From NCBI RefSeq assembly GCF_003432075.1, contig NZ_QWBU01000001.1:620001-684000 (forward strand): a stretch of 64,000 bases of DNA. Reading direction: 5' to 3'. Shown here piece by piece: positions 1 through 64,000 of this stretch. The DNA is from Shinella sp. WSJ-2 (lineage in GTDB: Bacteria; Pseudomonadota; Alphaproteobacteria; Rhizobiales; Rhizobiaceae). The notes beneath the pieces were generated by a model, which saw only the letters and a list, made by a program, of their open reading frames with translations, had not been told where the DNA came from and searched no databases. Made by a program: the position numbers and the translations under genes. Positions within the stretch are counted from its first letter, which is position 1. Every line of letters begins with the position of its first letter.

Positions 1-1179
1 TGGCGATCCGTTGGAAATTTGCACATTTCCCTCGTCCGTTAGGTGAATCTCCACAGGCTCCCCGGCCCGCCCGTGCAACAGCGCGTTCTCGATGAGGTTC
101 CGCAAGACGATGGCAAAAGCGTCGGCAGTTCCCTCGTAAAGGCGCGGTACGGCAAGTTTACTCGTGAAATGGATACGGTCGGCATACTCCGAGGCGCGCT
201 GAAAGTCGGTGACCACGACGCCGACGACATCGGCAATGTCGAATGTGGTTTCCGCGACGCCGATGCCCGCTTCGGCGCGGGCAAGCTGAAGCAGCTTTTC
301 GGTCAGCTTTGTGAGTTTTTGCAGCGAGGCCTCGATCTGCTGCGCACGAACGCGCGTCGGGCTGCCGTCGAGTTCCGAAAGCAGAAGCTGCGTCTGCGCC
401 AGCGCGCCGGCTATGGGTGTACGCAGTTCATGCGCGCTGTTGGAGGTAAATTCCCGTTCGGAGGCGATAACCGCGCGCAGGCGCGACAGGAGCAGATTGA
501 CCGAGCGCAGGATCGGCTGAAGTTCATGCGGCAGATGCGCCGCCTCGATGGCGGCGAGATTACCGCCGTCCTTCTCGGCGATCGCCGCCCGTAGCATTTC
601 GACCGGCGCCAGCACGCGTCGCACGGCAAACCAGACGGCGGCAATGGTGATCGGCACGATCAGCAGCACCGGCAAAAGCAGGGCAAGCGACCCCTCGCGT
701 GTTGCCTCATCGCGCTCTTCCGCCGTGTCCTTGACCTGCACGAAGGTGACACCGTCAGCAGCCACGGCGGTATAGATGCGCCCGTCCTCGGCCTGCCAGA
801 ACCCCTCCTTCAACGGCGCTTCAAAGGGCTTGGTCGTCGCGGAATGCGAATGCAGGAGAACACGGCCCGTCAGGTCGCGCACCTGATAGGACAGATACTC
901 ATCTTCGACAGGTGCGCGCAGCGCCTCGATGCGCTGGGCCTCAGCCGGATCTTGCCGGCTTCTCAGATCATCGAGCAGCAATGGCGTCAGGCGCTCGGCC
1001 GTCTCCTGCAGAGCGCTGTCATAGATCTCGCCGAACTCGTCCTGCATGATGAGCGCCCCGAAGCCGACCGCGACGAGCCACAGCGCTGTGATGGTGATCG
1101 TGACCCACAGCATCAGCCGACCGGCGAGACTTTGGTGTCTCGGGAGCGCAGCGCGGCGTGCGTTCATGTCTTCCGTCAT
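1..1179 (-). CDS. Sensor histidine kinase, C-terminus cut by window edge (PmrB/QseC-like)
   Basis: Membrane sensor kinase, the cognate partner of the response regulator just upstream. The 393 visible residues show an N-terminal membrane segment (about 21-45), a periplasmic sensor region (about 46-163), a second membrane segment (about 164-187), a HAMP-like linker, a HisKA H-box SAHELRTPIAG with phospho-acceptor His250, and an N-box RNLIENALLHG (Asn361, Asn365). The ATP-lid and G boxes lie beyond position 1. The start ATG at 1177-1179 overlaps the regulator stop codon as ATGA, so the two are translationally coupled. The order eptA-regulator-kinase resembles pmrCAB of enterobacteria, suggesting that it senses envelope conditions; the signal is unknown. 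Confidence 0.9.
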   Translation of the reverse strand, partial: MTEDMNARRAALPRHQSLAGRLMLWVTITITALWLVAVGFGALIMQDEFGEIYDSALQETAERLTPLLLDDLRSRQDPAEAQRIEALRAPVEDEYLSYQVRDLTGRVLLHSHSATTKPFEAPLKEGFWQAEDGRIYTAVAADGVTFVQVKDTAEERDEATREGSLALLLPVLLIVPITIAAVWFAVRRVLAPVEMLRAAIAEKDGGNLAAIEAAHLPHELQPILRSVNLLLSRLRAVIASEREFTSNSAHELRTPIAGALAQTQLLLSELDGSPTRVRAQQIEASLQKLTKLTEKLLQLARAEAGIGVAETTFDIADVVGVVVTDFQRASEYADRIHFTSKLAVPRLYEGTADAFAIVLRNLIENALLHGRAGEPVEIHLTDEGNVQISNGSP

Positions 1180-1832
1180 CGCCCAAGCCTGTAACCGATG
1201 CCTCGCAACGTCTCGACGCAATCCTTGCCGAGCTTCTTGCGCAGCCGGCTGACATAGACCTCCACCGTGTTGCTCTCGATTTCGGAGCCGAAGGCATAGA
1301 GCGCCTCCTCGATCTCGCTCTTGGAGACGATGGCCTCCGGACGGTTGGCAAGCCGGGCCAGCACGGCCCATTCCCGGCCCGAGAGATCGACCGGCTGGCC
1401 GTCGCGCAGCACTCGCCTATCGGCAAGCTGGATGGAGAGCGCACCGGTCTCCAGGATCGGGAGCGACGAGCCGGCATAGCGCCGCGCCACGGCCAGCATA
1501 CGCGCACCGAGTTCGCCGAGATTGAAGGGTTTGACGAGATAGTCGTCCGCCCCGCTGTTCAGACCTTCGATCCGGTCGGAAATCTGGTCGTGAGCGGTCA
1601 GGATGATGACGGGCGTCACCGCACCGGCCCGGCGCAATTCCGTCAGCAACGTCAGCCCGCGTCCATCCGGGAGACGCAGGTCGAGCAGGATCAGATCGTA
1701 ATCGACCGCCCGCGCCGCCGCTCTGCCGTCATCCAGCGTCTGCATCCAATCGACCGCATGGCCGAGACCGGCCACGTAGTCGCGCACCGCCTCGCCCAAA
1801 ACGGCGTCGTCCTCGATCAAAAGAATTCTCAA
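1176..1832 (-). CDS. OmpR/PhoB-family response regulator (PmrA/QseB-like)
   Basis: DNA-binding response regulator of 218 residues, normal for the OmpR family. The receiver domain has the acidic pocket IEDD at residues 6-9, phospho-acceptor Asp51 in LLDLRLPDG, and the switch lysine in YLVKPF. The C-terminal winged helix carries SNTVEVYVSRLRKKLG and ends GIGYRLGR. I chose a TTG start at 1830-1832 because GGGAG lies six bases upstream and the protein then begins exactly at the receiver strand; the upstream ATG adds an unsupported 19-residue leader. It sits between eptA and the kinase and probably activates eptA. Confidence 0.93.
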   Translation of the reverse strand: MRILLIEDDAVLGEAVRDYVAGLGHAVDWMQTLDDGRAAARAVDYDLILLDLRLPDGRGLTLLTELRRAGAVTPVIILTAHDQISDRIEGLNSGADDYLVKPFNLGELGARMLAVARRYAGSSLPILETGALSIQLADRRVLRDGQPVDLSGREWAVLARLANRPEAIVSKSEIEEALYAFGSEIESNTVEVYVSRLRKKLGKDCVETLRGIGYRLGR

Positions 1833-1917
1833 GCCAGACTCCCGAAACCGGGAGCCACAATAGGCATCACACCTTTCGCCCGCAAGCACGCGTCAGCCCG
1901 CTGGAAGATCGGTCCTG

Positions 1918-3564
1918 TCAGCTCGTCGCGCCGAGCCGGCAAGCCGAAATGAGATCGAGTGCCGGATCGCGCACCTTGGTTTCCACCCGCATCATGCCAA
2001 GCACCGAGTGGAAGAGATTGTCGTGCGACTGCGGCTTCGTCGTCTCTTCCTTCAGGCAATCCGCCGAATAGGCCGCCTTGGCATCCTTGCCGAGCCACAG
2101 CACGAAGGGCACGTGGGTCTGCTGCGGCGGTGCGATCACATACGGCGCGCCATGCAGGTAGAGGCCGAATTCACCGAGCGATTCGCCATGGTCCGACATA
2201 TAGAGCATGGATACGTCGAGACGGTCCTGCTGGCTGGCCAGCCGGTCGATAACGCTTGCCAGGATGTGGTCGGTATAGGCGATCGTGTTGTCATAGGCAT
2301 TGACGATCTCCTCGCGCGAGCAATCGGAGAAATCCGCGCTGCGGCAGTCGGGCGCAAAGCGGCGAAACGCCTCCGGATAGCGCTTGTAGTAGGCCGGGCC
2401 ATGGCTGCCGATCTGGTGCAGGACCAGCACGGTATCCCGGTTCACCGAGCCGATCCAGCTGTCCAGCGCGTCGATCAGCACTTGGTCTTGGCATTCGCCG
2501 CCCGAGCAATAGGCGGGGTTGCCGCTGTTGATCAGCGAGTGCACCTTCAGAAGCCTGGCGATCCCCTTGTCGCCGGTATTGTTGTCCCACCATTCTACGT
2601 CGATGCCGGCATGGGAGAGCACGCCGAGCAGGCTCTGCGTCGCAAGCCCCTTGCGGTGCGAATATTCGGCGCGGGTATAGACGGAGAACATGCAGGGCAG
2701 CGAGACGGCCGTCGCCGTGCCGCAGCTCGTCGTCTGCGGGAAATAGAAGATATCCTTCTTCGCCAGTTCCGGATTGGTGTCCCGTTCATAGCCGCCGAGC
2801 GAAAAATTGTCGGCACGCGCCGTTTCGCCGGCCACGATGATCATCAGGCGCGGCTTGCGTGCGGCCACCGGCCCGTCGATGACCCGCGCATCTTCGCCAA
2901 TCGGCGCCGCGACGATGTTGATATTCCCGGATTCACCGACGGCGAACTGAACGGCGGTGACGAGCGGCACGAAGGGGTTCAGCGTCTCGAACCAATCATG
3001 ATGCGAGCGCACCGCCGCGGCATAGACGCGGGCATGCGAAAGGCCTGCGACGAGAGCAATGACCAGCGCCGGCACGATAACGGCTAGATCACCCCGCACT
3101 TTCCGGAAGAAGGACCGGTGGCGGACCTTCACCCAGATAAGCAGCACTGCGGGCAGGATGCCGAAGACCAGCATATGCAGCACGAAGCCGGGGGTGATCA
3201 AATTCCCCGCCTCGGCGCTGTTGGTTTCGGCGGCGTTGCGGATCATCTCGATATCGATGACCACGCCGAACTGATCCATGAACCAAGCGCCGGCGGCGGC
3301 GGCCAGAATGAGAAGGATGAAGACCGGCTTCATCACATACTTCACCGACACAGCGACACAGAGCGCGATGTAGAGGCACGCGATGCCGATAGCGATAGAG
3401 GCGAAGGTCGTCGGGCGCCCCTCAAGATAGAGCCAGCCTTTCGACCAGAAGCTCTGGTTGGTAATGGCCAAGAGGTAGAGCGCCGTTACGATGCTGACCG
3501 TGATGCTGCCGAGCTCGGGCCTCCACAGACCCTTGCGGCTCGTTGCTCCGGTGTCTTCGCGCAT
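1918..3564 (-). CDS. eptA: Lipid A phosphoethanolamine transferase
   Basis: Inner-membrane enzyme that transfers phosphoethanolamine from phosphatidylethanolamine to lipid A, lowering surface charge and sensitivity to cationic peptides. The 548-residue length is typical. The first 180 residues carry about five membrane segments. The periplasmic alkaline-phosphatase-like domain shows VAGETARADNFS (metal ligand Glu247), CGTATAVSLPC with predicted nucleophile Thr285, GSHGP (His388), SDHGES (Asp458, His459) and HGAPY (His471). These match the zinc and nucleophile positions known for EptA/MCR enzymes. Paired cysteines around the active site fit the disulfides of the family. It is first in a three-gene unit with a two-component system. 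Confidence 0.95.
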   Translation of the reverse strand: MREDTGATSRKGLWRPELGSITVSIVTALYLLAITNQSFWSKGWLYLEGRPTTFASIAIGIACLYIALCVAVSVKYVMKPVFILLILAAAAGAWFMDQFGVVIDIEMIRNAAETNSAEAGNLITPGFVLHMLVFGILPAVLLIWVKVRHRSFFRKVRGDLAVIVPALVIALVAGLSHARVYAAAVRSHHDWFETLNPFVPLVTAVQFAVGESGNINIVAAPIGEDARVIDGPVAARKPRLMIIVAGETARADNFSLGGYERDTNPELAKKDIFYFPQTTSCGTATAVSLPCMFSVYTRAEYSHRKGLATQSLLGVLSHAGIDVEWWDNNTGDKGIARLLKVHSLINSGNPAYCSGGECQDQVLIDALDSWIGSVNRDTVLVLHQIGSHGPAYYKRYPEAFRRFAPDCRSADFSDCSREEIVNAYDNTIAYTDHILASVIDRLASQQDRLDVSMLYMSDHGESLGEFGLYLHGAPYVIAPPQQTHVPFVLWLGKDAKAAYSADCLKEETTKPQSHDNLFHSVLGMMRVETKVRDPALDLISACRLGATS

Positions 3565-3648
3565 CGATTTTCCTTTCCGTCATCCTGCCGGCGCGCAGCA
3601 TGAAAAGCGCCAGCCTGCCCGTCCCCTGCCGGGACAAACTGACACCTG

Positions 3649-3676
3649 GCTGAACGATGCTTACGGGATGTTCAGC
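3649..3676. promoter_or_regulatory. Inverted repeat upstream of eptA, possible operator
   Basis: GCTGAAC at 3649-3655 is the exact reverse complement of GTTCAGC at 3670-3676, with 14 bases between. It lies 85 bases upstream of eptA and about 50 bases before a small rightward ORF, so it sits in a potential divergent control region. It is not the direct-repeat PmrA box of enterobacteria. Its role as an operator is inference. Confidence 0.35.
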
Positions 3677-3728
3677 GTCACGTCAGCTTTCACTCCCATA
3701 AGACCTGGGATACGGCATGAGGTGACAT

Positions 3729-3872
3729 TTGAAGTCGAAGCTGCTCAATCCGGGAACGCTGTTCGTGACCGCCCTGATCGTCATGATCCTGGCAATCCCT
3801 CTTGCGCAGGTGCAGCTCTCCCGGGTGCGCGGCGACGACGTGCCGCAAGTCCTCCTGTGGCGAGCCGGCTGA
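3729..3872 (+). CDS. Possible small membrane protein (47 aa)
   Basis: Unrecognised small ORF with a TTG start at 3729-3731. GAGG lies six to seven bases upstream, a credible ribosome binding site. After a basic start (KSKLLNPG) there is one hydrophobic stretch of about 17 residues (LFVTALIVMILAIPLA), then a polar tail ending WRAG. This is the pattern of a single-span small membrane protein. It lies in the 478-base gap between eptA and the glutathione S-transferase, divergent from eptA. It could be an envelope stress peptide linked to eptA, the remnant of a longer signal-anchored protein, or chance. Confidence 0.35.
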   Translation: MKSKLLNPGTLFVTALIVMILAIPLAQVQLSRVRGDDVPQVLLWRAG

Positions 3873-4042
3873 AGCCGCCGACTAACACCTTCTTCTCCTC
3901 CATCGCTCCCAGAGGCAAAAATCGACCATAGGCATGCAGATCGGACGGCAGAGTCCGCACAGCTTGACACCGGCCGCCTGAAAACCGATTGCATTTCGCA
4001 AGCAGATTTGCGACAAGAGGGCAACAAAACGTGGAGGTCGCC

Positions 4043-4702
4043 ATGCAACCCGTTCTCTATGCTCATCCATTTTCTAGCTATTGCCAGAAGGTTTTGACTG
4101 CGCTCTACGAAAACGGCACTGCGTTCGAATACCGCGTGCTCGATCACAACGATCCCCAGACCCTTGCCGATTTCGAGCGGCGCTGGCCGATCAAGCGCTT
4201 CCCCATTCTGGTCGATGGTGACCAGCAGGTGATGGAAGCGACCATCCTGATCGAATATCTCGACCGGCACTATCCGGGACCGGTCACGCTCATCCCCGCC
4301 GACCCGGACAAGGCGATCGAGGTGCGCATGCTCGACCGCTTCTTCGACAATTACATTTCAACGCCGCAGCAGAGGATCGTCTTCAACGCCATTCGCCCGG
4401 AGAGCGACCGCGATCCCTATGGCGACAAGGAAGCACGCGATATGCTGGAACGCGCCTATGCCTGGCTCGACCGGCATATGGAGGGTCGCATCTGGGCGTC
4501 GGGCGATACGTTCACGCTCGCCGATTGCGGCGCAGCGCCCTTCCTGTTCTACGCGGACTGGACCCATGCCATCGACCCGGCCTTCGCCCATGTGCATGCC
4601 TACCGCAAGCGCCTGCTCGCCCGCCCGTCCTTCGCGCGCGCCGTGGACGAAGGACGCCCTTTCCGGGCGTATTTTCCGCTCGGCGCGCCGGACCGTGACT
4701 AG
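4043..4702 (+). CDS. Glutathione S-transferase family protein
   Basis: Cytosolic GST-fold protein of 219 residues. The N-terminal thioredoxin-like domain (about 1-80) has HPFSSYCQKV near the start, the usual glutathione-site loop with a Ser/Cys, and VMEATILIEYL, matching the conserved cis-Pro/Glu-Ser region. The C-terminal all-helical domain (about 90-215) contains the FTLADCGAAPFLFYADW segment typical of the family. Start at 4043 is chosen over a longer frame because GGAGG sits five bases upstream. Substrate is unknown. Its stop overlaps by four bases the stop of the convergent gene. Confidence 0.88.
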   Translation: MQPVLYAHPFSSYCQKVLTALYENGTAFEYRVLDHNDPQTLADFERRWPIKRFPILVDGDQQVMEATILIEYLDRHYPGPVTLIPADPDKAIEVRMLDRFFDNYISTPQQRIVFNAIRPESDRDPYGDKEARDMLERAYAWLDRHMEGRIWASGDTFTLADCGAAPFLFYADWTHAIDPAFAHVHAYRKRLLARPSFARAVDEGRPFRAYFPLGAPDRD

Positions 4703-5058
4703 CCGGTAGGGCAACCTCGCCGCTCACGGGCCGACGCCTTACGCCCCACGCCCGTGACGACGAGAACGGATGCTTCTTCCCGGCGCTCGACATGGCCACG
4801 CAGCGCCAGCCGGCCGAAATAGAGCGCATCCGTCTGGCTGATGCGCTCGCGGTCCGCATCGGTCAATCCATCCAGCACGGGTGAAATGCTCTTGAAGGTC
4901 TTACCCGTCGCCAGGTCGCGTACAGTCGATGACGGGCAAGGCGCCTTGAAACACCGCAGGCCATTGTCGCAAACGACGTAGAGGCGGTCCGCCGCGGCAA
5001 GAGGTGCGGCAAGGCAAAGCGACAAAAGCGCCGCGGAAAAACAGTAGCGGATTTTCAT
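4699..5058 (-). CDS. Small secreted protein of unknown function
   Basis: Protein of 119 residues with a clear signal peptide (MKIRYCFSAALLSLCLAAP, cleavage likely after the AAA near residue 23). The mature part begins RLYVVCDNGLRCFKAPCPSS, a compact cysteine-containing motif, followed by a TGKTFKSISP segment and a charged C-terminus. GGGAGG precedes the start. It is 36 bases downstream of the cellulose TPR gene on the same strand and may be the last gene of that operon. I do not recognise a named family; the cysteines may form disulfides in the periplasm. Confidence 0.7.
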   Translation of the reverse strand: MKIRYCFSAALLSLCLAAPLAAADRLYVVCDNGLRCFKAPCPSSTVRDLATGKTFKSISPVLDGLTDADRERISQTDALYFGRLALRGHVERREEASVLVVTGVGRKASARERRGCPTG

Positions 5059-5094
5059 GCCGCATCCTCCCTGTGAACTACAGCTGAAGCGTGT

Positions 5095-7281
5095 TCAGTT
5101 CGGCCGCCGATCTTCGGCGCGCATTTCGGCAAGCGCGCGGATGGCATCCTGCCGCCCGGTTTCACCGAGTGCCTCGAACAAGCGCACCGCATCGACCCGC
5201 ATCCCGAGATTCTTGTAGGAGAAGGCGCGCAGGGTCATCAGGTCCGTCGGCTCGGCGCGCAGCTGGCTGCGCTGATCGAGATAACCGATGGTCTCGCGAT
5301 AGCGCTTGGCCCGGAAACTGCTCACGGCCCGGTCGGCGAGAATGGCGGTTTGGAGCTCGGCTCCGCGGTGGCCGTCGAGCTTGGCCTTCGTCGCAGCGAC
5401 GGCGGCATCGCTGGTCAGTCCGGCGCGCAGATAGGCAAGGCTCTGGCCGTAGGCCGCATCACTGCGCGTACGCCCCTCGCCATTCAGAGCCACTTCGAAA
5501 GCCTGCGCGGCTTCCAGCGGCCGGTTGCGCTCCATCAGGCACCAGCCGAGCGTCAGCGCACTGGCCGGCGCCAGACCAACGGGGTTGCGCGTCGTGCGGC
5601 ATCCGCCCGTCGAAGTGACAGCATTGCGCGCCGTGCGCACGGTACGCTGCGGCCGGGCGGCAGCTTCTTCGACACCCTCATGGATGACGATGCGCTGCCC
5701 GGTGCGGGCCAGCTGCGGTTGGCGCTCGCTGATCACCTTGGTCTTCTCGTCCGTCGCATCCTGCTCGCCAAGCCGGGCGATGCGCTCGGAACGATCGGCC
5801 CAGGCCTGTTTGACGGCAGCGAGGCCCGCTTCGTCCTGAAGGCGTAGCCGTGCGACGCCGAGACCATAGGCGGCAGGCTCATAGTCTGCCTTCCATTTCA
5901 GTACCTGGCCGAACCATTCCTCGGCGGTCGCAGGCTGGTCCATGGCCAGCGCATACCAGCCGAACTGCTCGCCGGTCTCGGGATGCTTTTCCTCCAGCGT
6001 CACCTGCGCGACACGGTTCAGCACCTTGGCATCGAGTTTCGGCGGCGGATCAAGCGCCAGCAGGTTTGTGGTCGCGGCCAGATAGGTCTTCATCGCCTGG
6101 TCGGAGGTCGTGCGCCAGGCATACATAACATCCTCGGCCTCGCCCGGCATCTTGCGGGCGAGAAGAATGAGCGCAAGGCCCTGCGAGGCGGAAGCGGAAT
6201 CCTCGACCGCCCGCGCCTTGCGGAAGAATGGTTCGGCGGCCGCGTTCTGGTCACGCCGCAGGTGATACCAGCCAAGCAGCAGTGCATCGGAGGCAAGCCC
6301 CTCGTCCGTTACCAGCTTTTCAACCAGCTTCAGATAGACCGGCGCCACCGTGATCTCGGGGTCCTCATCACCCTCGCCGACGAAACGGCGTGCGAGATCG
6401 CTGCGGATCGCGTCGAACTCCTTGACGCCGTCAGGTCCGGTATGCTCGCGGGCGAGCAAATCCTGCATGTCCGTGTAACCGAGCAGCGTCGAAGCCTTCT
6501 GCACGGTCGCCACCCGCACCGGTGCATCCGTGCAGTTGTCGATAATATAGCCATAGGCGTCCTTGGCACGCTGCACACGGTCGGTCTTCACGAAGGCCTC
6601 CGCGACACGCCAGAGGACATCAGCATCCGAGCAAGTGAGCAGGCTTGGCGTTTCAGCACCAAGCCGCACGACATCCTCACTCTTGCCGGCGTTGGAAGCG
6701 GTGATCAGCTCGGCGCGCTTTTCCGCCACGTCGAGACGGTCGACCAGATCGGCTGGCGGCGTCCATTGCGGCTCCTGCTTCTGGCGCTCGGCGATCGCCG
6801 CGCGCACATCCGCATAGCGCGCCTGGCTATAGAGCGCCCACATAGCCTCCAGCTGCTTATCCTCATTGACCGGCACGGCGAGCGGATTTTCCGGCGGTGT
6901 CCACGTCGGATAAAGCGCGCGCAGACGCGCGATTTCGGCATTGAGCCGCGCCGTGTCGCCGCGCGAAGCGAAGTAGCGAAGCGCGCTTTCATCGACGATG
7001 GGGCGGCGCTCCACGGTTTCGACGACCGGCGTGGTCTTCGCCTGGTCGTTCTCTGCCTGAGCAATTTCCACCCGCGACTGCTTGGTCGCGGCGGTCGGCG
7101 CTTCGTCGGTGCTGCCGGTTGCCACCTTGTCAGTGCCCACGCCAAGGCGCGGCATGCCCTTCGTCAGATCATCGGGCACGCCGAAGGACAGGCCGGCGAC
7201 ACCGGCCGCTCCAGCCGAGGCAAGGACGACCGCCATGAGGATCGACTTCATGCCGAGCTTCCTTCGGTACACATCAACCAT
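5095..7281 (-). CDS. TPR protein of the cellulose synthase operon (BcsK-like)
   Basis: Periplasmic or envelope-anchored helical-repeat protein of 728 residues. Start at 7281 is set by GGAGGAG five bases upstream. An uncleaved or cleaved hydrophobic N-terminus (about 14-35, MKSILMAVVLASAGAAG) is followed by a Thr/Ala/Lys-rich linker and then repeated TPR-like helical pairs to the end. Examples are AEPFFRKARAVEDSASASQGLALILL and AAQAFEVALNGEGRTRSDAAYGQSLAYL (shown in part). The position directly after bcsB fits the TPR subunit of alphaproteobacterial cellulose operons, thought to scaffold export through the envelope. There is no outer-membrane beta-barrel like that of enteric BcsC. Confidence 0.8.
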   Translation of the reverse strand: MVDVYRRKLGMKSILMAVVLASAGAAGVAGLSFGVPDDLTKGMPRLGVGTDKVATGSTDEAPTAATKQSRVEIAQAENDQAKTTPVVETVERRPIVDESALRYFASRGDTARLNAEIARLRALYPTWTPPENPLAVPVNEDKQLEAMWALYSQARYADVRAAIAERQKQEPQWTPPADLVDRLDVAEKRAELITASNAGKSEDVVRLGAETPSLLTCSDADVLWRVAEAFVKTDRVQRAKDAYGYIIDNCTDAPVRVATVQKASTLLGYTDMQDLLAREHTGPDGVKEFDAIRSDLARRFVGEGDEDPEITVAPVYLKLVEKLVTDEGLASDALLLGWYHLRRDQNAAAEPFFRKARAVEDSASASQGLALILLARKMPGEAEDVMYAWRTTSDQAMKTYLAATTNLLALDPPPKLDAKVLNRVAQVTLEEKHPETGEQFGWYALAMDQPATAEEWFGQVLKWKADYEPAAYGLGVARLRLQDEAGLAAVKQAWADRSERIARLGEQDATDEKTKVISERQPQLARTGQRIVIHEGVEEAAARPQRTVRTARNAVTSTGGCRTTRNPVGLAPASALTLGWCLMERNRPLEAAQAFEVALNGEGRTRSDAAYGQSLAYLRAGLTSDAAVAATKAKLDGHRGAELQTAILADRAVSSFRAKRYRETIGYLDQRSQLRAEPTDLMTLRAFSYKNLGMRVDAVRLFEALGETGRQDAIRALAEMRAEDRRPN

Positions 7282-7415
7282 ACGGCTCCTCCCGCTCCGC
7301 AATGACGCGCCTAAGGCAACGCCAAGCGTCGCCGGAAGAAACCAACGAGCTTCGATAAAAGCGCGATAGGGTTAACCGGCCGTAAACAACCACCGGTCAG
7401 TGTTGCGGGGTCTCG

Positions 7416-9764
7416 TCAGAGCGGACGACCGAAACGGCGCAAAAGCCCTGACGTCGCAATACCCAGGAGGATCGACAGCGCACAAAAGACCAGCGCATAG
7501 GCGAGGATATTCGACGACAGCCAGTTAGCCGCGATCAGGCGGACATTGGCAAAGGTCCACGGCTGGGTCGCAACGAATCGCGTGCGGCTGACGGCGCGCG
7601 TATCAAGCGCGTCGGCATCCTTGCTCTCAAGCGTCATATAACCGTCGAATTGCTGCCAGCGATCGTCCTGCGCCACCGCCTCCATGCCAGCGCGAAGATC
7701 CGCTCCCGTTGGGGCAGAAACGACGGTCCAGACGGCCGTACGTTCAGGGCTGTCGCCCTGCGCGACGAGGAAACGCGCCGCGTCGTCGGGCGCCACCAGC
7801 GCCTCTTCACCCGGCAGAAGGCGCAATGAAGACAGCGAAATGTCGAATGTCTCCTGCAACCAGGCTTCGAGTGCTGAAATCTGTCCCCTCCAGGAACCAC
7901 CCCGCACGCGCGACTGCCATTCGTTGAGCGCATCCTGTGTCGCGTCTTGCCCTGGACCCGCACCCGCGCTGCCCCAGCTTGAAGCGCTTTCAGGCTCGAT
8001 ATGCGTCTGGCCGAGCACAAGGGGAGGAAGCTGAGAGATCGTGCCGAAAAGAATGGCATCCCGCTCGCCGATCGCGAGTGCCGAGGATTCCGGCCGCACC
8101 TGCAATGCCCGGCCGCTCGAAACGGCCATCTTGCCGAGGAAGGTCGCGCTGGTCGATAGCGTGTCGGTATCGAGACGGTCAAGATAGAGCGCGATGGGAT
8201 CGGTCGCCCGCGAATAGGGAAAGCCGGTGCCTGAGAGCGCGGCGAGGTTCGGCAGCTGCGCGATGCGGGCAAAGCGCGGCATGCGGAATTCGGATGTATC
8301 GAAGAGCGCGAAACGCGGCTCCTCCGACGCGCTGGCGCCGGGCGCGCAGACCTTGTCGGCGGCGGTCATCAGCACCGTCTCGATATCGATGCGGTTCGGC
8401 CCCGGCCGGAAGTGCCGCATGGTCACGCGGATCGGCAGATGGCGGAAGATGCCGCCATTGCGGCTAGTGATCGGCACCGTCGAGGCAATGTTGCCGTTGA
8501 CATAGATATCGACATGGCTACCCGGCAGCACTTCCGCCGAATAGGCGGCGTCGAGCAGCAGCGTCGCCTCGCCATAGGCGCCGGCATAAAAATCGGAGGG
8601 AATGCCGACATCGAAGCTGGTGCGCAGGCGCCGACCGCTGAACTCGGCGGTGCGCACGCCGAGCGAGGCGAGCTTCAAAGTCGTCGCGCCCGCCAGCAGC
8701 GGCATTTCGGCGGCATTACGCTGGCGAACGCTGAGCGCCTCGCGCGTCACGCCGAGTGGCCGATCGATAGGCGACACCATGCCCTCCACCGCGCCTTCGA
8801 TGGCCGGCCAGTCCGGTCCGCTGACGACGAAGATCTTATGGTCACCCGAAGGCGCATCGACGAAGGTCGCGATCGCCGAGGAACCGGCGGAGGCCGGCAG
8901 GCCGGGCAGCAAAGGCAGGAGATCCGCCGCGGTACCAACCATGACCTGCAACTCGCCTGCCCCACCCGTCGCAGGCAAGGCATCGACCACGTCGAATGTC
9001 TGGTTGGGCATCTTCGCCATCAGGGCGAGGCCTTGGCTCAGGCGCATCAGCGCATTGGTGGCGACGGGCTGGCGCATCTCGGGCACGACCATGGTGAACC
9101 TGGTCTTGCCGGTCGGGCCGACGCCGATGCCCGCTATATCGTCGGTTGTCAGCAGGCGGCCACTGGTGTCGCGCGGCACCGTCAGGTAGGTGCGCGCCGG
9201 GTCAAGCGATGTCCACAGATCATAGGTCGAGCGGATAGTGCAATCGGTGCGATGTCGTTGCACAGCATTGAACGTCACGCGGTTGACGCCGGGCCGCAGC
9301 AGACCCGCCGGCAGGTCGAAACGCATGTCCTTGATGCCCTCGGGCGACTGCACGGGCATTTCGCCGACCGTCACGTCATTGACGACGACGGTGAGACTGG
9401 AGACTTCAGGGGCCACGACGACCGCGTTGGAGTAGCCAAGGCTGATCGACGTCGCAGCCGCTGCCTGTTGCGGCGTGAGATAAACGGGGAAAGATCGGCT
9501 CGCCGCCTCGCCTTCGAGCATCAGCGCCGTCGCCGGAATGATGTAGCGCCGCGTCGCCGTATCGGAAACCTCCCTCGCCTTTTCCGGTACCTTGGTCTCG
9601 ACGGCCGGCGTTGTGTTGTCGACAATGGCCGGCTTGATATCCGTGGTCGGGCCGCGCTCGCCCGACATGTCAAAGGGCAGCGTCGCCTGCTGGGCGAAGG
9701 CCGTCGATGCAGCGAGCAGACAAGCAAGACCGAACAGCACGGACTTTTGCGGAGACATTGTCAC
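7416..9764 (-). CDS. bcsB: Cellulose synthase periplasmic subunit B
   Basis: Periplasmic partner of BcsA that guides the glucan and completes the membrane channel. The protein has 782 residues from a GTG start at 9762-9764, which overlaps the bcsA stop as GTGA; AGGAGAG lies upstream at optimal distance. An ATG six bases further on is the alternative. Signal peptide (SVLFGLACLLAASTAFAQ) is followed by the long beta-rich BcsB domain. The C-terminus has the diagnostic membrane anchor (LAYALVFCALSILLGIATSG) that packs against BcsA. It is translationally coupled to bcsA. Confidence 0.93.
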   Translation of the reverse strand: MTMSPQKSVLFGLACLLAASTAFAQQATLPFDMSGERGPTTDIKPAIVDNTTPAVETKVPEKAREVSDTATRRYIIPATALMLEGEAASRSFPVYLTPQQAAAATSISLGYSNAVVVAPEVSSLTVVVNDVTVGEMPVQSPEGIKDMRFDLPAGLLRPGVNRVTFNAVQRHRTDCTIRSTYDLWTSLDPARTYLTVPRDTSGRLLTTDDIAGIGVGPTGKTRFTMVVPEMRQPVATNALMRLSQGLALMAKMPNQTFDVVDALPATGGAGELQVMVGTAADLLPLLPGLPASAGSSAIATFVDAPSGDHKIFVVSGPDWPAIEGAVEGMVSPIDRPLGVTREALSVRQRNAAEMPLLAGATTLKLASLGVRTAEFSGRRLRTSFDVGIPSDFYAGAYGEATLLLDAAYSAEVLPGSHVDIYVNGNIASTVPITSRNGGIFRHLPIRVTMRHFRPGPNRIDIETVLMTAADKVCAPGASASEEPRFALFDTSEFRMPRFARIAQLPNLAALSGTGFPYSRATDPIALYLDRLDTDTLSTSATFLGKMAVSSGRALQVRPESSALAIGERDAILFGTISQLPPLVLGQTHIEPESASSWGSAGAGPGQDATQDALNEWQSRVRGGSWRGQISALEAWLQETFDISLSSLRLLPGEEALVAPDDAARFLVAQGDSPERTAVWTVVSAPTGADLRAGMEAVAQDDRWQQFDGYMTLESKDADALDTRAVSRTRFVATQPWTFANVRLIAANWLSSNILAYALVFCALSILLGIATSGLLRRFGRPL

Positions 9765-11932
9765 GACGCGCTCTCCTTCTTGCGCTCGCCGCCGAAGCTG
9801 CGCACGAAATAGATCAGGCCGCGACTGGTCTGGTAGGCGGCGATGCCGAGGAACCAGAGCGTTCCGCGGAAAAGACCGGGATTGTAACGGCGAGAAACCT
9901 GGAAATCGCTCCATTGGTTGGAGTTGGCGAAGATCAGGTCGGCGACTAGCGAATGGTGGCGCGCGACCTCCGGCATGAAGCGGCAGCCGACCGCCAGCAC
10001 GCTGCCGAGGCTTTCGACATTGCGTACCTCCACCGGCAGCGCTTCCTCCTCCGTCGCGCCTGATGGTGTGAAGCGCAGATAGGCGCGTGCATTCGCCTCG
10101 ACCTGGGTCTCCAGCCCGAAGACCTGCACACGCGCGCCGTTGGCGGACACGTTTTCGAGCGTCGAGGGATAGTCACGGCCATCGAGAGCGAAGGTACACC
10201 GCCGCTTGACGGTCACGCGCCGGCTCGATGCCCGCTCGCTGCGTTCGGACACCACGCCGAGCGCACAGCCGGCAATGAGCAAATTGAGCAGGTTCCAAGC
10301 GCCGACTACGAAGGTGACGTCTGCCTTGTAAGGTTCGGCATAGAACCGGTAGACGCTCATAAGGAAGGCGATGAACAGCACGCCGAAAATGACGAAGAAC
10401 GGCCGACTGATCTCTGACAGGCGCGACACGCTGATCGACTCGTCCTTCGCCGTTACCTTGAAAGTCGGCTTGGTCGGATTGAGCATGACCGAGACGACAG
10501 CGGGCAAAAGGTGCACGCTCTGCACATATTCGTAGAGTTCTGAAATCCATGGCCAGCGGAACGAGCCATAGAGATAGTTCTGCATCATCAGGTTCACGAG
10601 CATGTAGGCGAGCGTGTAGCCCAAAAACTCGCCGCCGGAAGCCGTGAAGATTTCAAGATCGAAGAAGAGATAGAAGAGAGGCGCGACGAGAAAGATCGTG
10701 CGCGGGAACGGGAACAGCCAAAACAGCATGGACGACATGTAGCAAAGCCGCTGCGGCACGGAGAGACCACCCTTGAAGAGCGGGAACCGGAACCGCAAGA
10801 TCTGCATCATGCCCTGCGCCCAGCGGCTGCGCTGACCGATGAAGCTGGCGAAGGTGGCGGGCTGAAGGCCGGCGATCAGTGGCTTGTCGACATAGACGCT
10901 GTTCCAGCCGCGCGAATGCAGCGAGAGCGCCGTCTCGCAATCCTCGGTGATCGACAGCCCCGAAAAGCCGCCAGCCTCGTTGAGCGCCGTGCGCCGGAGC
11001 ACGGCGGCCGAGCCGCAGAAGAAGGATGCGTTCCACTTGTCAAGGCCACGCTGGATGATGCCATAGAACATTTCGTTCTCGCTCGGCATCTTCTCGAACG
11101 TACGCAGGTTGCGCTCAAGCGGATCCGGATTGAGGAAGAAGTGCGGCGTCTGGACAAGGAAAAGTTTGGGATCGTCGGCGAAGAAGCCGACCGTCTCGCG
11201 CAGGAAATCGCGCGCCGGGGCATGGTCAGCATCGAAGATGGCGATGAGCTCGCCCGTCGAATGCTGCATGCCGTTGTTCATGTTTCCGGCCTTGGCGTGC
11301 TCGTTGCGGGCGCGCGTCAGGTAGTTGACGCCGAGATCGCGGCAAAGGTCCTGCAATTCACGGTGCCGCGCTTCGGCGGTCTGCGCCTCGATCACGGCGG
11401 CCGCGTTGCGTTTTTGCTCTGTGCCGCCGTCGTCGAGCAGCCAGATCGTCAGCTTGTCGGCCGGATAGTCCATCGCCTTGGCGGCGGCGAGCGTGTTGGC
11501 GAGAAGGCCTATGTCCTCGTTGTAGCTCGGCACGAAAACGTCAACGGAGGGTAACCGCCCTTCCTCGGCCCTGCGGCCCTTGCGTGGCGGCAGCGGCATC
11601 GCCACGACGAAGAGGCTGAGCGCCAGCATCACGACGCTGTACATCTCGGCGAGATAGAGCAGGAAGCCGGGAATGAAATTTTCCAGCTGGTTGAGTGGCG
11701 GCAGCGTGCTCGTCGTGCGCCAGTAGACATAGCGTAACACCACGGCCGTGCCGAAAGCGAGCGCGATCAGCCGCCAGATGCCTTCCGCCCTGAGTACCTT
11801 GATGATGGCCATGAGCGTGACAACAGCGATACTGGCGATCAACTGGGTCTGCAGATTGATCGGCAGCGTGATGACGAGGATCACAAGGGCAGAGACGAGC
11901 GCCCACAGGATGATCGTGCCAGTATGTCTCAT
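9761..11932 (-). CDS. bcsA: Cellulose synthase catalytic subunit (UDP-forming)
   Basis: Family 2 glycosyltransferase that polymerises UDP-glucose into beta-1,4-glucan and extrudes it across the inner membrane. All key motifs are present: DDG at 167-169, DAD at 234-236, TED at 329-331 and QRSRW at 367-371. Membrane helices flank the catalytic domain (four before, several between 395 and 560). A C-terminal PilZ domain starts near 565 with RASSR (Arg567, Arg571) and NVSANG (594-599), so c-di-GMP activation is expected. Length 723 is normal. AAGGA precedes the ATG. It is the second gene of bcsN-A-B-TPR. Confidence 0.97.
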   Translation of the reverse strand: MRHTGTIILWALVSALVILVITLPINLQTQLIASIAVVTLMAIIKVLRAEGIWRLIALAFGTAVVLRYVYWRTTSTLPPLNQLENFIPGFLLYLAEMYSVVMLALSLFVVAMPLPPRKGRRAEEGRLPSVDVFVPSYNEDIGLLANTLAAAKAMDYPADKLTIWLLDDGGTEQKRNAAAVIEAQTAEARHRELQDLCRDLGVNYLTRARNEHAKAGNMNNGMQHSTGELIAIFDADHAPARDFLRETVGFFADDPKLFLVQTPHFFLNPDPLERNLRTFEKMPSENEMFYGIIQRGLDKWNASFFCGSAAVLRRTALNEAGGFSGLSITEDCETALSLHSRGWNSVYVDKPLIAGLQPATFASFIGQRSRWAQGMMQILRFRFPLFKGGLSVPQRLCYMSSMLFWLFPFPRTIFLVAPLFYLFFDLEIFTASGGEFLGYTLAYMLVNLMMQNYLYGSFRWPWISELYEYVQSVHLLPAVVSVMLNPTKPTFKVTAKDESISVSRLSEISRPFFVIFGVLFIAFLMSVYRFYAEPYKADVTFVVGAWNLLNLLIAGCALGVVSERSERASSRRVTVKRRCTFALDGRDYPSTLENVSANGARVQVFGLETQVEANARAYLRFTPSGATEEEALPVEVRNVESLGSVLAVGCRFMPEVARHHSLVADLIFANSNQWSDFQVSRRYNPGLFRGTLWFLGIAAYQTSRGLIYFVRSFGGERKKESAS

Positions 11933-12017
11933 GCGCCGTCCTTCGCCATCATAGCGTCCCAGCCCAGACCTTATGCACTATTCTATTAAGGAAAAATTAG
12001 ACCGGGCAGTCGCTTTG

Positions 12018-13010
12018 TCAGTTACAGGTTGCGGAGCCCGATGCGCTTGTAACGCAGGCAGGTGAAGGCACCACGATCGCATCGTCTCCGACCCCCGTCA
12101 TTGTCGTTGTCGATGCCATGCCGCCGGAAGGCGACGGCACCACCACGACATCTTTCGCCACAACGTCCTTGGCGACCACCTGCTCGGTGCGCCGGGCAAC
12201 GGGCCTGGTTTCGGCGCCACGCCTGCTGACCGGTGCCTTCTCGACCGTTTCGACACTGACGACGGCGCGCCGTGGCTCTTCGATCGCCACTCGCAGCGGC
12301 TTACCCCCGCCGATCTCCGGATCGACTGCCGCCGGGGTGCCGTAGGGGTTCCAGGTGGCACCCGAAAATCCACCGGTGATGGTATAGCCGTACATCAGCT
12401 CGACCAGTTCCTTCTCGCCTGCCCCGGCCTGACAGACGCGCAGGCGAATCTGCAGCATGCCGAAGCTGTTCAGAAGGTTGCGGTCGGCCTCGTCCGAGCG
12501 GATCTGCTGCCAGCCGTAGAGGCAGCCGTCGTCGCCGGCGCCAGGACCGTAGGCATAACCGAAGGGGCCGTAGGTATTGCGCACGAAATTGCTTGATATC
12601 GTCAGCCGTCCGCCAGGCACGTAGCTACGGATTTCCGCCTGGATCGCCGAATGACGCACCGGCTTGAAGGCCAGTCCGCCGGCCGGCATCGCGACGGTTT
12701 CGGCTGGGCCGAAAGCCTGGATGCTGATGAAATTCTGACCCGACGTCGAGGCGGAGGTCGACAGCGCGATCTGTTGCTCGATCGCATTGGTATATTGGCG
12801 CTGGATCACACTGACGATAGACAGCGTACCGGGTGCAGGCAGCACCAGAGCGCTTGCTGCCGGGACCGTCGAGGACAACGTCGCGACGCCCGCACCCGGC
12901 TTTGCTGCACAACCGCCAAGCACTGCTGCGCCCAGCGCCACCAGCAGGGAGCTCATCCAAAACACGCCACCGCCGCGGCCAGAAAAACGAATCGCTGCCG
13001 AATCATCCAT
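12018..13010 (-). CDS. bcsN: Cellulose biosynthesis lipoprotein BcsN
   Basis: Putative outer-membrane lipoprotein of 330 residues and first gene of the cellulose cluster. A hydrophobic N-terminal stretch ends in a lipobox (AAVLGGC, Cys about 34). The body is Ser/Thr/Gly-rich with four further cysteines in the DDGCLYGW/RVCQAG region. The C-terminal third is low-complexity (repeated VVAKDVV and VVPSPS). BcsN is known only from alphaproteobacterial cellulose operons of this kind and its role is not established. An internal start near 12956 is also possible. The LytTR regulator gene ends 55 bases upstream on the same strand. Confidence 0.82.
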   Translation of the reverse strand: MDDSAAIRFSGRGGGVFWMSSLLVALGAAVLGGCAAKPGAGVATLSSTVPAASALVLPAPGTLSIVSVIQRQYTNAIEQQIALSTSASTSGQNFISIQAFGPAETVAMPAGGLAFKPVRHSAIQAEIRSYVPGGRLTISSNFVRNTYGPFGYAYGPGAGDDGCLYGWQQIRSDEADRNLLNSFGMLQIRLRVCQAGAGEKELVELMYGYTITGGFSGATWNPYGTPAAVDPEIGGGKPLRVAIEEPRRAVVSVETVEKAPVSRRGAETRPVARRTEQVVAKDVVAKDVVVVPSPSGGMASTTTMTGVGDDAIVVPSPACVTSASGSATCN

Positions 13011-13065
13011 AACTCACTCATATTTCGGCCGACACAGAATAGGAATCCCCAGATCCCACCACATG

Positions 13066-13845
13066 TTAAGGCGCGAGGAGCTTCATGCAAGACAGATAGC
13101 TGCGGCCGATGCGGACCTCGCTGCCGTCGAGAAGTTCCGCGGACCAAGCGCCATGCCGGCCGCGCCGAAAGCCTCTGATGGCCTCCGTGCGCAGGATCGT
13201 GGACCTGTGGACGCGGATGAACTGGTCGGCCGGCAGCCGGCTTTCGAGCGAGGCCAGCGCCTCGTCGAGCAGATAGGTTTCGCCGTCGGCGTAGAGCCGG
13301 GAATAGTCTCGCTCGGCATCGATGCGGGTGACGCCCGCCGCCGAAACCCGCACCAGCCGCCCGCGTGAGCGCACCCAGAACGGCGGCAGGCTCGCCTGCT
13401 CCTGGCGCATGGCCTGGCGAAGCGCATCGAACGCCGCTGTCATCTCCGCCAGCCGCTCGGCGGCGTTAAGGGTTTCGAGGCGTTGGCGCACGCGCAGGAG
13501 TGCCGCGGCCAGCCGCTCCTCCTCCACGGGTTTCGTCAGATAATCGACGGCATTGGCAGCGAAGGCTGGAAGTGCATAGTGACTGAAGGCGGTAACAAAG
13601 ACGATCGCCGGCGGCGCGTCTCGCAGGGCATCGACCACGTCGAAACCATCGCCGCCCGGCATACGGATATCCAAGAGCAAAAGGTCCGGACGATGTCGCC
13701 GCGCGGCCTCCACCGCATCGGAGCCATCGCGGGCCTCGGCAACCACCTGTACGCCGCCGATAGCGGCAATCAAACGGGCAAGCCGCCGGCGCGCGATTGG
13801 CTCGTCATCGACGATGATGGCCGTCAGGTCGCGTTCGATCCTCAT
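13066..13845 (-). CDS. LytTR-family response regulator
   Basis: Response regulator of 259 residues with an N-terminal receiver (VDDEP at 12-16, phospho-acceptor Asp59 in LLLLDIRMPGGDG, switch Lys in YLTKPV). A C-terminal LytTR DNA-binding domain runs from about 155 to 259 and shows VDAIxxxERDYSRLY-like and FIRVHRSTILR signatures. The ATG at 13843-13845 overlaps the kinase stop as ATGA. Because bcsN begins only 55 bases downstream on the same strand, the pair is probably co-transcribed with, or directly controls, cellulose synthesis. That link is inference from position. Confidence 0.93.
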   Translation of the reverse strand: MRIERDLTAIIVDDEPIARRRLARLIAAIGGVQVVAEARDGSDAVEAARRHRPDLLLLDIRMPGGDGFDVVDALRDAPPAIVFVTAFSHYALPAFAANAVDYLTKPVEEERLAAALLRVRQRLETLNAAERLAEMTAAFDALRQAMRQEQASLPPFWVRSRGRLVRVSAAGVTRIDAERDYSRLYADGETYLLDEALASLESRLPADQFIRVHRSTILRTEAIRGFRRGRHGAWSAELLDGSEVRIGRSYLSCMKLLAP

Positions 13846-14975
13846 GAACGGTCCAGCGGCAAGAGCAGGCGCACACCGAAGCGGCCGGGACGGATGTAGC
13901 CGCTGGAGAGCGACGCGGCGCCGGAAAAACGCGTGGCGATGCGGTCGGCGACATTGCGCAACCCGATGCCCATGCCCGCCGGCATCTCGCCGGCTTCGGC
14001 CTGCGGCGCGTCGTTCTCCACCGAAATGACCAAAGCACCGCCAAGTCGCTCGGCCCGTAACGCGATTTCCACCGCTCCCCGCGTCGCGCCGACGCCGTAT
14101 TTGACGGCGTTTTCGAAGATCGGCTGAAGGATCAGCGGCGGTACGCGGATATCGTTCATACCCTCGTCGACGGAGAAGGAGACCGTCATCCGGTCGGAGA
14201 AGCGCGTGCTTTCCACCGCAAGATAGTCCGATTGCAGCGCAAGCTCTTCCTTGAGCGGAATATCCTGGGTCGGGTCCAGCGTCAGCGTCTTTCGCAGAAA
14301 GGCGGAGAGCTTGAGCACCATTCCCCGGGCATGGGCGTTCGCCCCCTCCTCGATGAGCCCCGCCATGGCATTGAGCGTGTTGAACAGGAAGTGTGGGTTG
14401 ACCTGATAGGCGAGCGCGCGCATCTGCGCCGTCAGCGCCTCCTCGCGCAAAGCCGCCATACGCCGTTCGCCTTCCGCCAGCGCCAGGCTATAAGAAAGCA
14501 CGAGAGAGAGGCAGCACCAGCCGAAGAACAGCGCCATGCTCGAGACGGTGCTGTAGGTGAACTCCTTCATATCGAACGGCGCCGGTTCAGGATAAGCGCA
14601 GACAATATAGATGAGGTAATCCGCGCCCGCCGAAAGGGGTGCTGCGACGAGTGACAACACGAAGGCGACGGTCGCCTGCCGCCAAAGCGGCCCGGACAGC
14701 GTATGCTTCAGGAGGATCGTCATACCGATCGTTAGCAGCGATGCGAATGCGATCGAGGCAAGCTTGCCAGGCGCAGACTCGACCGGATCCGTGCCGGCAA
14801 TTCCCCAGAACACGCTCGTCGAAACGAAGACCGCCAGCCAATAGGCCGCCGCAAGGCGCAGGATGGCCTTGCATCGCTCCTTCTCCACCCCGTTCCACCC
14901 TGCACCCTTATATGCCATCGCCGGATACCCGGCCTCGGCCAGATCAGCCATTCCATTCCTCGTGCGCGTCACCAT
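13842..14975 (-). CDS. LytS/YehU-type sensor histidine kinase
   Basis: Membrane kinase of 377 residues. Four hydrophobic segments lie between about 42 and 165. A His_kinase domain of the LytS class follows, with the hallmark YQVNPHFLFNTLNAM (His195), a second element FENAVKYGVG (N-box) and a terminal ATPase region GIGLRNVADRI. There is no large periplasmic domain, so the signal is probably read in or at the membrane. A second ATG at 14949-14951 is possible but its ribosome site is too close. It forms an overlapping pair with the LytTR regulator. Confidence 0.92.
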   Translation of the reverse strand: MVTRTRNGMADLAEAGYPAMAYKGAGWNGVEKERCKAILRLAAAYWLAVFVSTSVFWGIAGTDPVESAPGKLASIAFASLLTIGMTILLKHTLSGPLWRQATVAFVLSLVAAPLSAGADYLIYIVCAYPEPAPFDMKEFTYSTVSSMALFFGWCCLSLVLSYSLALAEGERRMAALREEALTAQMRALAYQVNPHFLFNTLNAMAGLIEEGANAHARGMVLKLSAFLRKTLTLDPTQDIPLKEELALQSDYLAVESTRFSDRMTVSFSVDEGMNDIRVPPLILQPIFENAVKYGVGATRGAVEIALRAERLGGALVISVENDAPQAEAGEMPAGMGIGLRNVADRIATRFSGAASLSSGYIRPGRFGVRLLLPLDRS

Positions 14976-15030
14976 TCGTGCCGACTATTCCGCCGATTGC
15001 CGCGCCTGTCGATAGACGCTCGTCGCCGCA

Positions 15031-15155
15031 ACAAGGCCGTTCGCAGAAATTCGCTCTATCGGAGGTAGCGGCCGTGTTCTATCCCCGACGCGGCGAGAGC
15101 GACCGAGATTCGCCGTCCGGCAGAGGCCAATAGGACTTTTCCGCGACGGCCTTGT
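15031..15155. promoter_or_regulatory. Widely spaced 10-bp inverted repeat in the divergent region
   Basis: ACAAGGCCGT at 15031-15040 and its exact reverse complement ACGGCCTTGT at 15146-15155 flank a 105-base spacer between the LytS kinase gene and the RTX gene. The pair could be two operators for one dimeric regulator acting on both directions, but ten-base matches at this distance may also arise by chance in GC-rich DNA. Confidence 0.25.
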
Positions 15156-15230
15156 CGTTCCGCTGCCACGGACAGGTGTTAGTGCCTGCCGGGGCCATGC
15201 AGAATTATGTATCGATTTCGAGGAGTTTAT

Positions 15231-17564
15231 ATGTCCACCATTCCCGGCGACACATCTACAAACGCAACGATCAGCACCGGCCAGGTCATCAAGAACAGCC
15301 TGACCACCGCTGGCGATGCCGACTGGTACAAGGCCGCGTTTTCCGAGGGGCTCGACTACGGCTTCCGCCTTTCCGGTGACGGTTCCGGCTCGTCCATGCC
15401 CGATCCGGATCTCTATCTCTACGATGCCAACGGCAATTACCTCGAAGGCGAGACGAACTATTCCTCCAGCACGGTAACGATCAGCTTCTCGGCCCTTGCC
15501 GGCGGTACCTATTTCGTCGGCGTCAAGGATAACGGCAGCGACATCGGCAACTACGTCCTTACCTGGCTCGGCAATGACACGATCCGCCGCGACGTCAACA
15601 CGACGGCAACCCTGTCCCAGGGGCAGACCGTCAAGGGCACGGTGGATGTCGCCGGCGACTCCGACTGGTACAAGATTAGCCTGAAGGCCGGCCTGGACTA
15701 TGGTTTCGTCGTTTCGGGCGACGGCAGCGGCGCCTCGATGCCGGATGCCGACCTGTTCCTGCGTGACGCCGAGGGCAACTGGGTGGCCGGGGAAACGAAC
15801 TACAGCAGCAGCAGCAATGCCTTCTCCTATGCATCAAGCCGCACGGGGGTCTATTTCCTCGACGTCAAGGACAACGGCAACGACATCGGGAACTACAAGC
15901 TCAGCTGGGTAGGTGCCGATACGATCCAGCGCAACATCACGACAACAGCCGTTCTCGCCACGGGCAAGAGCATCACGAGCGCCATCGACGTCGCCGGTGA
16001 TTCCGACTGGTTCAAAGTCAGCCTCAAGGCCGGCATCAGCTATGCCTTTACGGTAACGGGCACCGGCACCAGCGGCCTGCCCGACGGCGATATCTTCCTG
16101 CGCGACGCCAACGGCAACTGGGTGGCGGGGGAGACCAACTACTCCTCGGCGACCGGTATCGTCACCTTCACGCCGACCGCCTCCGGAACCTACTTCATCG
16201 ACGTCAAGGACAACGGCAGCGATATCGGCCGATACATCGTCTCCAACCCCAGCCTCGATACCGTCTTCAACAATGTCAAAACGACGCACAGCATCCTGGC
16301 CGGCCGGACGATCGGCGGCAAGATCGACGTGCAGTCCGACAGCGACTGGTATGGTTTCACCGCCAAGGCCGGCGTCACCTACACGTTTTCGGCCAGCGGC
16401 ACCGGCAGTGCGGCGGCAAGCGGCCTCAAACTGATCCTGCGTGACGCGAACGGCAACGTTATCAGCTCGGATGCAGACGCCTCCGCGCTCATCGAATTCA
16501 AGGCCACCAGCTCCGGCAAGGTGTTTCTCGACGTCGCCGGCTATTCGTCCTCCACCAAGGGCGACTTCATCCTCACCGCCATCTCGAACGAGGCTGTCCA
16601 GAAGGGGACGTCGGGCGCCGACTCCATCAAGGGCGGCGAAAACAACACCACGATTTACGGCTATGCAGGCAACGACATCCTCAATGGGGCCGGCGGCAAT
16701 GACGTGCTGAACGGCGGGCTGGGCGCAGATAAGCTCTATGGCGGCAGCGGCACCGACACGGCCTCCTACCAGAACGCCACCAGCGGCGTCGTTGCGAGCC
16801 TTCTCAAGCCCACGACGAATACCGGCGAGGCAAAGGGCGACGCCTATTCCTCCATCGAGTGGCTCATCGGCTCGGCATTCAACGACAAGCTGCAAGGCAA
16901 CGGCGGTGCAAACCGTCTCACCGGCGGGGCCGGCAACGATCAGCTTTATGGCGAAGACGGAAACGACGTTCTCATCGGCGGTGCCGGTGCGGATAGGCTC
17001 TACGGCGGCAACGGAAGCGACACCGCCTCCTATGCGGATGCCAAGGCGGGCGTCGTGGCAAGCTTCGCCAAGCCGACCTCCAACACCGGCGACGCCAAGG
17101 GCGACACCTATTCGGCAATCGAAAACCTGACCGGTTCATCCTATGCCGACCGGCTCGAAGGCAACGGGGCCGCCAATATCATCAACGGTGGCGCCGGCAA
17201 CGACCAGATCTATGGTGCCGCCGGGGCCGACAAGCTCTATGGCGGCGCAGGCGCCGACCGCTTCGTCTTCAAAAGCGCCGCGGACAGCACGACGACTGCC
17301 CGCGACATGATCTACGACTTCTCGCAGAGCCAGGGCGACCGGATCGACCTTTCCGGCATCGACGCACGCTCGTCGACCAGCACCAACGACGCCTTCACCT
17401 TCATCGGCGAAAAGGCCTTCACCAAATCGGCCGGCCAGCTTCGGTACGTAAACAGCGACGGCGACACTTTTCTCTATGGTGACGTCAACGGCGACGGCGT
17501 CGCCGATTTCTCGGTCCGTCTCGACAAGACGATCGACTTCGTCAAGGGCGATTTCATCCTGTAA
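15231..17564 (+). CDS. Secreted protein with four PPC-like domains and RTX repeats
   Basis: Calcium-binding exported protein of 777 residues. Start at 15231 is fixed by AGGAG seven bases upstream. Four tandem domains of about 115 residues each begin near nucleotides 15282, 15624, 15966 and 16306. Each carries a GD(A/S)DWY or DSDWY motif and a YFxxVKDNGxDIGxY motif, as in bacterial pre-peptidase C-terminal domains. Next come RTX nonapeptides (GGAGND, GGNGSD types, about 480-690), then a C-terminal secretion module ending VKGDFIL. There is no signal peptide and no recognisable catalytic domain. Type I secretion is likely, but no exporter genes are in this window. Divergent from the cellulose-linked kinase. 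Confidence 0.85.
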   Translation: MSTIPGDTSTNATISTGQVIKNSLTTAGDADWYKAAFSEGLDYGFRLSGDGSGSSMPDPDLYLYDANGNYLEGETNYSSSTVTISFSALAGGTYFVGVKDNGSDIGNYVLTWLGNDTIRRDVNTTATLSQGQTVKGTVDVAGDSDWYKISLKAGLDYGFVVSGDGSGASMPDADLFLRDAEGNWVAGETNYSSSSNAFSYASSRTGVYFLDVKDNGNDIGNYKLSWVGADTIQRNITTTAVLATGKSITSAIDVAGDSDWFKVSLKAGISYAFTVTGTGTSGLPDGDIFLRDANGNWVAGETNYSSATGIVTFTPTASGTYFIDVKDNGSDIGRYIVSNPSLDTVFNNVKTTHSILAGRTIGGKIDVQSDSDWYGFTAKAGVTYTFSASGTGSAAASGLKLILRDANGNVISSDADASALIEFKATSSGKVFLDVAGYSSSTKGDFILTAISNEAVQKGTSGADSIKGGENNTTIYGYAGNDILNGAGGNDVLNGGLGADKLYGGSGTDTASYQNATSGVVASLLKPTTNTGEAKGDAYSSIEWLIGSAFNDKLQGNGGANRLTGGAGNDQLYGEDGNDVLIGGAGADRLYGGNGSDTASYADAKAGVVASFAKPTSNTGDAKGDTYSAIENLTGSSYADRLEGNGAANIINGGAGNDQIYGAAGADKLYGGAGADRFVFKSAADSTTTARDMIYDFSQSQGDRIDLSGIDARSSTSTNDAFTFIGEKAFTKSAGQLRYVNSDGDTFLYGDVNGDGVADFSVRLDKTIDFVKGDFIL

Positions 17565-17588
17565 GACAGGACATCCTATGAGAAAAGG

Positions 17589-17610
17589 CGGGGCGGCTTC
17601 GGCCGCCCCG
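17589..17610. terminator. Bidirectional terminator hairpin
   Basis: CGGGGCGGC / GCCGCCCCG form a perfect nine-pair stem with a TTCG loop between the converging stops of the RTX gene and the amidohydrolase. A-rich bases on the left and TTCT on the right allow use in both directions. Confidence 0.75.
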
Positions 17611-17617
17611 TTCTCCA

Positions 17618-19072
17618 TCAGGGCGCAACGGACTCATAACGGGTGTTGCGCCAATAGCCGGATGGCTCGGAAAGGCAGTCTTCCAGCCCGGCCCGCTCGA
17701 AGGCCTTGCGCTGCTCGGCGGCCGCCGTTTCCAGAATGTCGTCCGTGTCGAGATGCGCCACCTTGCGACCGCGCATCAGCACCTTCCCATTCACCAGAAC
17801 GGTATCCACATCGGCCGCATTGGCGAAATGCGCGATGCGCAGCACCGGCATTCCCGGCGGGTAGAGATGCGGCTTGCGCATGTCGACGAGCACGATATCC
17901 GCCTTCTTGCCCACTTCCAGCGAACCGATCTCGTGTTCCAACCCCAGCGCCCGGGCGGCATCGATCGTCACAAGCTCGATCGCCTTGCCCGGCGGCAGAT
18001 AGGCGGGATCGCGGAAATGGCGGCGATGATAGTGCATCGCCTGCGTCATATGGCGGAACATGTCGTAGCCGCGGTCCGGCGCGGACGCGTCCGAGGCGAT
18101 GCAGACATTGATGCCGGCATCGAGCAGTTCCGGCACCGGACAGCGCCCGTAGATCGACATGATGGCGCTCGGATTGTGGATGATGGAGGCGCCAGTCTCC
18201 TTCAGGGCCGCGAAATCCTCCGGCGTCAGATCGACGCTGTGGCCGAGCAGCGCGAAGCGGCCGAGCAACCCGAAATCACGGGCCAGCGCGATCGACCCCT
18301 CGCGATGGCCGTCCTGCGTGAAGAGCACGCCCAGCCGCTCGCGCAACGCCATGACGGCCTCGCCCATGGCGGCGATCTCACGGCGGTCGGCGGGATCCTC
18401 GATGTGCTTGGCATTATAGACCGGCATCATCAGGCACACGCCGGTGCCGCGGCCAAGCACGTCGTTCCAGCGTGTGATGAGGTCTTCGCTGACATCGAGC
18501 TGCTGCTGGAATGTGACGGCGACATCGCGCACCTGCCCGTCATCGAACCGTCGGAAGCTGCGCGGGAACGGCGGACGGCGGGGGCCGGCGGCGAGGATGG
18601 TGCGCAGTCCCGATTGGGCGGTCGCGCCGCAATGGGCATCGCCGAAAGCCGGGTCGTCGGTGCGTATGATATCGGCGCCGCCGCCGAGCAACGTCATGCC
18701 CGTCGTCACGCCGGCCATCAGCCGCTCCAGCATGGTGAGCTGCGCTTCCGCCCGCCAGAAATCCGGTGTCGAACCCTGGGCATAGACGCCCTCGCAGACC
18801 TCGGTCCAGCGATCGACATCGCCATAGCCGGCCGCGCGGATGAGACCATGGCCGGCATGGGAATGGCAATCGATGAGGCCGGGCATGGCGACCATGCCTG
18901 TGCCGTCGATGGTCTCCTTCGCGCCTTCCGGCGGCGCCTCGTCTTTCGAGCCAATCCCGACGATGCGGTCGCCCGCGACGGCGATCCAGGCGCCTTCGAT
19001 GACACGGCGCTCCTTGTCGACGGTCAGCGCCGTTACGTTGCGCAGAAGCACATCCGGCTGATTCACGCCCAT
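17618..19072 (-). CDS. Amidohydrolase family protein (TRZ/ATZ type)
   Basis: Metal-dependent hydrolase or deaminase of 484 residues. It has the short N-terminal beta-domain, MPGLIDCHSHAGHG with the HxH metal ligands, LLGHSVDLTPEDF with a further ligand His, and IASDASAPDRGYDM with the catalytic Asp. The C-terminal GSLEVGKKADIVLVDMRKPH strand returns to the composite beta-domain. This is the pattern of ATZ/TRZ, SsnA and cytosine or guanine deaminase relatives; the substrate cannot be read from sequence. Start 19072 is preferred (AAGG upstream) to a TTG 15 bases earlier. Divergent from the GntR regulator, with an operator-like site before it. Confidence 0.88.
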   Translation of the reverse strand: MGVNQPDVLLRNVTALTVDKERRVIEGAWIAVAGDRIVGIGSKDEAPPEGAKETIDGTGMVAMPGLIDCHSHAGHGLIRAAGYGDVDRWTEVCEGVYAQGSTPDFWRAEAQLTMLERLMAGVTTGMTLLGGGADIIRTDDPAFGDAHCGATAQSGLRTILAAGPRRPPFPRSFRRFDDGQVRDVAVTFQQQLDVSEDLITRWNDVLGRGTGVCLMMPVYNAKHIEDPADRREIAAMGEAVMALRERLGVLFTQDGHREGSIALARDFGLLGRFALLGHSVDLTPEDFAALKETGASIIHNPSAIMSIYGRCPVPELLDAGINVCIASDASAPDRGYDMFRHMTQAMHYHRRHFRDPAYLPPGKAIELVTIDAARALGLEHEIGSLEVGKKADIVLVDMRKPHLYPPGMPVLRIAHFANAADVDTVLVNGKVLMRGRKVAHLDTDDILETAAAEQRKAFERAGLEDCLSEPSGYWRNTRYESVAP

Positions 19073-19098
19073 TCCACCTTCATACAAACAGAATAATT

Positions 19099-19109
19099 AT
19101 TGTACACAA
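19099..19109 (-). promoter_or_regulatory. Operator-like site before amidohydrolase (ATTGTACACAA)
   Basis: ATTGTACACAA lies 27 bases upstream of the amidohydrolase start in the 335-base region shared with the divergent GntR gene. It is the reverse complement of the site upstream of the aapJ-like gene (eleven of eleven bases) and matches the TTGTNNACAA pattern common for GntR-family operators. Read on the gene strand it contains TACAAT, a good -10 element, so binding would block transcription. The remaining part of this gap, 19110-19407, shows no ORF or other clear signal. Confidence 0.6.
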
Positions 19110-19407
19110 AATCATCGGCGAGACCCAGGCGGAATGCAAGCGATATTCCAACGCAGCTTCGGGCGAACGCGCTTGCCCTTCGTTCCTGCCGGCGCATTCC
19201 TATACCGCGAGATCCTCCAGTCGAGACCGGAACATCGGCAAATTTCCGCGATTCGACAGAGAGCGCCTGCGGGGTATGTTGCCGACCATGTCCGCGATCT
19301 TGTATTGCTCGGCGCACGGACACATTCCACCGGACTTTATCGGCGGAATGAATGAAGACAATGGCGATGGAGCGGTCGGGCGGAGGACCGCCGATCGGGG
19401 AGAGACG

Positions 19408-20139
19408 ATGGACCAGGCGTCGAAAGCAACGGCCGGCCTGCGCGCTACGGCCACGAGGTCCAGAAAGCGGACCGGCCCGACCGACGCGCATATCCACGGC
19501 GAGATCTACGGCGCCATCATCAATCACCGACTGCGCCCCGCGACCCCGTTGCAGGAGGATGCGCTGGCCGGTGCCTTCGGCGTGTCGCGCACCATTATCC
19601 GCAAGGTGCTGCAACGGCTCGCGCATGAGAAGCTGGTCGAGCTGATCCCCAACAAGGGCGCCTTCGTGGCGCGGCCATCCATCGAGGAGGCGCGACAGGT
19701 CTTTGAAGCGCGGCGCGGCATCGAATGTTTGCTGATCGAAAAGCTGGCGCTGACGGTGACAGAAGACAACGTTCGCCGGCTGGCCGGCATGGTGGAAGAC
19801 GAGGCCGACGCCGTGGCGCGCAACGACAAGAAGCGCCGCGTCCAGCTGTCCGGCGATTTCCACCTCGAACTGGCCAGGATGGCCGGCAATCTGGTGATGC
19901 GCGATTTCGTGCAGGAACTCGTCTCGCGCACCTCGCTGATCATCGCACTCTACGAATCCCCCGGCGCCGTGCCCTGCTCCCATGGCGAACATGCCGAGAT
20001 CATCGATGCGCTGAAGCGCAGGGACGTCAAGCGCGCGGCGAGCCTGATGGACCATCACCTGCGCCACATCGAGGCGCAGATCGACCTCGAGGAACAGCCG
20101 ACCCGCGTCGATTTCAACGCGCTTTTCCGGTCGGCCTGA
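19408..20139 (+). CDS. GntR-family transcriptional regulator (FCD type)
   Basis: Regulator of 243 residues. Start at 19408 is set by GGGGAGAG upstream; a longer frame has no ribosome site. The N-terminal winged helix (about 30-95) carries the GntR signature LQEDALAGAFGVSRTIIRKV and ends NKGAFVARPS. The C-terminal FCD ligand domain (about 100-240) shows DFHLELARMAGN and HGEHAEIIDALKRRD, where the Asp and His residues normally bind a metal with a carboxylate effector. Divergent from the amidohydrolase; shared ATTGTGTACAAT-type sites suggest that it also controls the ABC operon 8 kb away. Confidence 0.92.
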   Translation: MDQASKATAGLRATATRSRKRTGPTDAHIHGEIYGAIINHRLRPATPLQEDALAGAFGVSRTIIRKVLQRLAHEKLVELIPNKGAFVARPSIEEARQVFEARRGIECLLIEKLALTVTEDNVRRLAGMVEDEADAVARNDKKRRVQLSGDFHLELARMAGNLVMRDFVQELVSRTSLIIALYESPGAVPCSHGEHAEIIDALKRRDVKRAASLMDHHLRHIEAQIDLEEQPTRVDFNALFRSA

Positions 20140-20146
20140 AACAAAA

Positions 20147-20172
20147 CCCCGGTCTCCTTGCGAAAACCGGGG
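20147..20172. terminator. Bidirectional terminator between gntR and the HbpS-like gene
   Basis: CCCCGGT at 20147-20153 pairs with ACCGGGG at 20166-20172. AAAA on the left and CTTTATA on the right serve the two converging genes. Confidence 0.7.
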
Positions 20173-20186
20173 CTTTATAGGTCTTA

Positions 20187-20672
20187 TTACTTCAGCTTGG
20201 CGCTGACGGCGTCGATGCCGGCGCGGGCGCATTCGTCGTCGATATCGCCGCTCGGAGCGCCGCCGACGCCGATGGCGCCGATCGTTTCCTCACCGGCCTT
20301 GACCGGAACGCCGCCAGCGAGAACCAGCAGCTTGTCGATCGAAACGAGCTCGGCAGCCGCCGGGTTCTTGCCGACGTTTTCGGCGATCTTCTGGGTCGGC
20401 GTGCGGAAGGAAGCGGCGGTGTAGGCCTTGCGGACGGCGCTGTCGAGCGTGTGCGGGCCGGCGCGGTCGGCGCGCAGGACGACACGGGTCAGGCCGGCAC
20501 GGTCGACGACGGCAACCGTCACGTTGAACTTCTTGGCAGCGCAGGCCTTCACGGCGGCATCGGCAGCTTCAACGGCGATATCGAGCGGCATGTTGCGCTC
20601 GGTGAGGATCTCGGCCTGGGCGGCGCCGGCAAGCGTGAGGGCGGCAAAGGCAGCGGCTACGAACGTCTTCAT
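20187..20672 (-). CDS. Secreted HbpS/GlcG-family protein (DUF336)
   Basis: Exported protein of 161 residues with a signal peptide (MKTFVAAAFAALTLAGAAQA). The remainder is a complete HbpS/GlcG domain: AVEAADAAVKACAAKKFNV, then VAVVDRAGLTRVVLRADRAG, then KAYTAASFRTPT, GGVPVKAGEETIGAIGVGGAP and a final DDECARAGIDA. Family members bind haem or small molecules; HbpS of Streptomyces acts as an extracytoplasmic accessory sensor for the SenS/SenR two-component system. Here the gene follows a kinase and regulator on the same strand, about 108 bases downstream, which makes a similar partnership plausible. Start 20672 has GGAGA upstream. Confidence 0.88.
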   Translation of the reverse strand: MKTFVAAAFAALTLAGAAQAEILTERNMPLDIAVEAADAAVKACAAKKFNVTVAVVDRAGLTRVVLRADRAGPHTLDSAVRKAYTAASFRTPTQKIAENVGKNPAAAELVSIDKLLVLAGGVPVKAGEETIGAIGVGGAPSGDIDDECARAGIDAVSAKLK

Positions 20673-20780
20673 GGGGTTCTCCATCTGGGGCCGCTCGGTT
20701 CTCGTTGGCGGCGACGTCCTCTTTTCGGAGATTTCCGCGTTTTGCGGTATCGGTGGACGGACGGAGCGGAGTCCGTAGGG

Positions 20781-21377
20781 CTACGGAGCCTGGCCGATCA
20801 GCGACAGGCGCGCGAACTCCGCGACCGACGTCGTGCCGAGTTTCTGGGCGATATTGGCGCGGTGCGTATCGACCGTGCGCGGCGACAATTGCAGGGCCTC
20901 CGCGATCTCCTTGGTCGACCAGCCGCGGCCCACCATGTCGAGCACCTCGCGCTCGCGATCGGTCAACTGCGCGACGAGCTGCGCGGCTTCCGCCTTTTCC
21001 GCTCGCGCATCGAGCGCACCGGAGGCCTGCTGCAGGGCATCGATCAGCACTTGCTCGTCGATCGGCTTCGTCAGGAAGTCCACCACGCCGGCCTTGAAGG
21101 CCCGCCGGCAGGCATGCACGTCGCCATGGCCGGTGCAGATGATCGTCGGCCAGTCGCAGCCGATGGCGCGCAGCTTTTCATGCAATTGCAGGCCGGTGAT
21201 GGCGGGCATGCGCAGATCCAGCATCAGCACGCCCGGCTTCAATTTCGGCGCGCGCGCCAAAAAGGCGGTCGGATCGCCGAAGGTCTCGATGCGGATGCCA
21301 TAGGTGCCGAGCAGCAGCGACAGCGCGCTGCGCACGCCCTCGTCGTCATCGACCAGATAGACCGGCGCCATCGTCAT
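20781..21377 (-). CDS. FixJ/NarL-type response regulator
   Basis: Response regulator of 198 residues with a receiver (VDDDE at 9-13, phospho-acceptor Asp54 in LMLDLRMP, switch Lys in FLTKPID). A C-terminal LuxR-type helix-turn-helix (about 135-195) contains LTDREREVLDMVGRG and STKEIAEALQLSPRTVDTHR. The ATG at 21375-21377 overlaps the kinase stop as ATGA. The kinase-regulator-HbpS order suggests a single signalling unit embedded at the end of the transport operon. Confidence 0.93.
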   Translation of the reverse strand: MTMAPVYLVDDDEGVRSALSLLLGTYGIRIETFGDPTAFLARAPKLKPGVLMLDLRMPAITGLQLHEKLRAIGCDWPTIICTGHGDVHACRRAFKAGVVDFLTKPIDEQVLIDALQQASGALDARAEKAEAAQLVAQLTDREREVLDMVGRGWSTKEIAEALQLSPRTVDTHRANIAQKLGTTSVAEFARLSLIGQAP

Positions 21378-23002
21378 TCCGCTGCTTCCTCTCGTCGTGT
21401 CGTTTCCCGCGCCGCCGGCAGGCGCACGGTGAAGACCGCGCCGCCCTTCGGATCGTTCTCCGCCGAAATGCCGCCGTCGAAGCGTTCGACGATGCTTTCG
21501 CACAGACTGAGGCCAAGGCCCATGCCGTCGGGCTTGCTGGAGAAGAACGGCTCGAACAGCCGCGGCAGGATATCCGCCGGAATGCCGGTGCCGTTGTCGG
21601 ACACGATGATCTCGTAATTCGCGCCTGTCGCCTTCAGGAAGACCAGCACCCGCCCGTCTCCTCGCCCCGCCTGCTCCACCGCATCGGCGGCGTTGCGGAT
21701 GAGATTGTGGATGACCTGCTCGATCTCGACGGGATCGATGCGCGCCAAGGCCGGCGCGTCCGGCAGATCGACAGCGAGTGCGATGCCACGCCGGTCGAGA
21801 TCGATGCGCGAGAGCGCGACGATATCGGCGGCGTGCCGGCAGAGATCGTGCACGCCCGCCTCCAGCGCGCTCTTACCGACATAGGCGCGCAGTCGCACCA
21901 GGATATCGGCGGCGCGCTTGGCCTGAAGCACGTTTGCAGCCAGCACGCCGTCGATCGGCGTGTCGGCAAGGCCGTTCGCCGCCGCGATGCGCCGCCCGGC
22001 CTGGCTCTGGCTGAGCAGCGCCGTCAGCGGCTGGGTGAGCTCATGGGCAATGCCGGAGGCCATCTCGCCCATGCTATTGATGCGCAGCGCATGGGCCAGC
22101 TTCGTCTCGTGCTGGCGCAACGCCTCACGCCGCGACGCCGCCTCCGCCGCCTCGCGGGCGACGGCCGCCTCATGGCGATGGCGCAGCAGCGAGCGCACGA
22201 GCACGAGGCCGGCCAGCGAAATGGCCGCAAAGAGCGCCAAGGGCAGCGGCGGCAGAAGCTGCGCCAGCGTGACATGGCGTTGCAAGGACAGGCGCAGGGG
22301 CTGCGTGACGCTGGCGACGGGCGCATCGAAACCGAGGGTTCGAGCGCGGAAGGATGCCCCGGCCGGCGTCTCGGCACCCGTTTCCAGCAGGGGGCCATCG
22401 ACCGTCGAGAGGGTCAGCGCGGCCCAGCGCGGCAGCTCTTCACCCTCGACCAGCTTCGCGCCGTCGATATCGAGACTGACGGCCATCGTGTCGTTCATGC
22501 GCTTCATCAGCCGGTAGTGGCCGGGCTTGGCATCCGGCCCATAGACCGCCTTGCCAGTCGTCAGCCTCTCCACCGCCTTGAAGACACGCGCGGGATCAAC
22601 AGCCGAACCATCGGCCGACGTCACCGAACTGATGACGCGCGCATCGCTCAACGAAGGCACGCTGACGAGATCGATGGCCTCGATGCGCGGATAGAACCGC
22701 AGGATCGATTTGGCGACGAGGTCGAAATCCTCCGATGGCTGCGCCTGCGCAAGGCCGAGCGCGCTGAGGCCGGTAAGATGCGCATCGTGCTGGGCAACGC
22801 GCTGGGAGATCGCCCGCTGCAACGCCCGGCCGCTTTCCGAAACTTCCTGTTCCAGCGCCTGCCGGTGGCTCGTCGCCGAATAGAGGCCGAAGGCCGCCAT
22901 CAGCAGCAGCCAGCCGCCCACCAGCGCGGTCCAGGATCGAAGAAAGGTCAGGGTTTGATGCATCGAAGGTGAAGCCGGTTCAAGGATCGGGGACGCCATC
23001 AT
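21374..23002 (-). CDS. Sensor histidine kinase with periplasmic sensor domain (DctB/FixL-type core)
   Basis: Membrane kinase of 542 residues. Membrane segments lie at about 24-42 and 252-272 and enclose a periplasmic domain of about 205 residues of unrecognised ligand specificity. A short coiled linker leads to the HisKA domain with GEMASGIAHELTQPLTAL (His320). The ATPase domain shows IHNLIRNAADAV, DNGTGIP and GMGLGLS. The core belongs to the FixL/DctB class. The gene is 33 bases downstream of the amidohydrolase and overlaps its regulator, so it is probably in the transport operon and senses a periplasmic solute or the HbpS-like protein. Confidence 0.92.
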   Translation of the reverse strand: MMASPILEPASPSMHQTLTFLRSWTALVGGWLLLMAAFGLYSATSHRQALEQEVSESGRALQRAISQRVAQHDAHLTGLSALGLAQAQPSEDFDLVAKSILRFYPRIEAIDLVSVPSLSDARVISSVTSADGSAVDPARVFKAVERLTTGKAVYGPDAKPGHYRLMKRMNDTMAVSLDIDGAKLVEGEELPRWAALTLSTVDGPLLETGAETPAGASFRARTLGFDAPVASVTQPLRLSLQRHVTLAQLLPPLPLALFAAISLAGLVLVRSLLRHRHEAAVAREAAEAASRREALRQHETKLAHALRINSMGEMASGIAHELTQPLTALLSQSQAGRRIAAANGLADTPIDGVLAANVLQAKRAADILVRLRAYVGKSALEAGVHDLCRHAADIVALSRIDLDRRGIALAVDLPDAPALARIDPVEIEQVIHNLIRNAADAVEQAGRGDGRVLVFLKATGANYEIIVSDNGTGIPADILPRLFEPFFSSKPDGMGLGLSLCESIVERFDGGISAENDPKGGAVFTVRLPAARETTRREEAAE

Positions 23003-23035
23003 AGGACGTCCCTCAGGCCTTGGCGATCCGCAGCG

Positions 23036-24481
23036 TCACGGATGCGGCAATACCGGCAGCGAGAGCGGCGCGAGCTCCGAAGCCGGGCGGCCGCGCGGAT
23101 CGTTCGCCTGCAAACGGCGCACCGCGAAATCCTGCACCGCCTGCAATTCCGCGAGCGCACCATCGTAATCCACCCGCGTCGGCCGGTCGTTTTCCATCAC
23201 GCAGGCGCCATCGACATAGACGGCCGCCACCGCGCGCTCGGCGGCGCAATGCAGCAGATTGCGCAGGGGATCATAGACCGGCTGCATGCCGGGATGCTTG
23301 AGATCGACCAGCGAGAAATCCGCCTTCGCCCCCTTGGCGATGCGGCCGATATCGCTGCGGCCAAGCGCTTTCGCGCCGGCAAGCGTCGCCACGTCGAAAA
23401 TGTCCGCCGTCGAGACGTCGAACACCGTGCCGCCGGCGATGCGCGCATTGATCAGCGCCGTGCGCATCTCTTCCAGCATGTTGAACGGGTAGCTGTCGGT
23501 GCCCAGCGCAACGTTGACGCCGCTCCGGCGATAGCGGCCAACCGATTGCAGCACCATGCCGCTGCGCGCGAAAGTGACGGGGCAATGGGCGACGCTGGTG
23601 CGGCTAGCCGCAAGACGCTCGAGATCATCGGCCGTGCGCTGGCGCGTCCAGCCATGGCTGTCGATGAAGATGCAATGGCCGAGAATGAGATCCGGGCCGA
23701 GAACGCCAAGCGTTTCGAGATAGCGCACGGCGGTCATTCCGTGACGGCGCAGCAGTTCCTCATGCTCGGCCATGGTCTGGGCAGCATGAATGGTGATCGG
23801 CACCTTGCGGTCGCGCGCGGCCTGGGCCGCTTCCTGCAACAGGTCCGGCGAGCAGGTCTCGACCTGCGCGGGGGCGACGATACCGCCGAGCCGGCCGGAC
23901 GGGTGAGCCTCCGCCGCATCGACCGTTTCCAGCGCGCGCGCAAAGGCCTCGCGGCCGCGCACGGCATCCCAACGGAAATCGAGACGGTGGCTGCCCTCGA
24001 CATGCCAGGCCGCCTCGCGGAAACCGGGGGCGACATAGGCACGCGCACCGCTCTCCGCCAGTGTCGGCAGCCAGCAGTCATGCGGGCCCGCAATGTCGAC
24101 GAAGGTGGTGACGCCGCTGCGCAGAAGATCGCCGAGCATCACCGTCAGCGCCGCCTGCACCGCATCGTCGCCGATCTCGATCAGCGTCGAATATTCGTAC
24201 ATCGCCTGCCCCCAGAGGGCCGCCGTGCCCTGGTCCTCGAACAGGCTTTTCGAAATCGGCTCGTCGCCGGAATGGCAGTGCACATTGACGAAGCCCGGCA
24301 GGACCATGCGGTCGCGGCCGGAGATTTCGCGCGTGAACGGGCCGTCGTAACGGCCGCCGACATGCAGGAAGCCGCTGTCGTCGAAGGCGACGTCGGCATC
24401 GTTGAGATAGGCATGGCCGCCGGTCGCCGCGTCGAAGGCGACGACGGTGTGGGCGTTTCGGATGACGGTGATGTTAGGCAT
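23036..24481 (-). CDS. Amidohydrolase family protein (second copy)
   Basis: Metal-dependent hydrolase of 481 residues of the same broad class as the gene at 17618 but divergent in sequence. Motifs: LPGFVNVHCHSGDEP (HxH), a mid-barrel ITIHAAQ with ligand His, LILGHCIFIDSHG, and ALGTDSYPFNMLEEMR with the catalytic Asp. The C-terminal GRIAKGAKADFSLVDLKHP closes the beta-domain. Start 24481 (AGGA upstream) overlaps the permease stop by eight bases, so enzyme and transporter are translationally coupled. This points to hydrolysis of the imported compound, perhaps an amide or deaminated N-heterocycle. Its exact substrate is unknown. Confidence 0.88.
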   Translation of the reverse strand: MPNITVIRNAHTVVAFDAATGGHAYLNDADVAFDDSGFLHVGGRYDGPFTREISGRDRMVLPGFVNVHCHSGDEPISKSLFEDQGTAALWGQAMYEYSTLIEIGDDAVQAALTVMLGDLLRSGVTTFVDIAGPHDCWLPTLAESGARAYVAPGFREAAWHVEGSHRLDFRWDAVRGREAFARALETVDAAEAHPSGRLGGIVAPAQVETCSPDLLQEAAQAARDRKVPITIHAAQTMAEHEELLRRHGMTAVRYLETLGVLGPDLILGHCIFIDSHGWTRQRTADDLERLAASRTSVAHCPVTFARSGMVLQSVGRYRRSGVNVALGTDSYPFNMLEEMRTALINARIAGGTVFDVSTADIFDVATLAGAKALGRSDIGRIAKGAKADFSLVDLKHPGMQPVYDPLRNLLHCAAERAVAAVYVDGACVMENDRPTRVDYDGALAELQAVQDFAVRRLQANDPRGRPASELAPLSLPVLPHP

Positions 24482-25568
24482 GGGTCGTCCTGAAATGTTT
24501 TTCGAGGAAACGGCTATAGGCACCCATCAGGGCACTGAAGGTGAAATAGACGGCAGCGGCGACGAGATAACCTTCGAGCACCGCGATGCCCTGCCATCCC
24601 GGGTCGCGGATGGCGGAGCGCACCGTATCGAGAAAATCGACGAGGCCGACGATGGTGACGAGCGTCGTATCCTGGAAGAAGCCGATGAACAGGCCGACCA
24701 TCGGCGGAATGACCTTCTTCAGCGCCTGCGGCAGTACGATCTTGCGCATGACCTGCCAGTAATGCAGGCCGAGCGATTTTCCGGCCTCGACCTGCCCCGC
24801 CGGTACGTCCTGCAATCCGCCGCGCACGATCTCGGCGATATAGGCCGAGGCGAAGAGGATGATCGCCACCTGGGCACGCAGCAGTTTGTCTATCGTCACG
24901 CCATCGGGCATGAAAAGCGGCAGCATGACCGTCGCCATGAAGAGGATGCTGATCAGCGGCACACCGCGCACGATCTCGATGAAGCCGACGGCCAGCACCC
25001 GGATCGCCGGCAGGTTGGACGCACGCGCCAAAGCCAGCACGATGCCGAGCGGCAGGGCGAGCGTCAGCCCGACGAAGGAGAGCATGAAGGAGAGCGGCAG
25101 GCCGCCCCAGTTCGACGTCGCGACCGGCGTGAGGCCGAAGACGCCGCCAGCCATGAGGATGTAGAGCACCGGCAGGATGACGACAATCCAGGCAATCAGC
25201 AGCCCGCGGCTCCAGAAGCGCGGCATCATGGAAAACAGGCAGGCGCCGAAGAGCAAAAGCAGCGCCGAAAGCGGCCGCCATTGCTCATCATAGGGATAGA
25301 AGCCGAAGAGCATGTAGCGCAGCTTCTGCGCCACGAAGGGCCAGCAGGCGCCGCCTACGCCCTTGCAGGCCTCGCCGTTGCCGGAAAAGACCGCATCGAT
25401 GAACAGCCAGCCGATCGCGAGCTTGGCGACGAAGACGATCGCGACGATCGAGGCGATGCTGATGATGGTGTTGCCGGGCGTGCCGAAATAGGCGGAGAGT
25501 TTGCCCAAACGAGCGGCGGATGGAGCCGGCTGCGGCGGTGCGAGGGCCAGGGCTTGGACGTCGGTCAT
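24474..25568 (-). CDS. Polar amino-acid ABC transporter permease (AapM-like)
   Basis: Inner-membrane permease of 364 residues with about eight hydrophobic segments. A C-terminal HisM-type permease domain contains the EAA loop (AGKSLGLHYWQVMRKIVLPQAL) and AYIAEIVRGGLQDV. A cysteine-containing periplasmic loop (GEACKGVGGACW) follows the first helix, as in AapM proteins. The start ATG is one base after the aapQ-like stop (TGAGATG). It forms a heterodimer with the neighbouring permease. Importantly, no ATPase gene follows. Confidence 0.92.
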   Translation of the reverse strand: MTDVQALALAPPQPAPSAARLGKLSAYFGTPGNTIISIASIVAIVFVAKLAIGWLFIDAVFSGNGEACKGVGGACWPFVAQKLRYMLFGFYPYDEQWRPLSALLLLFGACLFSMMPRFWSRGLLIAWIVVILPVLYILMAGGVFGLTPVATSNWGGLPLSFMLSFVGLTLALPLGIVLALARASNLPAIRVLAVGFIEIVRGVPLISILFMATVMLPLFMPDGVTIDKLLRAQVAIILFASAYIAEIVRGGLQDVPAGQVEAGKSLGLHYWQVMRKIVLPQALKKVIPPMVGLFIGFFQDTTLVTIVGLVDFLDTVRSAIRDPGWQGIAVLEGYLVAAAVYFTFSALMGAYSRFLEKHFRTTHA

Positions 25569-25569
25569 C

Positions 25570-26718
25570 TCAACGCTCCCTAAGCGCGACATGCGCATTG
25601 TACCAGTTCATGAGGAGCGAGATAGCAATAGACAGCGTGAGGTAAACGCCCATGAAGATCGCAATCGTTTCAATGGCCTGACCAGTCTGGTTCATGACGG
25701 TGTTGGAGACCATCACGAGATCCGGATAGCCGATGGCAATGGCCAGCGAGCTGTTCTTGAACACGGTGAGATAGGTGTTGGTAAGCGGCGGAATGATGAT
25801 GCGTAGCGCCTGCGGCAGCACGACGAGCCGCATGGCTTTGCCGCGCGAGAGACCAAGCGCCGCCGAAGCCTCCCACTGCCCCTTGTTAACGGCCTGGATG
25901 CCAGCACGCACAATTTCCGCGACATTGGCCGAAACGCTGAGCGCAAGACCGAAGAGCAGCGCCACGAATTCCGGCCGCACATGCAGCCCGCCCGTCAGGC
26001 GGAACTTGCCGGCCGTCGGGAAATCCCAGCTCACGGCGACGCCGTTCGCCAGCCACAGCAGCAGCGCCGGCAGGACGAGCACGGCGAGCGCGATAAGGCC
26101 ACCATGGTTGGACTGGCCGGTCGTCACGCGGCGGCGGGTCGAAATGATGCGAATGACGAGCGCCGCGACGGCGCCCCCCAGCAGGCAGGCGAGAAGCGCC
26201 AGTCCGCCGCTTTCGACAAGGGCTGCCGGCACGACGAGGCCGCTGTTGGAGAGATAGACGCCCGGCAGCAGGTGCAGCGCCTGCTTGACCGGCGGCAGGA
26301 TCAGGATGATCAGCGAATACCACAGGAAGAGATAGAGCAGCAGCGGCACGTTGCGCAAAAGCTCGACATAGACGAGCGCGAGTCGTGCCAAAAGCGGATT
26401 GTGCGAGAGCCGCGCAATGCCCACGCCGAGGCCGAGCACCGTGCCGAAGATCGCCGCCAGCAGCGACACCTTCACCGTATTGGCGATGCCGACAAGGATC
26501 GCCCGGCCGACCGTATCCGTCTGCTCGAAGGCGATGGCCGATTCCGTGATGACGAAGCCGGCCGGCCGCGTCAGGAAATCGAAGCCGGTCGCGATGTTCT
26601 GTTTGGCCAGGTTGCCGCTCGCCGTGGAAAACATCGTCCAGCCGATCAGGGCAACGAACCCGATCGCGACGATCTGGTAGAAATAGGCGCGAAAGCGCAT
26701 GTCATGCAGGAAAGCCAT
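25570..26718 (-). CDS. Polar amino-acid ABC transporter permease (AapQ-like)
   Basis: Inner-membrane permease of 382 residues. It begins with a membrane helix, has the long periplasmic insertion seen in AapQ (LTRPAGFVITESAIAFEQ), and carries the permease domain with VYVELLRNVPLLLYLFLWY and the EAA loop ASAALGLSRGKAMRLVVLPQAL. GAGG precedes the ATG at 26718. It follows the binding protein by 86 bases and precedes the second permease by one base. Together they form the channel of a general L-amino-acid type importer. Confidence 0.92.
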   Translation of the reverse strand: MAFLHDMRFRAYFYQIVAIGFVALIGWTMFSTASGNLAKQNIATGFDFLTRPAGFVITESAIAFEQTDTVGRAILVGIANTVKVSLLAAIFGTVLGLGVGIARLSHNPLLARLALVYVELLRNVPLLLYLFLWYSLIILILPPVKQALHLLPGVYLSNSGLVVPAALVESGGLALLACLLGGAVAALVIRIISTRRRVTTGQSNHGGLIALAVLVLPALLLWLANGVAVSWDFPTAGKFRLTGGLHVRPEFVALLFGLALSVSANVAEIVRAGIQAVNKGQWEASAALGLSRGKAMRLVVLPQALRIIIPPLTNTYLTVFKNSSLAIAIGYPDLVMVSNTVMNQTGQAIETIAIFMGVYLTLSIAISLLMNWYNAHVALRER

Positions 26719-26804
26719 GAAACCTCGCCGCCATGTCAAGAAATGATGAGGGCGCGCGCACCGCCATGCGCGCGCCCGGATGATCGCTCAGAAAAGGAAA
26801 GCGA

Positions 26805-27824
26805 TCAGCGGATCGGCGGCGAGTAGATCAGGCCGCCGGCATTCCACAGCGCGTTCGGGCCGCGCGTCATGCCGAGCTTGGTGCCCTGGCCGACGTTACG
26901 CTCGAAGACTTCGCCGTAATTGCCGACGCTCTTGACGATGTTGTAGCCCCACTTGTTGTCGAGGCCGAGCATCTTGCCGAGCTCTTCGGTGGCGCCGAGC
27001 ATGCGCTGCACGTCCGGATCCTCGCTCTTCAGCTTTTCGTCGACATTGGCCTGGGTGATGCCCTTCTCTTCAGCGGCCATCAGCATCCAGACCGACCAGG
27101 AAACGATGTCGCCCCACTGGGAATCGTTCTGGCGGAAGGCCGGCGCCAGCGGCTCCTTGGAGATCGTGTCGGGCAGGACGACATAGTCATCCGGGTTGTT
27201 GGCGACGGCGCGGATCGACGCGAGGTCGGAACGATCTGACGTGATCGCTTCGCAGCGGCCCGAGAAGAAGGCGGCGCGGTTTTCATCCGGGCTTTCGAAG
27301 ACGACCAGCTCGAACTTGCCCTTGATGGCAGCGAAGAAGTCGGAAATGTTCTGCGCCGTCGTGGTGCCCGGCAGGGTGCAGATCGCGGCTTCCGTCAGCT
27401 CCTTGGCGCTGGTGACGCCGAGCGACTTCGGCACCATCAGGCCCTGGCCGTCATAAAACACCGTCGGACCGAAATCGAGGCCGAGCGAGGCGTCGCGCGA
27501 GAAGGTGTGCGTGGTCTGGCGCGAGAGAACGTCGATCTCGCCGGACTGCAGCGCCTGGAAACGCGTATTGATATTGGTCGGGACGAATTCGACCTTGTCG
27601 CCATCGCCGAAGACGGCAGCGGCGATCGAGCGGCAGATGTCGGCGTCAAAACCCTGCATCCGGCCCTTGTCGTCGGGAGCGGCAAAGCCCGGCGTTGCCA
27701 GCGAAACGCCGCAGACGAGCTTGCCGCGCGCCTTGACGGTTTCGAGCGTGGTGGCGGCCGAGGCCGAACCGGCGGCCGCAAGGCCGAGCGCGGCCGCGAA
27801 GATCGAAAGAAGTGCCTGTTTCAT
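26805..27824 (-). CDS. Amino-acid ABC transporter substrate-binding protein (AapJ-like)
   Basis: Periplasmic binding protein of 339 residues and first gene of the operon. Signal peptide MKQALLSIFAAALGLAAAGSASA is followed by TLETVKARGKLVCGVSLATPGFA and GFDADICRSIAAAVFGDG, the classical entry of family 3 binding proteins. A Cys pair (ICTLPGTT and GRCEAITSDRSDL) and the C-terminal region LDNKWGYNIVKSVGNYGEVFERN match AapJ. GGAGGGGAAG precedes the ATG at 27824. The ligand is likely an amino acid or an amide-type derivative. Confidence 0.93.
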   Translation of the reverse strand: MKQALLSIFAAALGLAAAGSASAATTLETVKARGKLVCGVSLATPGFAAPDDKGRMQGFDADICRSIAAAVFGDGDKVEFVPTNINTRFQALQSGEIDVLSRQTTHTFSRDASLGLDFGPTVFYDGQGLMVPKSLGVTSAKELTEAAICTLPGTTTAQNISDFFAAIKGKFELVVFESPDENRAAFFSGRCEAITSDRSDLASIRAVANNPDDYVVLPDTISKEPLAPAFRQNDSQWGDIVSWSVWMLMAAEEKGITQANVDEKLKSEDPDVQRMLGATEELGKMLGLDNKWGYNIVKSVGNYGEVFERNVGQGTKLGMTRGPNALWNAGGLIYSPPIR

Positions 27825-27899
27825 GCTTCCCCTCCCATTGGGTGTTGGTTGGACCGGTGACGCCGCCCTCCAGCAGCCCCTCCGATCAACGTCGTCAGG

Positions 27900-27930
27900 A
27901 TTGTGTACAATGCAAAAAACCACACATCAA
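27900..27930 (-). promoter_or_regulatory. Promoter of the aapJ-like operon with overlapping operator ATTGTGTACAAT
   Basis: On the minus strand TTGATG (27925-27930) and TACACA (27902-27907) are separated by 17 bases and form a plausible sigma-70 promoter. The palindromic ATTGTGTACAAT at 27900-27911 covers the -10 element. It matches the site before the GntR-flanking amidohydrolase. This predicts repression by the GntR regulator, relieved by its ligand. Confidence 0.55.
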
Positions 27931-28108
27931 CTGATACGTATATAAAATCTCCGTCATCCCGCATAATGAATCGTGGGCAATCGTCATTACCACATGACGG
28001 ATTTGCATCAAGGATGCCCAGCGGCCAGCCCATTGCCGCGCAGCGGCGTCGCGGGGAGCAGATCTCTATGTGGAAGCGTGCGCATGAGATAGAATGCCAG
28101 ACAACATG

Positions 28109-28128
28109 GTATACAATAATTGTCATAC
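28109..28128. promoter_or_regulatory. Imperfect palindrome with third operator-like half (TATACAAT/ATTGT)
   Basis: The arms GTAT-ACAAT and ATTGT-C-ATAC face each other across a single A. The left arm with its flank, TGGTATACAAT, matches the TTGTGTACAAT core at nine of eleven bases. It lies about 285 bases upstream of the aapJ-like start, beside a regulator remnant. It may be an upstream site for the same GntR protein. Confidence 0.4.
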
Positions 28129-28178
28129 GAGTACATCGCTACCTTGCTTTCCAGGCAGCGGGCCGCGACCCGAATGTT

Positions 28179-28322
28179 CCTACCGACACGACGATCGAGA
28201 ACATGAAACGGCATCGCCGCAACCTCTATGCGAAGCTCGACGTCAGCTCGCAAGTCTCGCTATTTTCACCGTTCCTTGATGCTGTCTGCTCGGTCAGAAG
28301 CCACGACGCTGGTTGGCCATAG
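28179..28322 (+). pseudogene. Remnant of a LuxR-type helix-turn-helix
   Basis: An open frame encodes TTIENMKRHRRNLYAKLDVSS followed by QVSLFSPFLDAV, which closely resembles the recognition helix and final helix of LuxR/NarL-type DNA-binding domains. The residues before it do not continue the domain (no LTxREREVL helix is found in any frame nearby) and no start codon or ribosome site is evident. It looks like the decayed 3' end of a former regulator gene. The rest of the 610-base gap (27825-28434) holds only the regulatory sites listed. Confidence 0.5.
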
Positions 28323-28363
28323 CAACCTGCGGAAGTGCTCCCGCAAAAGACCTGATTTTTTCG

Positions 28364-28400
28364 TGAACCGGCAGGAACAATCGAAGCCTCTACCGGTTCA
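28364..28400 (+). promoter_or_regulatory. EcfG/RpoE2-type promoter inside an 8-bp inverted repeat
   Basis: GGAAC at 28374-28378 and GGTT at 28395-28398 are 16 bases apart, fitting the GGAAC-N18/19-TT consensus of alphaproteobacterial general-stress sigma factors (one mismatch to CGTT). The same segment is flanked by TGAACCGG (28364-28371) and CCGGTTCA (28393-28400), a perfect inverted repeat. The promoter would serve the two small ORFs that follow, 35 bases downstream. Confidence 0.5.
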
Positions 28401-28434
28401 AGGCCCGTACCATGATGATTGGGCGTGATCGCAC

Positions 28435-28632
28435 ATGACGGAACAGTCTAAGCTCTTTCCCGAACACCGCAGGCTTTCGGGGGAGCGCTACACAATCGAA
28501 ACTTTCCGCACGGCCTACGACCTTTCCGGGGCAGAGGCCAAGCGGCTCTTCGAAAAATTCGGCCCCTCGAAACGAGAGCTCGATCTCTTGATGCGCGCGC
28601 GCCGTGATCCGGCGCAATTCCTCAATTTCTAA
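28435..28632 (+). CDS. Small conserved-looking hypothetical protein (65 aa)
   Basis: Unrecognised soluble basic protein. The body reads RLSGERYTIETFRTAYDLSG, then EAKRLFEKFGPSKRELDLLM, then a basic tail ending DPAQFLNF. The helix-turn pattern around FGPSKREL is reminiscent of the short stress-associated DUF3606-type proteins of rhizobia, but the match is too weak to name. It follows a stress-type promoter and is nine bases before the next ORF, so both are likely co-translated. Confidence 0.6.
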   Translation: MTEQSKLFPEHRRLSGERYTIETFRTAYDLSGAEAKRLFEKFGPSKRELDLLMRARRDPAQFLNF

Positions 28633-28641
28633 GGAACGATC

Positions 28642-28794
28642 ATGACGAAGAACGATGCGCAGAAACCGTCCTCTTCCGATAAGAGCAAGGTCGAAACCGA
28701 CGCCACGCTGAAAACGGAAGACGAAAAAATCAAGCGCGAGCAGGCGACCAAGCCCGCGCTGATGCCGATCGGCGATCCCTCGGGGGCGGCCTGA
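28642..28794 (+). CDS. Small hydrophilic hypothetical protein (50 aa)
   Basis: AAGGA precedes the ATG at 28642. The product (starts MTKNDAQKPSSSDKSKVETD, ends PIGDPSGAA) is extremely rich in Lys, Asp, Glu, Ser and Thr with no hydrophobic core, so it is probably disordered, as many stress-induced hydrophilins are. It lies nine bases after the 65-residue ORF and shares its stress-type promoter. Function unknown. Confidence 0.5.
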   Translation: MTKNDAQKPSSSDKSKVETDATLKTEDEKIKREQATKPALMPIGDPSGAA

Positions 28795-28804
28795 ACGGCC
28801 GCCC
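28784..28804. terminator. Hairpin between converging small ORF and MFS gene
   Basis: GGGCGGCC (28784-28791) and GGCCGCCC (28797-28804) form a perfect eight-pair stem with loop TGAAC that overlaps the stop of the small ORF. T-tracts are weak. Confidence 0.5.
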
Positions 28805-28813
28805 GCCTTCTCG

Positions 28814-30031
28814 TCAGGCCGCAGCAGCCAGTCCCTCGCGCGTCTTGGGCATGGGCCTGAAGGTCATCGCGATCAGGAAGGCTCCGAGGCCGATGCCGCA
28901 GGAGCCGACATAGAGCCAGGTGTAGCTGGCGAAGGTATCGTAGATCAGGCCGCCCGCGACCGGCCCCAGCGCCATGCCGAGGCTCGCCGCCATGGCCGTG
29001 CCGCCGATCACCGTGCCCATCAGCCGTAATGGAAAGTTCTCACGCGCGATCACCGCGTAGAGCGGCATGACGCCGGCATAGATAAAGCCGAAAATCCCCG
29101 CCACGAGATAGAACGACGCCAGTCCTCCGGCAAAGATATAGGCGAGCGCGCCAAGCGACTGCGCGAGAAGCCCGAGCACGAGAATGTGCTTGGCGCCGAA
29201 CCTGTCACCGAGAAGCCCGAAAACAACCCGGCCGCCCATGCCGGCAAGCCCCTCCACGGAATAGATGGTGACGGCCGCGATCATCGGGATGCCGCAAGTG
29301 ATGGCATAGCTCACCGTATGGAAGATCGGCCCCGAATGGGTGGCGCAGCAAAAGAAGTTGGTCAGGCAGAGAATGATGAATTGCGGCGAGCGCAACACGT
29401 CGCGGGTCGTCATCCCACCCTGCGGCTCTTCCGCGGCGGCAAGCGTATCGTTGCCCGCTTCCAGCGCCGGCGGGCGACGGATCAAAAGTGAGGCGGGGAT
29501 CATCACCACGGCGACAACCACGGCAATGATCTGCATCGACGTGCGCCAGTCATGGCCGGACACCAGCCAGGCGGCGAAGGGGGACATGGTCATCGGCGCC
29601 ATGCCCATGCCGGCGGAGACCAGCGAGACGGCAAGGCTGCGATGCGTATCGAACCAGCCGGTGACGCAGGCCATCATCGGCGCGAAGACGGCGGCGGCCG
29701 CCGCCCCGACAACCAAACCGAAGGTGAACTGGAAGGCGATGAGCGAGGTCGCGACGCTTGCGCCGGCTAGGCTTGCGGCCAGCAGCACCGAGCCCGTCAG
29801 CACGACGGGCCGCGGCCCCCAGCGATCGGACAGACTGCCCCAGACCATGCTGGCGAAGGCCATGGAGAGAAAGCCGATGGTCATGGCGGTTGAAATACCG
29901 GTCACCGACCAGCCGGTCTCCTTGGAAATCGGCAGCAGGAACACCGGCAGCGAGAACATGGCGCCGATGGCGATGCAGCCGAGCAGGCCGCCCGCCGCCA
30001 CGATCACCCAGCGATAATGCGTATGGATCAT
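28814..30031 (-). CDS. MFS transporter (monocarboxylate/oxalate-formate antiporter-like)
   Basis: Inner-membrane carrier of 405 residues with twelve predicted helices. The A-motif-like loop WGSLSDRWGPRPVV follows helix 2 and its counterpart FGLLGDRFGAKHIL lies in the second half. Start 30031 is favoured because AAGGAG is six bases upstream; another ATG directly abuts that site. The overall layout fits the monocarboxylate/oxalate-formate subgroup. Substrate is unknown. It is divergent from the TPR/winged-helix regulator and could be its target. Confidence 0.85.
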   Translation of the reverse strand: MIHTHYRWVIVAAGGLLGCIAIGAMFSLPVFLLPISKETGWSVTGISTAMTIGFLSMAFASMVWGSLSDRWGPRPVVLTGSVLLAASLAGASVATSLIAFQFTFGLVVGAAAAAVFAPMMACVTGWFDTHRSLAVSLVSAGMGMAPMTMSPFAAWLVSGHDWRTSMQIIAVVVAVVMIPASLLIRRPPALEAGNDTLAAAEEPQGGMTTRDVLRSPQFIILCLTNFFCCATHSGPIFHTVSYAITCGIPMIAAVTIYSVEGLAGMGGRVVFGLLGDRFGAKHILVLGLLAQSLGALAYIFAGGLASFYLVAGIFGFIYAGVMPLYAVIARENFPLRLMGTVIGGTAMAASLGMALGPVAGGLIYDTFASYTWLYVGSCGIGLGAFLIAMTFRPMPKTREGLAAAA

Positions 30032-30381
30032 TGTCATCTCCTTCGCGGTTTCCCGGCCCGGCCGGAACCGCCCCAAACCTGATACTGATCGCGCCGCCCA
30101 GTCCCTGTCTCGAAAGCAAGGACAGGCGCGCACTCTACACCTTCCCGAAGCGGGCTGAAGCAGGAAGACATCAGCACATTCTCCCGGCCCGCCTCTCTGA
30201 AAGACGCTGTCATTTTCCGTTTCCGACATCGGCCGCGTGAAATTTTGCGCTTTCGCAAAACCTGTCCCGCTGCCATCTATTGCGAGCGCCTCGGGCGATC
30301 TCGTGCTCTGTGCGGATACGGCCTGATCAGATTAGGCGGCAGGCACCCGTAAGCGGGAGTGACAAGTGTGACGGGAATGCA
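30032..30381. promoter_or_regulatory. Divergent intergenic region with TTTTGCG-CTTT-CGCAAAA palindrome
   Basis: This 350-base gap separates the leftward MFS gene from the rightward regulator. A perfect inverted repeat TTTTGCG / CGCAAAA with a four-base centre occupies 30243-30260 and is the only clear structure. It may be an operator serving both genes. No credible ORF is present. Confidence 0.4.
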
Positions 30382-31602
30382 ATGGACTCGATGATCACTG
30401 CCGCCGCCCGCGCGCTTGCCGCCGGCGATCCGCTCGGCGCGCTAAACCGCGTGGCCCTGCGCGACGATGCCCCGGCGCTCGCGCTGCGCGGCATCGCGAT
30501 GGCGCAGCTCGGCGATCTCGACCGGGCGAAAACCCTGCTGAAAAGCGCCATCACTGCCTTCGGCCCGCGCGAAACGGTGGCGCGGGCGCGCTGCATCGTG
30601 GCGGAAGCGGAGGTCGCGCTTGCCGGTCGTGACCTCACCTGGCCGGTCAAGGCGCTCGAGGCCGCCGGCGAAACGCTTGCCGCCCATGGCGACAGCCTCA
30701 ACGCCGCCCATGCCCGCACCCTTGCCATTCGCCGCCTGCTGCTCATCGGCCGGCTGGACGAGGCGGGCACCCGGCTTGCCGAAACCGACCCCGCCACTCT
30801 CGTCGCCCCGCTACGCGCCGCCCACGAACTCGCCGCCGCCGGCATCGCCATCCGCCGGCTGCGCACGAAAGCGGCGCGGGACGCCTTCGCCCGCGCGATC
30901 GATGCCGCCCGGCAGGCCGGCATCCCGGCGCTGCTGCACGAAATCGAACTCGCCGCGACGGTGCTAGAAAAGCCTGCCGCACGGGCAATCGCCAACGGCG
31001 TGGAACAGGCCCTGCTGCCCGACGACGTGGAAGCGCTCTTTGCCGGCAAGGCGCTGATCATCGATGCCTGCCGCCATGTCGTGCGCTGTGAGGGGGCCAC
31101 CCTGTCGCTTGCCACGCGCCCCATCCTGTTTTCGCTGCTGCGCACGCTGGCCGAGGCCTTGCCCGGCGATGCCAGCCGGGAACAACTGCTCTTCAATGCC
31201 TTCCGCGCCCGCCATGCCGATGAATCGCACCGCGCCCGCCTGCGCGTGGAAATGGGCCGGCTGCGCGCCGAACTCGCGCTCTTGGCCGGGATCGAGGCGA
31301 CCAAGCACGGCTTCGTTCTTGCGCCGCTCGGCGGCCGGCCGGTGACGGTGCTGGCGCCGCCGCTGGAGGAGCCGCACGCCGATATTCTCGCGCTGTTTGC
31401 CGATGGCGAGGCCTGGTCGAGCTCGGCGCTAGCCATTGCGCTCGGTACCAGCGCCCGCACCGTGCAGCGCGCCTTGGAACAGCTCCATGCGGCGGGGAAA
31501 GTGCAGGCGATCGGCAGCGGGCGGGCGCGGCGCTGGCTCACGCCGACACCGGGCGCCTTCTCGACACTCTTGTTACTCCCGGCTCCGCTTCCGGACGACT
31601 AA
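30382..31602 (+). CDS. TPR plus double winged-helix transcriptional regulator
   Basis: Soluble protein of 406 residues with an uncommon layout. Residues 1-210 are Ala/Leu/Arg-rich helical repeats of TPR type (GDLDRAKTLLKSAITAFG). Residues 225-320 resemble an OmpR-type winged helix: a LATRPILFSLLRTLAEALPG helix pair, then ESHRARLRVEMGRLRAEL, then a KHGFVLAP wing. Residues 330-390 are a second, MarR/DeoR-like helix-turn-helix (SSALAIALGTSARTVQRAL, GRARRWLTP). Such layouts recall SARP/BTAD regulators in inverted order. The partner gene for a propeller protein follows 34 bases downstream. Start 30382 is the best ATG, but its ribosome site is weak. Confidence 0.75.
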   Translation: MDSMITAAARALAAGDPLGALNRVALRDDAPALALRGIAMAQLGDLDRAKTLLKSAITAFGPRETVARARCIVAEAEVALAGRDLTWPVKALEAAGETLAAHGDSLNAAHARTLAIRRLLLIGRLDEAGTRLAETDPATLVAPLRAAHELAAAGIAIRRLRTKAARDAFARAIDAARQAGIPALLHEIELAATVLEKPAARAIANGVEQALLPDDVEALFAGKALIIDACRHVVRCEGATLSLATRPILFSLLRTLAEALPGDASREQLLFNAFRARHADESHRARLRVEMGRLRAELALLAGIEATKHGFVLAPLGGRPVTVLAPPLEEPHADILALFADGEAWSSSALAIALGTSARTVQRALEQLHAAGKVQAIGSGRARRWLTPTPGAFSTLLLLPAPLPDD

Positions 31603-31636
31603 GATTGCGATCATCAACGATCCCAAGGAGATGACG

Positions 31637-32275
31637 ATGACGACTTCGCAAGCCCAGATCCTGCGCGAATACGGCCCCTTCCCCGATGTGGAACAGGTGG
31701 GCGGCGTGACCTATGACGGCAAGAAGGTGTGGTTTGCCGTCGGCGACCGGATCAATGCCCTCGACCCCGACAATGGCGAGGTGGTCGGCGCCATCGCGCT
31801 CGCCGCCCATGCCGGCACCGCCTATGACGGCCGCCACCTCTTCCAGATCTCCGAGGATGTCATCCACAAGATCGACCCCGCCTCCGGCGCGGTGCTCTCC
31901 ACCATTCCCGCCCCCGGCAAGGGCGGCGATTCCGGCCTCACCTGGGCGGAGGGATCGCTGTGGGTCGGCGAGCATCGCAGCCGAAAAATCCACCAGATCG
32001 ACCCGCAAGACGGCAGGATCCTGCGTACCATCGAAAGCAACCGCATGGTGACGGGCGTCACTTGGGTGGATGGCGAATTCTGGCACGGCACCTGGGAGGG
32101 AGACGAGAGCGACATCCGCCGGATCGATCCCGAAACCGGCGCGGTGCTGGAAACGCTCGTCATGCCTGAGGGCACGGCGGTCTCCGGCCTTGAATCCGAT
32201 GGCGGCGAACGCTTCTTCTGCGGCGGCGGACGCAGCGGAAAAGTCCGCGTCGTCCGCCGTCCGGAACGTGCGTAA
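31637..32275 (+). CDS. Beta-propeller protein (Vgb/glutamine-cyclotransferase-like)
   Basis: Cytosolic protein of 212 residues without a signal peptide. Repeated blades are visible: GGVTYDGKKVWFAVGDRINALD, HAGTAYDGRHLFQISEDVIHKID, GLTWAEGSLWVGEHRSRKIHQID and GVTWVDGEFWHGTWEGDESD each start a blade (quoted in part). This is half the size of a six-bladed Vgb or SMP-30 protein. AAGGAG lies six bases before the ATG at 31637; another ATG abuts it. Co-oriented with the TPR regulator 34 bases upstream, it might sense a ligand or be an enzyme under its control. Confidence 0.75.
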   Translation: MTTSQAQILREYGPFPDVEQVGGVTYDGKKVWFAVGDRINALDPDNGEVVGAIALAAHAGTAYDGRHLFQISEDVIHKIDPASGAVLSTIPAPGKGGDSGLTWAEGSLWVGEHRSRKIHQIDPQDGRILRTIESNRMVTGVTWVDGEFWHGTWEGDESDIRRIDPETGAVLETLVMPEGTAVSGLESDGGERFFCGGGRSGKVRVVRRPERA

Positions 32276-32278
32276 GCT

Positions 32279-33139
32279 TTATAGGCCGTGGGTGCCGTCG
32301 TAGCCATTGACCGGCGGCGGCGCCCAGCCTGCGGGCAAGCCCTTGGGCTTGTAGATCTCGACGACCATGGGATGGCAGGCCGCGGTGTCGGAAGAATGCT
32401 CAGCCGAGCAATCGCCGCCGGGGCAGGCCGACATGCAGCCCAGAAGATCGATCTCGGCGAAGAACTCCAGATAGTCGCCCGGCCGTACCGGGCTCGCCTT
32501 CATGAAATACTGGCCGGTGTCGCGGGTGAAGCCCGTGCACATGAAGACGTTCAGCACGTCATGTACATAGGTCTCCGCCTCGCGCGGCGCCATGCCGGTC
32601 TTCTTGGCAAAGGCGCGCGTCAGGTTGGAATGGCAGCAATGGTGGTACTGGCCGCCATGGCTGAGCAGATTGTGCGTATAAGGATCGCAGCGCGTGCCGA
32701 TCACGTCATGCACCGCGCCGCCGAATTCGTCGAAGCCGTACCAGTCGAGCGTGTCATGCGTGATTGTCGCGATGGGGCGCAGATAGGGGAAGTTCGAGAA
32801 GAGCTGGTCGCCGAGGCCGACATGGGTGCCGTTCAGCGCCCGCGTCTTGCCGGTGTAAAGGCGTTCCTTGAGATCGTTAGCATTGAAGAGGTTGAGGTCG
32901 CCGACCTGTGGGCCTTCCGAACAGACGATGCGGCAGAAGTGCCCCGCCGGTACCGACCAGGTCGCGGCCTCGCGCGGCGGCACGACCACGGTTTCGACCA
33001 GCGTGAGGTCGTCCCGTAGCGCACGATAGGTCGACAGATCCGGGCGCGGCAGCGTCTCGACTGGGTAGCAGACAACCGGCCTGATCGCCTTGCGGGTGTT
33101 CGCATCGGCAGGGGCCGCGGTTATCGGATCTGGCTTCAT
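32279..33139 (-). CDS. DUF1989 (urea carboxylase-associated) family protein
   Basis: Protein of 286 residues. Recognised from ATWSVPAGHFCRIVCSEGPQ, GDLNLFNANDLKERLY, and the metal-site-like HHCCHSNLTRAF and CPGGDCSAEH segments. DUF1989 proteins accompany urea or allophanate and guanidine metabolism, usually as two tandem genes; here there is one full-length copy. GGGAGG precedes the ATG at 33139. The stop is only three bases from the convergent propeller gene. Its promoter lies inside a near-perfect palindrome 70-100 bases upstream. Confidence 0.85.
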   Translation of the reverse strand: MKPDPITAAPADANTRKAIRPVVCYPVETLPRPDLSTYRALRDDLTLVETVVVPPREAATWSVPAGHFCRIVCSEGPQVGDLNLFNANDLKERLYTGKTRALNGTHVGLGDQLFSNFPYLRPIATITHDTLDWYGFDEFGGAVHDVIGTRCDPYTHNLLSHGGQYHHCCHSNLTRAFAKKTGMAPREAETYVHDVLNVFMCTGFTRDTGQYFMKASPVRPGDYLEFFAEIDLLGCMSACPGGDCSAEHSSDTAACHPMVVEIYKPKGLPAGWAPPPVNGYDGTHGL

Positions 33140-33207
33140 GAAAATCCTCCCTCTCGTCCCCGGCGGCGCGCTCCGAACGGTGCTGCATGCCCCGAAGAAA
33201 TCCACTT

Positions 33208-33240
33208 TTGTTGAATAACAGAAATGCTATTGTTCAACAA
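33208..33240 (-). promoter_or_regulatory. 33-bp near-palindrome covering the DUF1989 promoter
   Basis: Arms TTGTTGAATAACAG (33208-33221) and CTATTGTTCAACAA (33227-33240) match as inverted repeats at 12 of 14 positions around a five-base centre. On the minus strand TTGTTG (33235-33240) and TATTCA (33212-33217) form a -35/-10 pair spaced 17 bases, so a dimeric repressor bound here would block the promoter completely. The regulator is not identified; PutR is the nearest candidate by position only. Confidence 0.65.
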
Positions 33241-33282
33241 GATCGAATTCATGCGTAACACCGCGATCCCGGCGGCTTTCCG

Positions 33283-33765
33283 CTAGCCGCTCTCCTTTAC
33301 CGTCTCCATCGCCACATTGGTCGAGGTGTTGGCAACATAGGGCAGGTTTGAAATCCGCTCGCCCAGCACCAGCCGGTATTTCTTGATGTCGCGCGTGCGG
33401 ATCTTCAGGAGATAGTCGAAGCGGCCGGCGATCATGTGGCATTCCTCCACTTCGCGGATCTTCTTCACCGCGTTGTTGAAGCTGGTCAGCGCCGCCTCAT
33501 GCGTATGGGTCAGCTTCACCTCGGCGAAGGCGATATGGTCGAGATTCATTTTCGACGGGTTCAGGATCGCCTTGAAGCCCTGGATGAAGCCTTCCGCAAT
33601 CAGCCGCTTGAAGCGATTCTGGCACGGCGTCTTGGAAAGACCGACTTTCTCGGCGAGCTCCGCGACCGAGATACGGCCGTTCTGCCCGAGTTCCTCAAGG
33701 ATTTTCCGGTCAAAGCTGTCCAACGACCCATCAGGCTGCAAATTCTCGATCAATCGGACCTCCAT
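33283..33765 (-). CDS. putR: Lrp/AsnC-family regulator of proline catabolism
   Basis: Regulator of 160 residues, typical Lrp size. N-terminal helix-turn-helix (about 15-65): LDSFDRKILEELGQNGRISV, then AELAEKVGLSKTPCQNRFKRL. C-terminal RAM domain: DHIAFAEVKLTHTHEAAL and VEECHMIAGRFDYLLKIRTRD, where an effector amino acid binds. It is divergent from putA, as known for PutR in Agrobacterium and relatives, and should activate putA when proline is present. The DUF1989 gene is 143 bases downstream on the same strand. Confidence 0.92.
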   Translation of the reverse strand: MEVRLIENLQPDGSLDSFDRKILEELGQNGRISVAELAEKVGLSKTPCQNRFKRLIAEGFIQGFKAILNPSKMNLDHIAFAEVKLTHTHEAALTSFNNAVKKIREVEECHMIAGRFDYLLKIRTRDIKKYRLVLGERISNLPYVANTSTNVAMETVKESG

Positions 33766-33937
33766 TCGGCGAAAAATAGACCCATATAGCCTAATTCATC
33801 CAAATATGAAGTCCATCTGTTTTCGGACCTCATGATATCAATTGCGCCCAGTTTCCCGGAATGAACACACCGAAACGGTCGCCGGCAGAGCCCGTCGGCG
33901 ACGGCAGCATTCCGGGCCGAAGACAGGGGGAGATGGG

Positions 33938-34141
33938 ATGCAAGACAAGAACTTCGATGCTAGCATGCCGGCGGACCTGATCCGCCACTACAAGCCGCTC
34001 GCCATCCGGGCCGTCGTGGCGGCCTGCAGCGTCAGGGCGGAACGGTCCGAAGGCGACCGCGCAAGCGTGATGTTTGCCGGCGCGACCGAGATCGACCACG
34101 CCCCGTTCCGGGACGAGCATGCCCCTGCCTTCATCCGCTGA
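33938..34141 (+). CDS. Small hypothetical protein between putR and putA (67 aa)
   Basis: GGGGGAG lies shortly before the ATG at 33938. The product starts MQDKNFDASMPADLIRHYKP and continues with an Ala/Val/Arg helix (AIRAVVAACSVRAERSEGDR) and an acidic end. There is no signal or membrane segment. It ends 37 bases before putA and would be transcribed with it. I do not recognise a family; it could be a leader ORF affecting putA translation or a real small protein. Confidence 0.5.
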   Translation: MQDKNFDASMPADLIRHYKPLAIRAVVAACSVRAERSEGDRASVMFAGATEIDHAPFRDEHAPAFIR

Positions 34142-34178
34142 TCCCTTCAGACACCGAACGCTTCTCATAGGTCCTTCC

Positions 34179-37100
34179 ATGCAGAACCCCTTCTCCGATT
34201 TCGCCCCGCCAATCCGTCCGCAGAGCGCGTTGCGCCAGGCCATCACGGCCGCCTATCGCCGCCCCGAGACCGAGTGCCTGCCGCCGCTGGTCGCAGCCGC
34301 CCGTGTTTCCGAGCGTGAGCGCTACGACATCCGCAACACCGCCCGCACGCTGATCGAGGCGCTTCGCGCCAAGCACAAAGGCACGGGCGTCGAGGGGCTG
34401 GTGCAGGAATATTCGCTGTCGAGCCAGGAGGGCGTGGCGCTGATGTGCCTTGCCGAGGCGCTGCTGCGCATTCCGGACACCGACACGCGCGACGCGCTGA
34501 TCCGTGACAAGATCGCCGAGGGTGACTGGACCTCCCATATCGGCGGCGGCAAGTCGCTGTTCGTCAACGCCGCGACCTGGGGCCTCGTTGTCACCGGCAA
34601 GCTGACCTCCACCGTCAACGACCGTGGCTTGTCCGCCGCCCTGACGCGCCTCATCGCCCGCGCCGGCGAGCCGGTCATCCGCCGCGGCGTCGATATGGCC
34701 ATGCGCATGATGGGTGAGCAGTTCGTCACCGGTGAGACCATCGAGGAGGCGCTGAAGCGCTCCAAACCGCTGGAAGCCCGCGGCTTCCGCTATTCCTACG
34801 ACATGCTCGGCGAGGCCGCCACGACCTCGGCCGATGCCGAGCGCTACTACCGCGACTACGAGAACGCCATCCACGCCATCGGCAAAGCCTCCGGCGGGCG
34901 CGGCATCTATGAAGGCCCCGGCATCTCCATCAAGCTCTCGGCGCTCCACCCGCGTTACAGCCGCACGCAGACCGCCCGCGTGATGGGCGAGCTGCTGCCG
35001 AAGGTCATCAAGCTCGCCGCACTCGCCAAGAGCTACGATATCGGCCTCAACATCGACGCCGAGGAAGCCGACCGTCTGGAACTGTCGCTCGATCTCTTGG
35101 AAAGCCTGTGCTTCGACGAAGCGCTGAAGGGCTGGAACGGCCTCGGCTTCGTCGTGCAGGCCTATGGCAAGCGCTGCCCCTTCGTGCTCGATTTCATCAT
35201 CGATCTGGCCCGCCGCTCCGGCCGCCGCGTCATGGTGCGCCTCGTCAAGGGCGCGTACTGGGACGCAGAGATCAAGCGCGCCCAGCTCGATGGTCTCGAA
35301 GGCTTCCCGGTCTATACGCGCAAGATCTATACCGACGTCGCTTATGTCGCCTGCGCCCGCAAGCTGCTGGCCGCACCGGATGCGATCTTCCCGCAGTTCG
35401 CCACCCACAACGCCCAGAGCCTTGCCACGATCTACCAGCTCGCCGGCCCGGATTTCGCCGTCGGCAAGTATGAGTTCCAGTGCCTGCATGGCATGGGCGA
35501 ACCGCTCTATGACGAGGTCGTCGGCAAGGAGAAGCTCGACCGCCCCTGCCGCATCTATGCGCCCGTCGGCACCCATGAGACGCTGCTCGCCTATCTCGTG
35601 CGCCGCCTGCTCGAGAACGGCGCCAACTCCTCCTTCGTCAACCGCATTTCCGACCCCAAGGTCTCGGTGGAATCGCTGATCGCCGACCCGGTCGAGATCG
35701 TTGCCGCCATGCCCGTCGTCGGCGCACAGCACGACCAGATCGCCCTGCCCGACCAGCTGTTCGGCCCCTCGCGCAAGAACTCCGCCGGTCTCGACCTGTC
35801 GAACGAAGAGACCCTCGTCGGCCTCTCGGCCGAACTCGCCGGCACCGCCGCGAAACAGTGGCACGCCGCCCCGCTTCTCGCGGATGGCAGCACTTCAGGC
35901 GAAACGCAGGACGTGCTGAACCCCGCCGATCACCGCGATATCGTCGGCCGCGTCACCGAGGCGAAGGCCGAGGATGCCGCCCGCATCGTCGCCATGGCCG
36001 CCGACAATGTCGCCAGCTGGTCCGCCGTCTCCCCCGCCGACCGCGCCGCCTGCCTCGACCGCGCCGCCGATATCATGCAGGCGCGCATCGAACCGCTGAT
36101 GGGCGTCATCATGCGCGAAGCCGGCAAGTCGGCGGCGAACGCCATCGGCGAAGTGCGCGAAGCCGTCGACTTCCTGCGCTACTATGCCGAACAGGCCCGC
36201 CGCACGCTTGGCCCCTCGCACCTGCCGCTCGGCCCGATCGTCTGCATCAGCCCGTGGAACTTCCCACTCGCCATCTTCACCGGCCAAGTCGCCGCAGCGC
36301 TCGTCGCCGGCAATCCGGTCATCGCAAAGCCCGCTGAAGAGACGCCCATCGTCGCCTATGAAAGCGTGAAGATCCTGCACGAGGCCGGCGTTCCCGTCGG
36401 CGCCCTGCAGTTCACGCCCGGTGCCGGCGCCCTCGGTGCGGCCCTCGTCGGCGCCGACAAGACGGCCGGCGTCATGTTCACCGGCTCGACGGAAGTCGCC
36501 CGCCTCATCCAGGCGCAGCTTGCCGAACGTCTTTCGGCCGGCGGCAAGCCGATCCCGTTGATCGCCGAAACCGGCGGCCAGAACGGCATGATCGTTGATT
36601 CCTCCGCACTCGCCGAACAGGTCGTCGCCGACGTCATCGCCTCCTCCTTCGACAGCGCCGGCCAGCGCTGCTCGGCGCTACGCGTGCTGTGCCTGCAGGA
36701 CGACGTCGCCGACCGCACGCTCGCCATGCTGAAGGGCGCGCTCCAGGAACTGACGCTCGGCCGCACCGACAGCCTGAATGTCGATATCGGCCCTGTTATC
36801 ACAGGCGAAGCGCGCGACAATATCGTCGGCCATATCGAGCGCATGCGCGGCCTCGGCAACAAGGTCGAGCAGCTGCCGCTGCCGGCCGCCGCCGAACACG
36901 GCACCTTCGTCGCGCCGACCATCATCGAGATCAAGAAGCTCGCCGATCTCCAGCGCGAAGTCTTCGGCCCCGTTCTGCACGTCATCCGCTTCCGCCGCGC
37001 CGATCTCGACCGGCTGATCGACGACATCAACGCCTCGGGCTACGGCCTGACCTTCGGCCTGCACACGCGCCTCGACGAGACGATCGCGCATGTCACCAGC

Positions 37101-37841
37101 CGCATCAAGGCGGGCAATCTCTATGTGAACCGCAACATCATCGGCGCCGTGGTCGGCGTGCAGCCCTTCGGTGGCCGCGGCCTCTCCGGCACCGGCCCCA
37201 AGGCGGGCGGCCCGCTCTATATCGGCCGTCTCGTGCAGAAGGCCCCGGTGCCGCCGCAGCAGGATTCGGTGCATACCGACCAGGCGTTGCGCGACTTCAT
37301 CTCCTGGCTCGACCGCAAGGGCAAGGCTGCGGAAGGCGAAACCGCCCGCAGCTTCGCCAACCGCTCGGCGCTCGGCCTGGTGCGCGAACTCGCCGGCCCC
37401 GTCGGCGAACGCAACCTCTATGCCCTGCATGCCCGCGGCAATGTGCTGCTCGTGCCGAAGACGGAAGCCGGCCTGCTGCGCCAGGTCGCCGCCGGTCTCG
37501 CAACGGGTAACATGCTTGCCATCGACAATGCCGCTGCGCTGAAGCCGGTACTTGCCGACCTGCCCGCCTCCGTCGCCGCCCGCCTTAGCTGGACGACCGA
37601 CTGGGCCAAGGACGGCCCCTTCGCCGGCGCGCTGGTGGAAGGCGATGCGGAGGCGGTTCGCGCCGTCAACCGCAAGATCGCCGCCCTGCCCGGCCCGCTC
37701 GTTCTGGTACAGGCCGCAACGACCGAGGAGCTGCTGAGCGACCCGGAGGCCTATTGCCTCAACTGGCTGCTGGAGGAGGTCTCGACCTCGATCAACACCG
37801 CCGCCGCCGGCGGCAATGCCAGCCTGATGGCCATCGGCTGA
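34179..37841 (+). CDS. putA: Bifunctional proline dehydrogenase / P5C dehydrogenase
   Basis: Converts proline to glutamate in two steps: FAD-dependent oxidation at the membrane and NAD-dependent P5C oxidation. The protein has 1220 residues. A helical N-terminal arm (1-130) leads to a proline dehydrogenase barrel (about 160-470; YEGPGISIKLSALHPRY, IGLNIDAEEADRLELS, MVRLVKGAYWDAEI). The ALDH domain (about 560-1020) has PWNFPLAIF, ETGGQNGMIV and catalytic Cys831 in SAGQRCSALR. The extra 190-residue C-terminal domain marks a type B PutA. There is no N-terminal ribbon-helix-helix, so it does not self-repress; PutR regulates it. A terminator follows at 37868. Confidence 0.97.
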   Translation: MQNPFSDFAPPIRPQSALRQAITAAYRRPETECLPPLVAAARVSERERYDIRNTARTLIEALRAKHKGTGVEGLVQEYSLSSQEGVALMCLAEALLRIPDTDTRDALIRDKIAEGDWTSHIGGGKSLFVNAATWGLVVTGKLTSTVNDRGLSAALTRLIARAGEPVIRRGVDMAMRMMGEQFVTGETIEEALKRSKPLEARGFRYSYDMLGEAATTSADAERYYRDYENAIHAIGKASGGRGIYEGPGISIKLSALHPRYSRTQTARVMGELLPKVIKLAALAKSYDIGLNIDAEEADRLELSLDLLESLCFDEALKGWNGLGFVVQAYGKRCPFVLDFIIDLARRSGRRVMVRLVKGAYWDAEIKRAQLDGLEGFPVYTRKIYTDVAYVACARKLLAAPDAIFPQFATHNAQSLATIYQLAGPDFAVGKYEFQCLHGMGEPLYDEVVGKEKLDRPCRIYAPVGTHETLLAYLVRRLLENGANSSFVNRISDPKVSVESLIADPVEIVAAMPVVGAQHDQIALPDQLFGPSRKNSAGLDLSNEETLVGLSAELAGTAAKQWHAAPLLADGSTSGETQDVLNPADHRDIVGRVTEAKAEDAARIVAMAADNVASWSAVSPADRAACLDRAADIMQARIEPLMGVIMREAGKSAANAIGEVREAVDFLRYYAEQARRTLGPSHLPLGPIVCISPWNFPLAIFTGQVAAALVAGNPVIAKPAEETPIVAYESVKILHEAGVPVGALQFTPGAGALGAALVGADKTAGVMFTGSTEVARLIQAQLAERLSAGGKPIPLIAETGGQNGMIVDSSALAEQVVADVIASSFDSAGQRCSALRVLCLQDDVADRTLAMLKGALQELTLGRTDSLNVDIGPVITGEARDNIVGHIERMRGLGNKVEQLPLPAAAEHGTFVAPTIIEIKKLADLQREVFGPVLHVIRFRRADLDRLIDDINASGYGLTFGLHTRLDETIAHVTSRIKAGNLYVNRNIIGAVVGVQPFGGRGLSGTGPKAGGPLYIGRLVQKAPVPPQQDSVHTDQALRDFISWLDRKGKAAEGETARSFANRSALGLVRELAGPVGERNLYALHARGNVLLVPKTEAGLLRQVAAGLATGNMLAIDNAAALKPVLADLPASVAARLSWTTDWAKDGPFAGALVEGDAEAVRAVNRKIAALPGPLVLVQAATTEELLSDPEAYCLNWLLEEVSTSINTAAAGGNASLMAIG

Positions 37842-37867
37842 TAGCCAATCCCTCCATCTCAAGCAAA

Positions 37868-37885
37868 GGCCCGCTCACGCGGGTC
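37868..37885 (+). terminator. Terminator downstream of putA
   Basis: GGCCCGC / GCGGGTC pair across a TCAC loop (one G-T pair), followed by TTTGTGTATCTT. Confidence 0.75.
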
Positions 37886-38023
37886 TTTGTGTATCTTGCG
37901 CGTAAAATCGCCAGTACCCCTCCCGCCCCGGCGATGTTGCGATAAGGTGCGCCATCGAAACGGGAGAATCCGCATGCATCTCGCAAGTCCAATCGTTGCG
38001 CGTCCGGCCGGCAGGAGTGCCGC

Positions 38024-39328
38024 GTGACCGTCACCGATTTCGCGACCCGCACCTACGATCACAATTTCCGGCTCGACCCGATCGTGCGCAGCCTGCTCGA
38101 TACGGACTTCTACAAGCTGCTGATGCTGCAGATGATCCGGCAGCTCCATCCGGATGTGAACGCGACCTTTTCCCTGATCAACCGCACGAAGAGCGTGCGG
38201 CTCGGCGAGATCATCGACGAGGGGGAACTGCGCGCCCAGCTCGACCATGCCCGCAGCCTGCGCTTCACCAAGAAGGAGCTGATCTGGCTCGCCGGGAACA
38301 GCTTTTACGGCCGGGCGCGGATGTTCGGCCCGGATTTCATCGCCTGGCTTGCCGCCTTCCAGCTGCCGGACTACGAATTGCGCAAGGCCGACGGGCAGTA
38401 TGAACTGCATTTCGACGGCCCTTGGACCCACACGATGATGTGGGAGATACCGGCGCTAACCATCATAAACGAAATGAAATCGCGTGCCGCCATGCGCGAC
38501 AAAGGCCGTTTCGCGCTCGATGTGCTCTATGCACGCGCCAAGGCACGGCTCTGGGAAAAGGTCGAGCGCCTGAGGCTCCTGCCCGATCTCGTCATCTCCG
38601 ATTTCGGCACGCGCCGCCGGCACGGTTTTTTGTGGCAGCGCTGGTGCGTAGAGGCCTTGAAGGAAGGGCTTGGCGAGCGCTTTATCGGCACGTCGAACGT
38701 GCTGCTCGCCATGGACGCCGATCTGGAAGCCATCGGCACCAATGCGCATGAACTGCCGATGGTCGCCGCCGCCCTCGCAAAGGACGACGCGTCGCTCGCC
38801 CGCGCGCCCTATCAGGTGCTGGAGGAATGGCGCCAGCACTATAACGGCAACCTGCTGATCGCCCTTCCCGACGCCTTCGGCACCACCGCCTTCCTCGCCA
38901 ACGCGCCGGACTGGGTCGCGGACTGGACCGGCTTCCGCCCGGACAGCGCGCCACCGATCGAAGGCGGCGAGCAGATCATCCGCTGGTGGCAGGAGAAGGG
39001 CCGCGACCCGCGCGAAAAACTGCTGATCTTCTCCGACGGCATGGATGTCGACACGATCGAGGAGACCTACCGGCATTTCCACGGCCGCGTGCGCATGAGC
39101 TTCGGCTGGGGCACCAACCTCACCAACGATTTCCGCGGTTGCGACCCGGATGGCGGCAACGGTCTCGATCCGATCTCGCTGGTCTGCAAGGTGACGAGCG
39201 CCAACGGCCGCCCGGCGGTCAAGCTGTCGGACAATCCGTTGAAGGCGACCGGCGATCGCCACGAAATCGAACGCTACCGCCGCGTCTTCGGCACGGATGT
39301 GCAGGAGGCGCGGCCGGTCGAGGTTTAG
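38024..39328 (+). CDS. pncB: Nicotinate phosphoribosyltransferase
   Basis: NAD-salvage enzyme of 434 residues that joins nicotinate and PRPP with ATP hydrolysis. GTG start at 38024 has AGGAG seven bases upstream. Diagnostic segments: [15 protein letters not shown] at the N-terminus, [14 protein letters not shown] with the catalytic His and phosphate site, [32 protein letters not shown]-like LLIFSDGMD and [12 protein letters not shown]. Length matches bacterial PncB. It overlaps the convergent otsB by four bases. Confidence 0.96.
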
Positions 39329-40137
39329 GACGGGGCAGCCTTGCGTGCTTCGCCGGCCGCAGCGATGCTCGACAAAGCCGAGCGGATGGCGGAAGGCGAC
39401 GAGGCTTTCGCCAGCGCGCAAGTGGCCGTCGAAAGCGAGCCCACGCGGATCGACCGCCCGCCGCGCGCATTGGCCAGGGCAAACATGGTCTCGTCCGTCA
39501 GGTCGTCGCCGATGGTGATCGGCAGGCGGCCGGTAAAGGCGGGCTCTTCGAGATAGGCCGCCACGGCATCGCCCTTGTCGGCGCGGGCCGGGCGGATTTC
39601 GAAAACCATCTTGCCGGGCTGCAGCACCCAGTCCGGCCCGGCCTCCTCGGCGAAAGACTTCATGATACCTTCCAGCGCCGTGTCGAACGCAGGTGCCAAT
39701 CGATAATGCGCGGCCACGGCCGCTCCCTTGTCTTCGATCAGCACACCCTCCATCCAAGCCGTCTGCTCGACCAGACGATGCTTCATCGAAACGAAAGCCG
39801 GCGTCGGCGCGGCAACGGTCAATTGCCCGTCGGCGCTGCGGAATTCGGCGCCATGCAGACCGGCGATCGGGAAACGGCAGGGCGCAAACAGCGCATCGGC
39901 ATAGAGCAGGCTGCGACCCGTCACCAGCGCAAGCGCGCCTTTGAGACGGTTGGCGACGGCCTGCAGATCGCTGGCGAGAGACAGCGGCACCTGGATGGCA
40001 TCCGGCGTCGCCGCGAGATCCAGAAGCGTTCCGTCGATATCGAGAAACAGCGCCCAGCGGTCTGGCTCGTCGACCAGGCGGCGCACCAGATGGCGGGTGG
40101 CGGCATCCGATGGCCGCAATTTTTCGAGCTCGTCCAT
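39325..40137 (-). CDS. otsB: Trehalose-6-phosphate phosphatase
   Basis: HAD-family phosphatase of 270 residues that makes trehalose from trehalose-6-phosphate. Motif [12 protein letters not shown] carries the nucleophile DxD; ALVTGR is motif [13 protein letters not shown] is motif IV with the metal-binding Asps. [16 protein letters not shown] lies in the usual C-terminal region. Start at 40137 gives the family length; a longer frame has no support. No otsA is adjacent. Divergent from the ROK-like gene, which begins 106 bases away. Confidence 0.9.
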
Positions 40138-40243
40138 CGCCTTGCAAGTAGATCGCGACGTGGGGCTGGCAAGAGCCGGCAGGAACAAGTTTTCGCGCGC
40201 CGCATTGTGCCCTTCGCCACACAATCGCAGCAAGGGAGCCGCC

Positions 40244-41317
40244 ATGGGCCATGGGAAAGCACGAGGGAACACCGACAACGACGCCCCCGTCATGCACGGT
40301 GCCAACGACCTGCCAACGGTAACCGTCGCCAGCTACAATCTCGAAACGCGCGACAAGCAGGGCTTCATCGGCGACCGCGCCAACAAATCCGCTTTCCGTG
40401 ATGCAATCGAGGCCTGGCGCATACGTGTTCGCAACGGAGGTGAGGATCCACTGGGTGAGGTTGCGACAAGCTCGCTTTCCAAGAAGGAAATCGATGCGCT
40501 GCTGAAGGAAGAGGAGACGGAGGCGGCAGCACTCGTGCGCGCAGCAACTGACGATTTCGCCACAGCACTCACCGATGTGCTGGCGCGCTATCTCAAGGAG
40601 GATGCGTGGAAGGGTGTGCAACGGATCGCCGTCGGCGGCGGGTTCAGGGACAGCGCGGCCGGACTGATGGCGATCGCCCGCGCCCAGTTGCTGCTGAAGG
40701 CTGAGGGCGTCAAGGTCGCGCTGACACCGATTGCCCATCATCCGGATGAGGCAGGCCTCATCGGCGCCGTCCATCTGATCCCCTCCTGGATGCTGAAGGG
40801 GCATGACGCGATCCTGGCCGTGGATATCGGCGGCACCAACATCCGCGCCGGCGCCGTCAAGCTGAACCTCGACGACGCAAAGGACTTCGGCAAGGCCAAG
40901 GTCTGGAAATCGGAACTTTGGCGTCACGCCGACGACGAACCGAAGCGCACAGCGACCATCGAATATCTCGTGCGCATGCTCGAAACGCTGATCGGCAAGG
41001 CGAAGAAGGCCAAGCTCGCGCTCGCCCCGGTCATCGGGATCGGTTGCCCCGGCATCATCGCGTCGGATGGATCGATCGCGCGTGGCGGCCAGAACCTGCC
41101 AGGCGGCAACTGGGAAAGCACGCATTTCAACCTGCCGGAGGCGCTGCGCAAGGCAATCCCCGAGATCGACGAACAACCAACCTTTGTCATCATGCACAAC
41201 GATGCCGTGGTTCAGGGGCTCTCAGAAGTGCCGCGCATGGCCGATTGCAAGGCTTGGGCCGCCGTGACGATCGGCACGGGCCTCGGCAATGTCAGCTTCC
41301 TTAACAAGAAGGACTGA
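40244..41317 (+). CDS. ROK-like sugar-kinase protein with apparently permuted lobes
   Basis: Protein of 357 residues; AGGGAG precedes the ATG. Residues 120-180 (RIAVGGGFRDSAAG, AHHPDEAGLIGAVHL) look like the C-terminal lobe ending of a ROK kinase. They are followed at 192-348 by the N-terminal lobe: AVDIGGTNIRAG (Asp194), IGIGCPG (265-270), HND with presumed catalytic Asp320, and VTIGTGLGNV (342-350), where the protein ends. In normal ROK proteins DIGGT is near residue 10 and the GGG...AGLIGA block is last. The zinc motif CxCGxxGCxE is absent. This reads as a natural circular permutation. Glucokinase-like activity is possible but unproven. Divergent from otsB. Confidence 0.8.
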   Translation: MGHGKARGNTDNDAPVMHGANDLPTVTVASYNLETRDKQGFIGDRANKSAFRDAIEAWRIRVRNGGEDPLGEVATSSLSKKEIDALLKEEETEAAALVRAATDDFATALTDVLARYLKEDAWKGVQRIAVGGGFRDSAAGLMAIARAQLLLKAEGVKVALTPIAHHPDEAGLIGAVHLIPSWMLKGHDAILAVDIGGTNIRAGAVKLNLDDAKDFGKAKVWKSELWRHADDEPKRTATIEYLVRMLETLIGKAKKAKLALAPVIGIGCPGIIASDGSIARGGQNLPGGNWESTHFNLPEALRKAIPEIDEQPTFVIMHNDAVVQGLSEVPRMADCKAWAAVTIGTGLGNVSFLNKKD

Positions 41318-41335
41318 TATCAAAAGCGAATATGA

Positions 41336-41359
41336 AAAAGCCGCCCGGAGGCGGCTTTT
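41336..41359. terminator. Bidirectional terminator
   Basis: AAAAGCCGCC (41336-41345) and GGCGGCTTTT (41350-41359) form a perfect ten-pair hairpin with a CGGA loop between the converging ROK-like and DUF2171 genes. Confidence 0.9.
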
Positions 41360-41363
41360 CCGT

Positions 41364-41597
41364 TCAATTGAGGGTGGACCACTCCTGGCGCACCGTATCC
41401 GCGTCCTTGTTGAGATGCACATGGGCATCGACGTGGTCGACCCAGTCCAGCGGGATGAGATGGTGCTTGCCATCTTCGGAATCGGTCCGGGTCAGCTTGA
41501 TGCGGCTTTCGCCCTCCATATGGTCGACGGTACCGACGTGGCGGCCATCGGCCGCACGGACTTCCATATGTTCGCGAATTTCATTTGCAGCGACCAT
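41364..41597 (-). CDS. DUF2171 family protein
   Basis: Small soluble protein of 77 residues. EIREHMEVRAADGRHVGTVD, then a SRIKLTRTDSEDGKHHLIP stretch and WVDHVDAHVHLNKDADTV show the PRC-barrel-like DUF2171 pattern. AAAGGAG precedes the ATG at 41597. The upstream EcfG-type promoter suggests induction in the general stress response. Function unknown. Confidence 0.85.
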   Translation of the reverse strand: MVAANEIREHMEVRAADGRHVGTVDHMEGESRIKLTRTDSEDGKHHLIPLDWVDHVDAHVHLNKDADTVRQEWSTLN

Positions 41598-41630
41598 TGT
41601 CGTTCTCCTTTGGTGAACTTGCCGCGGGAC

Positions 41631-41656
41631 AACGGCCGAAACCCACCCAAGGTTCC
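41631..41656 (-). promoter_or_regulatory. EcfG/RpoE2-type promoter of the DUF2171 gene
   Basis: On the minus strand GGAAC (41652-41656) and CGTT (41631-41634) are separated by 17 bases, an exact match to the alphaproteobacterial general-stress consensus. The DUF2171 start lies 33 bases downstream. The rest of the 321-base gap up to 41918 has no gene; it includes a short GTTCCC-TC-GGGAAC palindrome at 41741-41754. Confidence 0.75.
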
Positions 41657-41918
41657 GGAATCGCGCATTGTCGAGACATTGACGCAACCTGTGATACGTG
41701 GGCAGAAGTCGGCCAACGTCGTGCTGACGGGCAGGCAGCTGTTCCCTCGGGAACACGATGAGGCCCCTGCTTGTGAGCAGATGCCATCACGGCGGGAATG
41801 AACTCGCCACCGAACTGCGGCGGCTAGACCTCCAACGTTTATGCAGCACTTTCAACCATCTGCGCCGCGGATGGCGGGTGGTCGCTGTTGTCGCAAACAC
41901 AGATCATGGGTGAGCAAA

Positions 41919-44900
41919 ATGGCAACGAAATACGGAACGGACGCATCGGAAACGCTGACCGGCGGCCTTGACCAGGATTACATCTACGGCCTGGGCGGTC
42001 ACGACAAGATCTACGGCCTGTTCGCACGCGACAACCTGTCGGGCGGCGACGGCAACGACACGCTGAGCGGCGGCTTCCAGGACGATGCGCTCTATGGCGA
42101 CCTCGGCACGGATACGCTGTCGGGCGGTCAGGGCGACGACACCCTTTCGGGAGGCGCCGGCGCCGATACGATGTCCGGCGGTCTAGGCGATGACCGCTTC
42201 ACCGATTACGCCATCGGCGACTGGAAGGGTGACGTCGTCGACGGCGGCCTTGGCATCGACACGGTCGACATCAACCTGCAATACAACACGGCCGGCATCA
42301 AATTCACGGTGCAGGATCCGACAAAGTCGGTCAGCATGTTCGGCTTCAACGTCAAGAACATCGAGCAATACTGGATCTCGGCCACCAATTTTGCCGACAC
42401 GCTGACCGGCGGCCAATGGAACGACCGCTTCTACGGGCAGGACGGGAATGACATATTGTCCGGCAATGGCGGCAACGACACCCTCGACGGCGGCGCCGGC
42501 AAGGACACGCTCTCGGGCGGCCAGGGTGACGATTATCTTTATGGCCGCGACGGCGAAGACAAACTCGACGGCAGCTATGGTGACGATGACATGCAGGGCG
42601 GCGCCGGCAACGACACCCTCATCGGCGGCAATGGCGACGATGCGCTCTACGGCGACGACGGCAATGACGTGCTCTCCGGCGGAAACGGCAACGACTACCT
42701 CTGGGCCGGCGAAGGCAACGACACGCTGAACGGCGGCGCGGGTGAGGACTACATCATCACCGGCAGCGGCAAGAACACGGTGAATGCTGGCGATGGCAAT
42801 GACGAAATCCTCATCACCCTGGGGGATGGCGCGGACAAGATCGACGGCGGCGCCGGCATCGACGAGATCGAGATCCGCAACATCTCGGGCAACTTCACCG
42901 CCAAGGCCTCGACGGTCGTCAACACGCTCGCCGACGGCACGACCATCGTCAATGTCGAGAATTACGATCTCTACGGCACGAACGACAAGAACACGATCGT
43001 CACCCTGGGCGGCAAGGACCACATCGTTACTTATGATGGCGACGACACGGTCAAGGCTGGCGCGGGCGACGATTCCATCGACGGCGGTGCGGGCAACGAT
43101 AAGCTCTATGGCGAAGCGGGCAACGACACGATCTTCGCCGGCTCCGGCAAGGACGCGATCGACGGCGGTTCGGGCACCGACACGGTTTACATCGACGTCT
43201 ACAGCTACCAGACGATCAACTACACGTTCGACGTCGTCAACGGCAAGGGAACGCTTTCGAACGGCACCTATGCGCAGAACACCGAGATCTTCAACGTCTT
43301 CACCTCCGCCTATGGCGACGACGTCCTCAAAGCTGGCGATGCCAAGAGCGTCTGGTTCAAGTCCTACAGCGGCAATGACCAGCTCTACGGCAGCGCCGGC
43401 GACGACCTGCTCGACAGCGGTCTCGGCAATGACAAGATCGTCGCCGGCAAGGGTGACGACGTGCTGTACGATCTCGGCGGCAACAACAACCTCTCGGCCG
43501 GCGACGGTGACGACGAGGTGCATCTGTCGATCTTCGAGGCCCATGCCGGCGGGGACACGACGACGCTCGATCTGGGCGCAGGCAACGACAGCGTGGAGTT
43601 CAATGCCGGCCTAGGCTACACCTTCGGCAAGCTCAATGCCGACGGCGGCACCGGCACCGACCTCGCCGTCATCGACCGTAACGAGACCACCAAGGCCCTC
43701 ACCTTCACGTTGAGCGCCAATGCCACGCTCGTCAACGGCGATGTCACGCTGAAGAATTTCGAGCGCATCTACATCACCGGCGGCTCCGGCGCCGACAAGT
43801 TCACCGGCGGCAACCTGTCGGATTCGCTCTCGGGCAACGACGGCAACGACACGCTTGTCGGGCTTGGCGGCGACGACTGGATCTACGGCGGCAACGGCCG
43901 CGACACGCTGAAGGGCGGAGACGGTTCCGATACGATCTGGGCGGCCGGTTCAAATGGCGACACGGATGCCGACACCATCGATGCGGGCGCCGGCAACGAC
44001 TACGTCCACATCAACAGCGGCGATACCGCAATCGGCGGCGCTGGCGCGGATACGGTCTATGTCGATGTCTCCTCGCTGACGAGCGGCGTCAAGTTCACCT
44101 TCGGCACCGGCACGGTTAAGGTCAACGGCAGCACCTCCTTCTCCGGCATGGAAATGCTCGACTTCACCGGCACGAAGGGCAACGACGTCGTGACCGGCGG
44201 CACGGGCAGCGACACCCTGCGCGGCAATGCCGGCAACGACACGCTCAACGGCGGCGGTGGCAAGGACTTTCTCTATGACGACGCCGGCAACGACACCCTG
44301 CTGGGCGGCGCAGGAGACGATGCGCTCACCCGTAACGAGTTTACCGGCAAGGATGTCTTCGACGGCGGCTCCGGCGTCGATACGTTGTACTTCAACTACT
44401 ACGGCTATGATGCTTCGGTTAAACTCGACCTGCTTGACAACACAAAGAACGACGGCCTTGCCCTCGGCTTGACGGTCAAGAACATCGAACGGATCTGGGG
44501 AACGAGCCAGGACGACGACATCAGGGGCTCGAATGCCAGCGAATGGATGTACGGCGGCAGCAAGGACGATATCCTGCAGGGCCGCGGCGGCGACGATACG
44601 CTGATCGGCGGTTCCGGCGGCGATCAGCTCACGGGCGGGGCGGGTAAGGACACGTTCCAGTTCAACTATCTCACCGATGGTGGCGACCAGATCACCGACT
44701 TCAAGCGCGGCGAAGACAAAATCGCCATCGACGACACCGCCTTCGGTATCAAGGCCGGAAGTACGATTAAGCTTGTGCTCGCCGACGACGCCGTCTTCAC
44801 GACATCAGGCCCGACGTTCCTCTACGAAAAGGATACGCACCGGCTCTGGTTCGACGCCGACGGCAAGGGCGGCGACAAGGAATCCGTCCTGCTTGCGACC

Positions 44901-44948
44901 CTGGACAACGTGACGACCCTCTCCACCAGCGATTTCCTTCTGGTCTGA
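41919..44948 (+). CDS. Large RTX calcium-binding protein (1009 aa)
   Basis: Acidic, probably type-I-secreted protein made almost wholly of RTX nonapeptides (GGxGxDxLx variants such as GGNGDDALYGDDGND). They are arranged in several blocks separated by beta-sandwich-like segments (DTVDINLQYNTAGIKFTVQD, TVYIDVYSYQTINYTFDVVN, TLYFNYYGYDASVKLDLLDN). The C-terminal secretion module (FQFNYLTDGGDQITDFKRGE through TLSTSDFLLV) ends in a hydrophobic DFLLV, like the DFIL of the other RTX protein here. There is no signal peptide and no catalytic domain. Start ATG at 41919 has a weak GGGTGAG site. Likely a surface or matrix protein; no exporter genes nearby. Confidence 0.85.
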   Translation: MATKYGTDASETLTGGLDQDYIYGLGGHDKIYGLFARDNLSGGDGNDTLSGGFQDDALYGDLGTDTLSGGQGDDTLSGGAGADTMSGGLGDDRFTDYAIGDWKGDVVDGGLGIDTVDINLQYNTAGIKFTVQDPTKSVSMFGFNVKNIEQYWISATNFADTLTGGQWNDRFYGQDGNDILSGNGGNDTLDGGAGKDTLSGGQGDDYLYGRDGEDKLDGSYGDDDMQGGAGNDTLIGGNGDDALYGDDGNDVLSGGNGNDYLWAGEGNDTLNGGAGEDYIITGSGKNTVNAGDGNDEILITLGDGADKIDGGAGIDEIEIRNISGNFTAKASTVVNTLADGTTIVNVENYDLYGTNDKNTIVTLGGKDHIVTYDGDDTVKAGAGDDSIDGGAGNDKLYGEAGNDTIFAGSGKDAIDGGSGTDTVYIDVYSYQTINYTFDVVNGKGTLSNGTYAQNTEIFNVFTSAYGDDVLKAGDAKSVWFKSYSGNDQLYGSAGDDLLDSGLGNDKIVAGKGDDVLYDLGGNNNLSAGDGDDEVHLSIFEAHAGGDTTTLDLGAGNDSVEFNAGLGYTFGKLNADGGTGTDLAVIDRNETTKALTFTLSANATLVNGDVTLKNFERIYITGGSGADKFTGGNLSDSLSGNDGNDTLVGLGGDDWIYGGNGRDTLKGGDGSDTIWAAGSNGDTDADTIDAGAGNDYVHINSGDTAIGGAGADTVYVDVSSLTSGVKFTFGTGTVKVNGSTSFSGMEMLDFTGTKGNDVVTGGTGSDTLRGNAGNDTLNGGGGKDFLYDDAGNDTLLGGAGDDALTRNEFTGKDVFDGGSGVDTLYFNYYGYDASVKLDLLDNTKNDGLALGLTVKNIERIWGTSQDDDIRGSNASEWMYGGSKDDILQGRGGDDTLIGGSGGDQLTGGAGKDTFQFNYLTDGGDQITDFKRGEDKIAIDDTAFGIKAGSTIKLVLADDAVFTTSGPTFLYEKDTHRLWFDADGKGGDKESVLLATLDNVTTLSTSDFLLV

Positions 44949-44989
44949 TAGCAGCCCATTGCCAACCCGCTGATTACGCCCTGCGCTCT

Positions 44990-45023
44990 TCGAACGCGTG
45001 CTGCCAAGGAAGCCCGCGTTCGA
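44990..45023 (+). terminator. Hairpin downstream of the large RTX gene
   Basis: TCGAACGCG and CGCGTTCGA form a nine-pair stem with a 16-base loop, followed by GTGTTTC. A weak terminator is likely. Confidence 0.5.
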
Positions 45024-45122
45024 GTGTTTCAACACAAGACATCCGTCAAAATCATTGTTGGTATTTTCCTCAAACAGCGAATCACGCCAACAAACGGCCA
45101 GACAAAGCGCCGAAACCCATTG

Positions 45123-45179
45123 AAAAACCGCGATTATCTCGCATCCCATCATCCAAGCTGGACTATATTGGATGATGGG
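45123..45179 (-). terminator. Terminator of the tRNA gene with a 12-bp hairpin
   Basis: Downstream of the tRNA on its strand, CCCATCATCCAA / TTGGATGATGGG form a perfect 12-pair hairpin (45145-45179). A small GCGA/TCGC hairpin then leads into TTTTT (45123-45127). The first hairpin may help 3' processing. Confidence 0.7.
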
Positions 45180-45182
45180 GAA

Positions 45183-45258
45183 TGGTGGGCCCGGAGGGAC
45201 TCGAACCCCCAACCAAGCGGTTATGAGCCGCCGGCTCTAACCATTGAGCTACAGGCCC
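45183..45258 (-). tRNA. tRNA-Ile2 (anticodon CAU, lysidine-modified)
   Basis: A 76-base cloverleaf including encoded CCA. The acceptor stem pairs GGGCCTG with CGGGCCC (one U-G), followed by discriminator A. D-arm AGCTCAATGGTTAGAGC, anticodon arm GCGG-CTCATAA-CCGC, and T-arm GGGGGTTCGAGTCCCTC are complete. Although CAT would read AUG, the body (CTCATAA with CGCTTGGT after it) resembles tRNA-Ile2 of E. coli rather than elongator or initiator Met. TilS should convert C34 to lysidine so that it reads AUA. Confidence 0.93.
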
Positions 45259-45413
45259 GATCCGGCAGTTTGCCGGGGCCGTCGGTCAATGGCGGCCGAC
45301 GGTGGAAAATCGTCTAGACGAAATCGGGCTTCCTCACAAGCGCTGCCGTATTCTCTACACAATGACAATAGAAGAACGGTGCAAGGGACACAACTATCAG
45401 GAGATATTCCAAT

Positions 45414-46172
45414 ATGGCCCACGGAATCCTCGGCCGCCGCACCGGCGCCGGCCTTGTCGCACTCTCGCTTGCTCTCGCCGCCGCCCTGCCCCTTGCCGCG
45501 AAGGCGGAAGACAGTGCCAAGCCGCGCGAAGCGACGATCGTCGTGACCGGCGAAGGTTCAGCCGAGGTCGCGCCCGATATGGCGCTGATCGATCTCGGCG
45601 TCGTGAAGGATGCCAAGACCGCCCGCGAGGCGCTCGACGCCAACAACAAGGCCATGGCGGACATGCTCGCCGCACTGAAGGAAGCAGGCATCGCGGAACG
45701 CGACCTGCAGACGTCAGGCTTCATGATCAACCCGCAGTACCAGTATCCGCAGAGCTCGAACGGCGAAAACCCGCCGCCGGTTCTGACCGGTTTCCAGGTC
45801 ACCAATACCGTGACGCTGCGCGTGCGCGATCTCTCCAAGCTCGGCGAGATCATGGACAAGGCCGTAACGCTCGGCGCTAACCAGGGCGGTGGTATCCGCT
45901 TCACCAACGACAAGCCGGAAACGGCTGTCAGCGCGGCGCGCAAGAAGGCCGTCGAGAATGCCATGGCCAAGGCCAAGGAACTAACCGACGCCGCGGGCGT
46001 CGGCCTTGGCCGCGTTCTGGAAATCTCGGAAACGAGCTATCGCGCAGAGCCGATGCCGATGATGCGCGCTATGGCCAAGGACTATGCTGCCGAAGGCGGC
46101 GCCGTTCCGCTCGCGACCGGCGAAAACAGCTACTCCGTCGTCGTCAACGTGACCTTCGCCCTCGGCAAGTGA
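45414..46172 (+). CDS. SIMPL domain (DUF541) periplasmic protein
   Basis: Exported protein of 252 residues with a signal peptide (GAGLVALSLALAAALPLAAKA). The SIMPL/BP26 domain follows: IVVTGEGSAEVAPDMALIDL, then a DLQTSGFMINPQY segment, FQVTNTVTLRVRDLSKLGEI, and the C-terminal NSYSVVVNVTFAL strand. Relatives such as Brucella BP26 form periplasmic channel-like oligomers of unclear role. AGGAG lies about ten bases before the ATG. A strong terminator follows. Confidence 0.9.
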   Translation: MAHGILGRRTGAGLVALSLALAAALPLAAKAEDSAKPREATIVVTGEGSAEVAPDMALIDLGVVKDAKTAREALDANNKAMADMLAALKEAGIAERDLQTSGFMINPQYQYPQSSNGENPPPVLTGFQVTNTVTLRVRDLSKLGEIMDKAVTLGANQGGGIRFTNDKPETAVSAARKKAVENAMAKAKELTDAAGVGLGRVLEISETSYRAEPMPMMRAMAKDYAAEGGAVPLATGENSYSVVVNVTFALGK

Positions 46173-46197
46173 TCGGCACGAAACGGGATGCATGACA

Positions 46198-46225
46198 GGG
46201 GCCGGGAAACCGGCCCCCTTTTTTT
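46198..46225 (+). terminator. Strong terminator after the SIMPL gene
   Basis: GGGGCCGG-GAAA-CCGGCCCC forms a perfect eight-pair stem with a GNRA loop, followed by seven T. The rest of the gap up to 46394 has no gene; a TATAAT at 46275-46280 lacks a good -35. Confidence 0.92.
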
Positions 46226-46394
46226 GCCCGGTAAACGGCCAGCGTACACGGTAAAGATACGTTCGAACCGTTGGTATAATCGATGCATAAATGTGTGAGG
46301 CGATCGACCGCGTTTCCGTCTGACGACTCCCTTGCGAGCGGCCGGTTTATCGCCGATGTGCGCCTACCGACGCCCTGCCCGGCGGCCAATATGC

Positions 46395-46423
46395 AAAAAC
46401 CCCCTCGGCTTTCGCCGAGAGGG
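46395..46423 (-). terminator. Terminator of the WDR-repeat protein gene
   Basis: On the minus strand CTCGGC-GAAA-GCCGAG, extended by three C-G pairs after a bulge, is followed by a GGTTTTT run at 46395-46401. Confidence 0.75.
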
Positions 46424-46497
46424 TGACCGTTCGCCGGCCGGGGGTGACAAGACGAACGGCTTTCGTTCAGGCAGCGGCCGGAAGACCGGCCCGCCCC

Positions 46498-46914
46498 TTA
46501 ACGCCAGAGAACCGGGCAGTGACGGTCGTTTGCAAAAACCACGCGGCTATAGTCACCACGCCGGAAGCCTTCGACGACCACCTTGCGGCGATCCACCGCG
46601 ACGACCTGGGCGCGGCGCAGGCCGAGATCACGGGCTTTCGCCACCGCGAAGCCGAGGGAGCAGCGACCGCCGCGATCCCAGTCGCGCGGGCGATCCCAGC
46701 GCTCGCGACGATCCCAGCGGCCACGACGGTCCCAGCGGTCCTCGCGATCCCAGCCACCACGGCCATAATCCTGAATTTCGAGGAAGCCGTTGCGATAGCC
46801 GACCTGCTCGATCGAGAGGTTGATGTCGGCAGCGGATGCGGCCGGAGCAACTGCCGTCAAGGCGCCGAGGCCGAGAAGGGCGGCGAGCATGGTCTTTTTC
46901 AGAAAATGGGTCAT
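46498..46914 (-). CDS. Secreted basic protein with WDR repeats
   Basis: Protein of 138 residues. Signal peptide (KKTMLAALLGLGALTAVAPAASA) is followed by a short domain (DINLSIEQVGYRNGFLEIQD). A central low-complexity array follows, about 35 residues long: W-D-R followed by basic residues, repeated six times. The C-terminal domain is basic (CSLGFAVAKARDLGLRRAQV) with a second Cys near the end. Proteins of this look are common in rhizobia as uncharacterised secreted proteins. The repeat may bind anionic polymers or the peptidoglycan; that is inference. Confidence 0.75.
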   Translation of the reverse strand: MTHFLKKTMLAALLGLGALTAVAPAASAADINLSIEQVGYRNGFLEIQDYGRGGWDREDRWDRRGRWDRRERWDRPRDWDRGGRCSLGFAVAKARDLGLRRAQVVAVDRRKVVVEGFRRGDYSRVVFANDRHCPVLWR

Positions 46915-47026
46915 CGGAGGTCTCCTGTTCGCTCTGCCCTGGCCGTCTTGCGTCGGGCGATTGAGGAGACCTTAGTGCCGCGTGCCTGAACGCAGCCCGA
47001 AGCGGCCGTTCAGCTTGCGTTCAACT

Positions 47027-47374
47027 TCATGAACCGGTGAAGAAGGCCATGCGGGTGATGGCCCCATCTTCGAGCTCCAGCAGCAGGATTTTTTCCTTGG
47101 AATAGCTGCCGCTTGGGGAGCTCCCGCGGGCCGTGAGGCGGATAGCGAGATTGTTGCCGAGCGGATCGCTCATCAACAGAGCATCCTGGTAGGTTTCGTC
47201 ATGGTCCGCAAAATGCCGGGCAAGGCGGTCACGCAAGGCTTCGCGCCCATTGTCGTTGCCCTCGCCGATCCCGGAAATCGCGACATCCTCATTCACCTTG
47301 GCGGCAAGCGACGCGAAATCGCGGGCGTTCAGCGCTTCGATCACGGCATGAGTGACGCTTTCGGTGTTTGCCAT
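47027..47374 (-). CDS. NTF2-like (SnoaL-type) protein
   Basis: Soluble protein of 115 residues with the NTF2-like pattern: an N-terminal helix (ESVTHAVIEALNARDFASLA), VNEDVAISGIG, and a final sheet (KEKILLLELEDGAITRMAFF). AAAGGAGG precedes the ATG at 47374. Enzymes and binding proteins share this cone fold, so the activity is unknown. A consensus general-stress promoter sits immediately upstream. Confidence 0.75.
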   Translation of the reverse strand: MANTESVTHAVIEALNARDFASLAAKVNEDVAISGIGEGNDNGREALRDRLARHFADHDETYQDALLMSDPLGNNLAIRLTARGSSPSGSYSKEKILLLELEDGAITRMAFFTGS

Positions 47375-47403
47375 GAAGGCCTCCTTTCCTGGGTCGCCGC
47401 AGC

Positions 47404-47429
47404 AACGGTTCATCCCGCAAATCGGTTCC
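47404..47429 (-). promoter_or_regulatory. EcfG/RpoE2-type promoter of the NTF2-like gene
   Basis: GGAAC (47425-47429) and CGTT (47404-47407), read on the minus strand, are spaced 17 bases, an exact consensus match. The start codon is 30 bases further on. Confidence 0.75.
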
Positions 47430-47430
47430 G

Positions 47431-47853
47431 TCAAGAGCCGAGATGCAGGACGATTTCGCGGCGGTGCGGCCGGTCGCGATGTTCGAAGAGATAAAGGCCC
47501 TGCCAGGTGCCGAGCACTAGCCGGCCGCCCATAATGGGAATGCCGATGGAGACCTGGGTAAGCGCCGCCTTGATATGGGCCGGCATGTCATCCGGCCCCT
47601 CCAGCGTGTGCACGATCCAGCGCATGCTCGGAGCGTCGGACGGCGGCACGAGGCGACGGAAGAACTCGTCGAGATCGCGCCGCACATCCGGGTCGGCATT
47701 TTCCTGGATGAGCAGCGAGCAGGAGGTGTGGCGCACGAAGACGGTGAGCAGGCCCGTTTCCAGGCCTGCATCGCGCACGAAGGTCTCGACCTCGCCGGTG
47801 AACTCGTAAAGCCCCTGCCCGCGGGTCGGAAGCGTCAGGATCGTCTGCGGCAT
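47431..47853 (-). CDS. yjbQ: YjbQ-family protein (UPF0047)
   Basis: Protein of 140 residues matching the YjbQ/UPF0047 family throughout: GLLTVFVRHTSCSLLIQENAD with the metal-binding His and conserved Glu, then MRWIVHTLEGPDDMPAHIK, and the C-terminal GTWQGLYLFEHRDRPHRR. Members are weak thiamine-phosphate synthases in vitro; the physiological role is open. It begins seven bases after the small membrane ORF and is probably co-transcribed with it. Confidence 0.92.
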   Translation of the reverse strand: MPQTILTLPTRGQGLYEFTGEVETFVRDAGLETGLLTVFVRHTSCSLLIQENADPDVRRDLDEFFRRLVPPSDAPSMRWIVHTLEGPDDMPAHIKAALTQVSIGIPIMGGRLVLGTWQGLYLFEHRDRPHRREIVLHLGS

Positions 47854-47860
47854 CCGTGCC

Positions 47861-47986
47861 TCAGCCGATCGCCCAGAACACGCCGCCGACGATTACGATG
47901 AAGGCCAGAATCACGCCCATGAAGCGAGCGAGGCCCATATTCGTATCCGTCGTATCACCGACGATGGCGTAATAGAGATCGAGCAT
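47861..47986 (-). CDS. Small membrane protein (41 aa)
   Basis: AAAGGCC lies before the ATG at 47984-47986. The product begins MLDLYYAIVGDTTDTNMG and has one membrane span (FMGVILAFIVIVGGVFWAIG) reaching the C-terminus. The clear codon structure, ribosome site and tight spacing to yjbQ (seven bases) support a real small gene. Function unknown. Confidence 0.65.
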   Translation of the reverse strand: MLDLYYAIVGDTTDTNMGLARFMGVILAFIVIVGGVFWAIG

Positions 47987-48036
47987 GGCAAGGCCTTTCT
48001 TCTGGTAGGCTCCGTGATAGCCCAGCTACGCCGGCC

Positions 48037-48390
48037 TCACAACTCGACGATCGCCTGGAAGCCGCCATAGATCATGCGCTTGCCGTCGAAGACATCCTTC
48101 CAGTCGTCGCCCTTCAGCCGCTCGTCGGCCATCACCTTGGCGACGATTTCGTCGCGTCTTTCGCGGGATTCGTAGGTAATCCAGGAGAAGATCACGATCT
48201 CCTCCTCCTTCGCCTGCACGGCGCGTGGAAACGAGGTGAGCTCGCCATAGGGCACGTCGTCGCCGATGCATTCGACATAATCGATCGCGCCATGTTCTTT
48301 CCAGACGGCGCCGGCCGTGCGCGCCATCGCCTTGTAGGCCTCTATATTGGCCTTTGGCACGGCGAGCAGAAATCCATCCACATAGGTCAT
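48037..48390 (-). CDS. DUF1428 family protein
   Basis: Soluble protein of 117 residues with the DUF1428 pattern of two alpha-beta ferredoxin-like halves: TYVDGFLLAVPKANIEAYKA, then WKEHGAIDYVECIGDD, VIFSWITYESRERRDEI and a closing KRMIYGGFQAI. GGAGGAG precedes the ATG at 48390. Members resemble dimeric alpha-beta barrel proteins; no activity is established. Confidence 0.88.
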   Translation of the reverse strand: MTYVDGFLLAVPKANIEAYKAMARTAGAVWKEHGAIDYVECIGDDVPYGELTSFPRAVQAKEEEIVIFSWITYESRERRDEIVAKVMADERLKGDDWKDVFDGKRMIYGGFQAIVEL

Positions 48391-48548
48391 AATCGTCTCC
48401 TCCTTCGGTTTGGGACCTTCAGAGGACGTGGGGCACCGAGCCGATCCGACAAGGGGGATAAGATTTTTCCGGTCGACGCATCTATTGACAACCGCGAGGT
48501 ATTCCCACGAGTAATACAACTCTAAAGGTGTATATCGATGGTGCGGAC

Positions 48549-48920
48549 ATGGCTTTCCCTGTTTCAGAAGACAAAATCGACGCAGTGGAAACGGCATTGG
48601 GACGCGCCCTGCCCGCATCTCTCAGGGCGCACCTGAAAAATCAAAACGGTGGGGATATTGTCGCGGCGGATGATGATTGGATACTTCATCCTGTCCGTGA
48701 TGATTCCGATCGCAAGCGCCTCGCCAGAACGGCAAACGACATCGTGCGCGAAACCAAGACGGCACGCAACGATAGCGGTTTTCCGGCAGATGGCATCGCC
48801 ATAGCGTCAAACGGAACAGGGGACCGGTTGGTTCTGCTTCCTCAACCAAACTCTATTTTTCATTGGGACCACGAGACGCGAACCGTGGCCGAAGTGACCG
48901 TCGAATGGGACATGGCGTAA
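48549..48920 (+). CDS. SMI1/KNR4-type protein
   Basis: Protein of 123 residues. The N-terminus (SEDKIDAVETALGRALPASL, then LKNQNGGDI) is the characteristic SMI1/KNR4 start. A GIAIASNGTGDRLVLLP strand and a final HWDHETRTVAEVTVEWD complete the fold. In bacteria many such proteins are immunity proteins of polymorphic toxins, but no toxin gene is adjacent. A GTG start at 48528 is an alternative. It is isolated between leftward genes. Confidence 0.8.
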   Translation: MAFPVSEDKIDAVETALGRALPASLRAHLKNQNGGDIVAADDDWILHPVRDDSDRKRLARTANDIVRETKTARNDSGFPADGIAIASNGTGDRLVLLPQPNSIFHWDHETRTVAEVTVEWDMA

Positions 48921-48966
48921 CCCTGCCCCTCCTCGCGCCGCGATCGGACGGCGGCTCCCAAGCCCG

Positions 48967-49539
48967 TTACCAAGCGCCGCAATTCCTCAGCTGGCGCGAG
49001 TAATTGGAAGCCATGTTGGCGGCTCGTTTCGCACCGGCCTTTGCCGTGGCGCTCCAGTTGCCGCGCGAATAGCCGCCATGACCGTGGTAATAGGCGATGT
49101 AGAGCCGGTAGGTATCGTTGAGCGCGATGCCGTTCTTGCGGTTGCTCTCGGCATGGTACCAGGCGATGAAGCGGATCGCATCCTTGAAATCGGTGCGCTT
49201 GGCCATCCAGCGGCCGGTTACACGCTTGTAGCTTGCCCAGGTGCCATCGAGCGCCTGCGAGAAACCGAGCGCCGTCGACTGGCGCTTCCACGGAATGAAG
49301 CCAAAGAGCTTGGTGCGCGGCGGGCGGGCATTATGGCGGAAGCCGGATTCGGTATAGATCGTCGCCATCAGCACGGCGACGGGAACGCCATATTCGCGCT
49401 CGGCACTGTAGGCGGCACGCCGCCAGTTGTCGAAAAAGCCGTCGCGCTGCTCGAAGATAGCACAGGCATTCTGCGTCTGTCTTGGAACCGACGCACAGCC
49501 AGCGAGCAGCAGGAGGACGACGATCAATACGCAACGCAT
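48967..49539 (-). CDS. Lytic transglycosylase-like lipoprotein
   Basis: Lipoprotein of 190 residues with lipobox LLLAGC (Cys15). The SLT-type domain shows MATIYTESGFRHNA with the catalytic-type Glu, then GFSQALDGTWASYKR and AIRFIAWYHAESNR, and the closing LYIAYYHGHGGYSRGNW. These segments follow the usual order of a peptidoglycan lytic transglycosylase. Paired cysteines (near 26 and at the penultimate GAW end) may form a disulfide. Acts at the outer membrane on murein. Confidence 0.85.
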   Translation of the reverse strand: MRCVLIVVLLLLAGCASVPRQTQNACAIFEQRDGFFDNWRRAAYSAEREYGVPVAVLMATIYTESGFRHNARPPRTKLFGFIPWKRQSTALGFSQALDGTWASYKRVTGRWMAKRTDFKDAIRFIAWYHAESNRKNGIALNDTYRLYIAYYHGHGGYSRGNWSATAKAGAKRAANMASNYSRQLRNCGAW

Positions 49540-49841
49540 CGCTAATCCTCGAAAATTTCCGGATATTTATAATTGGTAAATCTTAAGGATTGGTTTTGAT
49601 TCAACTGCGGTTCATCGCCTTCCATTCACAGACGTGATCCGCCCATCAAATATGCAAATGCATTATTTTGTTGCGTTTTTTGCCCTCGCGGCCTAATCAA
49701 TCTGCAGCACGCCGGGCCTTCGCGCATGATTGTTCCGGACCGTGATTTGCCCCCTCCCCACCGGATTTCGCCATGCGCCATCCGGGCGCGGGTTGGTTTG
49801 CGACCGGGCCTTCCAAGGTCCCAAGTTCAGGAGAACGCCCC
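49540..49841. other. AT-rich divergent intergenic region
   Basis: About 300 bases between the leftward transglycosylase and the rightward binding-protein gene. The left 150 bases are markedly AT-rich (TATTTATAATTGG, then TATGCAAATGCATTATTTTG), as expected for promoters. No ORF with a ribosome site and no strong repeat was seen. Confidence 0.5.
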
Positions 49842-50948
49842 ATGAAGAAGCCTCTTTTCGCCGCTGCCGCCCTTGCCGCGTCCGTCGCCTTCGCGCCGCT
49901 GGCGCATGCCGATATCGTCATCGGCCTCATCGCGCCGCTGACCGGCCCGGTTGCCGCCTATGGCGACCAGGTCAAGAACGGCGCGGAAGCAGCCGTCGCC
50001 GAAATCAACAAGAACGGCGGCATCCTCGGCGAGCAGGTCGTGCTGAAGCTGACCGACGATGCCGGTGAACCCAAGCAGGGTGTATCGGCCGCCAACCAGA
50101 TCGTCGGCGAAGGCATCCGCTTCGTCGTCGGCCCGGTCACCTCCGGCGTCGCCATCCCGGCCTCCGACGTTCTGGCCGAAAACGGTATCCTGATGGTCAC
50201 CCCGACCGCCACGGCACCGGACCTGACAGCCCGCGGCCTGACCAACGTTCTGCGCACCTGCGGCCGCGACGACCAGCAGGCCGAAGTCGCCGCTGCCTAT
50301 GTTCTGGAAAAACTGAAGGACAAGAAGGTCGCCATCGTCCACGACAAGGGCGCCTACGGCAAGGGTCTGGCGGATGCCTTCAAGGCCGCGATCAACAAGG
50401 GCGGCATCACCGAAGCGCTCTACGATTCCATCACCCCCGGCGAGAAGGATTTCAGCGCGCTGCTCACCCGCCTCAAGGCTGACGGCGTCGAAGTCATCTA
50501 TTTCGGCGGTTACCACCCGGAGGGCGGCCTGCTCGCCCGCCAGCTGAAGGATCTCTCCATCAACGCCACGATCATCGGCGGTGAAGGCCTGTCGAACAGC
50601 GAATACTGGGCGATCGGCAACGAAGCCGCGGCCGGCACGCTGTTCACCAACGCGTCGGACGCGCTGAAGAACCCCGATTCCTCGGCCGCCGTTGCCGTCC
50701 TCAAGGAAAAGGGCATTCCGCCGGAAGCCTTCACGCTCAACGCCTACGCCGCCGTCGAAGTTCTGAAGGCCGGTATCGAAAAGGCCGGTAGCGCTGAAGA
50801 CGCCGCCGCCGTCACGACGGCGCTCAAGTCCGGCGAACCGATCGCAACCGCCATCGGCAAGCTCACCTATGGCGAAAACGGCGACCTCACCTCGCAGAGC
50901 TTCTCGCTCTTCAAGTGGGAAGACGGCAAGATCGTCGCTGCCGAATAA
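49842..50948 (+). CDS. Branched-chain amino-acid binding protein (LivK/BraC-like)
   Basis: Periplasmic type I binding protein of 368 residues. Signal peptide ([22 protein letters not shown]) is followed by [20 protein letters not shown], then [20 protein letters not shown], the hinge [20 protein letters not shown], and TVLRTCGRD-type [16 protein letters not shown] precedes the ATG at 49842. No permease or ATPase genes accompany it, so it must use a transporter encoded elsewhere. A strong terminator follows. Confidence 0.93.
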
Positions 50949-50971
50949 GGCTTTTGCGCTTTGGAAATGCG

Positions 50972-50999
50972 AACGCCGGGGTTTTTACCCCGGCGTTTT
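50972..50999 (+). terminator. Strong terminator after the binding-protein gene
   Basis: AACGCCGGGG / CCCCGGCGTT form a perfect ten-pair stem with a TTTTTA loop, followed by TT and G; it can also serve the convergent hydrolase gene. Confidence 0.9.
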
Positions 51000-51012
51000 G
51001 TTTGTGGGCGCT

Positions 51013-52659
51013 TCACCGTCCCGCGCGAAACTTCTCCTTCAGCCGCGCGATATCCGCAGCGCTCCAGTCCGTCACACCGGTCACGGCAATCCACGGCTCG
51101 ACATAGTGCTCGCCGGCATAGACATGGCCGAGCCCCATGGGCGTGGTCGTCGCCATGGCGAGATCGAGCGTCAGCTGCAGGAAGGTGACGACCGGATACC
51201 ATTGGAAATCCGGCGAGACATCCGGCCCGCGCGGTGCGGCCATCCAGGCAGGCTGGCGGTAGAGGGCGTAGGGATCGTAGAACACGATCGGGTCGCTGGC
51301 ATATTGCAGATAGACGACGCGCATCGGCCCCCAGTGGTCGCCCGCTTCCGGCAATGCATTGCGCTGGCTGGTGAAACGTACATAGGAGCCGTCGCGAAAG
51401 CGCGGCAGCCAGGCCGGCGTACCGGCATTGCGGTCCGCCGTCATCTTGCGCCAGATACGGCTCGGGAATGGCGGGCCAGCCCAGAGGGCGCCTTGATAGG
51501 GATCGCCGATCACCTCGAACAGTTCCGCCGATTGCTCTGAGGACAAGGCGCCGAGGCTGAGGCCGTAAAGGTAGAGTTTGGGCCGGCTTTCTTTCGGCAG
51601 GCTCGTCCAGTGGCCGTAGACGGCGTGGAAGAGTGCGCGCGCAGCCTCCGCACCATAATCCGGCTCAGCGAGCAGCGAGAGCCAGCTGGCAAGATAGGAA
51701 TACTGGATGGCGACGCTGGCGATATCGCCATGATGCAGATATTCGACCGTATCGATGCCCTCGGGATCGACCCAGCCGGTCCCCGTCGGCATGATGACGA
51801 CGAGCGTCGAGCGCTCGAAACCGCCGACGCGGATCAGTTCGTCCAATGCGATCTTCGCCCGTTCTTCCGGCGTGTCACCGGCATTCAGGCCGGCATAGAC
51901 CCGCAGCGGCTCCATCGCCGGCTTGCCGGTGAAGTCGGCGATATCCTTGGCGCTCGGTCCGCTGGCCACATAGGAGCGCCCCATGCGACCGAGTTCGTCC
52001 CAGCGCACCAGTGAGACCGCACTGCCGGACTTTTTGGGATCAGTGGGTTCGGCGGTGTCCGGCTCGATCACTTGATCGAGACGGCGGAAGGAAGAATCGG
52101 CCGTGTGCAGCACGAAGCGTACCAGGAGGCCATCCGCCAGCGTCCAGAACAGTGTCGCCGCCAGCGCCGTCCCGATGACATAGGAAAGCCGGCGGGGCGC
52201 CGCCCGGCGCGAGGTACTGGCAAAGAGCTTGACCAGCAGCGTGAAGACGCGGCCGAGACCGATGAAAACCGTGAAGACAGCAAGCGCGATCAGGCCGACA
52301 TAGAAGGGATGCGCGGTCTCGATCGGCGGCAGGTGCATCAGCGTGCGGATGGAGTTCTGCCACTCGGCCGTGCGCCACAGGAAGACCAGCACCACGACGC
52401 CGCAGACACCGCCCGCCGCGGCCTTCAACCCGAGCCGCACCCGGTCCTTCGGCTCCGGCAGTTCCAACCAGAACCACAGGAGCGACAGCAGCACACCGAG
52501 ACCATAACCGCAGGCCATGGCGACACCGGAAAGCAGGCCCTGGGTGATATAGGTGCGCGGCAGAAGGCTCGGCGTCAGCGATGCCGCAAAGAACAGCGTG
52601 CCGAGCACAAGGCCGGTCGCCGAGAAGGACAGGAGAAAAGACCACAACCGATCCCGCAT
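51013..52659 (-). CDS. Membrane alpha/beta-hydrolase (Abhydrolase_9 type)
   Basis: Membrane protein of 548 residues. The N-terminal half has five or six membrane helices (first LLSFSATGLVLGTLFFAASL). The C-terminal half is a hydrolase domain with RVYAGLNAGDTPEERAKIAL, then LVVIMPTGTGWVDPEG, the nucleophile elbow YGLSLGALSSEQS (GxSxG-type) and LQYASDPIVFYDP. This matches the paired Abhydrolase_9_N/Abhydrolase_9 family, whose substrate is unknown, perhaps lipid-like. Start 52659 has AAGGAGG six bases upstream; the ATG abutting that site is less likely. Confidence 0.85.
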   Translation of the reverse strand: MRDRLWSFLLSFSATGLVLGTLFFAASLTPSLLPRTYITQGLLSGVAMACGYGLGVLLSLLWFWLELPEPKDRVRLGLKAAAGGVCGVVVLVFLWRTAEWQNSIRTLMHLPPIETAHPFYVGLIALAVFTVFIGLGRVFTLLVKLFASTSRRAAPRRLSYVIGTALAATLFWTLADGLLVRFVLHTADSSFRRLDQVIEPDTAEPTDPKKSGSAVSLVRWDELGRMGRSYVASGPSAKDIADFTGKPAMEPLRVYAGLNAGDTPEERAKIALDELIRVGGFERSTLVVIMPTGTGWVDPEGIDTVEYLHHGDIASVAIQYSYLASWLSLLAEPDYGAEAARALFHAVYGHWTSLPKESRPKLYLYGLSLGALSSEQSAELFEVIGDPYQGALWAGPPFPSRIWRKMTADRNAGTPAWLPRFRDGSYVRFTSQRNALPEAGDHWGPMRVVYLQYASDPIVFYDPYALYRQPAWMAAPRGPDVSPDFQWYPVVTFLQLTLDLAMATTTPMGLGHVYAGEHYVEPWIAVTGVTDWSAADIARLKEKFRAGR

Positions 52660-52933
52660 CCGCATCCTCCTTCGCAATCTTGGGCAAACTTTGCACGGTA
52701 GCCGCCACGAGGCAACCGCCGGGCCGGCGCTTTTTGCCATTATCCGCCATGCGCAACGCGCGGGTTGCCAAAGCGCGCCGGCTGGTCTATATCGGCCCCG
52801 TCGATGAGCCATCGGCCGTAAGCGTTTGACGTCAAGCAACGCATCCAGACCTGAAATCGTCCGTAAGGGCGTTTCTGCAAAGGTTCGAGATGCCGACGCC
52901 GAAGACGATTTCCACTTCAAAAGGAAAACTGCC

Positions 52934-53173
52934 ATGCAGCTTACGCGCCTGCCGGCCCGCTATGCCGGCTTCATCATGCCCTTCATCCTCTCCATCATCA
53001 TGACCATGGTCGTGTCGGCCGTCGCGACCTGGCGCAATCTCGGCATGGGTGCCGATTTCCCCACCCATTGGCTGCCGGCCTGGGCCATGTCCTGGATGAT
53101 CGCCTTCCCCACCCTGCTTCTCGCCCTGCCGCTCACGCGCCGTCTCGTGCGGCTGCTTGTTCGCCCGGCCTGA
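52934..53173 (+). CDS. DUF2798 membrane protein
   Basis: Protein of 79 residues with two membrane helices (FIMPFILSIIMTMVVSAVAT and WMIAFPTLLLALPLTRRLV). PTHWLPAWAMSW lies between them, the pattern of DUF2798. AAAAGGA lies about nine bases before the ATG at 52934. Function unknown. The 274-base region upstream, shared with the divergent hydrolase gene, holds no other gene. Confidence 0.82.
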   Translation: MQLTRLPARYAGFIMPFILSIIMTMVVSAVATWRNLGMGADFPTHWLPAWAMSWMIAFPTLLLALPLTRRLVRLLVRPA

Positions 53174-53186
53174 TCCAGAAACGCAA

Positions 53187-53217
53187 AAAGGCCCGGTCGC
53201 AAAACGACCGGGCCTTT
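53187..53217. terminator. Strong bidirectional terminator before rpoD
   Basis: A perfect 13-pair stem (AAAGGCCCGGTCG / CGACCGGGCCTTT) with a CAAAA loop separates the converging DUF2798 and rpoD genes. Confidence 0.93.
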
Positions 53218-53236
53218 GCAAGGGTTCAAGACCGGC

Positions 53237-55288
<2,052 letters not shown>

Positions 55289-55724
55289 TTATTTCGTCGC
55301 TTTCTTGAGCATCCAGTTTTCAAGCGGTCAGGGTTTCCGCAGCCGAGCGCCCTTCGGCATGCGCAATCGCCTCTCGGCGCTCCTGACCTAACGGATTGAC
55401 AATTAAATCCTGATTAACCACAGCCCGGCCCGCCGGCGTGTGGACGTGTCGCCAAGGCGACACAATTGACATGACTTCCCGATCCGCCGTACCCATTCCT
55501 TCTCAGCCAACAATGGTGATTCCCAGAATTTTCGGTTCCGTCAAGCTTTTCCGGCAAAAAAGCCGTAAAAGGCTCCGATTCGCGTTCGCGAACATGAAAG
55601 TCGACGGATCCGGGCGATTGAGCCTTCATGTAGGCGTAAATCGTAAAAAGGCAAGACCCAACCCTGCCTCACGCCCTACACCCGTTCGCGCGCCGATTCG
55701 CACGCCAGGGTTTAAACCAGCCTT
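55289..55724. promoter_or_regulatory. rpoD upstream region with two inverted repeats
   Basis: This 436-base gap has no convincing ORF. It has two structures. Nested stems GGTCAGG/CCTGACC (55326-55332, 55382-55388) and GCCGAG/CTCGGC (55442-55447 is not involved; inner arms at 55342-55347 and 55373-55378) lie in the rpoD leader, starting 38 bases from the ATG. A perfect palindrome GTGTCGCC-AA-GGCGACAC is at 55446-55463. Either may regulate rpoD; this is inference. Confidence 0.4.
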
Positions 55725-56072
55725 TCAGAACGAACGCCCGTCCACCTTGTTGATCGTCAATGTCTCAAGATCGATCGCCGGAATGCAGCGCAGATTGACC
55801 GCCGCCATCTTGTTTCCCTTGGGATCGGACCCTTCGCCATAGGGCGCAATCCCGCACTTGGCACAGAAATGATGCTGGATGACGTGGCGGTTGAACGTGT
55901 AGGTCGAGAGGTTCTCCTTTGGCGTCGTCAGCCGCAGATTCTCCGCCGGCACGAAGGCGAGCAGCCCGCCGCGCCGCCGGCACAGGGAACAGTTGCAGTC
56001 GAGCCCGCTGTCGAACTCGCCCTCCACCTCAAAGGCGATATTTCCGCAATGGCAGCTTCCTTCGTACTTCAT
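55725..56072 (-). CDS. GFA-family (glutathione-dependent formaldehyde-activating-like) protein
   Basis: Zinc protein of 115 residues with the GFA layout: GSCHCGNIAFEVEGEF (CxC), then DCNCSLCRRRGGLLAFV (CxxC-type), TYTFNRHVIQHHFCAKCGIA (CxxCG) and the conserved AVNLRC strand. The best-known member is the formaldehyde-glutathione enzyme, but many members are of unknown activity. It follows tdh by 13 bases and is likely in the same transcript. Confidence 0.88.
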   Translation of the reverse strand: MKYEGSCHCGNIAFEVEGEFDSGLDCNCSLCRRRGGLLAFVPAENLRLTTPKENLSTYTFNRHVIQHHFCAKCGIAPYGEGSDPKGNKMAAVNLRCIPAIDLETLTINKVDGRSF

Positions 56073-56085
56073 GATGTCAGTCCTC

Positions 56086-57123
56086 CTAATGCCAGTCCAT
56101 GACGACCTTGCCGGAATTGCCCGAACGCATGGCCTCGAAGCCGTCCCGGAATTCGTCGATCCCGATGCGATGCGTGATGATCGGTGACAGGTCGAGCCCG
56201 CCCTGCACGAAGGCGATCATCTTGTACCAGGTCTCGAACATTTCCCGGCCATAGATCCCCTTCAGCGTCAGCATCTTGAAGATCACCTTGTTCCAGTCGA
56301 TGCCGAAGCCATCGGGCGCAATACCGAGAATGGCGATCTTGCCGCCATTGTTCATCGTGTCGATCATCGAGCGAAAGGCCGGCGGCGCGCCGGACATTTC
56401 CAGGCCCACATCGAACCCCTCGGTCATGCCGATCTCGTTCATGACATCCTTCAGGTCCTGGCTGGAGGCGTCGACGACATAGTCGATGCCGACCTTGCGC
56501 GCCAGATCGAGACGGACGGGATTGATATCGGTGATGACGACTTTGCGCGCGCCGGAGCGTTTGGCGACCATCGCGCCCATGATGCCGATCGGCCCCGCGC
56601 CGGTCACAAGCACGTCCTCGCCGACGAGATCGAAGGAGAGCGCGGTGTGCACGGCATTGCCGAACGGGTCGAAGATCGCCGCCACCTCGTCCGGCACGTC
56701 ATCGGGAATCGGCACGACGTTGTATTCGGGAATGCAGACGAACTCGCCGAAGGAGCCCGGCCGGTTGACGCCGACCCCCTTGGTGTAATGGCAGAGATGC
56801 CCGCGCCCGGCGCGGCAATTGCGGCACTTGCCGCAGACGATATGCCCCTCGCCCGAGACCCGTTCGCCGACCTTGTACTTGGTGACCGACGAGCCGACCT
56901 CGGCGATCTCGCCGACGAATTCATGGCCGACGACCATCGGCACCGGAATGGTCTTCTGCGCCCACTGGTCCCAGTTCCAGATATGCACGTCCGTGCCGCA
57001 GATCGCGGATTTCCTGACCCGGATCAGCACGTCGTTCGGGCCGACCTCCGGCACCGGCACCGTCTCCATCCAAAGGCCAACCTCGGGTTTTGCTTTAACC
57101 AGCGCACGCATCATGTTCGACAT
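56086..57123 (-). CDS. tdh: L-threonine 3-dehydrogenase
   Basis: Zinc medium-chain dehydrogenase of 345 residues that oxidises threonine to 2-amino-3-ketobutyrate. Catalytic zinc site: [10 protein letters not shown] with the Cys, and [10 protein letters not shown]. Structural zinc site: [15 protein letters not shown]. Rossmann motif: [20 protein letters not shown]. The region [16 protein letters not shown] binds NAD. GGAGG precedes the ATG. The order kbl-tdh with 30 bases between is the classical threonine-degradation pair, giving glycine and acetyl-CoA. Confidence 0.96.
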
Positions 57124-57153
57124 GACAAAACCTCCGCAAGGGATTCAGAAGAC

Positions 57154-58344
57154 TCAGGCAATCACGCCCAGTTCACGTCCGACTTCAGCAAAGACCTGAA
57201 TTGCTTTGCGAACATCCGCCTCGCTGTGCGCCGCCGACATCTGGGTGCGGATCCGCGCCTGGCCGCGCGGCACGACGGGGAAGGAAAAGCCGATGACATA
57301 GACGCCCCTGGCCAGCATGCGGCTCGCCATTTCCTGCGCGAGCGCGGCATCGCCCAACATGACGGGGATGATCGGATGGCCCTCCCCCGCCAGTGTGAAG
57401 CCAAGCTTCGTCATCTCGCTGCGGAACAGATCGGCATTGGCATAGAGGCGCCGGCGCAACGCATCGCCGTTGTCGATGAGATCGAAAACCTTAAGCGAGG
57501 CGGCCGCGATGACTGGAGCGAGCGTGTTGGAGAACAGATAGGGCCGTGAGCGCTGGCGCAGCCATTCGACCACCTCGCGCCTGCCGGACGTATAGCCGCC
57601 CGAGGCGCCGCCGAGCGCCTTGCCGAGCGTGCCGGTGATGATGTCGACACGGCCCTCGACGCCGCAATGTTCGGCCGAGCCGCGCCCATGCTTGCCGACG
57701 AAGCCGACGGCATGGCTGTCGTCCACCATGACCATCGCGCCGTATTTTTCCGCAAGATCGCAGACGCCGCCGAGATTGGCGATGATGCCGTCCATAGAAA
57801 AGACGCCGTCGGTCGCGATCATCTTGAAGCGCGACCCCTCGGCCTTCTTCAACTCCTCCTCCAGCGCCGCCATGTCGTTGTTGGCATAGCGGAAGCGCTT
57901 CGCCTTGGAGAGCCTGACGCCGTCGATGATCGAGGCATGGTTGAGCGCATCGGAGATGATGGCATCCTCCTCGCCCAGCAGCGTCTCGAAGAGGCCGCCA
58001 TTGGCATCGAAGCAGGACGAGTAGAGGATCGTATCCTCCAGTCCGAGGAAGGATGAGATGCGCGCCTCAAGCTGCTTGTGTTCTTCCTGCGTGCCGCAGA
58101 TGAAGCGCACGGAGGCCATGCCGTAGCCGTAACGCTCCAGCGCCGCCTTGCCGGCTTCGGTCAACTCCGCACTGTCGGCGAGGCCGAGATAGTTGTTGGC
58201 GCAGAAATTCAGCACGCGCTCGCCCGAGGCGACGGCGATCTCGCCGGCCTGCTTGGAGGTGATGACGCGCTCGGACTTGTAGAGGCCTGATGATTTCAGG
58301 CCGTCGATTTCGGATTGCAGATGGGCGATGAAGGCCGTGGTCAT
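57154..58344 (-). CDS. kbl: 2-amino-3-ketobutyrate CoA ligase (glycine C-acetyltransferase)
   Basis: PLP enzyme of 396 residues in the alpha-oxoamine synthase family. [47 protein letters not shown] and [17 protein letters not shown] (PLP lysine region) are all present, followed by [13 protein letters not shown] and the [14 protein letters not shown] segment. It cleaves the Tdh product with CoA. GGAG precedes the ATG. First full gene of the kbl-tdh-GFA unit. Confidence 0.96.
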
Positions 58345-58378
58345 GGCGATACTCCGGAAAGGCGGAAGGGCGGGAGGC

Positions 58379-58522
58379 TCAAGCCGCGTGCGCGGCGCTG
58401 CCGGACATGTGCTGGCAGCCGGTGCAATGAAGGATCATGGTGACGGGCGGCGGCGCGTCGATGCGGACGTTCACCCGCCCGCAGCGGCACGCGCCATCGA
58501 GCGGCAGTTTCGGTCGATGCAT
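58379..58522 (-). pseudogene. Truncated GFA-family protein (47 aa)
   Basis: An ORF with GGGGAG before its ATG encodes LDGACRCGRVNVRIDAPPPV and [16 protein letters not shown], then stops. CRCG and HCTGCQ are the first two zinc motifs of a GFA protein of a subfamily different from the complete copy at 55725. The remaining two thirds (third CxxC and C-terminal strands) are missing, and kbl begins 34 bases later. It is either a remnant of a gene cut by rearrangement or a functional mini-protein. Confidence 0.6.
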
Positions 58523-58652
58523 GGGCTCGGCTCCCCTTCCGATTGACGCCGGCCTGTTTTTTTAGATCGTAATGCCGGCGAATGGCTCCACGATCATAGT
58601 TCTAGCGCGCCAGAAGCCGGCGTAAAGGGTCGCCACCTGCCTTTCCAAACTT

Positions 58653-59381
58653 TCAGCTCCGCTCGCAGGCGATCAGCAGAAACATCGGGCGGTTGAGCTC
58701 GATCTGCCATTCCGGATGCTCGGCAAGCTGCGCTTCGCTCGGCCGCCATTCCTCGACATGACGGATCGCAAAACCGGCCGCGATCAGCGCATTCAGCGTC
58801 GTGCCGAGCGTGCGATGATACTTGACGACGCCCTTGGCGAGCCAGTCCGTCGTGCGCGGCCCCTCGACCAGATAGCCGTCCACCGGCCAGACCGTGCGCC
58901 CGCCGATCTCGGCCCAGTCGGGCTGCGACGGCGCCATGTAGAGCGGGTGCTCGATGGTGAAGACGAAGGACGCGCCGGGCACGATGGCGGCATGAATGGT
59001 GCGAACCAGCCGGTCGAAATCCGCGATATAGTGGAAAGCGAGCGAGGAATAGGCGAAATCGAAACCACCCGCCGGCAGCTTTAGATGGTCGAGATCGGCA
59101 ATCTCGTACCGTACGGCCGGCGATTGCGTTTCGGCTTTGGCCCGCGCGATCATGTTTTCCGAGAGATCGAGGCCAAGCACGCTGGCCGCGCCTTCATCCG
59201 CCGCATATCGCGCGAACCACCCGAAGCCGCAGCCAAGATCGACGACGCGCCTGCCTTTCAAATCCGGCAGCAGGGCCCGCACCGATTCCCATTCCGCCGC
59301 ACCGGCAAGGCCCTGCACGGACCGGGGAAGGCTGCTGTAACCCTCGAAGAAGGCGGGCTGGTCGTAGATATTCTGGGCCAT
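58653..59381 (-). CDS. Class I SAM-dependent methyltransferase
   Basis: Cytosolic methyltransferase of 242 residues. Motif I VVDLGCGFGWFARYA, motif II region VLGLDLSENMIARAK, then ADLDHLKLPAGGFDFAYSSL are clear. SLAFHYIADFDRLVRTIHAA follows as in small-molecule methyltransferases. The beginning (NIYDQPAFFEGYSSLPRS) resembles a group annotated in many bacteria without a known substrate. AGGA lies about nine bases before the ATG at 59381. Substrate unknown. Confidence 0.88.
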   Translation of the reverse strand: MAQNIYDQPAFFEGYSSLPRSVQGLAGAAEWESVRALLPDLKGRRVVDLGCGFGWFARYAADEGAASVLGLDLSENMIARAKAETQSPAVRYEIADLDHLKLPAGGFDFAYSSLAFHYIADFDRLVRTIHAAIVPGASFVFTIEHPLYMAPSQPDWAEIGGRTVWPVDGYLVEGPRTTDWLAKGVVKYHRTLGTTLNALIAAGFAIRHVEEWRPSEAQLAEHPEWQIELNRPMFLLIACERS

Positions 59382-59519
59382 CGCATACGTCCTTTCTTTC
59401 ACGCCTCGACATATCCCCGTTTCGCCCATAGGCAAAGCCGCGCTTTCTGGCAGGCCACTCCGCGGGGTTGACAGAAACGCCCCGCCGCTATCGGGTGGTA
59501 CCGCGAAAGGATGCACGCG

Positions 59520-60290
59520 ATGACGATATTCGACAGGTTTTCCCAGAAGGGCCGCGTGGCGCTGGTGACCGGCGGCGGACGCGGCCTTGGTTTCGAGATC
59601 GCCAAAGGTCTCGCGGAGGCCGGCGCTCATGTCGTCGTGACGGGCCGCACGCGCGCGACGCTCGAGCAGGCCGTGGCAAAAATCACGGCAGCCGGCGGCA
59701 GCGCCTCGTTTGCCGCCTTCGACATCGCCGACCGCGCCGCCCAGCGCGCGACGCTTGCCGAAATAGAGGACAACAACGGACGGCTCGATGTGCTGGTCAA
59801 CAATGTCGGCGCGCGTGACCGCCGTTCGCTGGCCGATATGGACGATGCGGCGATAGACGAGTTGGTCCGCACCGATCTCTCCGCTGGCGTCAGCCTGTCG
59901 CGCGATGCCGCGGCGCTGATGAAGCGCAACGGCCACGGCCGCCTCATCACCATCACCTCCATCGGCGGGCATGTCGCCATGCCGAACGACGGCGTCTATC
60001 CCGCCGCCAAACACGGCCTCACCGGCTTGATGCGCAGCATGGCCGTCGAATACGCCCCGCACGGCATCACCAGCAACGCCATCGCGCCCGGCTGGTTCGC
60101 AACGGAGACCAATGCCGTTATGGCCGCCAACGACGACCTCATGCCCTTCGTGCGCCAGCGCATCCCCGTTCAGCGCTGGGCCCGCCCCGACGAGATCGCG
60201 GGTGCTGCCCTGTTTCTCGCCAGCGACGCCGCCTCCTTCGTCAATGGGCATGTGCTCGTGGTGGATGGCGGCATGACCGTCAGGATGTAA
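59520..60290 (+). CDS. SDR-family oxidoreductase
   Basis: Short-chain dehydrogenase of 256 residues. TGGGRGLGFEIAKGLAEAGA is the NAD(P) motif, followed by LVNNVGARD, the catalytic Ser in ITITSIGGHVAM, and YPAAKHGLTGLMRS with Tyr and Lys. IAPGWFATETN and the DGGM end are canonical. It is of the gluconate 5-dehydrogenase or 3-oxoacyl reductase type. Start 59520 is favoured because AAAGG abuts the earlier ATG at 59511. TTGACA at 59468-59473 may be its -35. Confidence 0.9.
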   Translation: MTIFDRFSQKGRVALVTGGGRGLGFEIAKGLAEAGAHVVVTGRTRATLEQAVAKITAAGGSASFAAFDIADRAAQRATLAEIEDNNGRLDVLVNNVGARDRRSLADMDDAAIDELVRTDLSAGVSLSRDAAALMKRNGHGRLITITSIGGHVAMPNDGVYPAAKHGLTGLMRSMAVEYAPHGITSNAIAPGWFATETNAVMAANDDLMPFVRQRIPVQRWARPDEIAGAALFLASDAASFVNGHVLVVDGGMTVRM

Positions 60291-60341
60291 CTGCCGAAAG
60301 CTTGCTCGACGCCGAAGCGAACCCACTTCGGCTGGCAACGC

Positions 60342-60812
60342 CTACCCCGCGGCTGCGGCCTCCAGCGGCGCGATATCCAGCTTGACCATCTTCAGCATCG
60401 CCTCGGTGACGCGCTTGACCTTGTCCTGATCGGGGTCGCTCATCAACTCGCCGAGCCGCGTCGGAGCTATCTGCCAGGACAGGCCCCAGCGATCCCGCAG
60501 CCAGCCGCATTGCTCCACCGAACCGCCCTCCTTCAACGCCTCCCAGAGCCGGTCGAGATCGCCCTGCGTCTCGCATTCCACCATGATGGAAAAGCTGTGG
60601 TTGAACGGATCGAGCGGCCCGGCCTCGATGGCCATATAGCGCTGGTCGCCGAGCGTGAAACTCGCGATCCTGACACTGCCGGGCGGTCCGCTCGGCGTTT
60701 CCGCCGGAAGGCTGGAGACCCAATGCACCGAGGAGCCGGGAACGAGCGAGGTATAGAAACCGATCGCCGCTTCCATATCCTTCGCGAACCAGAGATGCTG
60801 CGTGACTTTCAT
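60342..60812 (-). CDS. VOC-family protein (PhnB/YjdN-like)
   Basis: Protein of 156 residues. KVTQHLWFAKDMEAAIGFYT starts the domain, followed by SVRIASFTLGDQRYMAIEAG, FNHSFSIMVECETQGDLDRLW and a DRWGLSWQIAPTRLGEL segment near the C-terminus. These are typical of the 3-demethylubiquinone-methyltransferase-like VOC group. GGAGG precedes the ATG at 60812. On the minus strand GGAAC at 60861-60865 followed by TT 19 bases on is a weak general-stress promoter match. Confidence 0.87.
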   Translation of the reverse strand: MKVTQHLWFAKDMEAAIGFYTSLVPGSSVHWVSSLPAETPSGPPGSVRIASFTLGDQRYMAIEAGPLDPFNHSFSIMVECETQGDLDRLWEALKEGGSVEQCGWLRDRWGLSWQIAPTRLGELMSDPDQDKVKRVTEAMLKMVKLDIAPLEAAAAG

Positions 60813-60888
60813 CAGGACGTCCTCCATGTGAGCATGCTCAAGGACGCACGGGGCCGGAACGTTCCGACATGCCCCGCGAAAAATCCGC

Positions 60889-62760
60889 CTATCCCGCAAA
60901 TTCCTCGATCACGGCGAGGAAGGCTTCGCCGAAGCGGTCGCGTTTTGACACGCCGATACCAGGAATATCCAGCAGCTCCTCCAGGTCGCTCGGACGCTCC
61001 CTGGCGAGCGCAATCAGCGTCGTGTCCGGGAAGACGACATAGGGCGGCACGTCGAGGTCCTTGGCGATGGCAAGCCGCTCGGCGCGCAGCAGCTCGAACA
61101 GCTCGCGGTCGGAGCCCGACAGGTTGGAGCGCTCGCGCGCCGCAGGAGAATTGCCGGCCTTCGGCTTGCGCCCGCTCTGCGGCCGGTCCTTGCGGAACAG
61201 CACCTCCCGCTCGCGGCGGAAGACGGCGCGCGCCTCCTCCTCCAGTTTCAGCGCGCCGAAGGCCGAATGGTCGACGCTAACAAGGCCCATGGCCAGCAAT
61301 TGCCGGAAGATCGATTGCCAGATACGCGGTGCGATATCCTTGCCGGCACCGAAAACGGGCATTTCCGTGTGGCCGAAGCGCTGTGTCTTCTCGTTTTCGA
61401 CCCCCGTCAGCACGTCGATGACATGGCCAGCGCCGAACCGCTCGCCGGTGCGATAGACAGCGGCCAGCGCCTTGATCGCCGCCTCGGTGCCGTCCCAGGT
61501 CTCGACCGGATTGCGGCAGGTATCGCAATTGCCGCACCCGCCGGCATGTGCCTCGCCGAAATGCGCCAGGATCGCCTTGCGGCGGCAGCCCGCCGTCTCG
61601 CAGATCGCGAGCAGCGCCGCGAGCTTGCCGCGCTCGATGCGCTTGACATCCTCGGCCGCATTGCCCTCGTCGATCATCCGCCGCCGCTGCACGACATCGG
61701 CCATGCCGTAGGCCATCCAGACCTCCGACGGCAAGCCGTCACGCCCCGCGCGGCCGGTCTCCTGGTAATAGGCCTCGACCGAACCCGGCAGGTCGAGATG
61801 GGCGACATAGCGCACATCCGGCTTGTCGATGCCCATACCGAAGGCAACGGTGGCGACGAGGCAGAGGTTCTCCTCCTTCAGGAAGGCATCCTGATTGGCA
61901 TCGCGCACCGCCCGGTCGAAACCTGCATGGTAGGGCAGCGCCCGCACCCCTTGCGTGTTCAGCCACTCGGCGGTGTCCTCCACCTTGGCGCGCGACAGGC
62001 AATAGACGATGCCGCTCTCGCCCTCGTGCTTCGACAGGAAGCGCAGAAGCTGCTGGCGCGGCTGGTCGCGCTCGGCGATGTCGTAGGAAATGTTCGGCCG
62101 GTCGAAGCTCGTCGTGAAGACCTGCGCATCTCCAAGTCCAAGCCGCTCGATGATGTCGTCGCGCGTGTGCGGATCGGCCGTCGCCGTCAGCGCGATGCGC
62201 GGCACGCCGGGATAGCGCTCGCCGAGCATGCCGAGCGCCCGGTATTCCGGCCGGAAGTCATGCCCCCATTGCGAGACGCAATGGGCCTCGTCGATGGCGA
62301 AGAGCGCGACCTTGGCATCCGCTACGAGTTCGGCAAAACCGTCCGTGACGATGCGCTCCGGCGTCACATAGAGAAGGTCAAGCTCGCCAGCGCGGATGGC
62401 GTCGCGAACGGCGAAGAACTCCTCACGCGACAGCGACGAATTGAGCCCGGCCGCCCGCACGCCAAGCTGCTTTTGCGCCTCCACCTGATCGCGCATCAAC
62501 GCGATCAGCGGTGAGATGACAATGCCGACGCCCTGCCGGCAGAGCGCGGGAATTTGGAAGCACAGCGACTTTCCGGCGCCCGTCGGGAACAGCACGACGG
62601 CATCGCCGCCACCAGTGATGTGCTCCACCACCGCCTGCTGCTTTCCGCGGAAGGCGTCATAGCCATAGACGCGCTTCAACACGTCGAGTGGCGTGGCAGC
62701 AACCGTATCGAACAGAGCGGCAAGGGAAATGGAGGATCGGGACTGGGTCATGGTCAGCAC
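60889..62760 (-). CDS. recQ: ATP-dependent DNA helicase RecQ
   Basis: DNA-repair helicase of 623 residues. Motif [17 protein letters not shown], motif [19 protein letters not shown], motif [13 protein letters not shown], motif [17 protein letters not shown] and motif [15 protein letters not shown] are present. A zinc cluster of the RQC region (CRRKAI, CGNCDTC) and a C-terminal HRDC domain ([19 protein letters not shown]) follow. GTG at 62758-62760 has GGAGG five bases upstream and is my preferred start; ATG at 62751 or 62772 are alternatives. Confidence 0.95.
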
Positions 62761-62885
62761 GTTTTCCTCCATTCTGGCCAGCCCGTCCACATCGGCAAGC
62801 CTTTGCCCCCGACTTTTCGCGTCGCGCAGAATGTTCTTTATTTGTTCTGATTTCAAGATAAAGTTGCAGCCGTGGAGGAAAAAAT

Positions 62886-63272
62886 ATGACGGATGTCTAC
62901 GCAACACTCGGCGCTTCGGACGCTGCCGCAACAGCCATTTTCTACGATGCGGTGCTCGCAACGATCGGATGGGCTGTGCGCGACAATTTTCCCGGATGGC
63001 GTAGCTATTCCAAAAACGGCGGGCCTGACGGGTTCACTCTGTGGCTCTGCACGCCCTTCGATGGCGCTGCCCCAAGCGTCGGAAATGGCACGATGATAGG
63101 CTTCCCGGCCGCCACGCAGAGCATCGTCGATGCATTCCATGCAGCCGCACTAGCTCACGGCGGTGCGGACGAAGGCCCGCCCGGCCCGCGCGCCCACTAT
63201 GGGCCGGATTGGTATTCCGCCTATGTTCGCGATCCCTCTGGCAACAAGCTGGCCATCGTCTTCAATGGGTGA
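62886..63272 (+). CDS. VOC-family (glyoxalase-like) protein
   Basis: Protein of 128 residues. [20 protein letters not shown], then [20 protein letters not shown], and the closing [17 protein letters not shown] with the metal-ligand region are the usual VOC features. GGAGG lies before the ATG. Divergent from recQ by 125 bases. Substrate unknown. The 195 bases after it, up to the dnaG stop, hold no gene. Confidence 0.87.
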
Positions 63273-63467
63273 CCATAGCGGCTGGATCGCGAAACATTGC
63301 GTTGTGCGTACAGTCGGAGGACCGGGCGTCGTCCACTTGGCGACGTCAGGAAGGTGGCGGGCAAGAAGCGAATACGCCGAACCAACCGGCAGGCCTTGCC
63401 GGCACGAGAGCATTTGTCTCTACCGCATTGTCCGATGCCGGACACAGTTCACTTCGTCTGGAATGCT

Positions 63468-64000
63468 CTAGCGTGCAGCAGGGCCTTTTACACGGCCGGA
63501 CATGACGCCAAAACCCTCGATGATCGCTTCCTGGCTTTCCAGGCGGACGGTCTCGTTCTGCACCTCCTGCAGGGCACGAAGGATCTGCGGCACGCGTTCG
63601 TTGTCGCCCTCTTCCGTCGCGAGCGCCAACTCGCGCTCGAGCTCGCGGCGCTGCCACAGCAGGGCGCGCGTGCGTTTGTGAAGGGCGAGCGCCTGCTGGT
63701 AGCCTTCGTTCGCATCCTCGGAAGCGGCCTCGGCAGTTGCCGTCCAGAGGCGGGAATTGCGCACCTGCTGCTCGAGGCCTTTAAGCAGCGTGTCGAAACC
63801 GGCAGCCTCCAGTTCTTCAATCAACCGGGCGCGGTCGAGCCGCGCACCGACGGCACCCGCAATGCCGATCAGCGACGACCAGAGGCGCTGCAAGTCGCGG
63901 TTCTCGTATTCGATGATGGCGATCTCGTCATAGTGGCTGAAGAGAAGATCAGGATGATTGACCACCGTGAGTGCGAGCACGCTTTCGCGAAGGGCGGGCA
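63468..64000 (-). CDS. dnaG: DNA primase, C-terminal part (5' end outside window)
   Basis: The frame is open to the window edge and encodes about 177 residues. PALRESVLALTVVNHPDLLF leads into the helicase-binding C-terminal domain. A long charged helix follows (LHKRTRALLWQRRELERELA, then ILRALQEVQNETVRLESQEA), ending IEGFGVMSGRVKGPAAR. This is the typical tail of alphaproteobacterial DnaG. The catalytic zinc and TOPRIM domains lie beyond position 64000. It is on the same strand as rpoD, about 8 kb upstream. Confidence 0.88.
   Translation of the reverse strand, partial: PALRESVLALTVVNHPDLLFSHYDEIAIIEYENRDLQRLWSSLIGIAGAVGARLDRARLIEELEAAGFDTLLKGLEQQVRNSRLWTATAEAASEDANEGYQQALALHKRTRALLWQRRELERELALATEEGDNERVPQILRALQEVQNETVRLESQEAIIEGFGVMSGRVKGPAAR

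Follow-up and report, generated by a model that had tools for sequence, protein, structure and literature searches.

A gene of Shinella sp. WSJ-2 encodes what we read, with a probability of about 0.6, as a circularly permuted actin-fold sugar kinase of the ROK type, its ancestral chain ends linked, its chain reopened within the C-lobe, and its putative activity the phosphorylation of a hexose. Natural circular permutations are regarded as uncommon. The original prediction, that a ROK-type kinase has here been circularly permuted in nature, is backed by profile alignment, a rotation scan, the predicted fold and conservation in relatives.

Gene and motif order

The gene lies at 40244..41317 (+) of the window, the 64,000-nucleotide stretch of DNA analyzed here, and by translation and family alignment it encodes 357 amino acids plus a stop. 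The translation bore out the originally proposed placement of motifs, with the C-lobe block ahead of the N-lobe block: V130-GGG133 and DEAGLIGA (residues 168–175) precede DIGGTNIRAG (from D194), CPG (268–270), HND (318–320) and IGTGLG (343–348), with the chain ending 9 residues after IGTGLG and the CxCGxxGCxE motif absent. Across the permuted family, N-lobe motifs likewise do not precede C-lobe motifs. The host genome (5.14 Mb, 29 contigs) holds a single copy of the gene, matching at 100% and without an internal stop, and the closest relatives by name are from Shinella.

All segments of the gene are on the forward strand. The AlphaFold model, the profile alignment and matches of family pieces delimit the main part of the C-lobe (residues 18–162, 40295..40729), which holds His18 (the equivalent of the ExGH histidine), GFIGD (the remodeled zinc segment) and V130-GGG (the adenosine motif). 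Residues 163–180 (40730..40783; model and profile alignment) include the old C-terminal helix 167–178 with DEAGLIGA and are followed, between the aligned blocks, by a new linker from the old C-terminus to the old N-terminus (residues 181–190, 40784..40813). The N-lobe (residues 191–332, 40814..41239) contains DIGGTNIR (phosphate 1), CPG, QNLPGGNW and HND with the predicted catalytic Asp320, and the GTGLG beta-hairpin (phosphate 2; residues 337–354, 41252..41305), assigned by DSSP as C-lobe strands 1–2, is now the C-terminus.

Directly 3′ of the gene, a GC-rich hairpin followed by four T (41340..41359, +) was picked out by eye as a weak candidate terminator; a pattern scan did not report it. 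A short convergent frame lies downstream of the kinase gene (41364-41756, −), part of which (41367-41615) gave no NCBIfam match at E ≤ 1e-6. A 1035-codon open frame at 41841-44948 (+) is rich in GGxGxDxL-type repeats and presumably encodes a secreted RTX-like calcium-binding protein.

Active-site conservation and predicted activity

To follow residues through the family, we used a profile of 60 members, drawn from a neighborhood survey of 68 regions (about 4–15 kb each, several duplicates included) after setting aside five duplicates and three regions without a usable gene call. Its 59 distinct rows show no variation at D194, G196, G197, G131–G133, N319 or D320. GTGLG occurs in 58 of them, the last row being gapped there, and His18 and Asp44 are each found in 57, His18 being present in 58 of the 60 members. 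Position 198 of the DxGxT motif is Thr in 45 rows and Ser in 14. The family retains the DxGxT nucleotide motif and the catalytic Asp of the (N)D loop; of the ExGH sugar motif it keeps the His, with the Glu position (15) mostly Pro, Leu, Ile or Ser. DIGGT, GTGLG and GGG, all conserved, correspond by alignment to three motifs named in the relevant part of PMC1079889. The missing zinc motif of the original prediction holds throughout, with CxCGxxGCx(E/D) found in 0 of 60 members, but its absence does not set the family apart from accepted ROK kinases: in the passages of PMC5458393 on F. nucleatum and L. monocytogenes NanK (FnNanK, 5nck; LmNanK, 4htl), the zinc site is described as absent, and the zinc-site cysteines of B. 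subtilis glucokinase are reported as needed.

Best placed among the alternatives, although we consider it rather unlikely, is a permuted fold that has become a pseudokinase, serving as a sugar- or nucleotide-binding sensor (like ROK repressors without the DNA-binding domain) or in protein contacts. Such a role would agree with the loss of the ExGH Glu and the zinc site, with the large distance from canonical ROKs (in the tree, the stem leading to the permuted rows is 2.65 changes per column long) and with most regions being without one pathway partner, but the catalytic Asp, the Mg-binding Asp and the ATP motifs are invariant or nearly so in the 59 distinct rows, and no DNA-binding family appears among the Pfam matches at E ≤ 1, which speaks against this reading. 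D194 and D320 match by motif D6 and D105 of P. shigelloides NagK, which are given in the consulted part of PMC10031466 as essential for metal binding and base catalysis and whose mutation brings activity below detection, so their strict conservation favors catalysis and, therefore, an active kinase. Prediction gives a folded protein, and kinase activity has probably been kept.

For the active permuted kinase, alignment suggests that ATP-Mg would be held by DIGGT (194–198), GTGLG (344–348) and GGG (131–133). Judging from aligned ROK kinases with solved structures, Asp320 would be the catalytic base activating a sugar hydroxyl, and Asn319, His18 and perhaps Asp44 would contact the sugar; Asp44 sits one residue from the zinc-motif Glu in the alignment, and our guess is that it may replace a sugar-contacting acid. 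The lobes would close on ATP-Mg and sugar, and the most likely function would be ATP-dependent phosphorylation of a hexose or a hexose-containing sugar.

Profile evidence for the swapped order

The Pfam ROK profile (PF00480) scores the protein at 43 bits, above its gathering cut-off of 22.9 (whole-protein E 5.3e-11), aligning residues 191–354 with profile positions 2–141. Residues 1–185 alone align with positions 191–291 of 294, at E 0.0074 and 16.3 bits, below the same cut-off. The NCBIfam NanK model places residues 78–178 at its C-terminal end (194–285 of 288), with a whole-protein E of 2.2e-6 and a score far below the curated cut-off. All 18 family members searched match Pfam ROK at E ≤ 0.01, and so do 12 of the 18 family pieces covering residues 18–185 at E ≤ 0.1 (best 7.9e-4); outside ROK, the same 18 pieces matched six other families, 1–3 pieces each, at E 0.0071 or worse.

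We then compared the family profile, at every sixth rotation, with a canonical profile of the 28 ROK proteins that passed out of 35 loci from the host and related genomes. Residues 76–180 correspond to canonical positions 206–303 and residues 191–348 to positions 9–141, both scoring far above shuffles. The score was 52.3 in native order and peaked at 70.1 for rotation starts 181–187, against 15.5 ± 1.9 for shuffled columns (15 trials); when only the first half was shuffled and the profile rotated, 0 of 200 trials reached 70.1 (mean 52.5, maximum 63.9). As a control, seven canonical ROKs compared with the other 21 peaked at rotation 1 (250.3). The rotation signal needs family profiles, because only 6 of the 60 members, when rotated singly and compared with the canonical profile, gain in score (median 0, range −2.4 to 18.2); the single-sequence rotation test is uninformative or mildly against permutation. 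Compared with F. nucleatum NanK (5nck), the rotated family profile aligned in three collinear pieces with a whole-chain E of 1.6e-4, versus 0.0011 for the unrotated profile (profiles of 8 and 18 sequences, no piece significant alone).

Predicted fold

AlphaFold, given an 18-sequence alignment, returned a model with pLDDT 87.3 and pTM 0.86, in which no run of at least three residues other than 1–14 has pLDDT < 50 and the sugar-side loop 281–290 is of low confidence (mean pLDDT 56). The order of C-lobe strands and helices in the model is complete only with the C-terminal hairpin: after rotation, DSSP gives hairpin 337–343/347–354, strand 26–31, helices, strand 127–131, helix 138–153, strand 159–162 and helix 167–178. 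This predicted order is compatible with bbb-a-b-a-b-a, the core of ribonuclease-H-like kinases as set out in part of PMC1079889.

A Foldseek search with the whole model gave 110 matches at E ≤ 0.001. Among the best 50 of these 110, tandem-duplicated human hexokinases at ranks 1, 3, 4 and 9 aligned over 396–426 columns (rmsd about 30), and ROK kinases in the top 20 aligned over 169–178 columns. Long hexokinase matches are expected of a permuted query, because a tandem target offers a C-lobe and then an N-lobe; since single-unit exopolyphosphatases also align long (188–320 columns, rmsd 7–9), which the pseudo-symmetric lobes allow, we take this pattern as supporting evidence only. Folded alone, residues 18–185 reached pLDDT 76.3, and Foldseek ranked sugar kinases 1–8 and a ROK protein tenth, with no match at E ≤ 0.001 for this half-model. 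Residues 1–190 are thus predicted to form the second lobe, though the half-model's Foldseek matches are weak.

These data also bear on a non-permuted alternative, in which an unrelated N-terminal domain precedes a truncated ROK N-lobe and VGGG and AGLIGA occur by chance. The first half scores 39.2 by profile against a shuffled maximum of 20.7 (100 shuffles) and does so at the expected place, and on this score and place we ruled out an unrelated domain; we hold the alternative to be very improbable, even with a first half that is weak in Pfam (E 0.0074) and in Foldseek (none at E ≤ 0.001) and with 54 of the 60 single members showing no gain from rotation. Also set against it are the 12 of 18 pieces that match ROK, the window's own at the end of the ROK profile, the NanK model match, the sugar kinases filling all of half-model ranks 1–8, and the AlphaFold prediction, which, as far as it goes, has the first half building the second actin-like lobe.

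Position of the new chain ends

The rotated alignment that underlies the permuted reading is continuous across the old ends, pairing GTGLGN...HGAxxLP with GTGCGGG...GEWGHxPLP. In it, GTGLGNVSFLNKKD and then, past the first 17 residues, HGANDLPTV align with GTGCGGGLVVDGRL...GEWGHxPLPWP of canonical ROKs, the ExGH histidine and glutamate are matched by His18 and Pro15, respectively, and KQGFIGDRANKSAF falls on RRGCLETWVSGPAL, the zinc segment of canonical ROKs. The original prediction had the new termini at the lobe junction, which was not borne out: hairpin strands 337–343 and 347–354 put the break within the C-lobe. The new termini are inside that lobe, in the loop between the phosphate-2 GTGLG hairpin and the ExGH/zinc segment, because the GTGLG hairpin opens the C-lobe in ROKs and is C-terminal here, with residues ~18–162 making up the rest.

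The final helix of ROK structures is packed against the N-lobe (from parts of PMC2742894 and PMC5458393); with both old ends in one lobe, the short linker of residues 181–190 is therefore plausible. Its sequence is conserved, not invariant, with W182 in 50 and H187 in 41 of the 59 distinct rows. The ends of an ancestral ROK gene would have been joined by this linker and the gene then reopened inside the C-lobe, the likely route being tandem duplication followed by trimming. The whole bilobal fold is predicted still to be made, with the N-lobe continuous over residues ~163–332 and the C-lobe built from residues ~18–162 and the C-terminal hairpin 337–354; the zinc site would have been lost and the loop there rebuilt.

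Distribution, selection and origin of the permuted family

Homologs with the same lobe order, which the original prediction proposed seeking, were found, and near-full-length relatives are all permuted. Relatives at 17 loci in named genomes are full length, 50–85% identical and in the same permuted order. In overlapping genome sets, with a limited number of candidates scored in each genome, near-full-length matches in permuted order occur in at least 7 of 101 genomes of the family, at least 27 of 199 of the order, at least 12 of 289 of the class (with one further genome weak only) and at least 22 of 398 of the phylum (at 24 places, with 25 more genomes showing weak matches only, over the N-lobe), as well as in at least 2 of 229 genomes from the class of one member that belongs to another class (a third being weak). 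Plasmids contribute 206 matching records, 204 of them over at least 80% of the query; the rows listed are 52–82% identical and cover at least 96% of the query, save three that cover 87–90% and a single short one (H90, 35% identity over 21% of the query). Many plasmid copies are annotated "ROK family protein" and others have no annotation there. The entries so named on Rhizobium, Sinorhizobium and Shinella plasmids (e.g., WP_011654489.1) are the same permuted family, with no difference in kind, and the product names seen are silent on order. The permuted order is kept across many soil and plant-associated bacteria of many genera, and the gene is under purifying selection, with dN/dS of 0.13–0.39 between the window copy and its 17 relatives in the 16 computable pairs (dS > 1 in several).

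That misassembly, a frameshift or decay merely makes the gene look permuted is a negligible prospect, for all that a few copies elsewhere have a stop inside the match (G122, G475, G312): read-through artifact, pseudogene and misassembly are ruled out by the independent genomes of relatives, given the same order in 17 relatives at 50–85% identity, the 204 of 206 plasmid records matching over at least 80% of the query, the dN/dS range (16 pairs) and a host copy without internal stops.

Searching 398 genomes with a rotated profile, at up to 5 candidates scored per genome, so that a rare one could be missed, we met no long canonical-order match and no unpermuted ortholog; in 22 genomes the family members were matched as two abutting pieces whose order was swapped, and matches in the remaining 24 genomes were weak (best 27.4 bits). 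In a tree, a branch supported at 100/100 has all 23 permuted rows given to one side of it, under a long-branch warning. One old permutation event fits this split and the shared break point. With permuted and canonical rows on opposite sides of the branch, and with the same warning, the tree points to no particular source ROK subfamily.

Several fragmentary copies were also seen. A 97-codon frame at G468:C151:167216-167320 (minus strand), ~3.6 kb from a full copy, matches only family residues 12–46 and is a possible remnant or split-off N-terminal arm. On a Bradyrhizobium barranii plasmid, L078:3001-3252 matches residues 283–356 at 35% identity and is possibly a decayed copy; part of it overlaps a response regulator annotated on the opposite strand. 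With stops inside the matches of permuted copies L024 (in G122), G475 and G312, some lineages may be losing the gene.

Genomic context

Divergent from the kinase gene is otsB, encoding trehalose-phosphatase (39325..40137, −; NCBIfam T6PP, 137.4 bits against a cut-off of 68.05; Pfam Trehalose_PPase), with 106 bases between the start codons, that of otsB being our choice. Across the surveyed regions, an otsB homolog lies near the permuted gene in 22 of 68, divergently in 21 with 106–346 bases between the matched stretches; the other 46 have none within the stretch examined. Shinella accounts for 14 of the 22, window included, leaving 8 of 54 outside that genus, including plasmids of Rhizobium and S. 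mexicanum. In 3 of 68 regions the next gene downstream on the same strand encodes a HAD phosphatase (the two scanned pass the NCBIfam HAD-IIB cut-off), and in S. meliloti an NAGGN peptidase takes its place. We rejected a link to NAGGN, which would concern only two S. meliloti regions (2 of 68), and a shared operon partner, since besides otsB there is only the HAD phosphatase in 3 of 68 and the other scanned neighbors differ.

The host genome also encodes OtsA, a PF02685 glucokinase and five other ROK matches, and the separate glucokinase led us to set aside a dedicated glucokinase role. The role in glucose or trehalose metabolism first suggested from the otsB neighbor thus divides: divergent otsB in 21 of 68 regions favors a trehalose or sugar-phosphate connection, and the 46 regions without otsB and the separate PF02685 enzyme leave a glucose kinase unsupported. 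From gene order, a trehalose, sugar-phosphate or osmolyte link is plausible, and the kinase would work together with a sugar phosphatase of the HAD type (OtsB in the largest neighborhood group). We regard as unlikely, taken jointly, a fuller account in which one ancient permutation gave rise to a separate active kinase lineage in Hyphomicrobiales and some other Pseudomonadota, opening of the chain at the zinc/ExGH loop removed the structural zinc and put the sugar-contacting His18 on a free N-terminal arm closing over the sugar, and, in osmolyte (trehalose) metabolism, the enzyme acts as a counterweight to an OtsB-type phosphatase.

Relation to known kinases

NanK-type ROK kinases (5nck; L. 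monocytogenes 4htl; human GNE kinase domain 2yhw) share with the permuted family, by alignment, DxGxT, the catalytic Asp after Asn, GTGxG, GGG and AGxxGA, and, by prediction, the two-lobed fold. They differ in having the canonical N-to-C order, whereas the permuted chain starts and stops within the C-lobe and has its old termini joined, and in the ExGH Glu, which is present in 5nck, 4htl and GNE, is replaced by His in E. coli NanK (as given in part of PMC5458393) and is not conserved in the permuted family. The hexokinase family (PF00349; human hexokinase 2) shares the actin fold and phosphate-1 motif, with 13 of 18 permuted members matching PF00349 at E ≤ 0.01, but differs in order and size, and the window protein scores below the Pfam cut-off. 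Related genomes also encode canonical ROKs that carry a GEWGHxPLPW segment and that we take to be fructokinase-like; their GEWGHxPLP aligns with the family's HGAxxLP near the new N-terminus, but they differ in their canonical order, in the zinc cysteines of many and in showing no close sequence relationship.

In the open literature (titles and abstract starts, subscription papers falling mostly outside this scope), we found no permuted ROK or actin-fold sugar kinase. Locus-tag leads for the copies in S. meliloti and R. leguminosarum ended at other genes (SupA, gmcA) and yielded no experimental data. As far as these searches reach, this is a permuted lineage of the ROK kind that is new as a variant. 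An actin-fold kinase lobe reopened near the active site is a direct test of the fold's dependence on chain order, and the permuted form coincides with loss of the zinc site. Databases call the permuted proteins merely "ROK family protein", a name that on plasmids rests on a match mainly to half a domain and leaves order unmentioned. Three genomes of the window's genus (L134, L135, L137) encode 687–704-residue proteins with a canonical ROK DxGGS motif near residue 390–410, in which the ROK part is fused to another domain, at a guess perhaps an epimerase.
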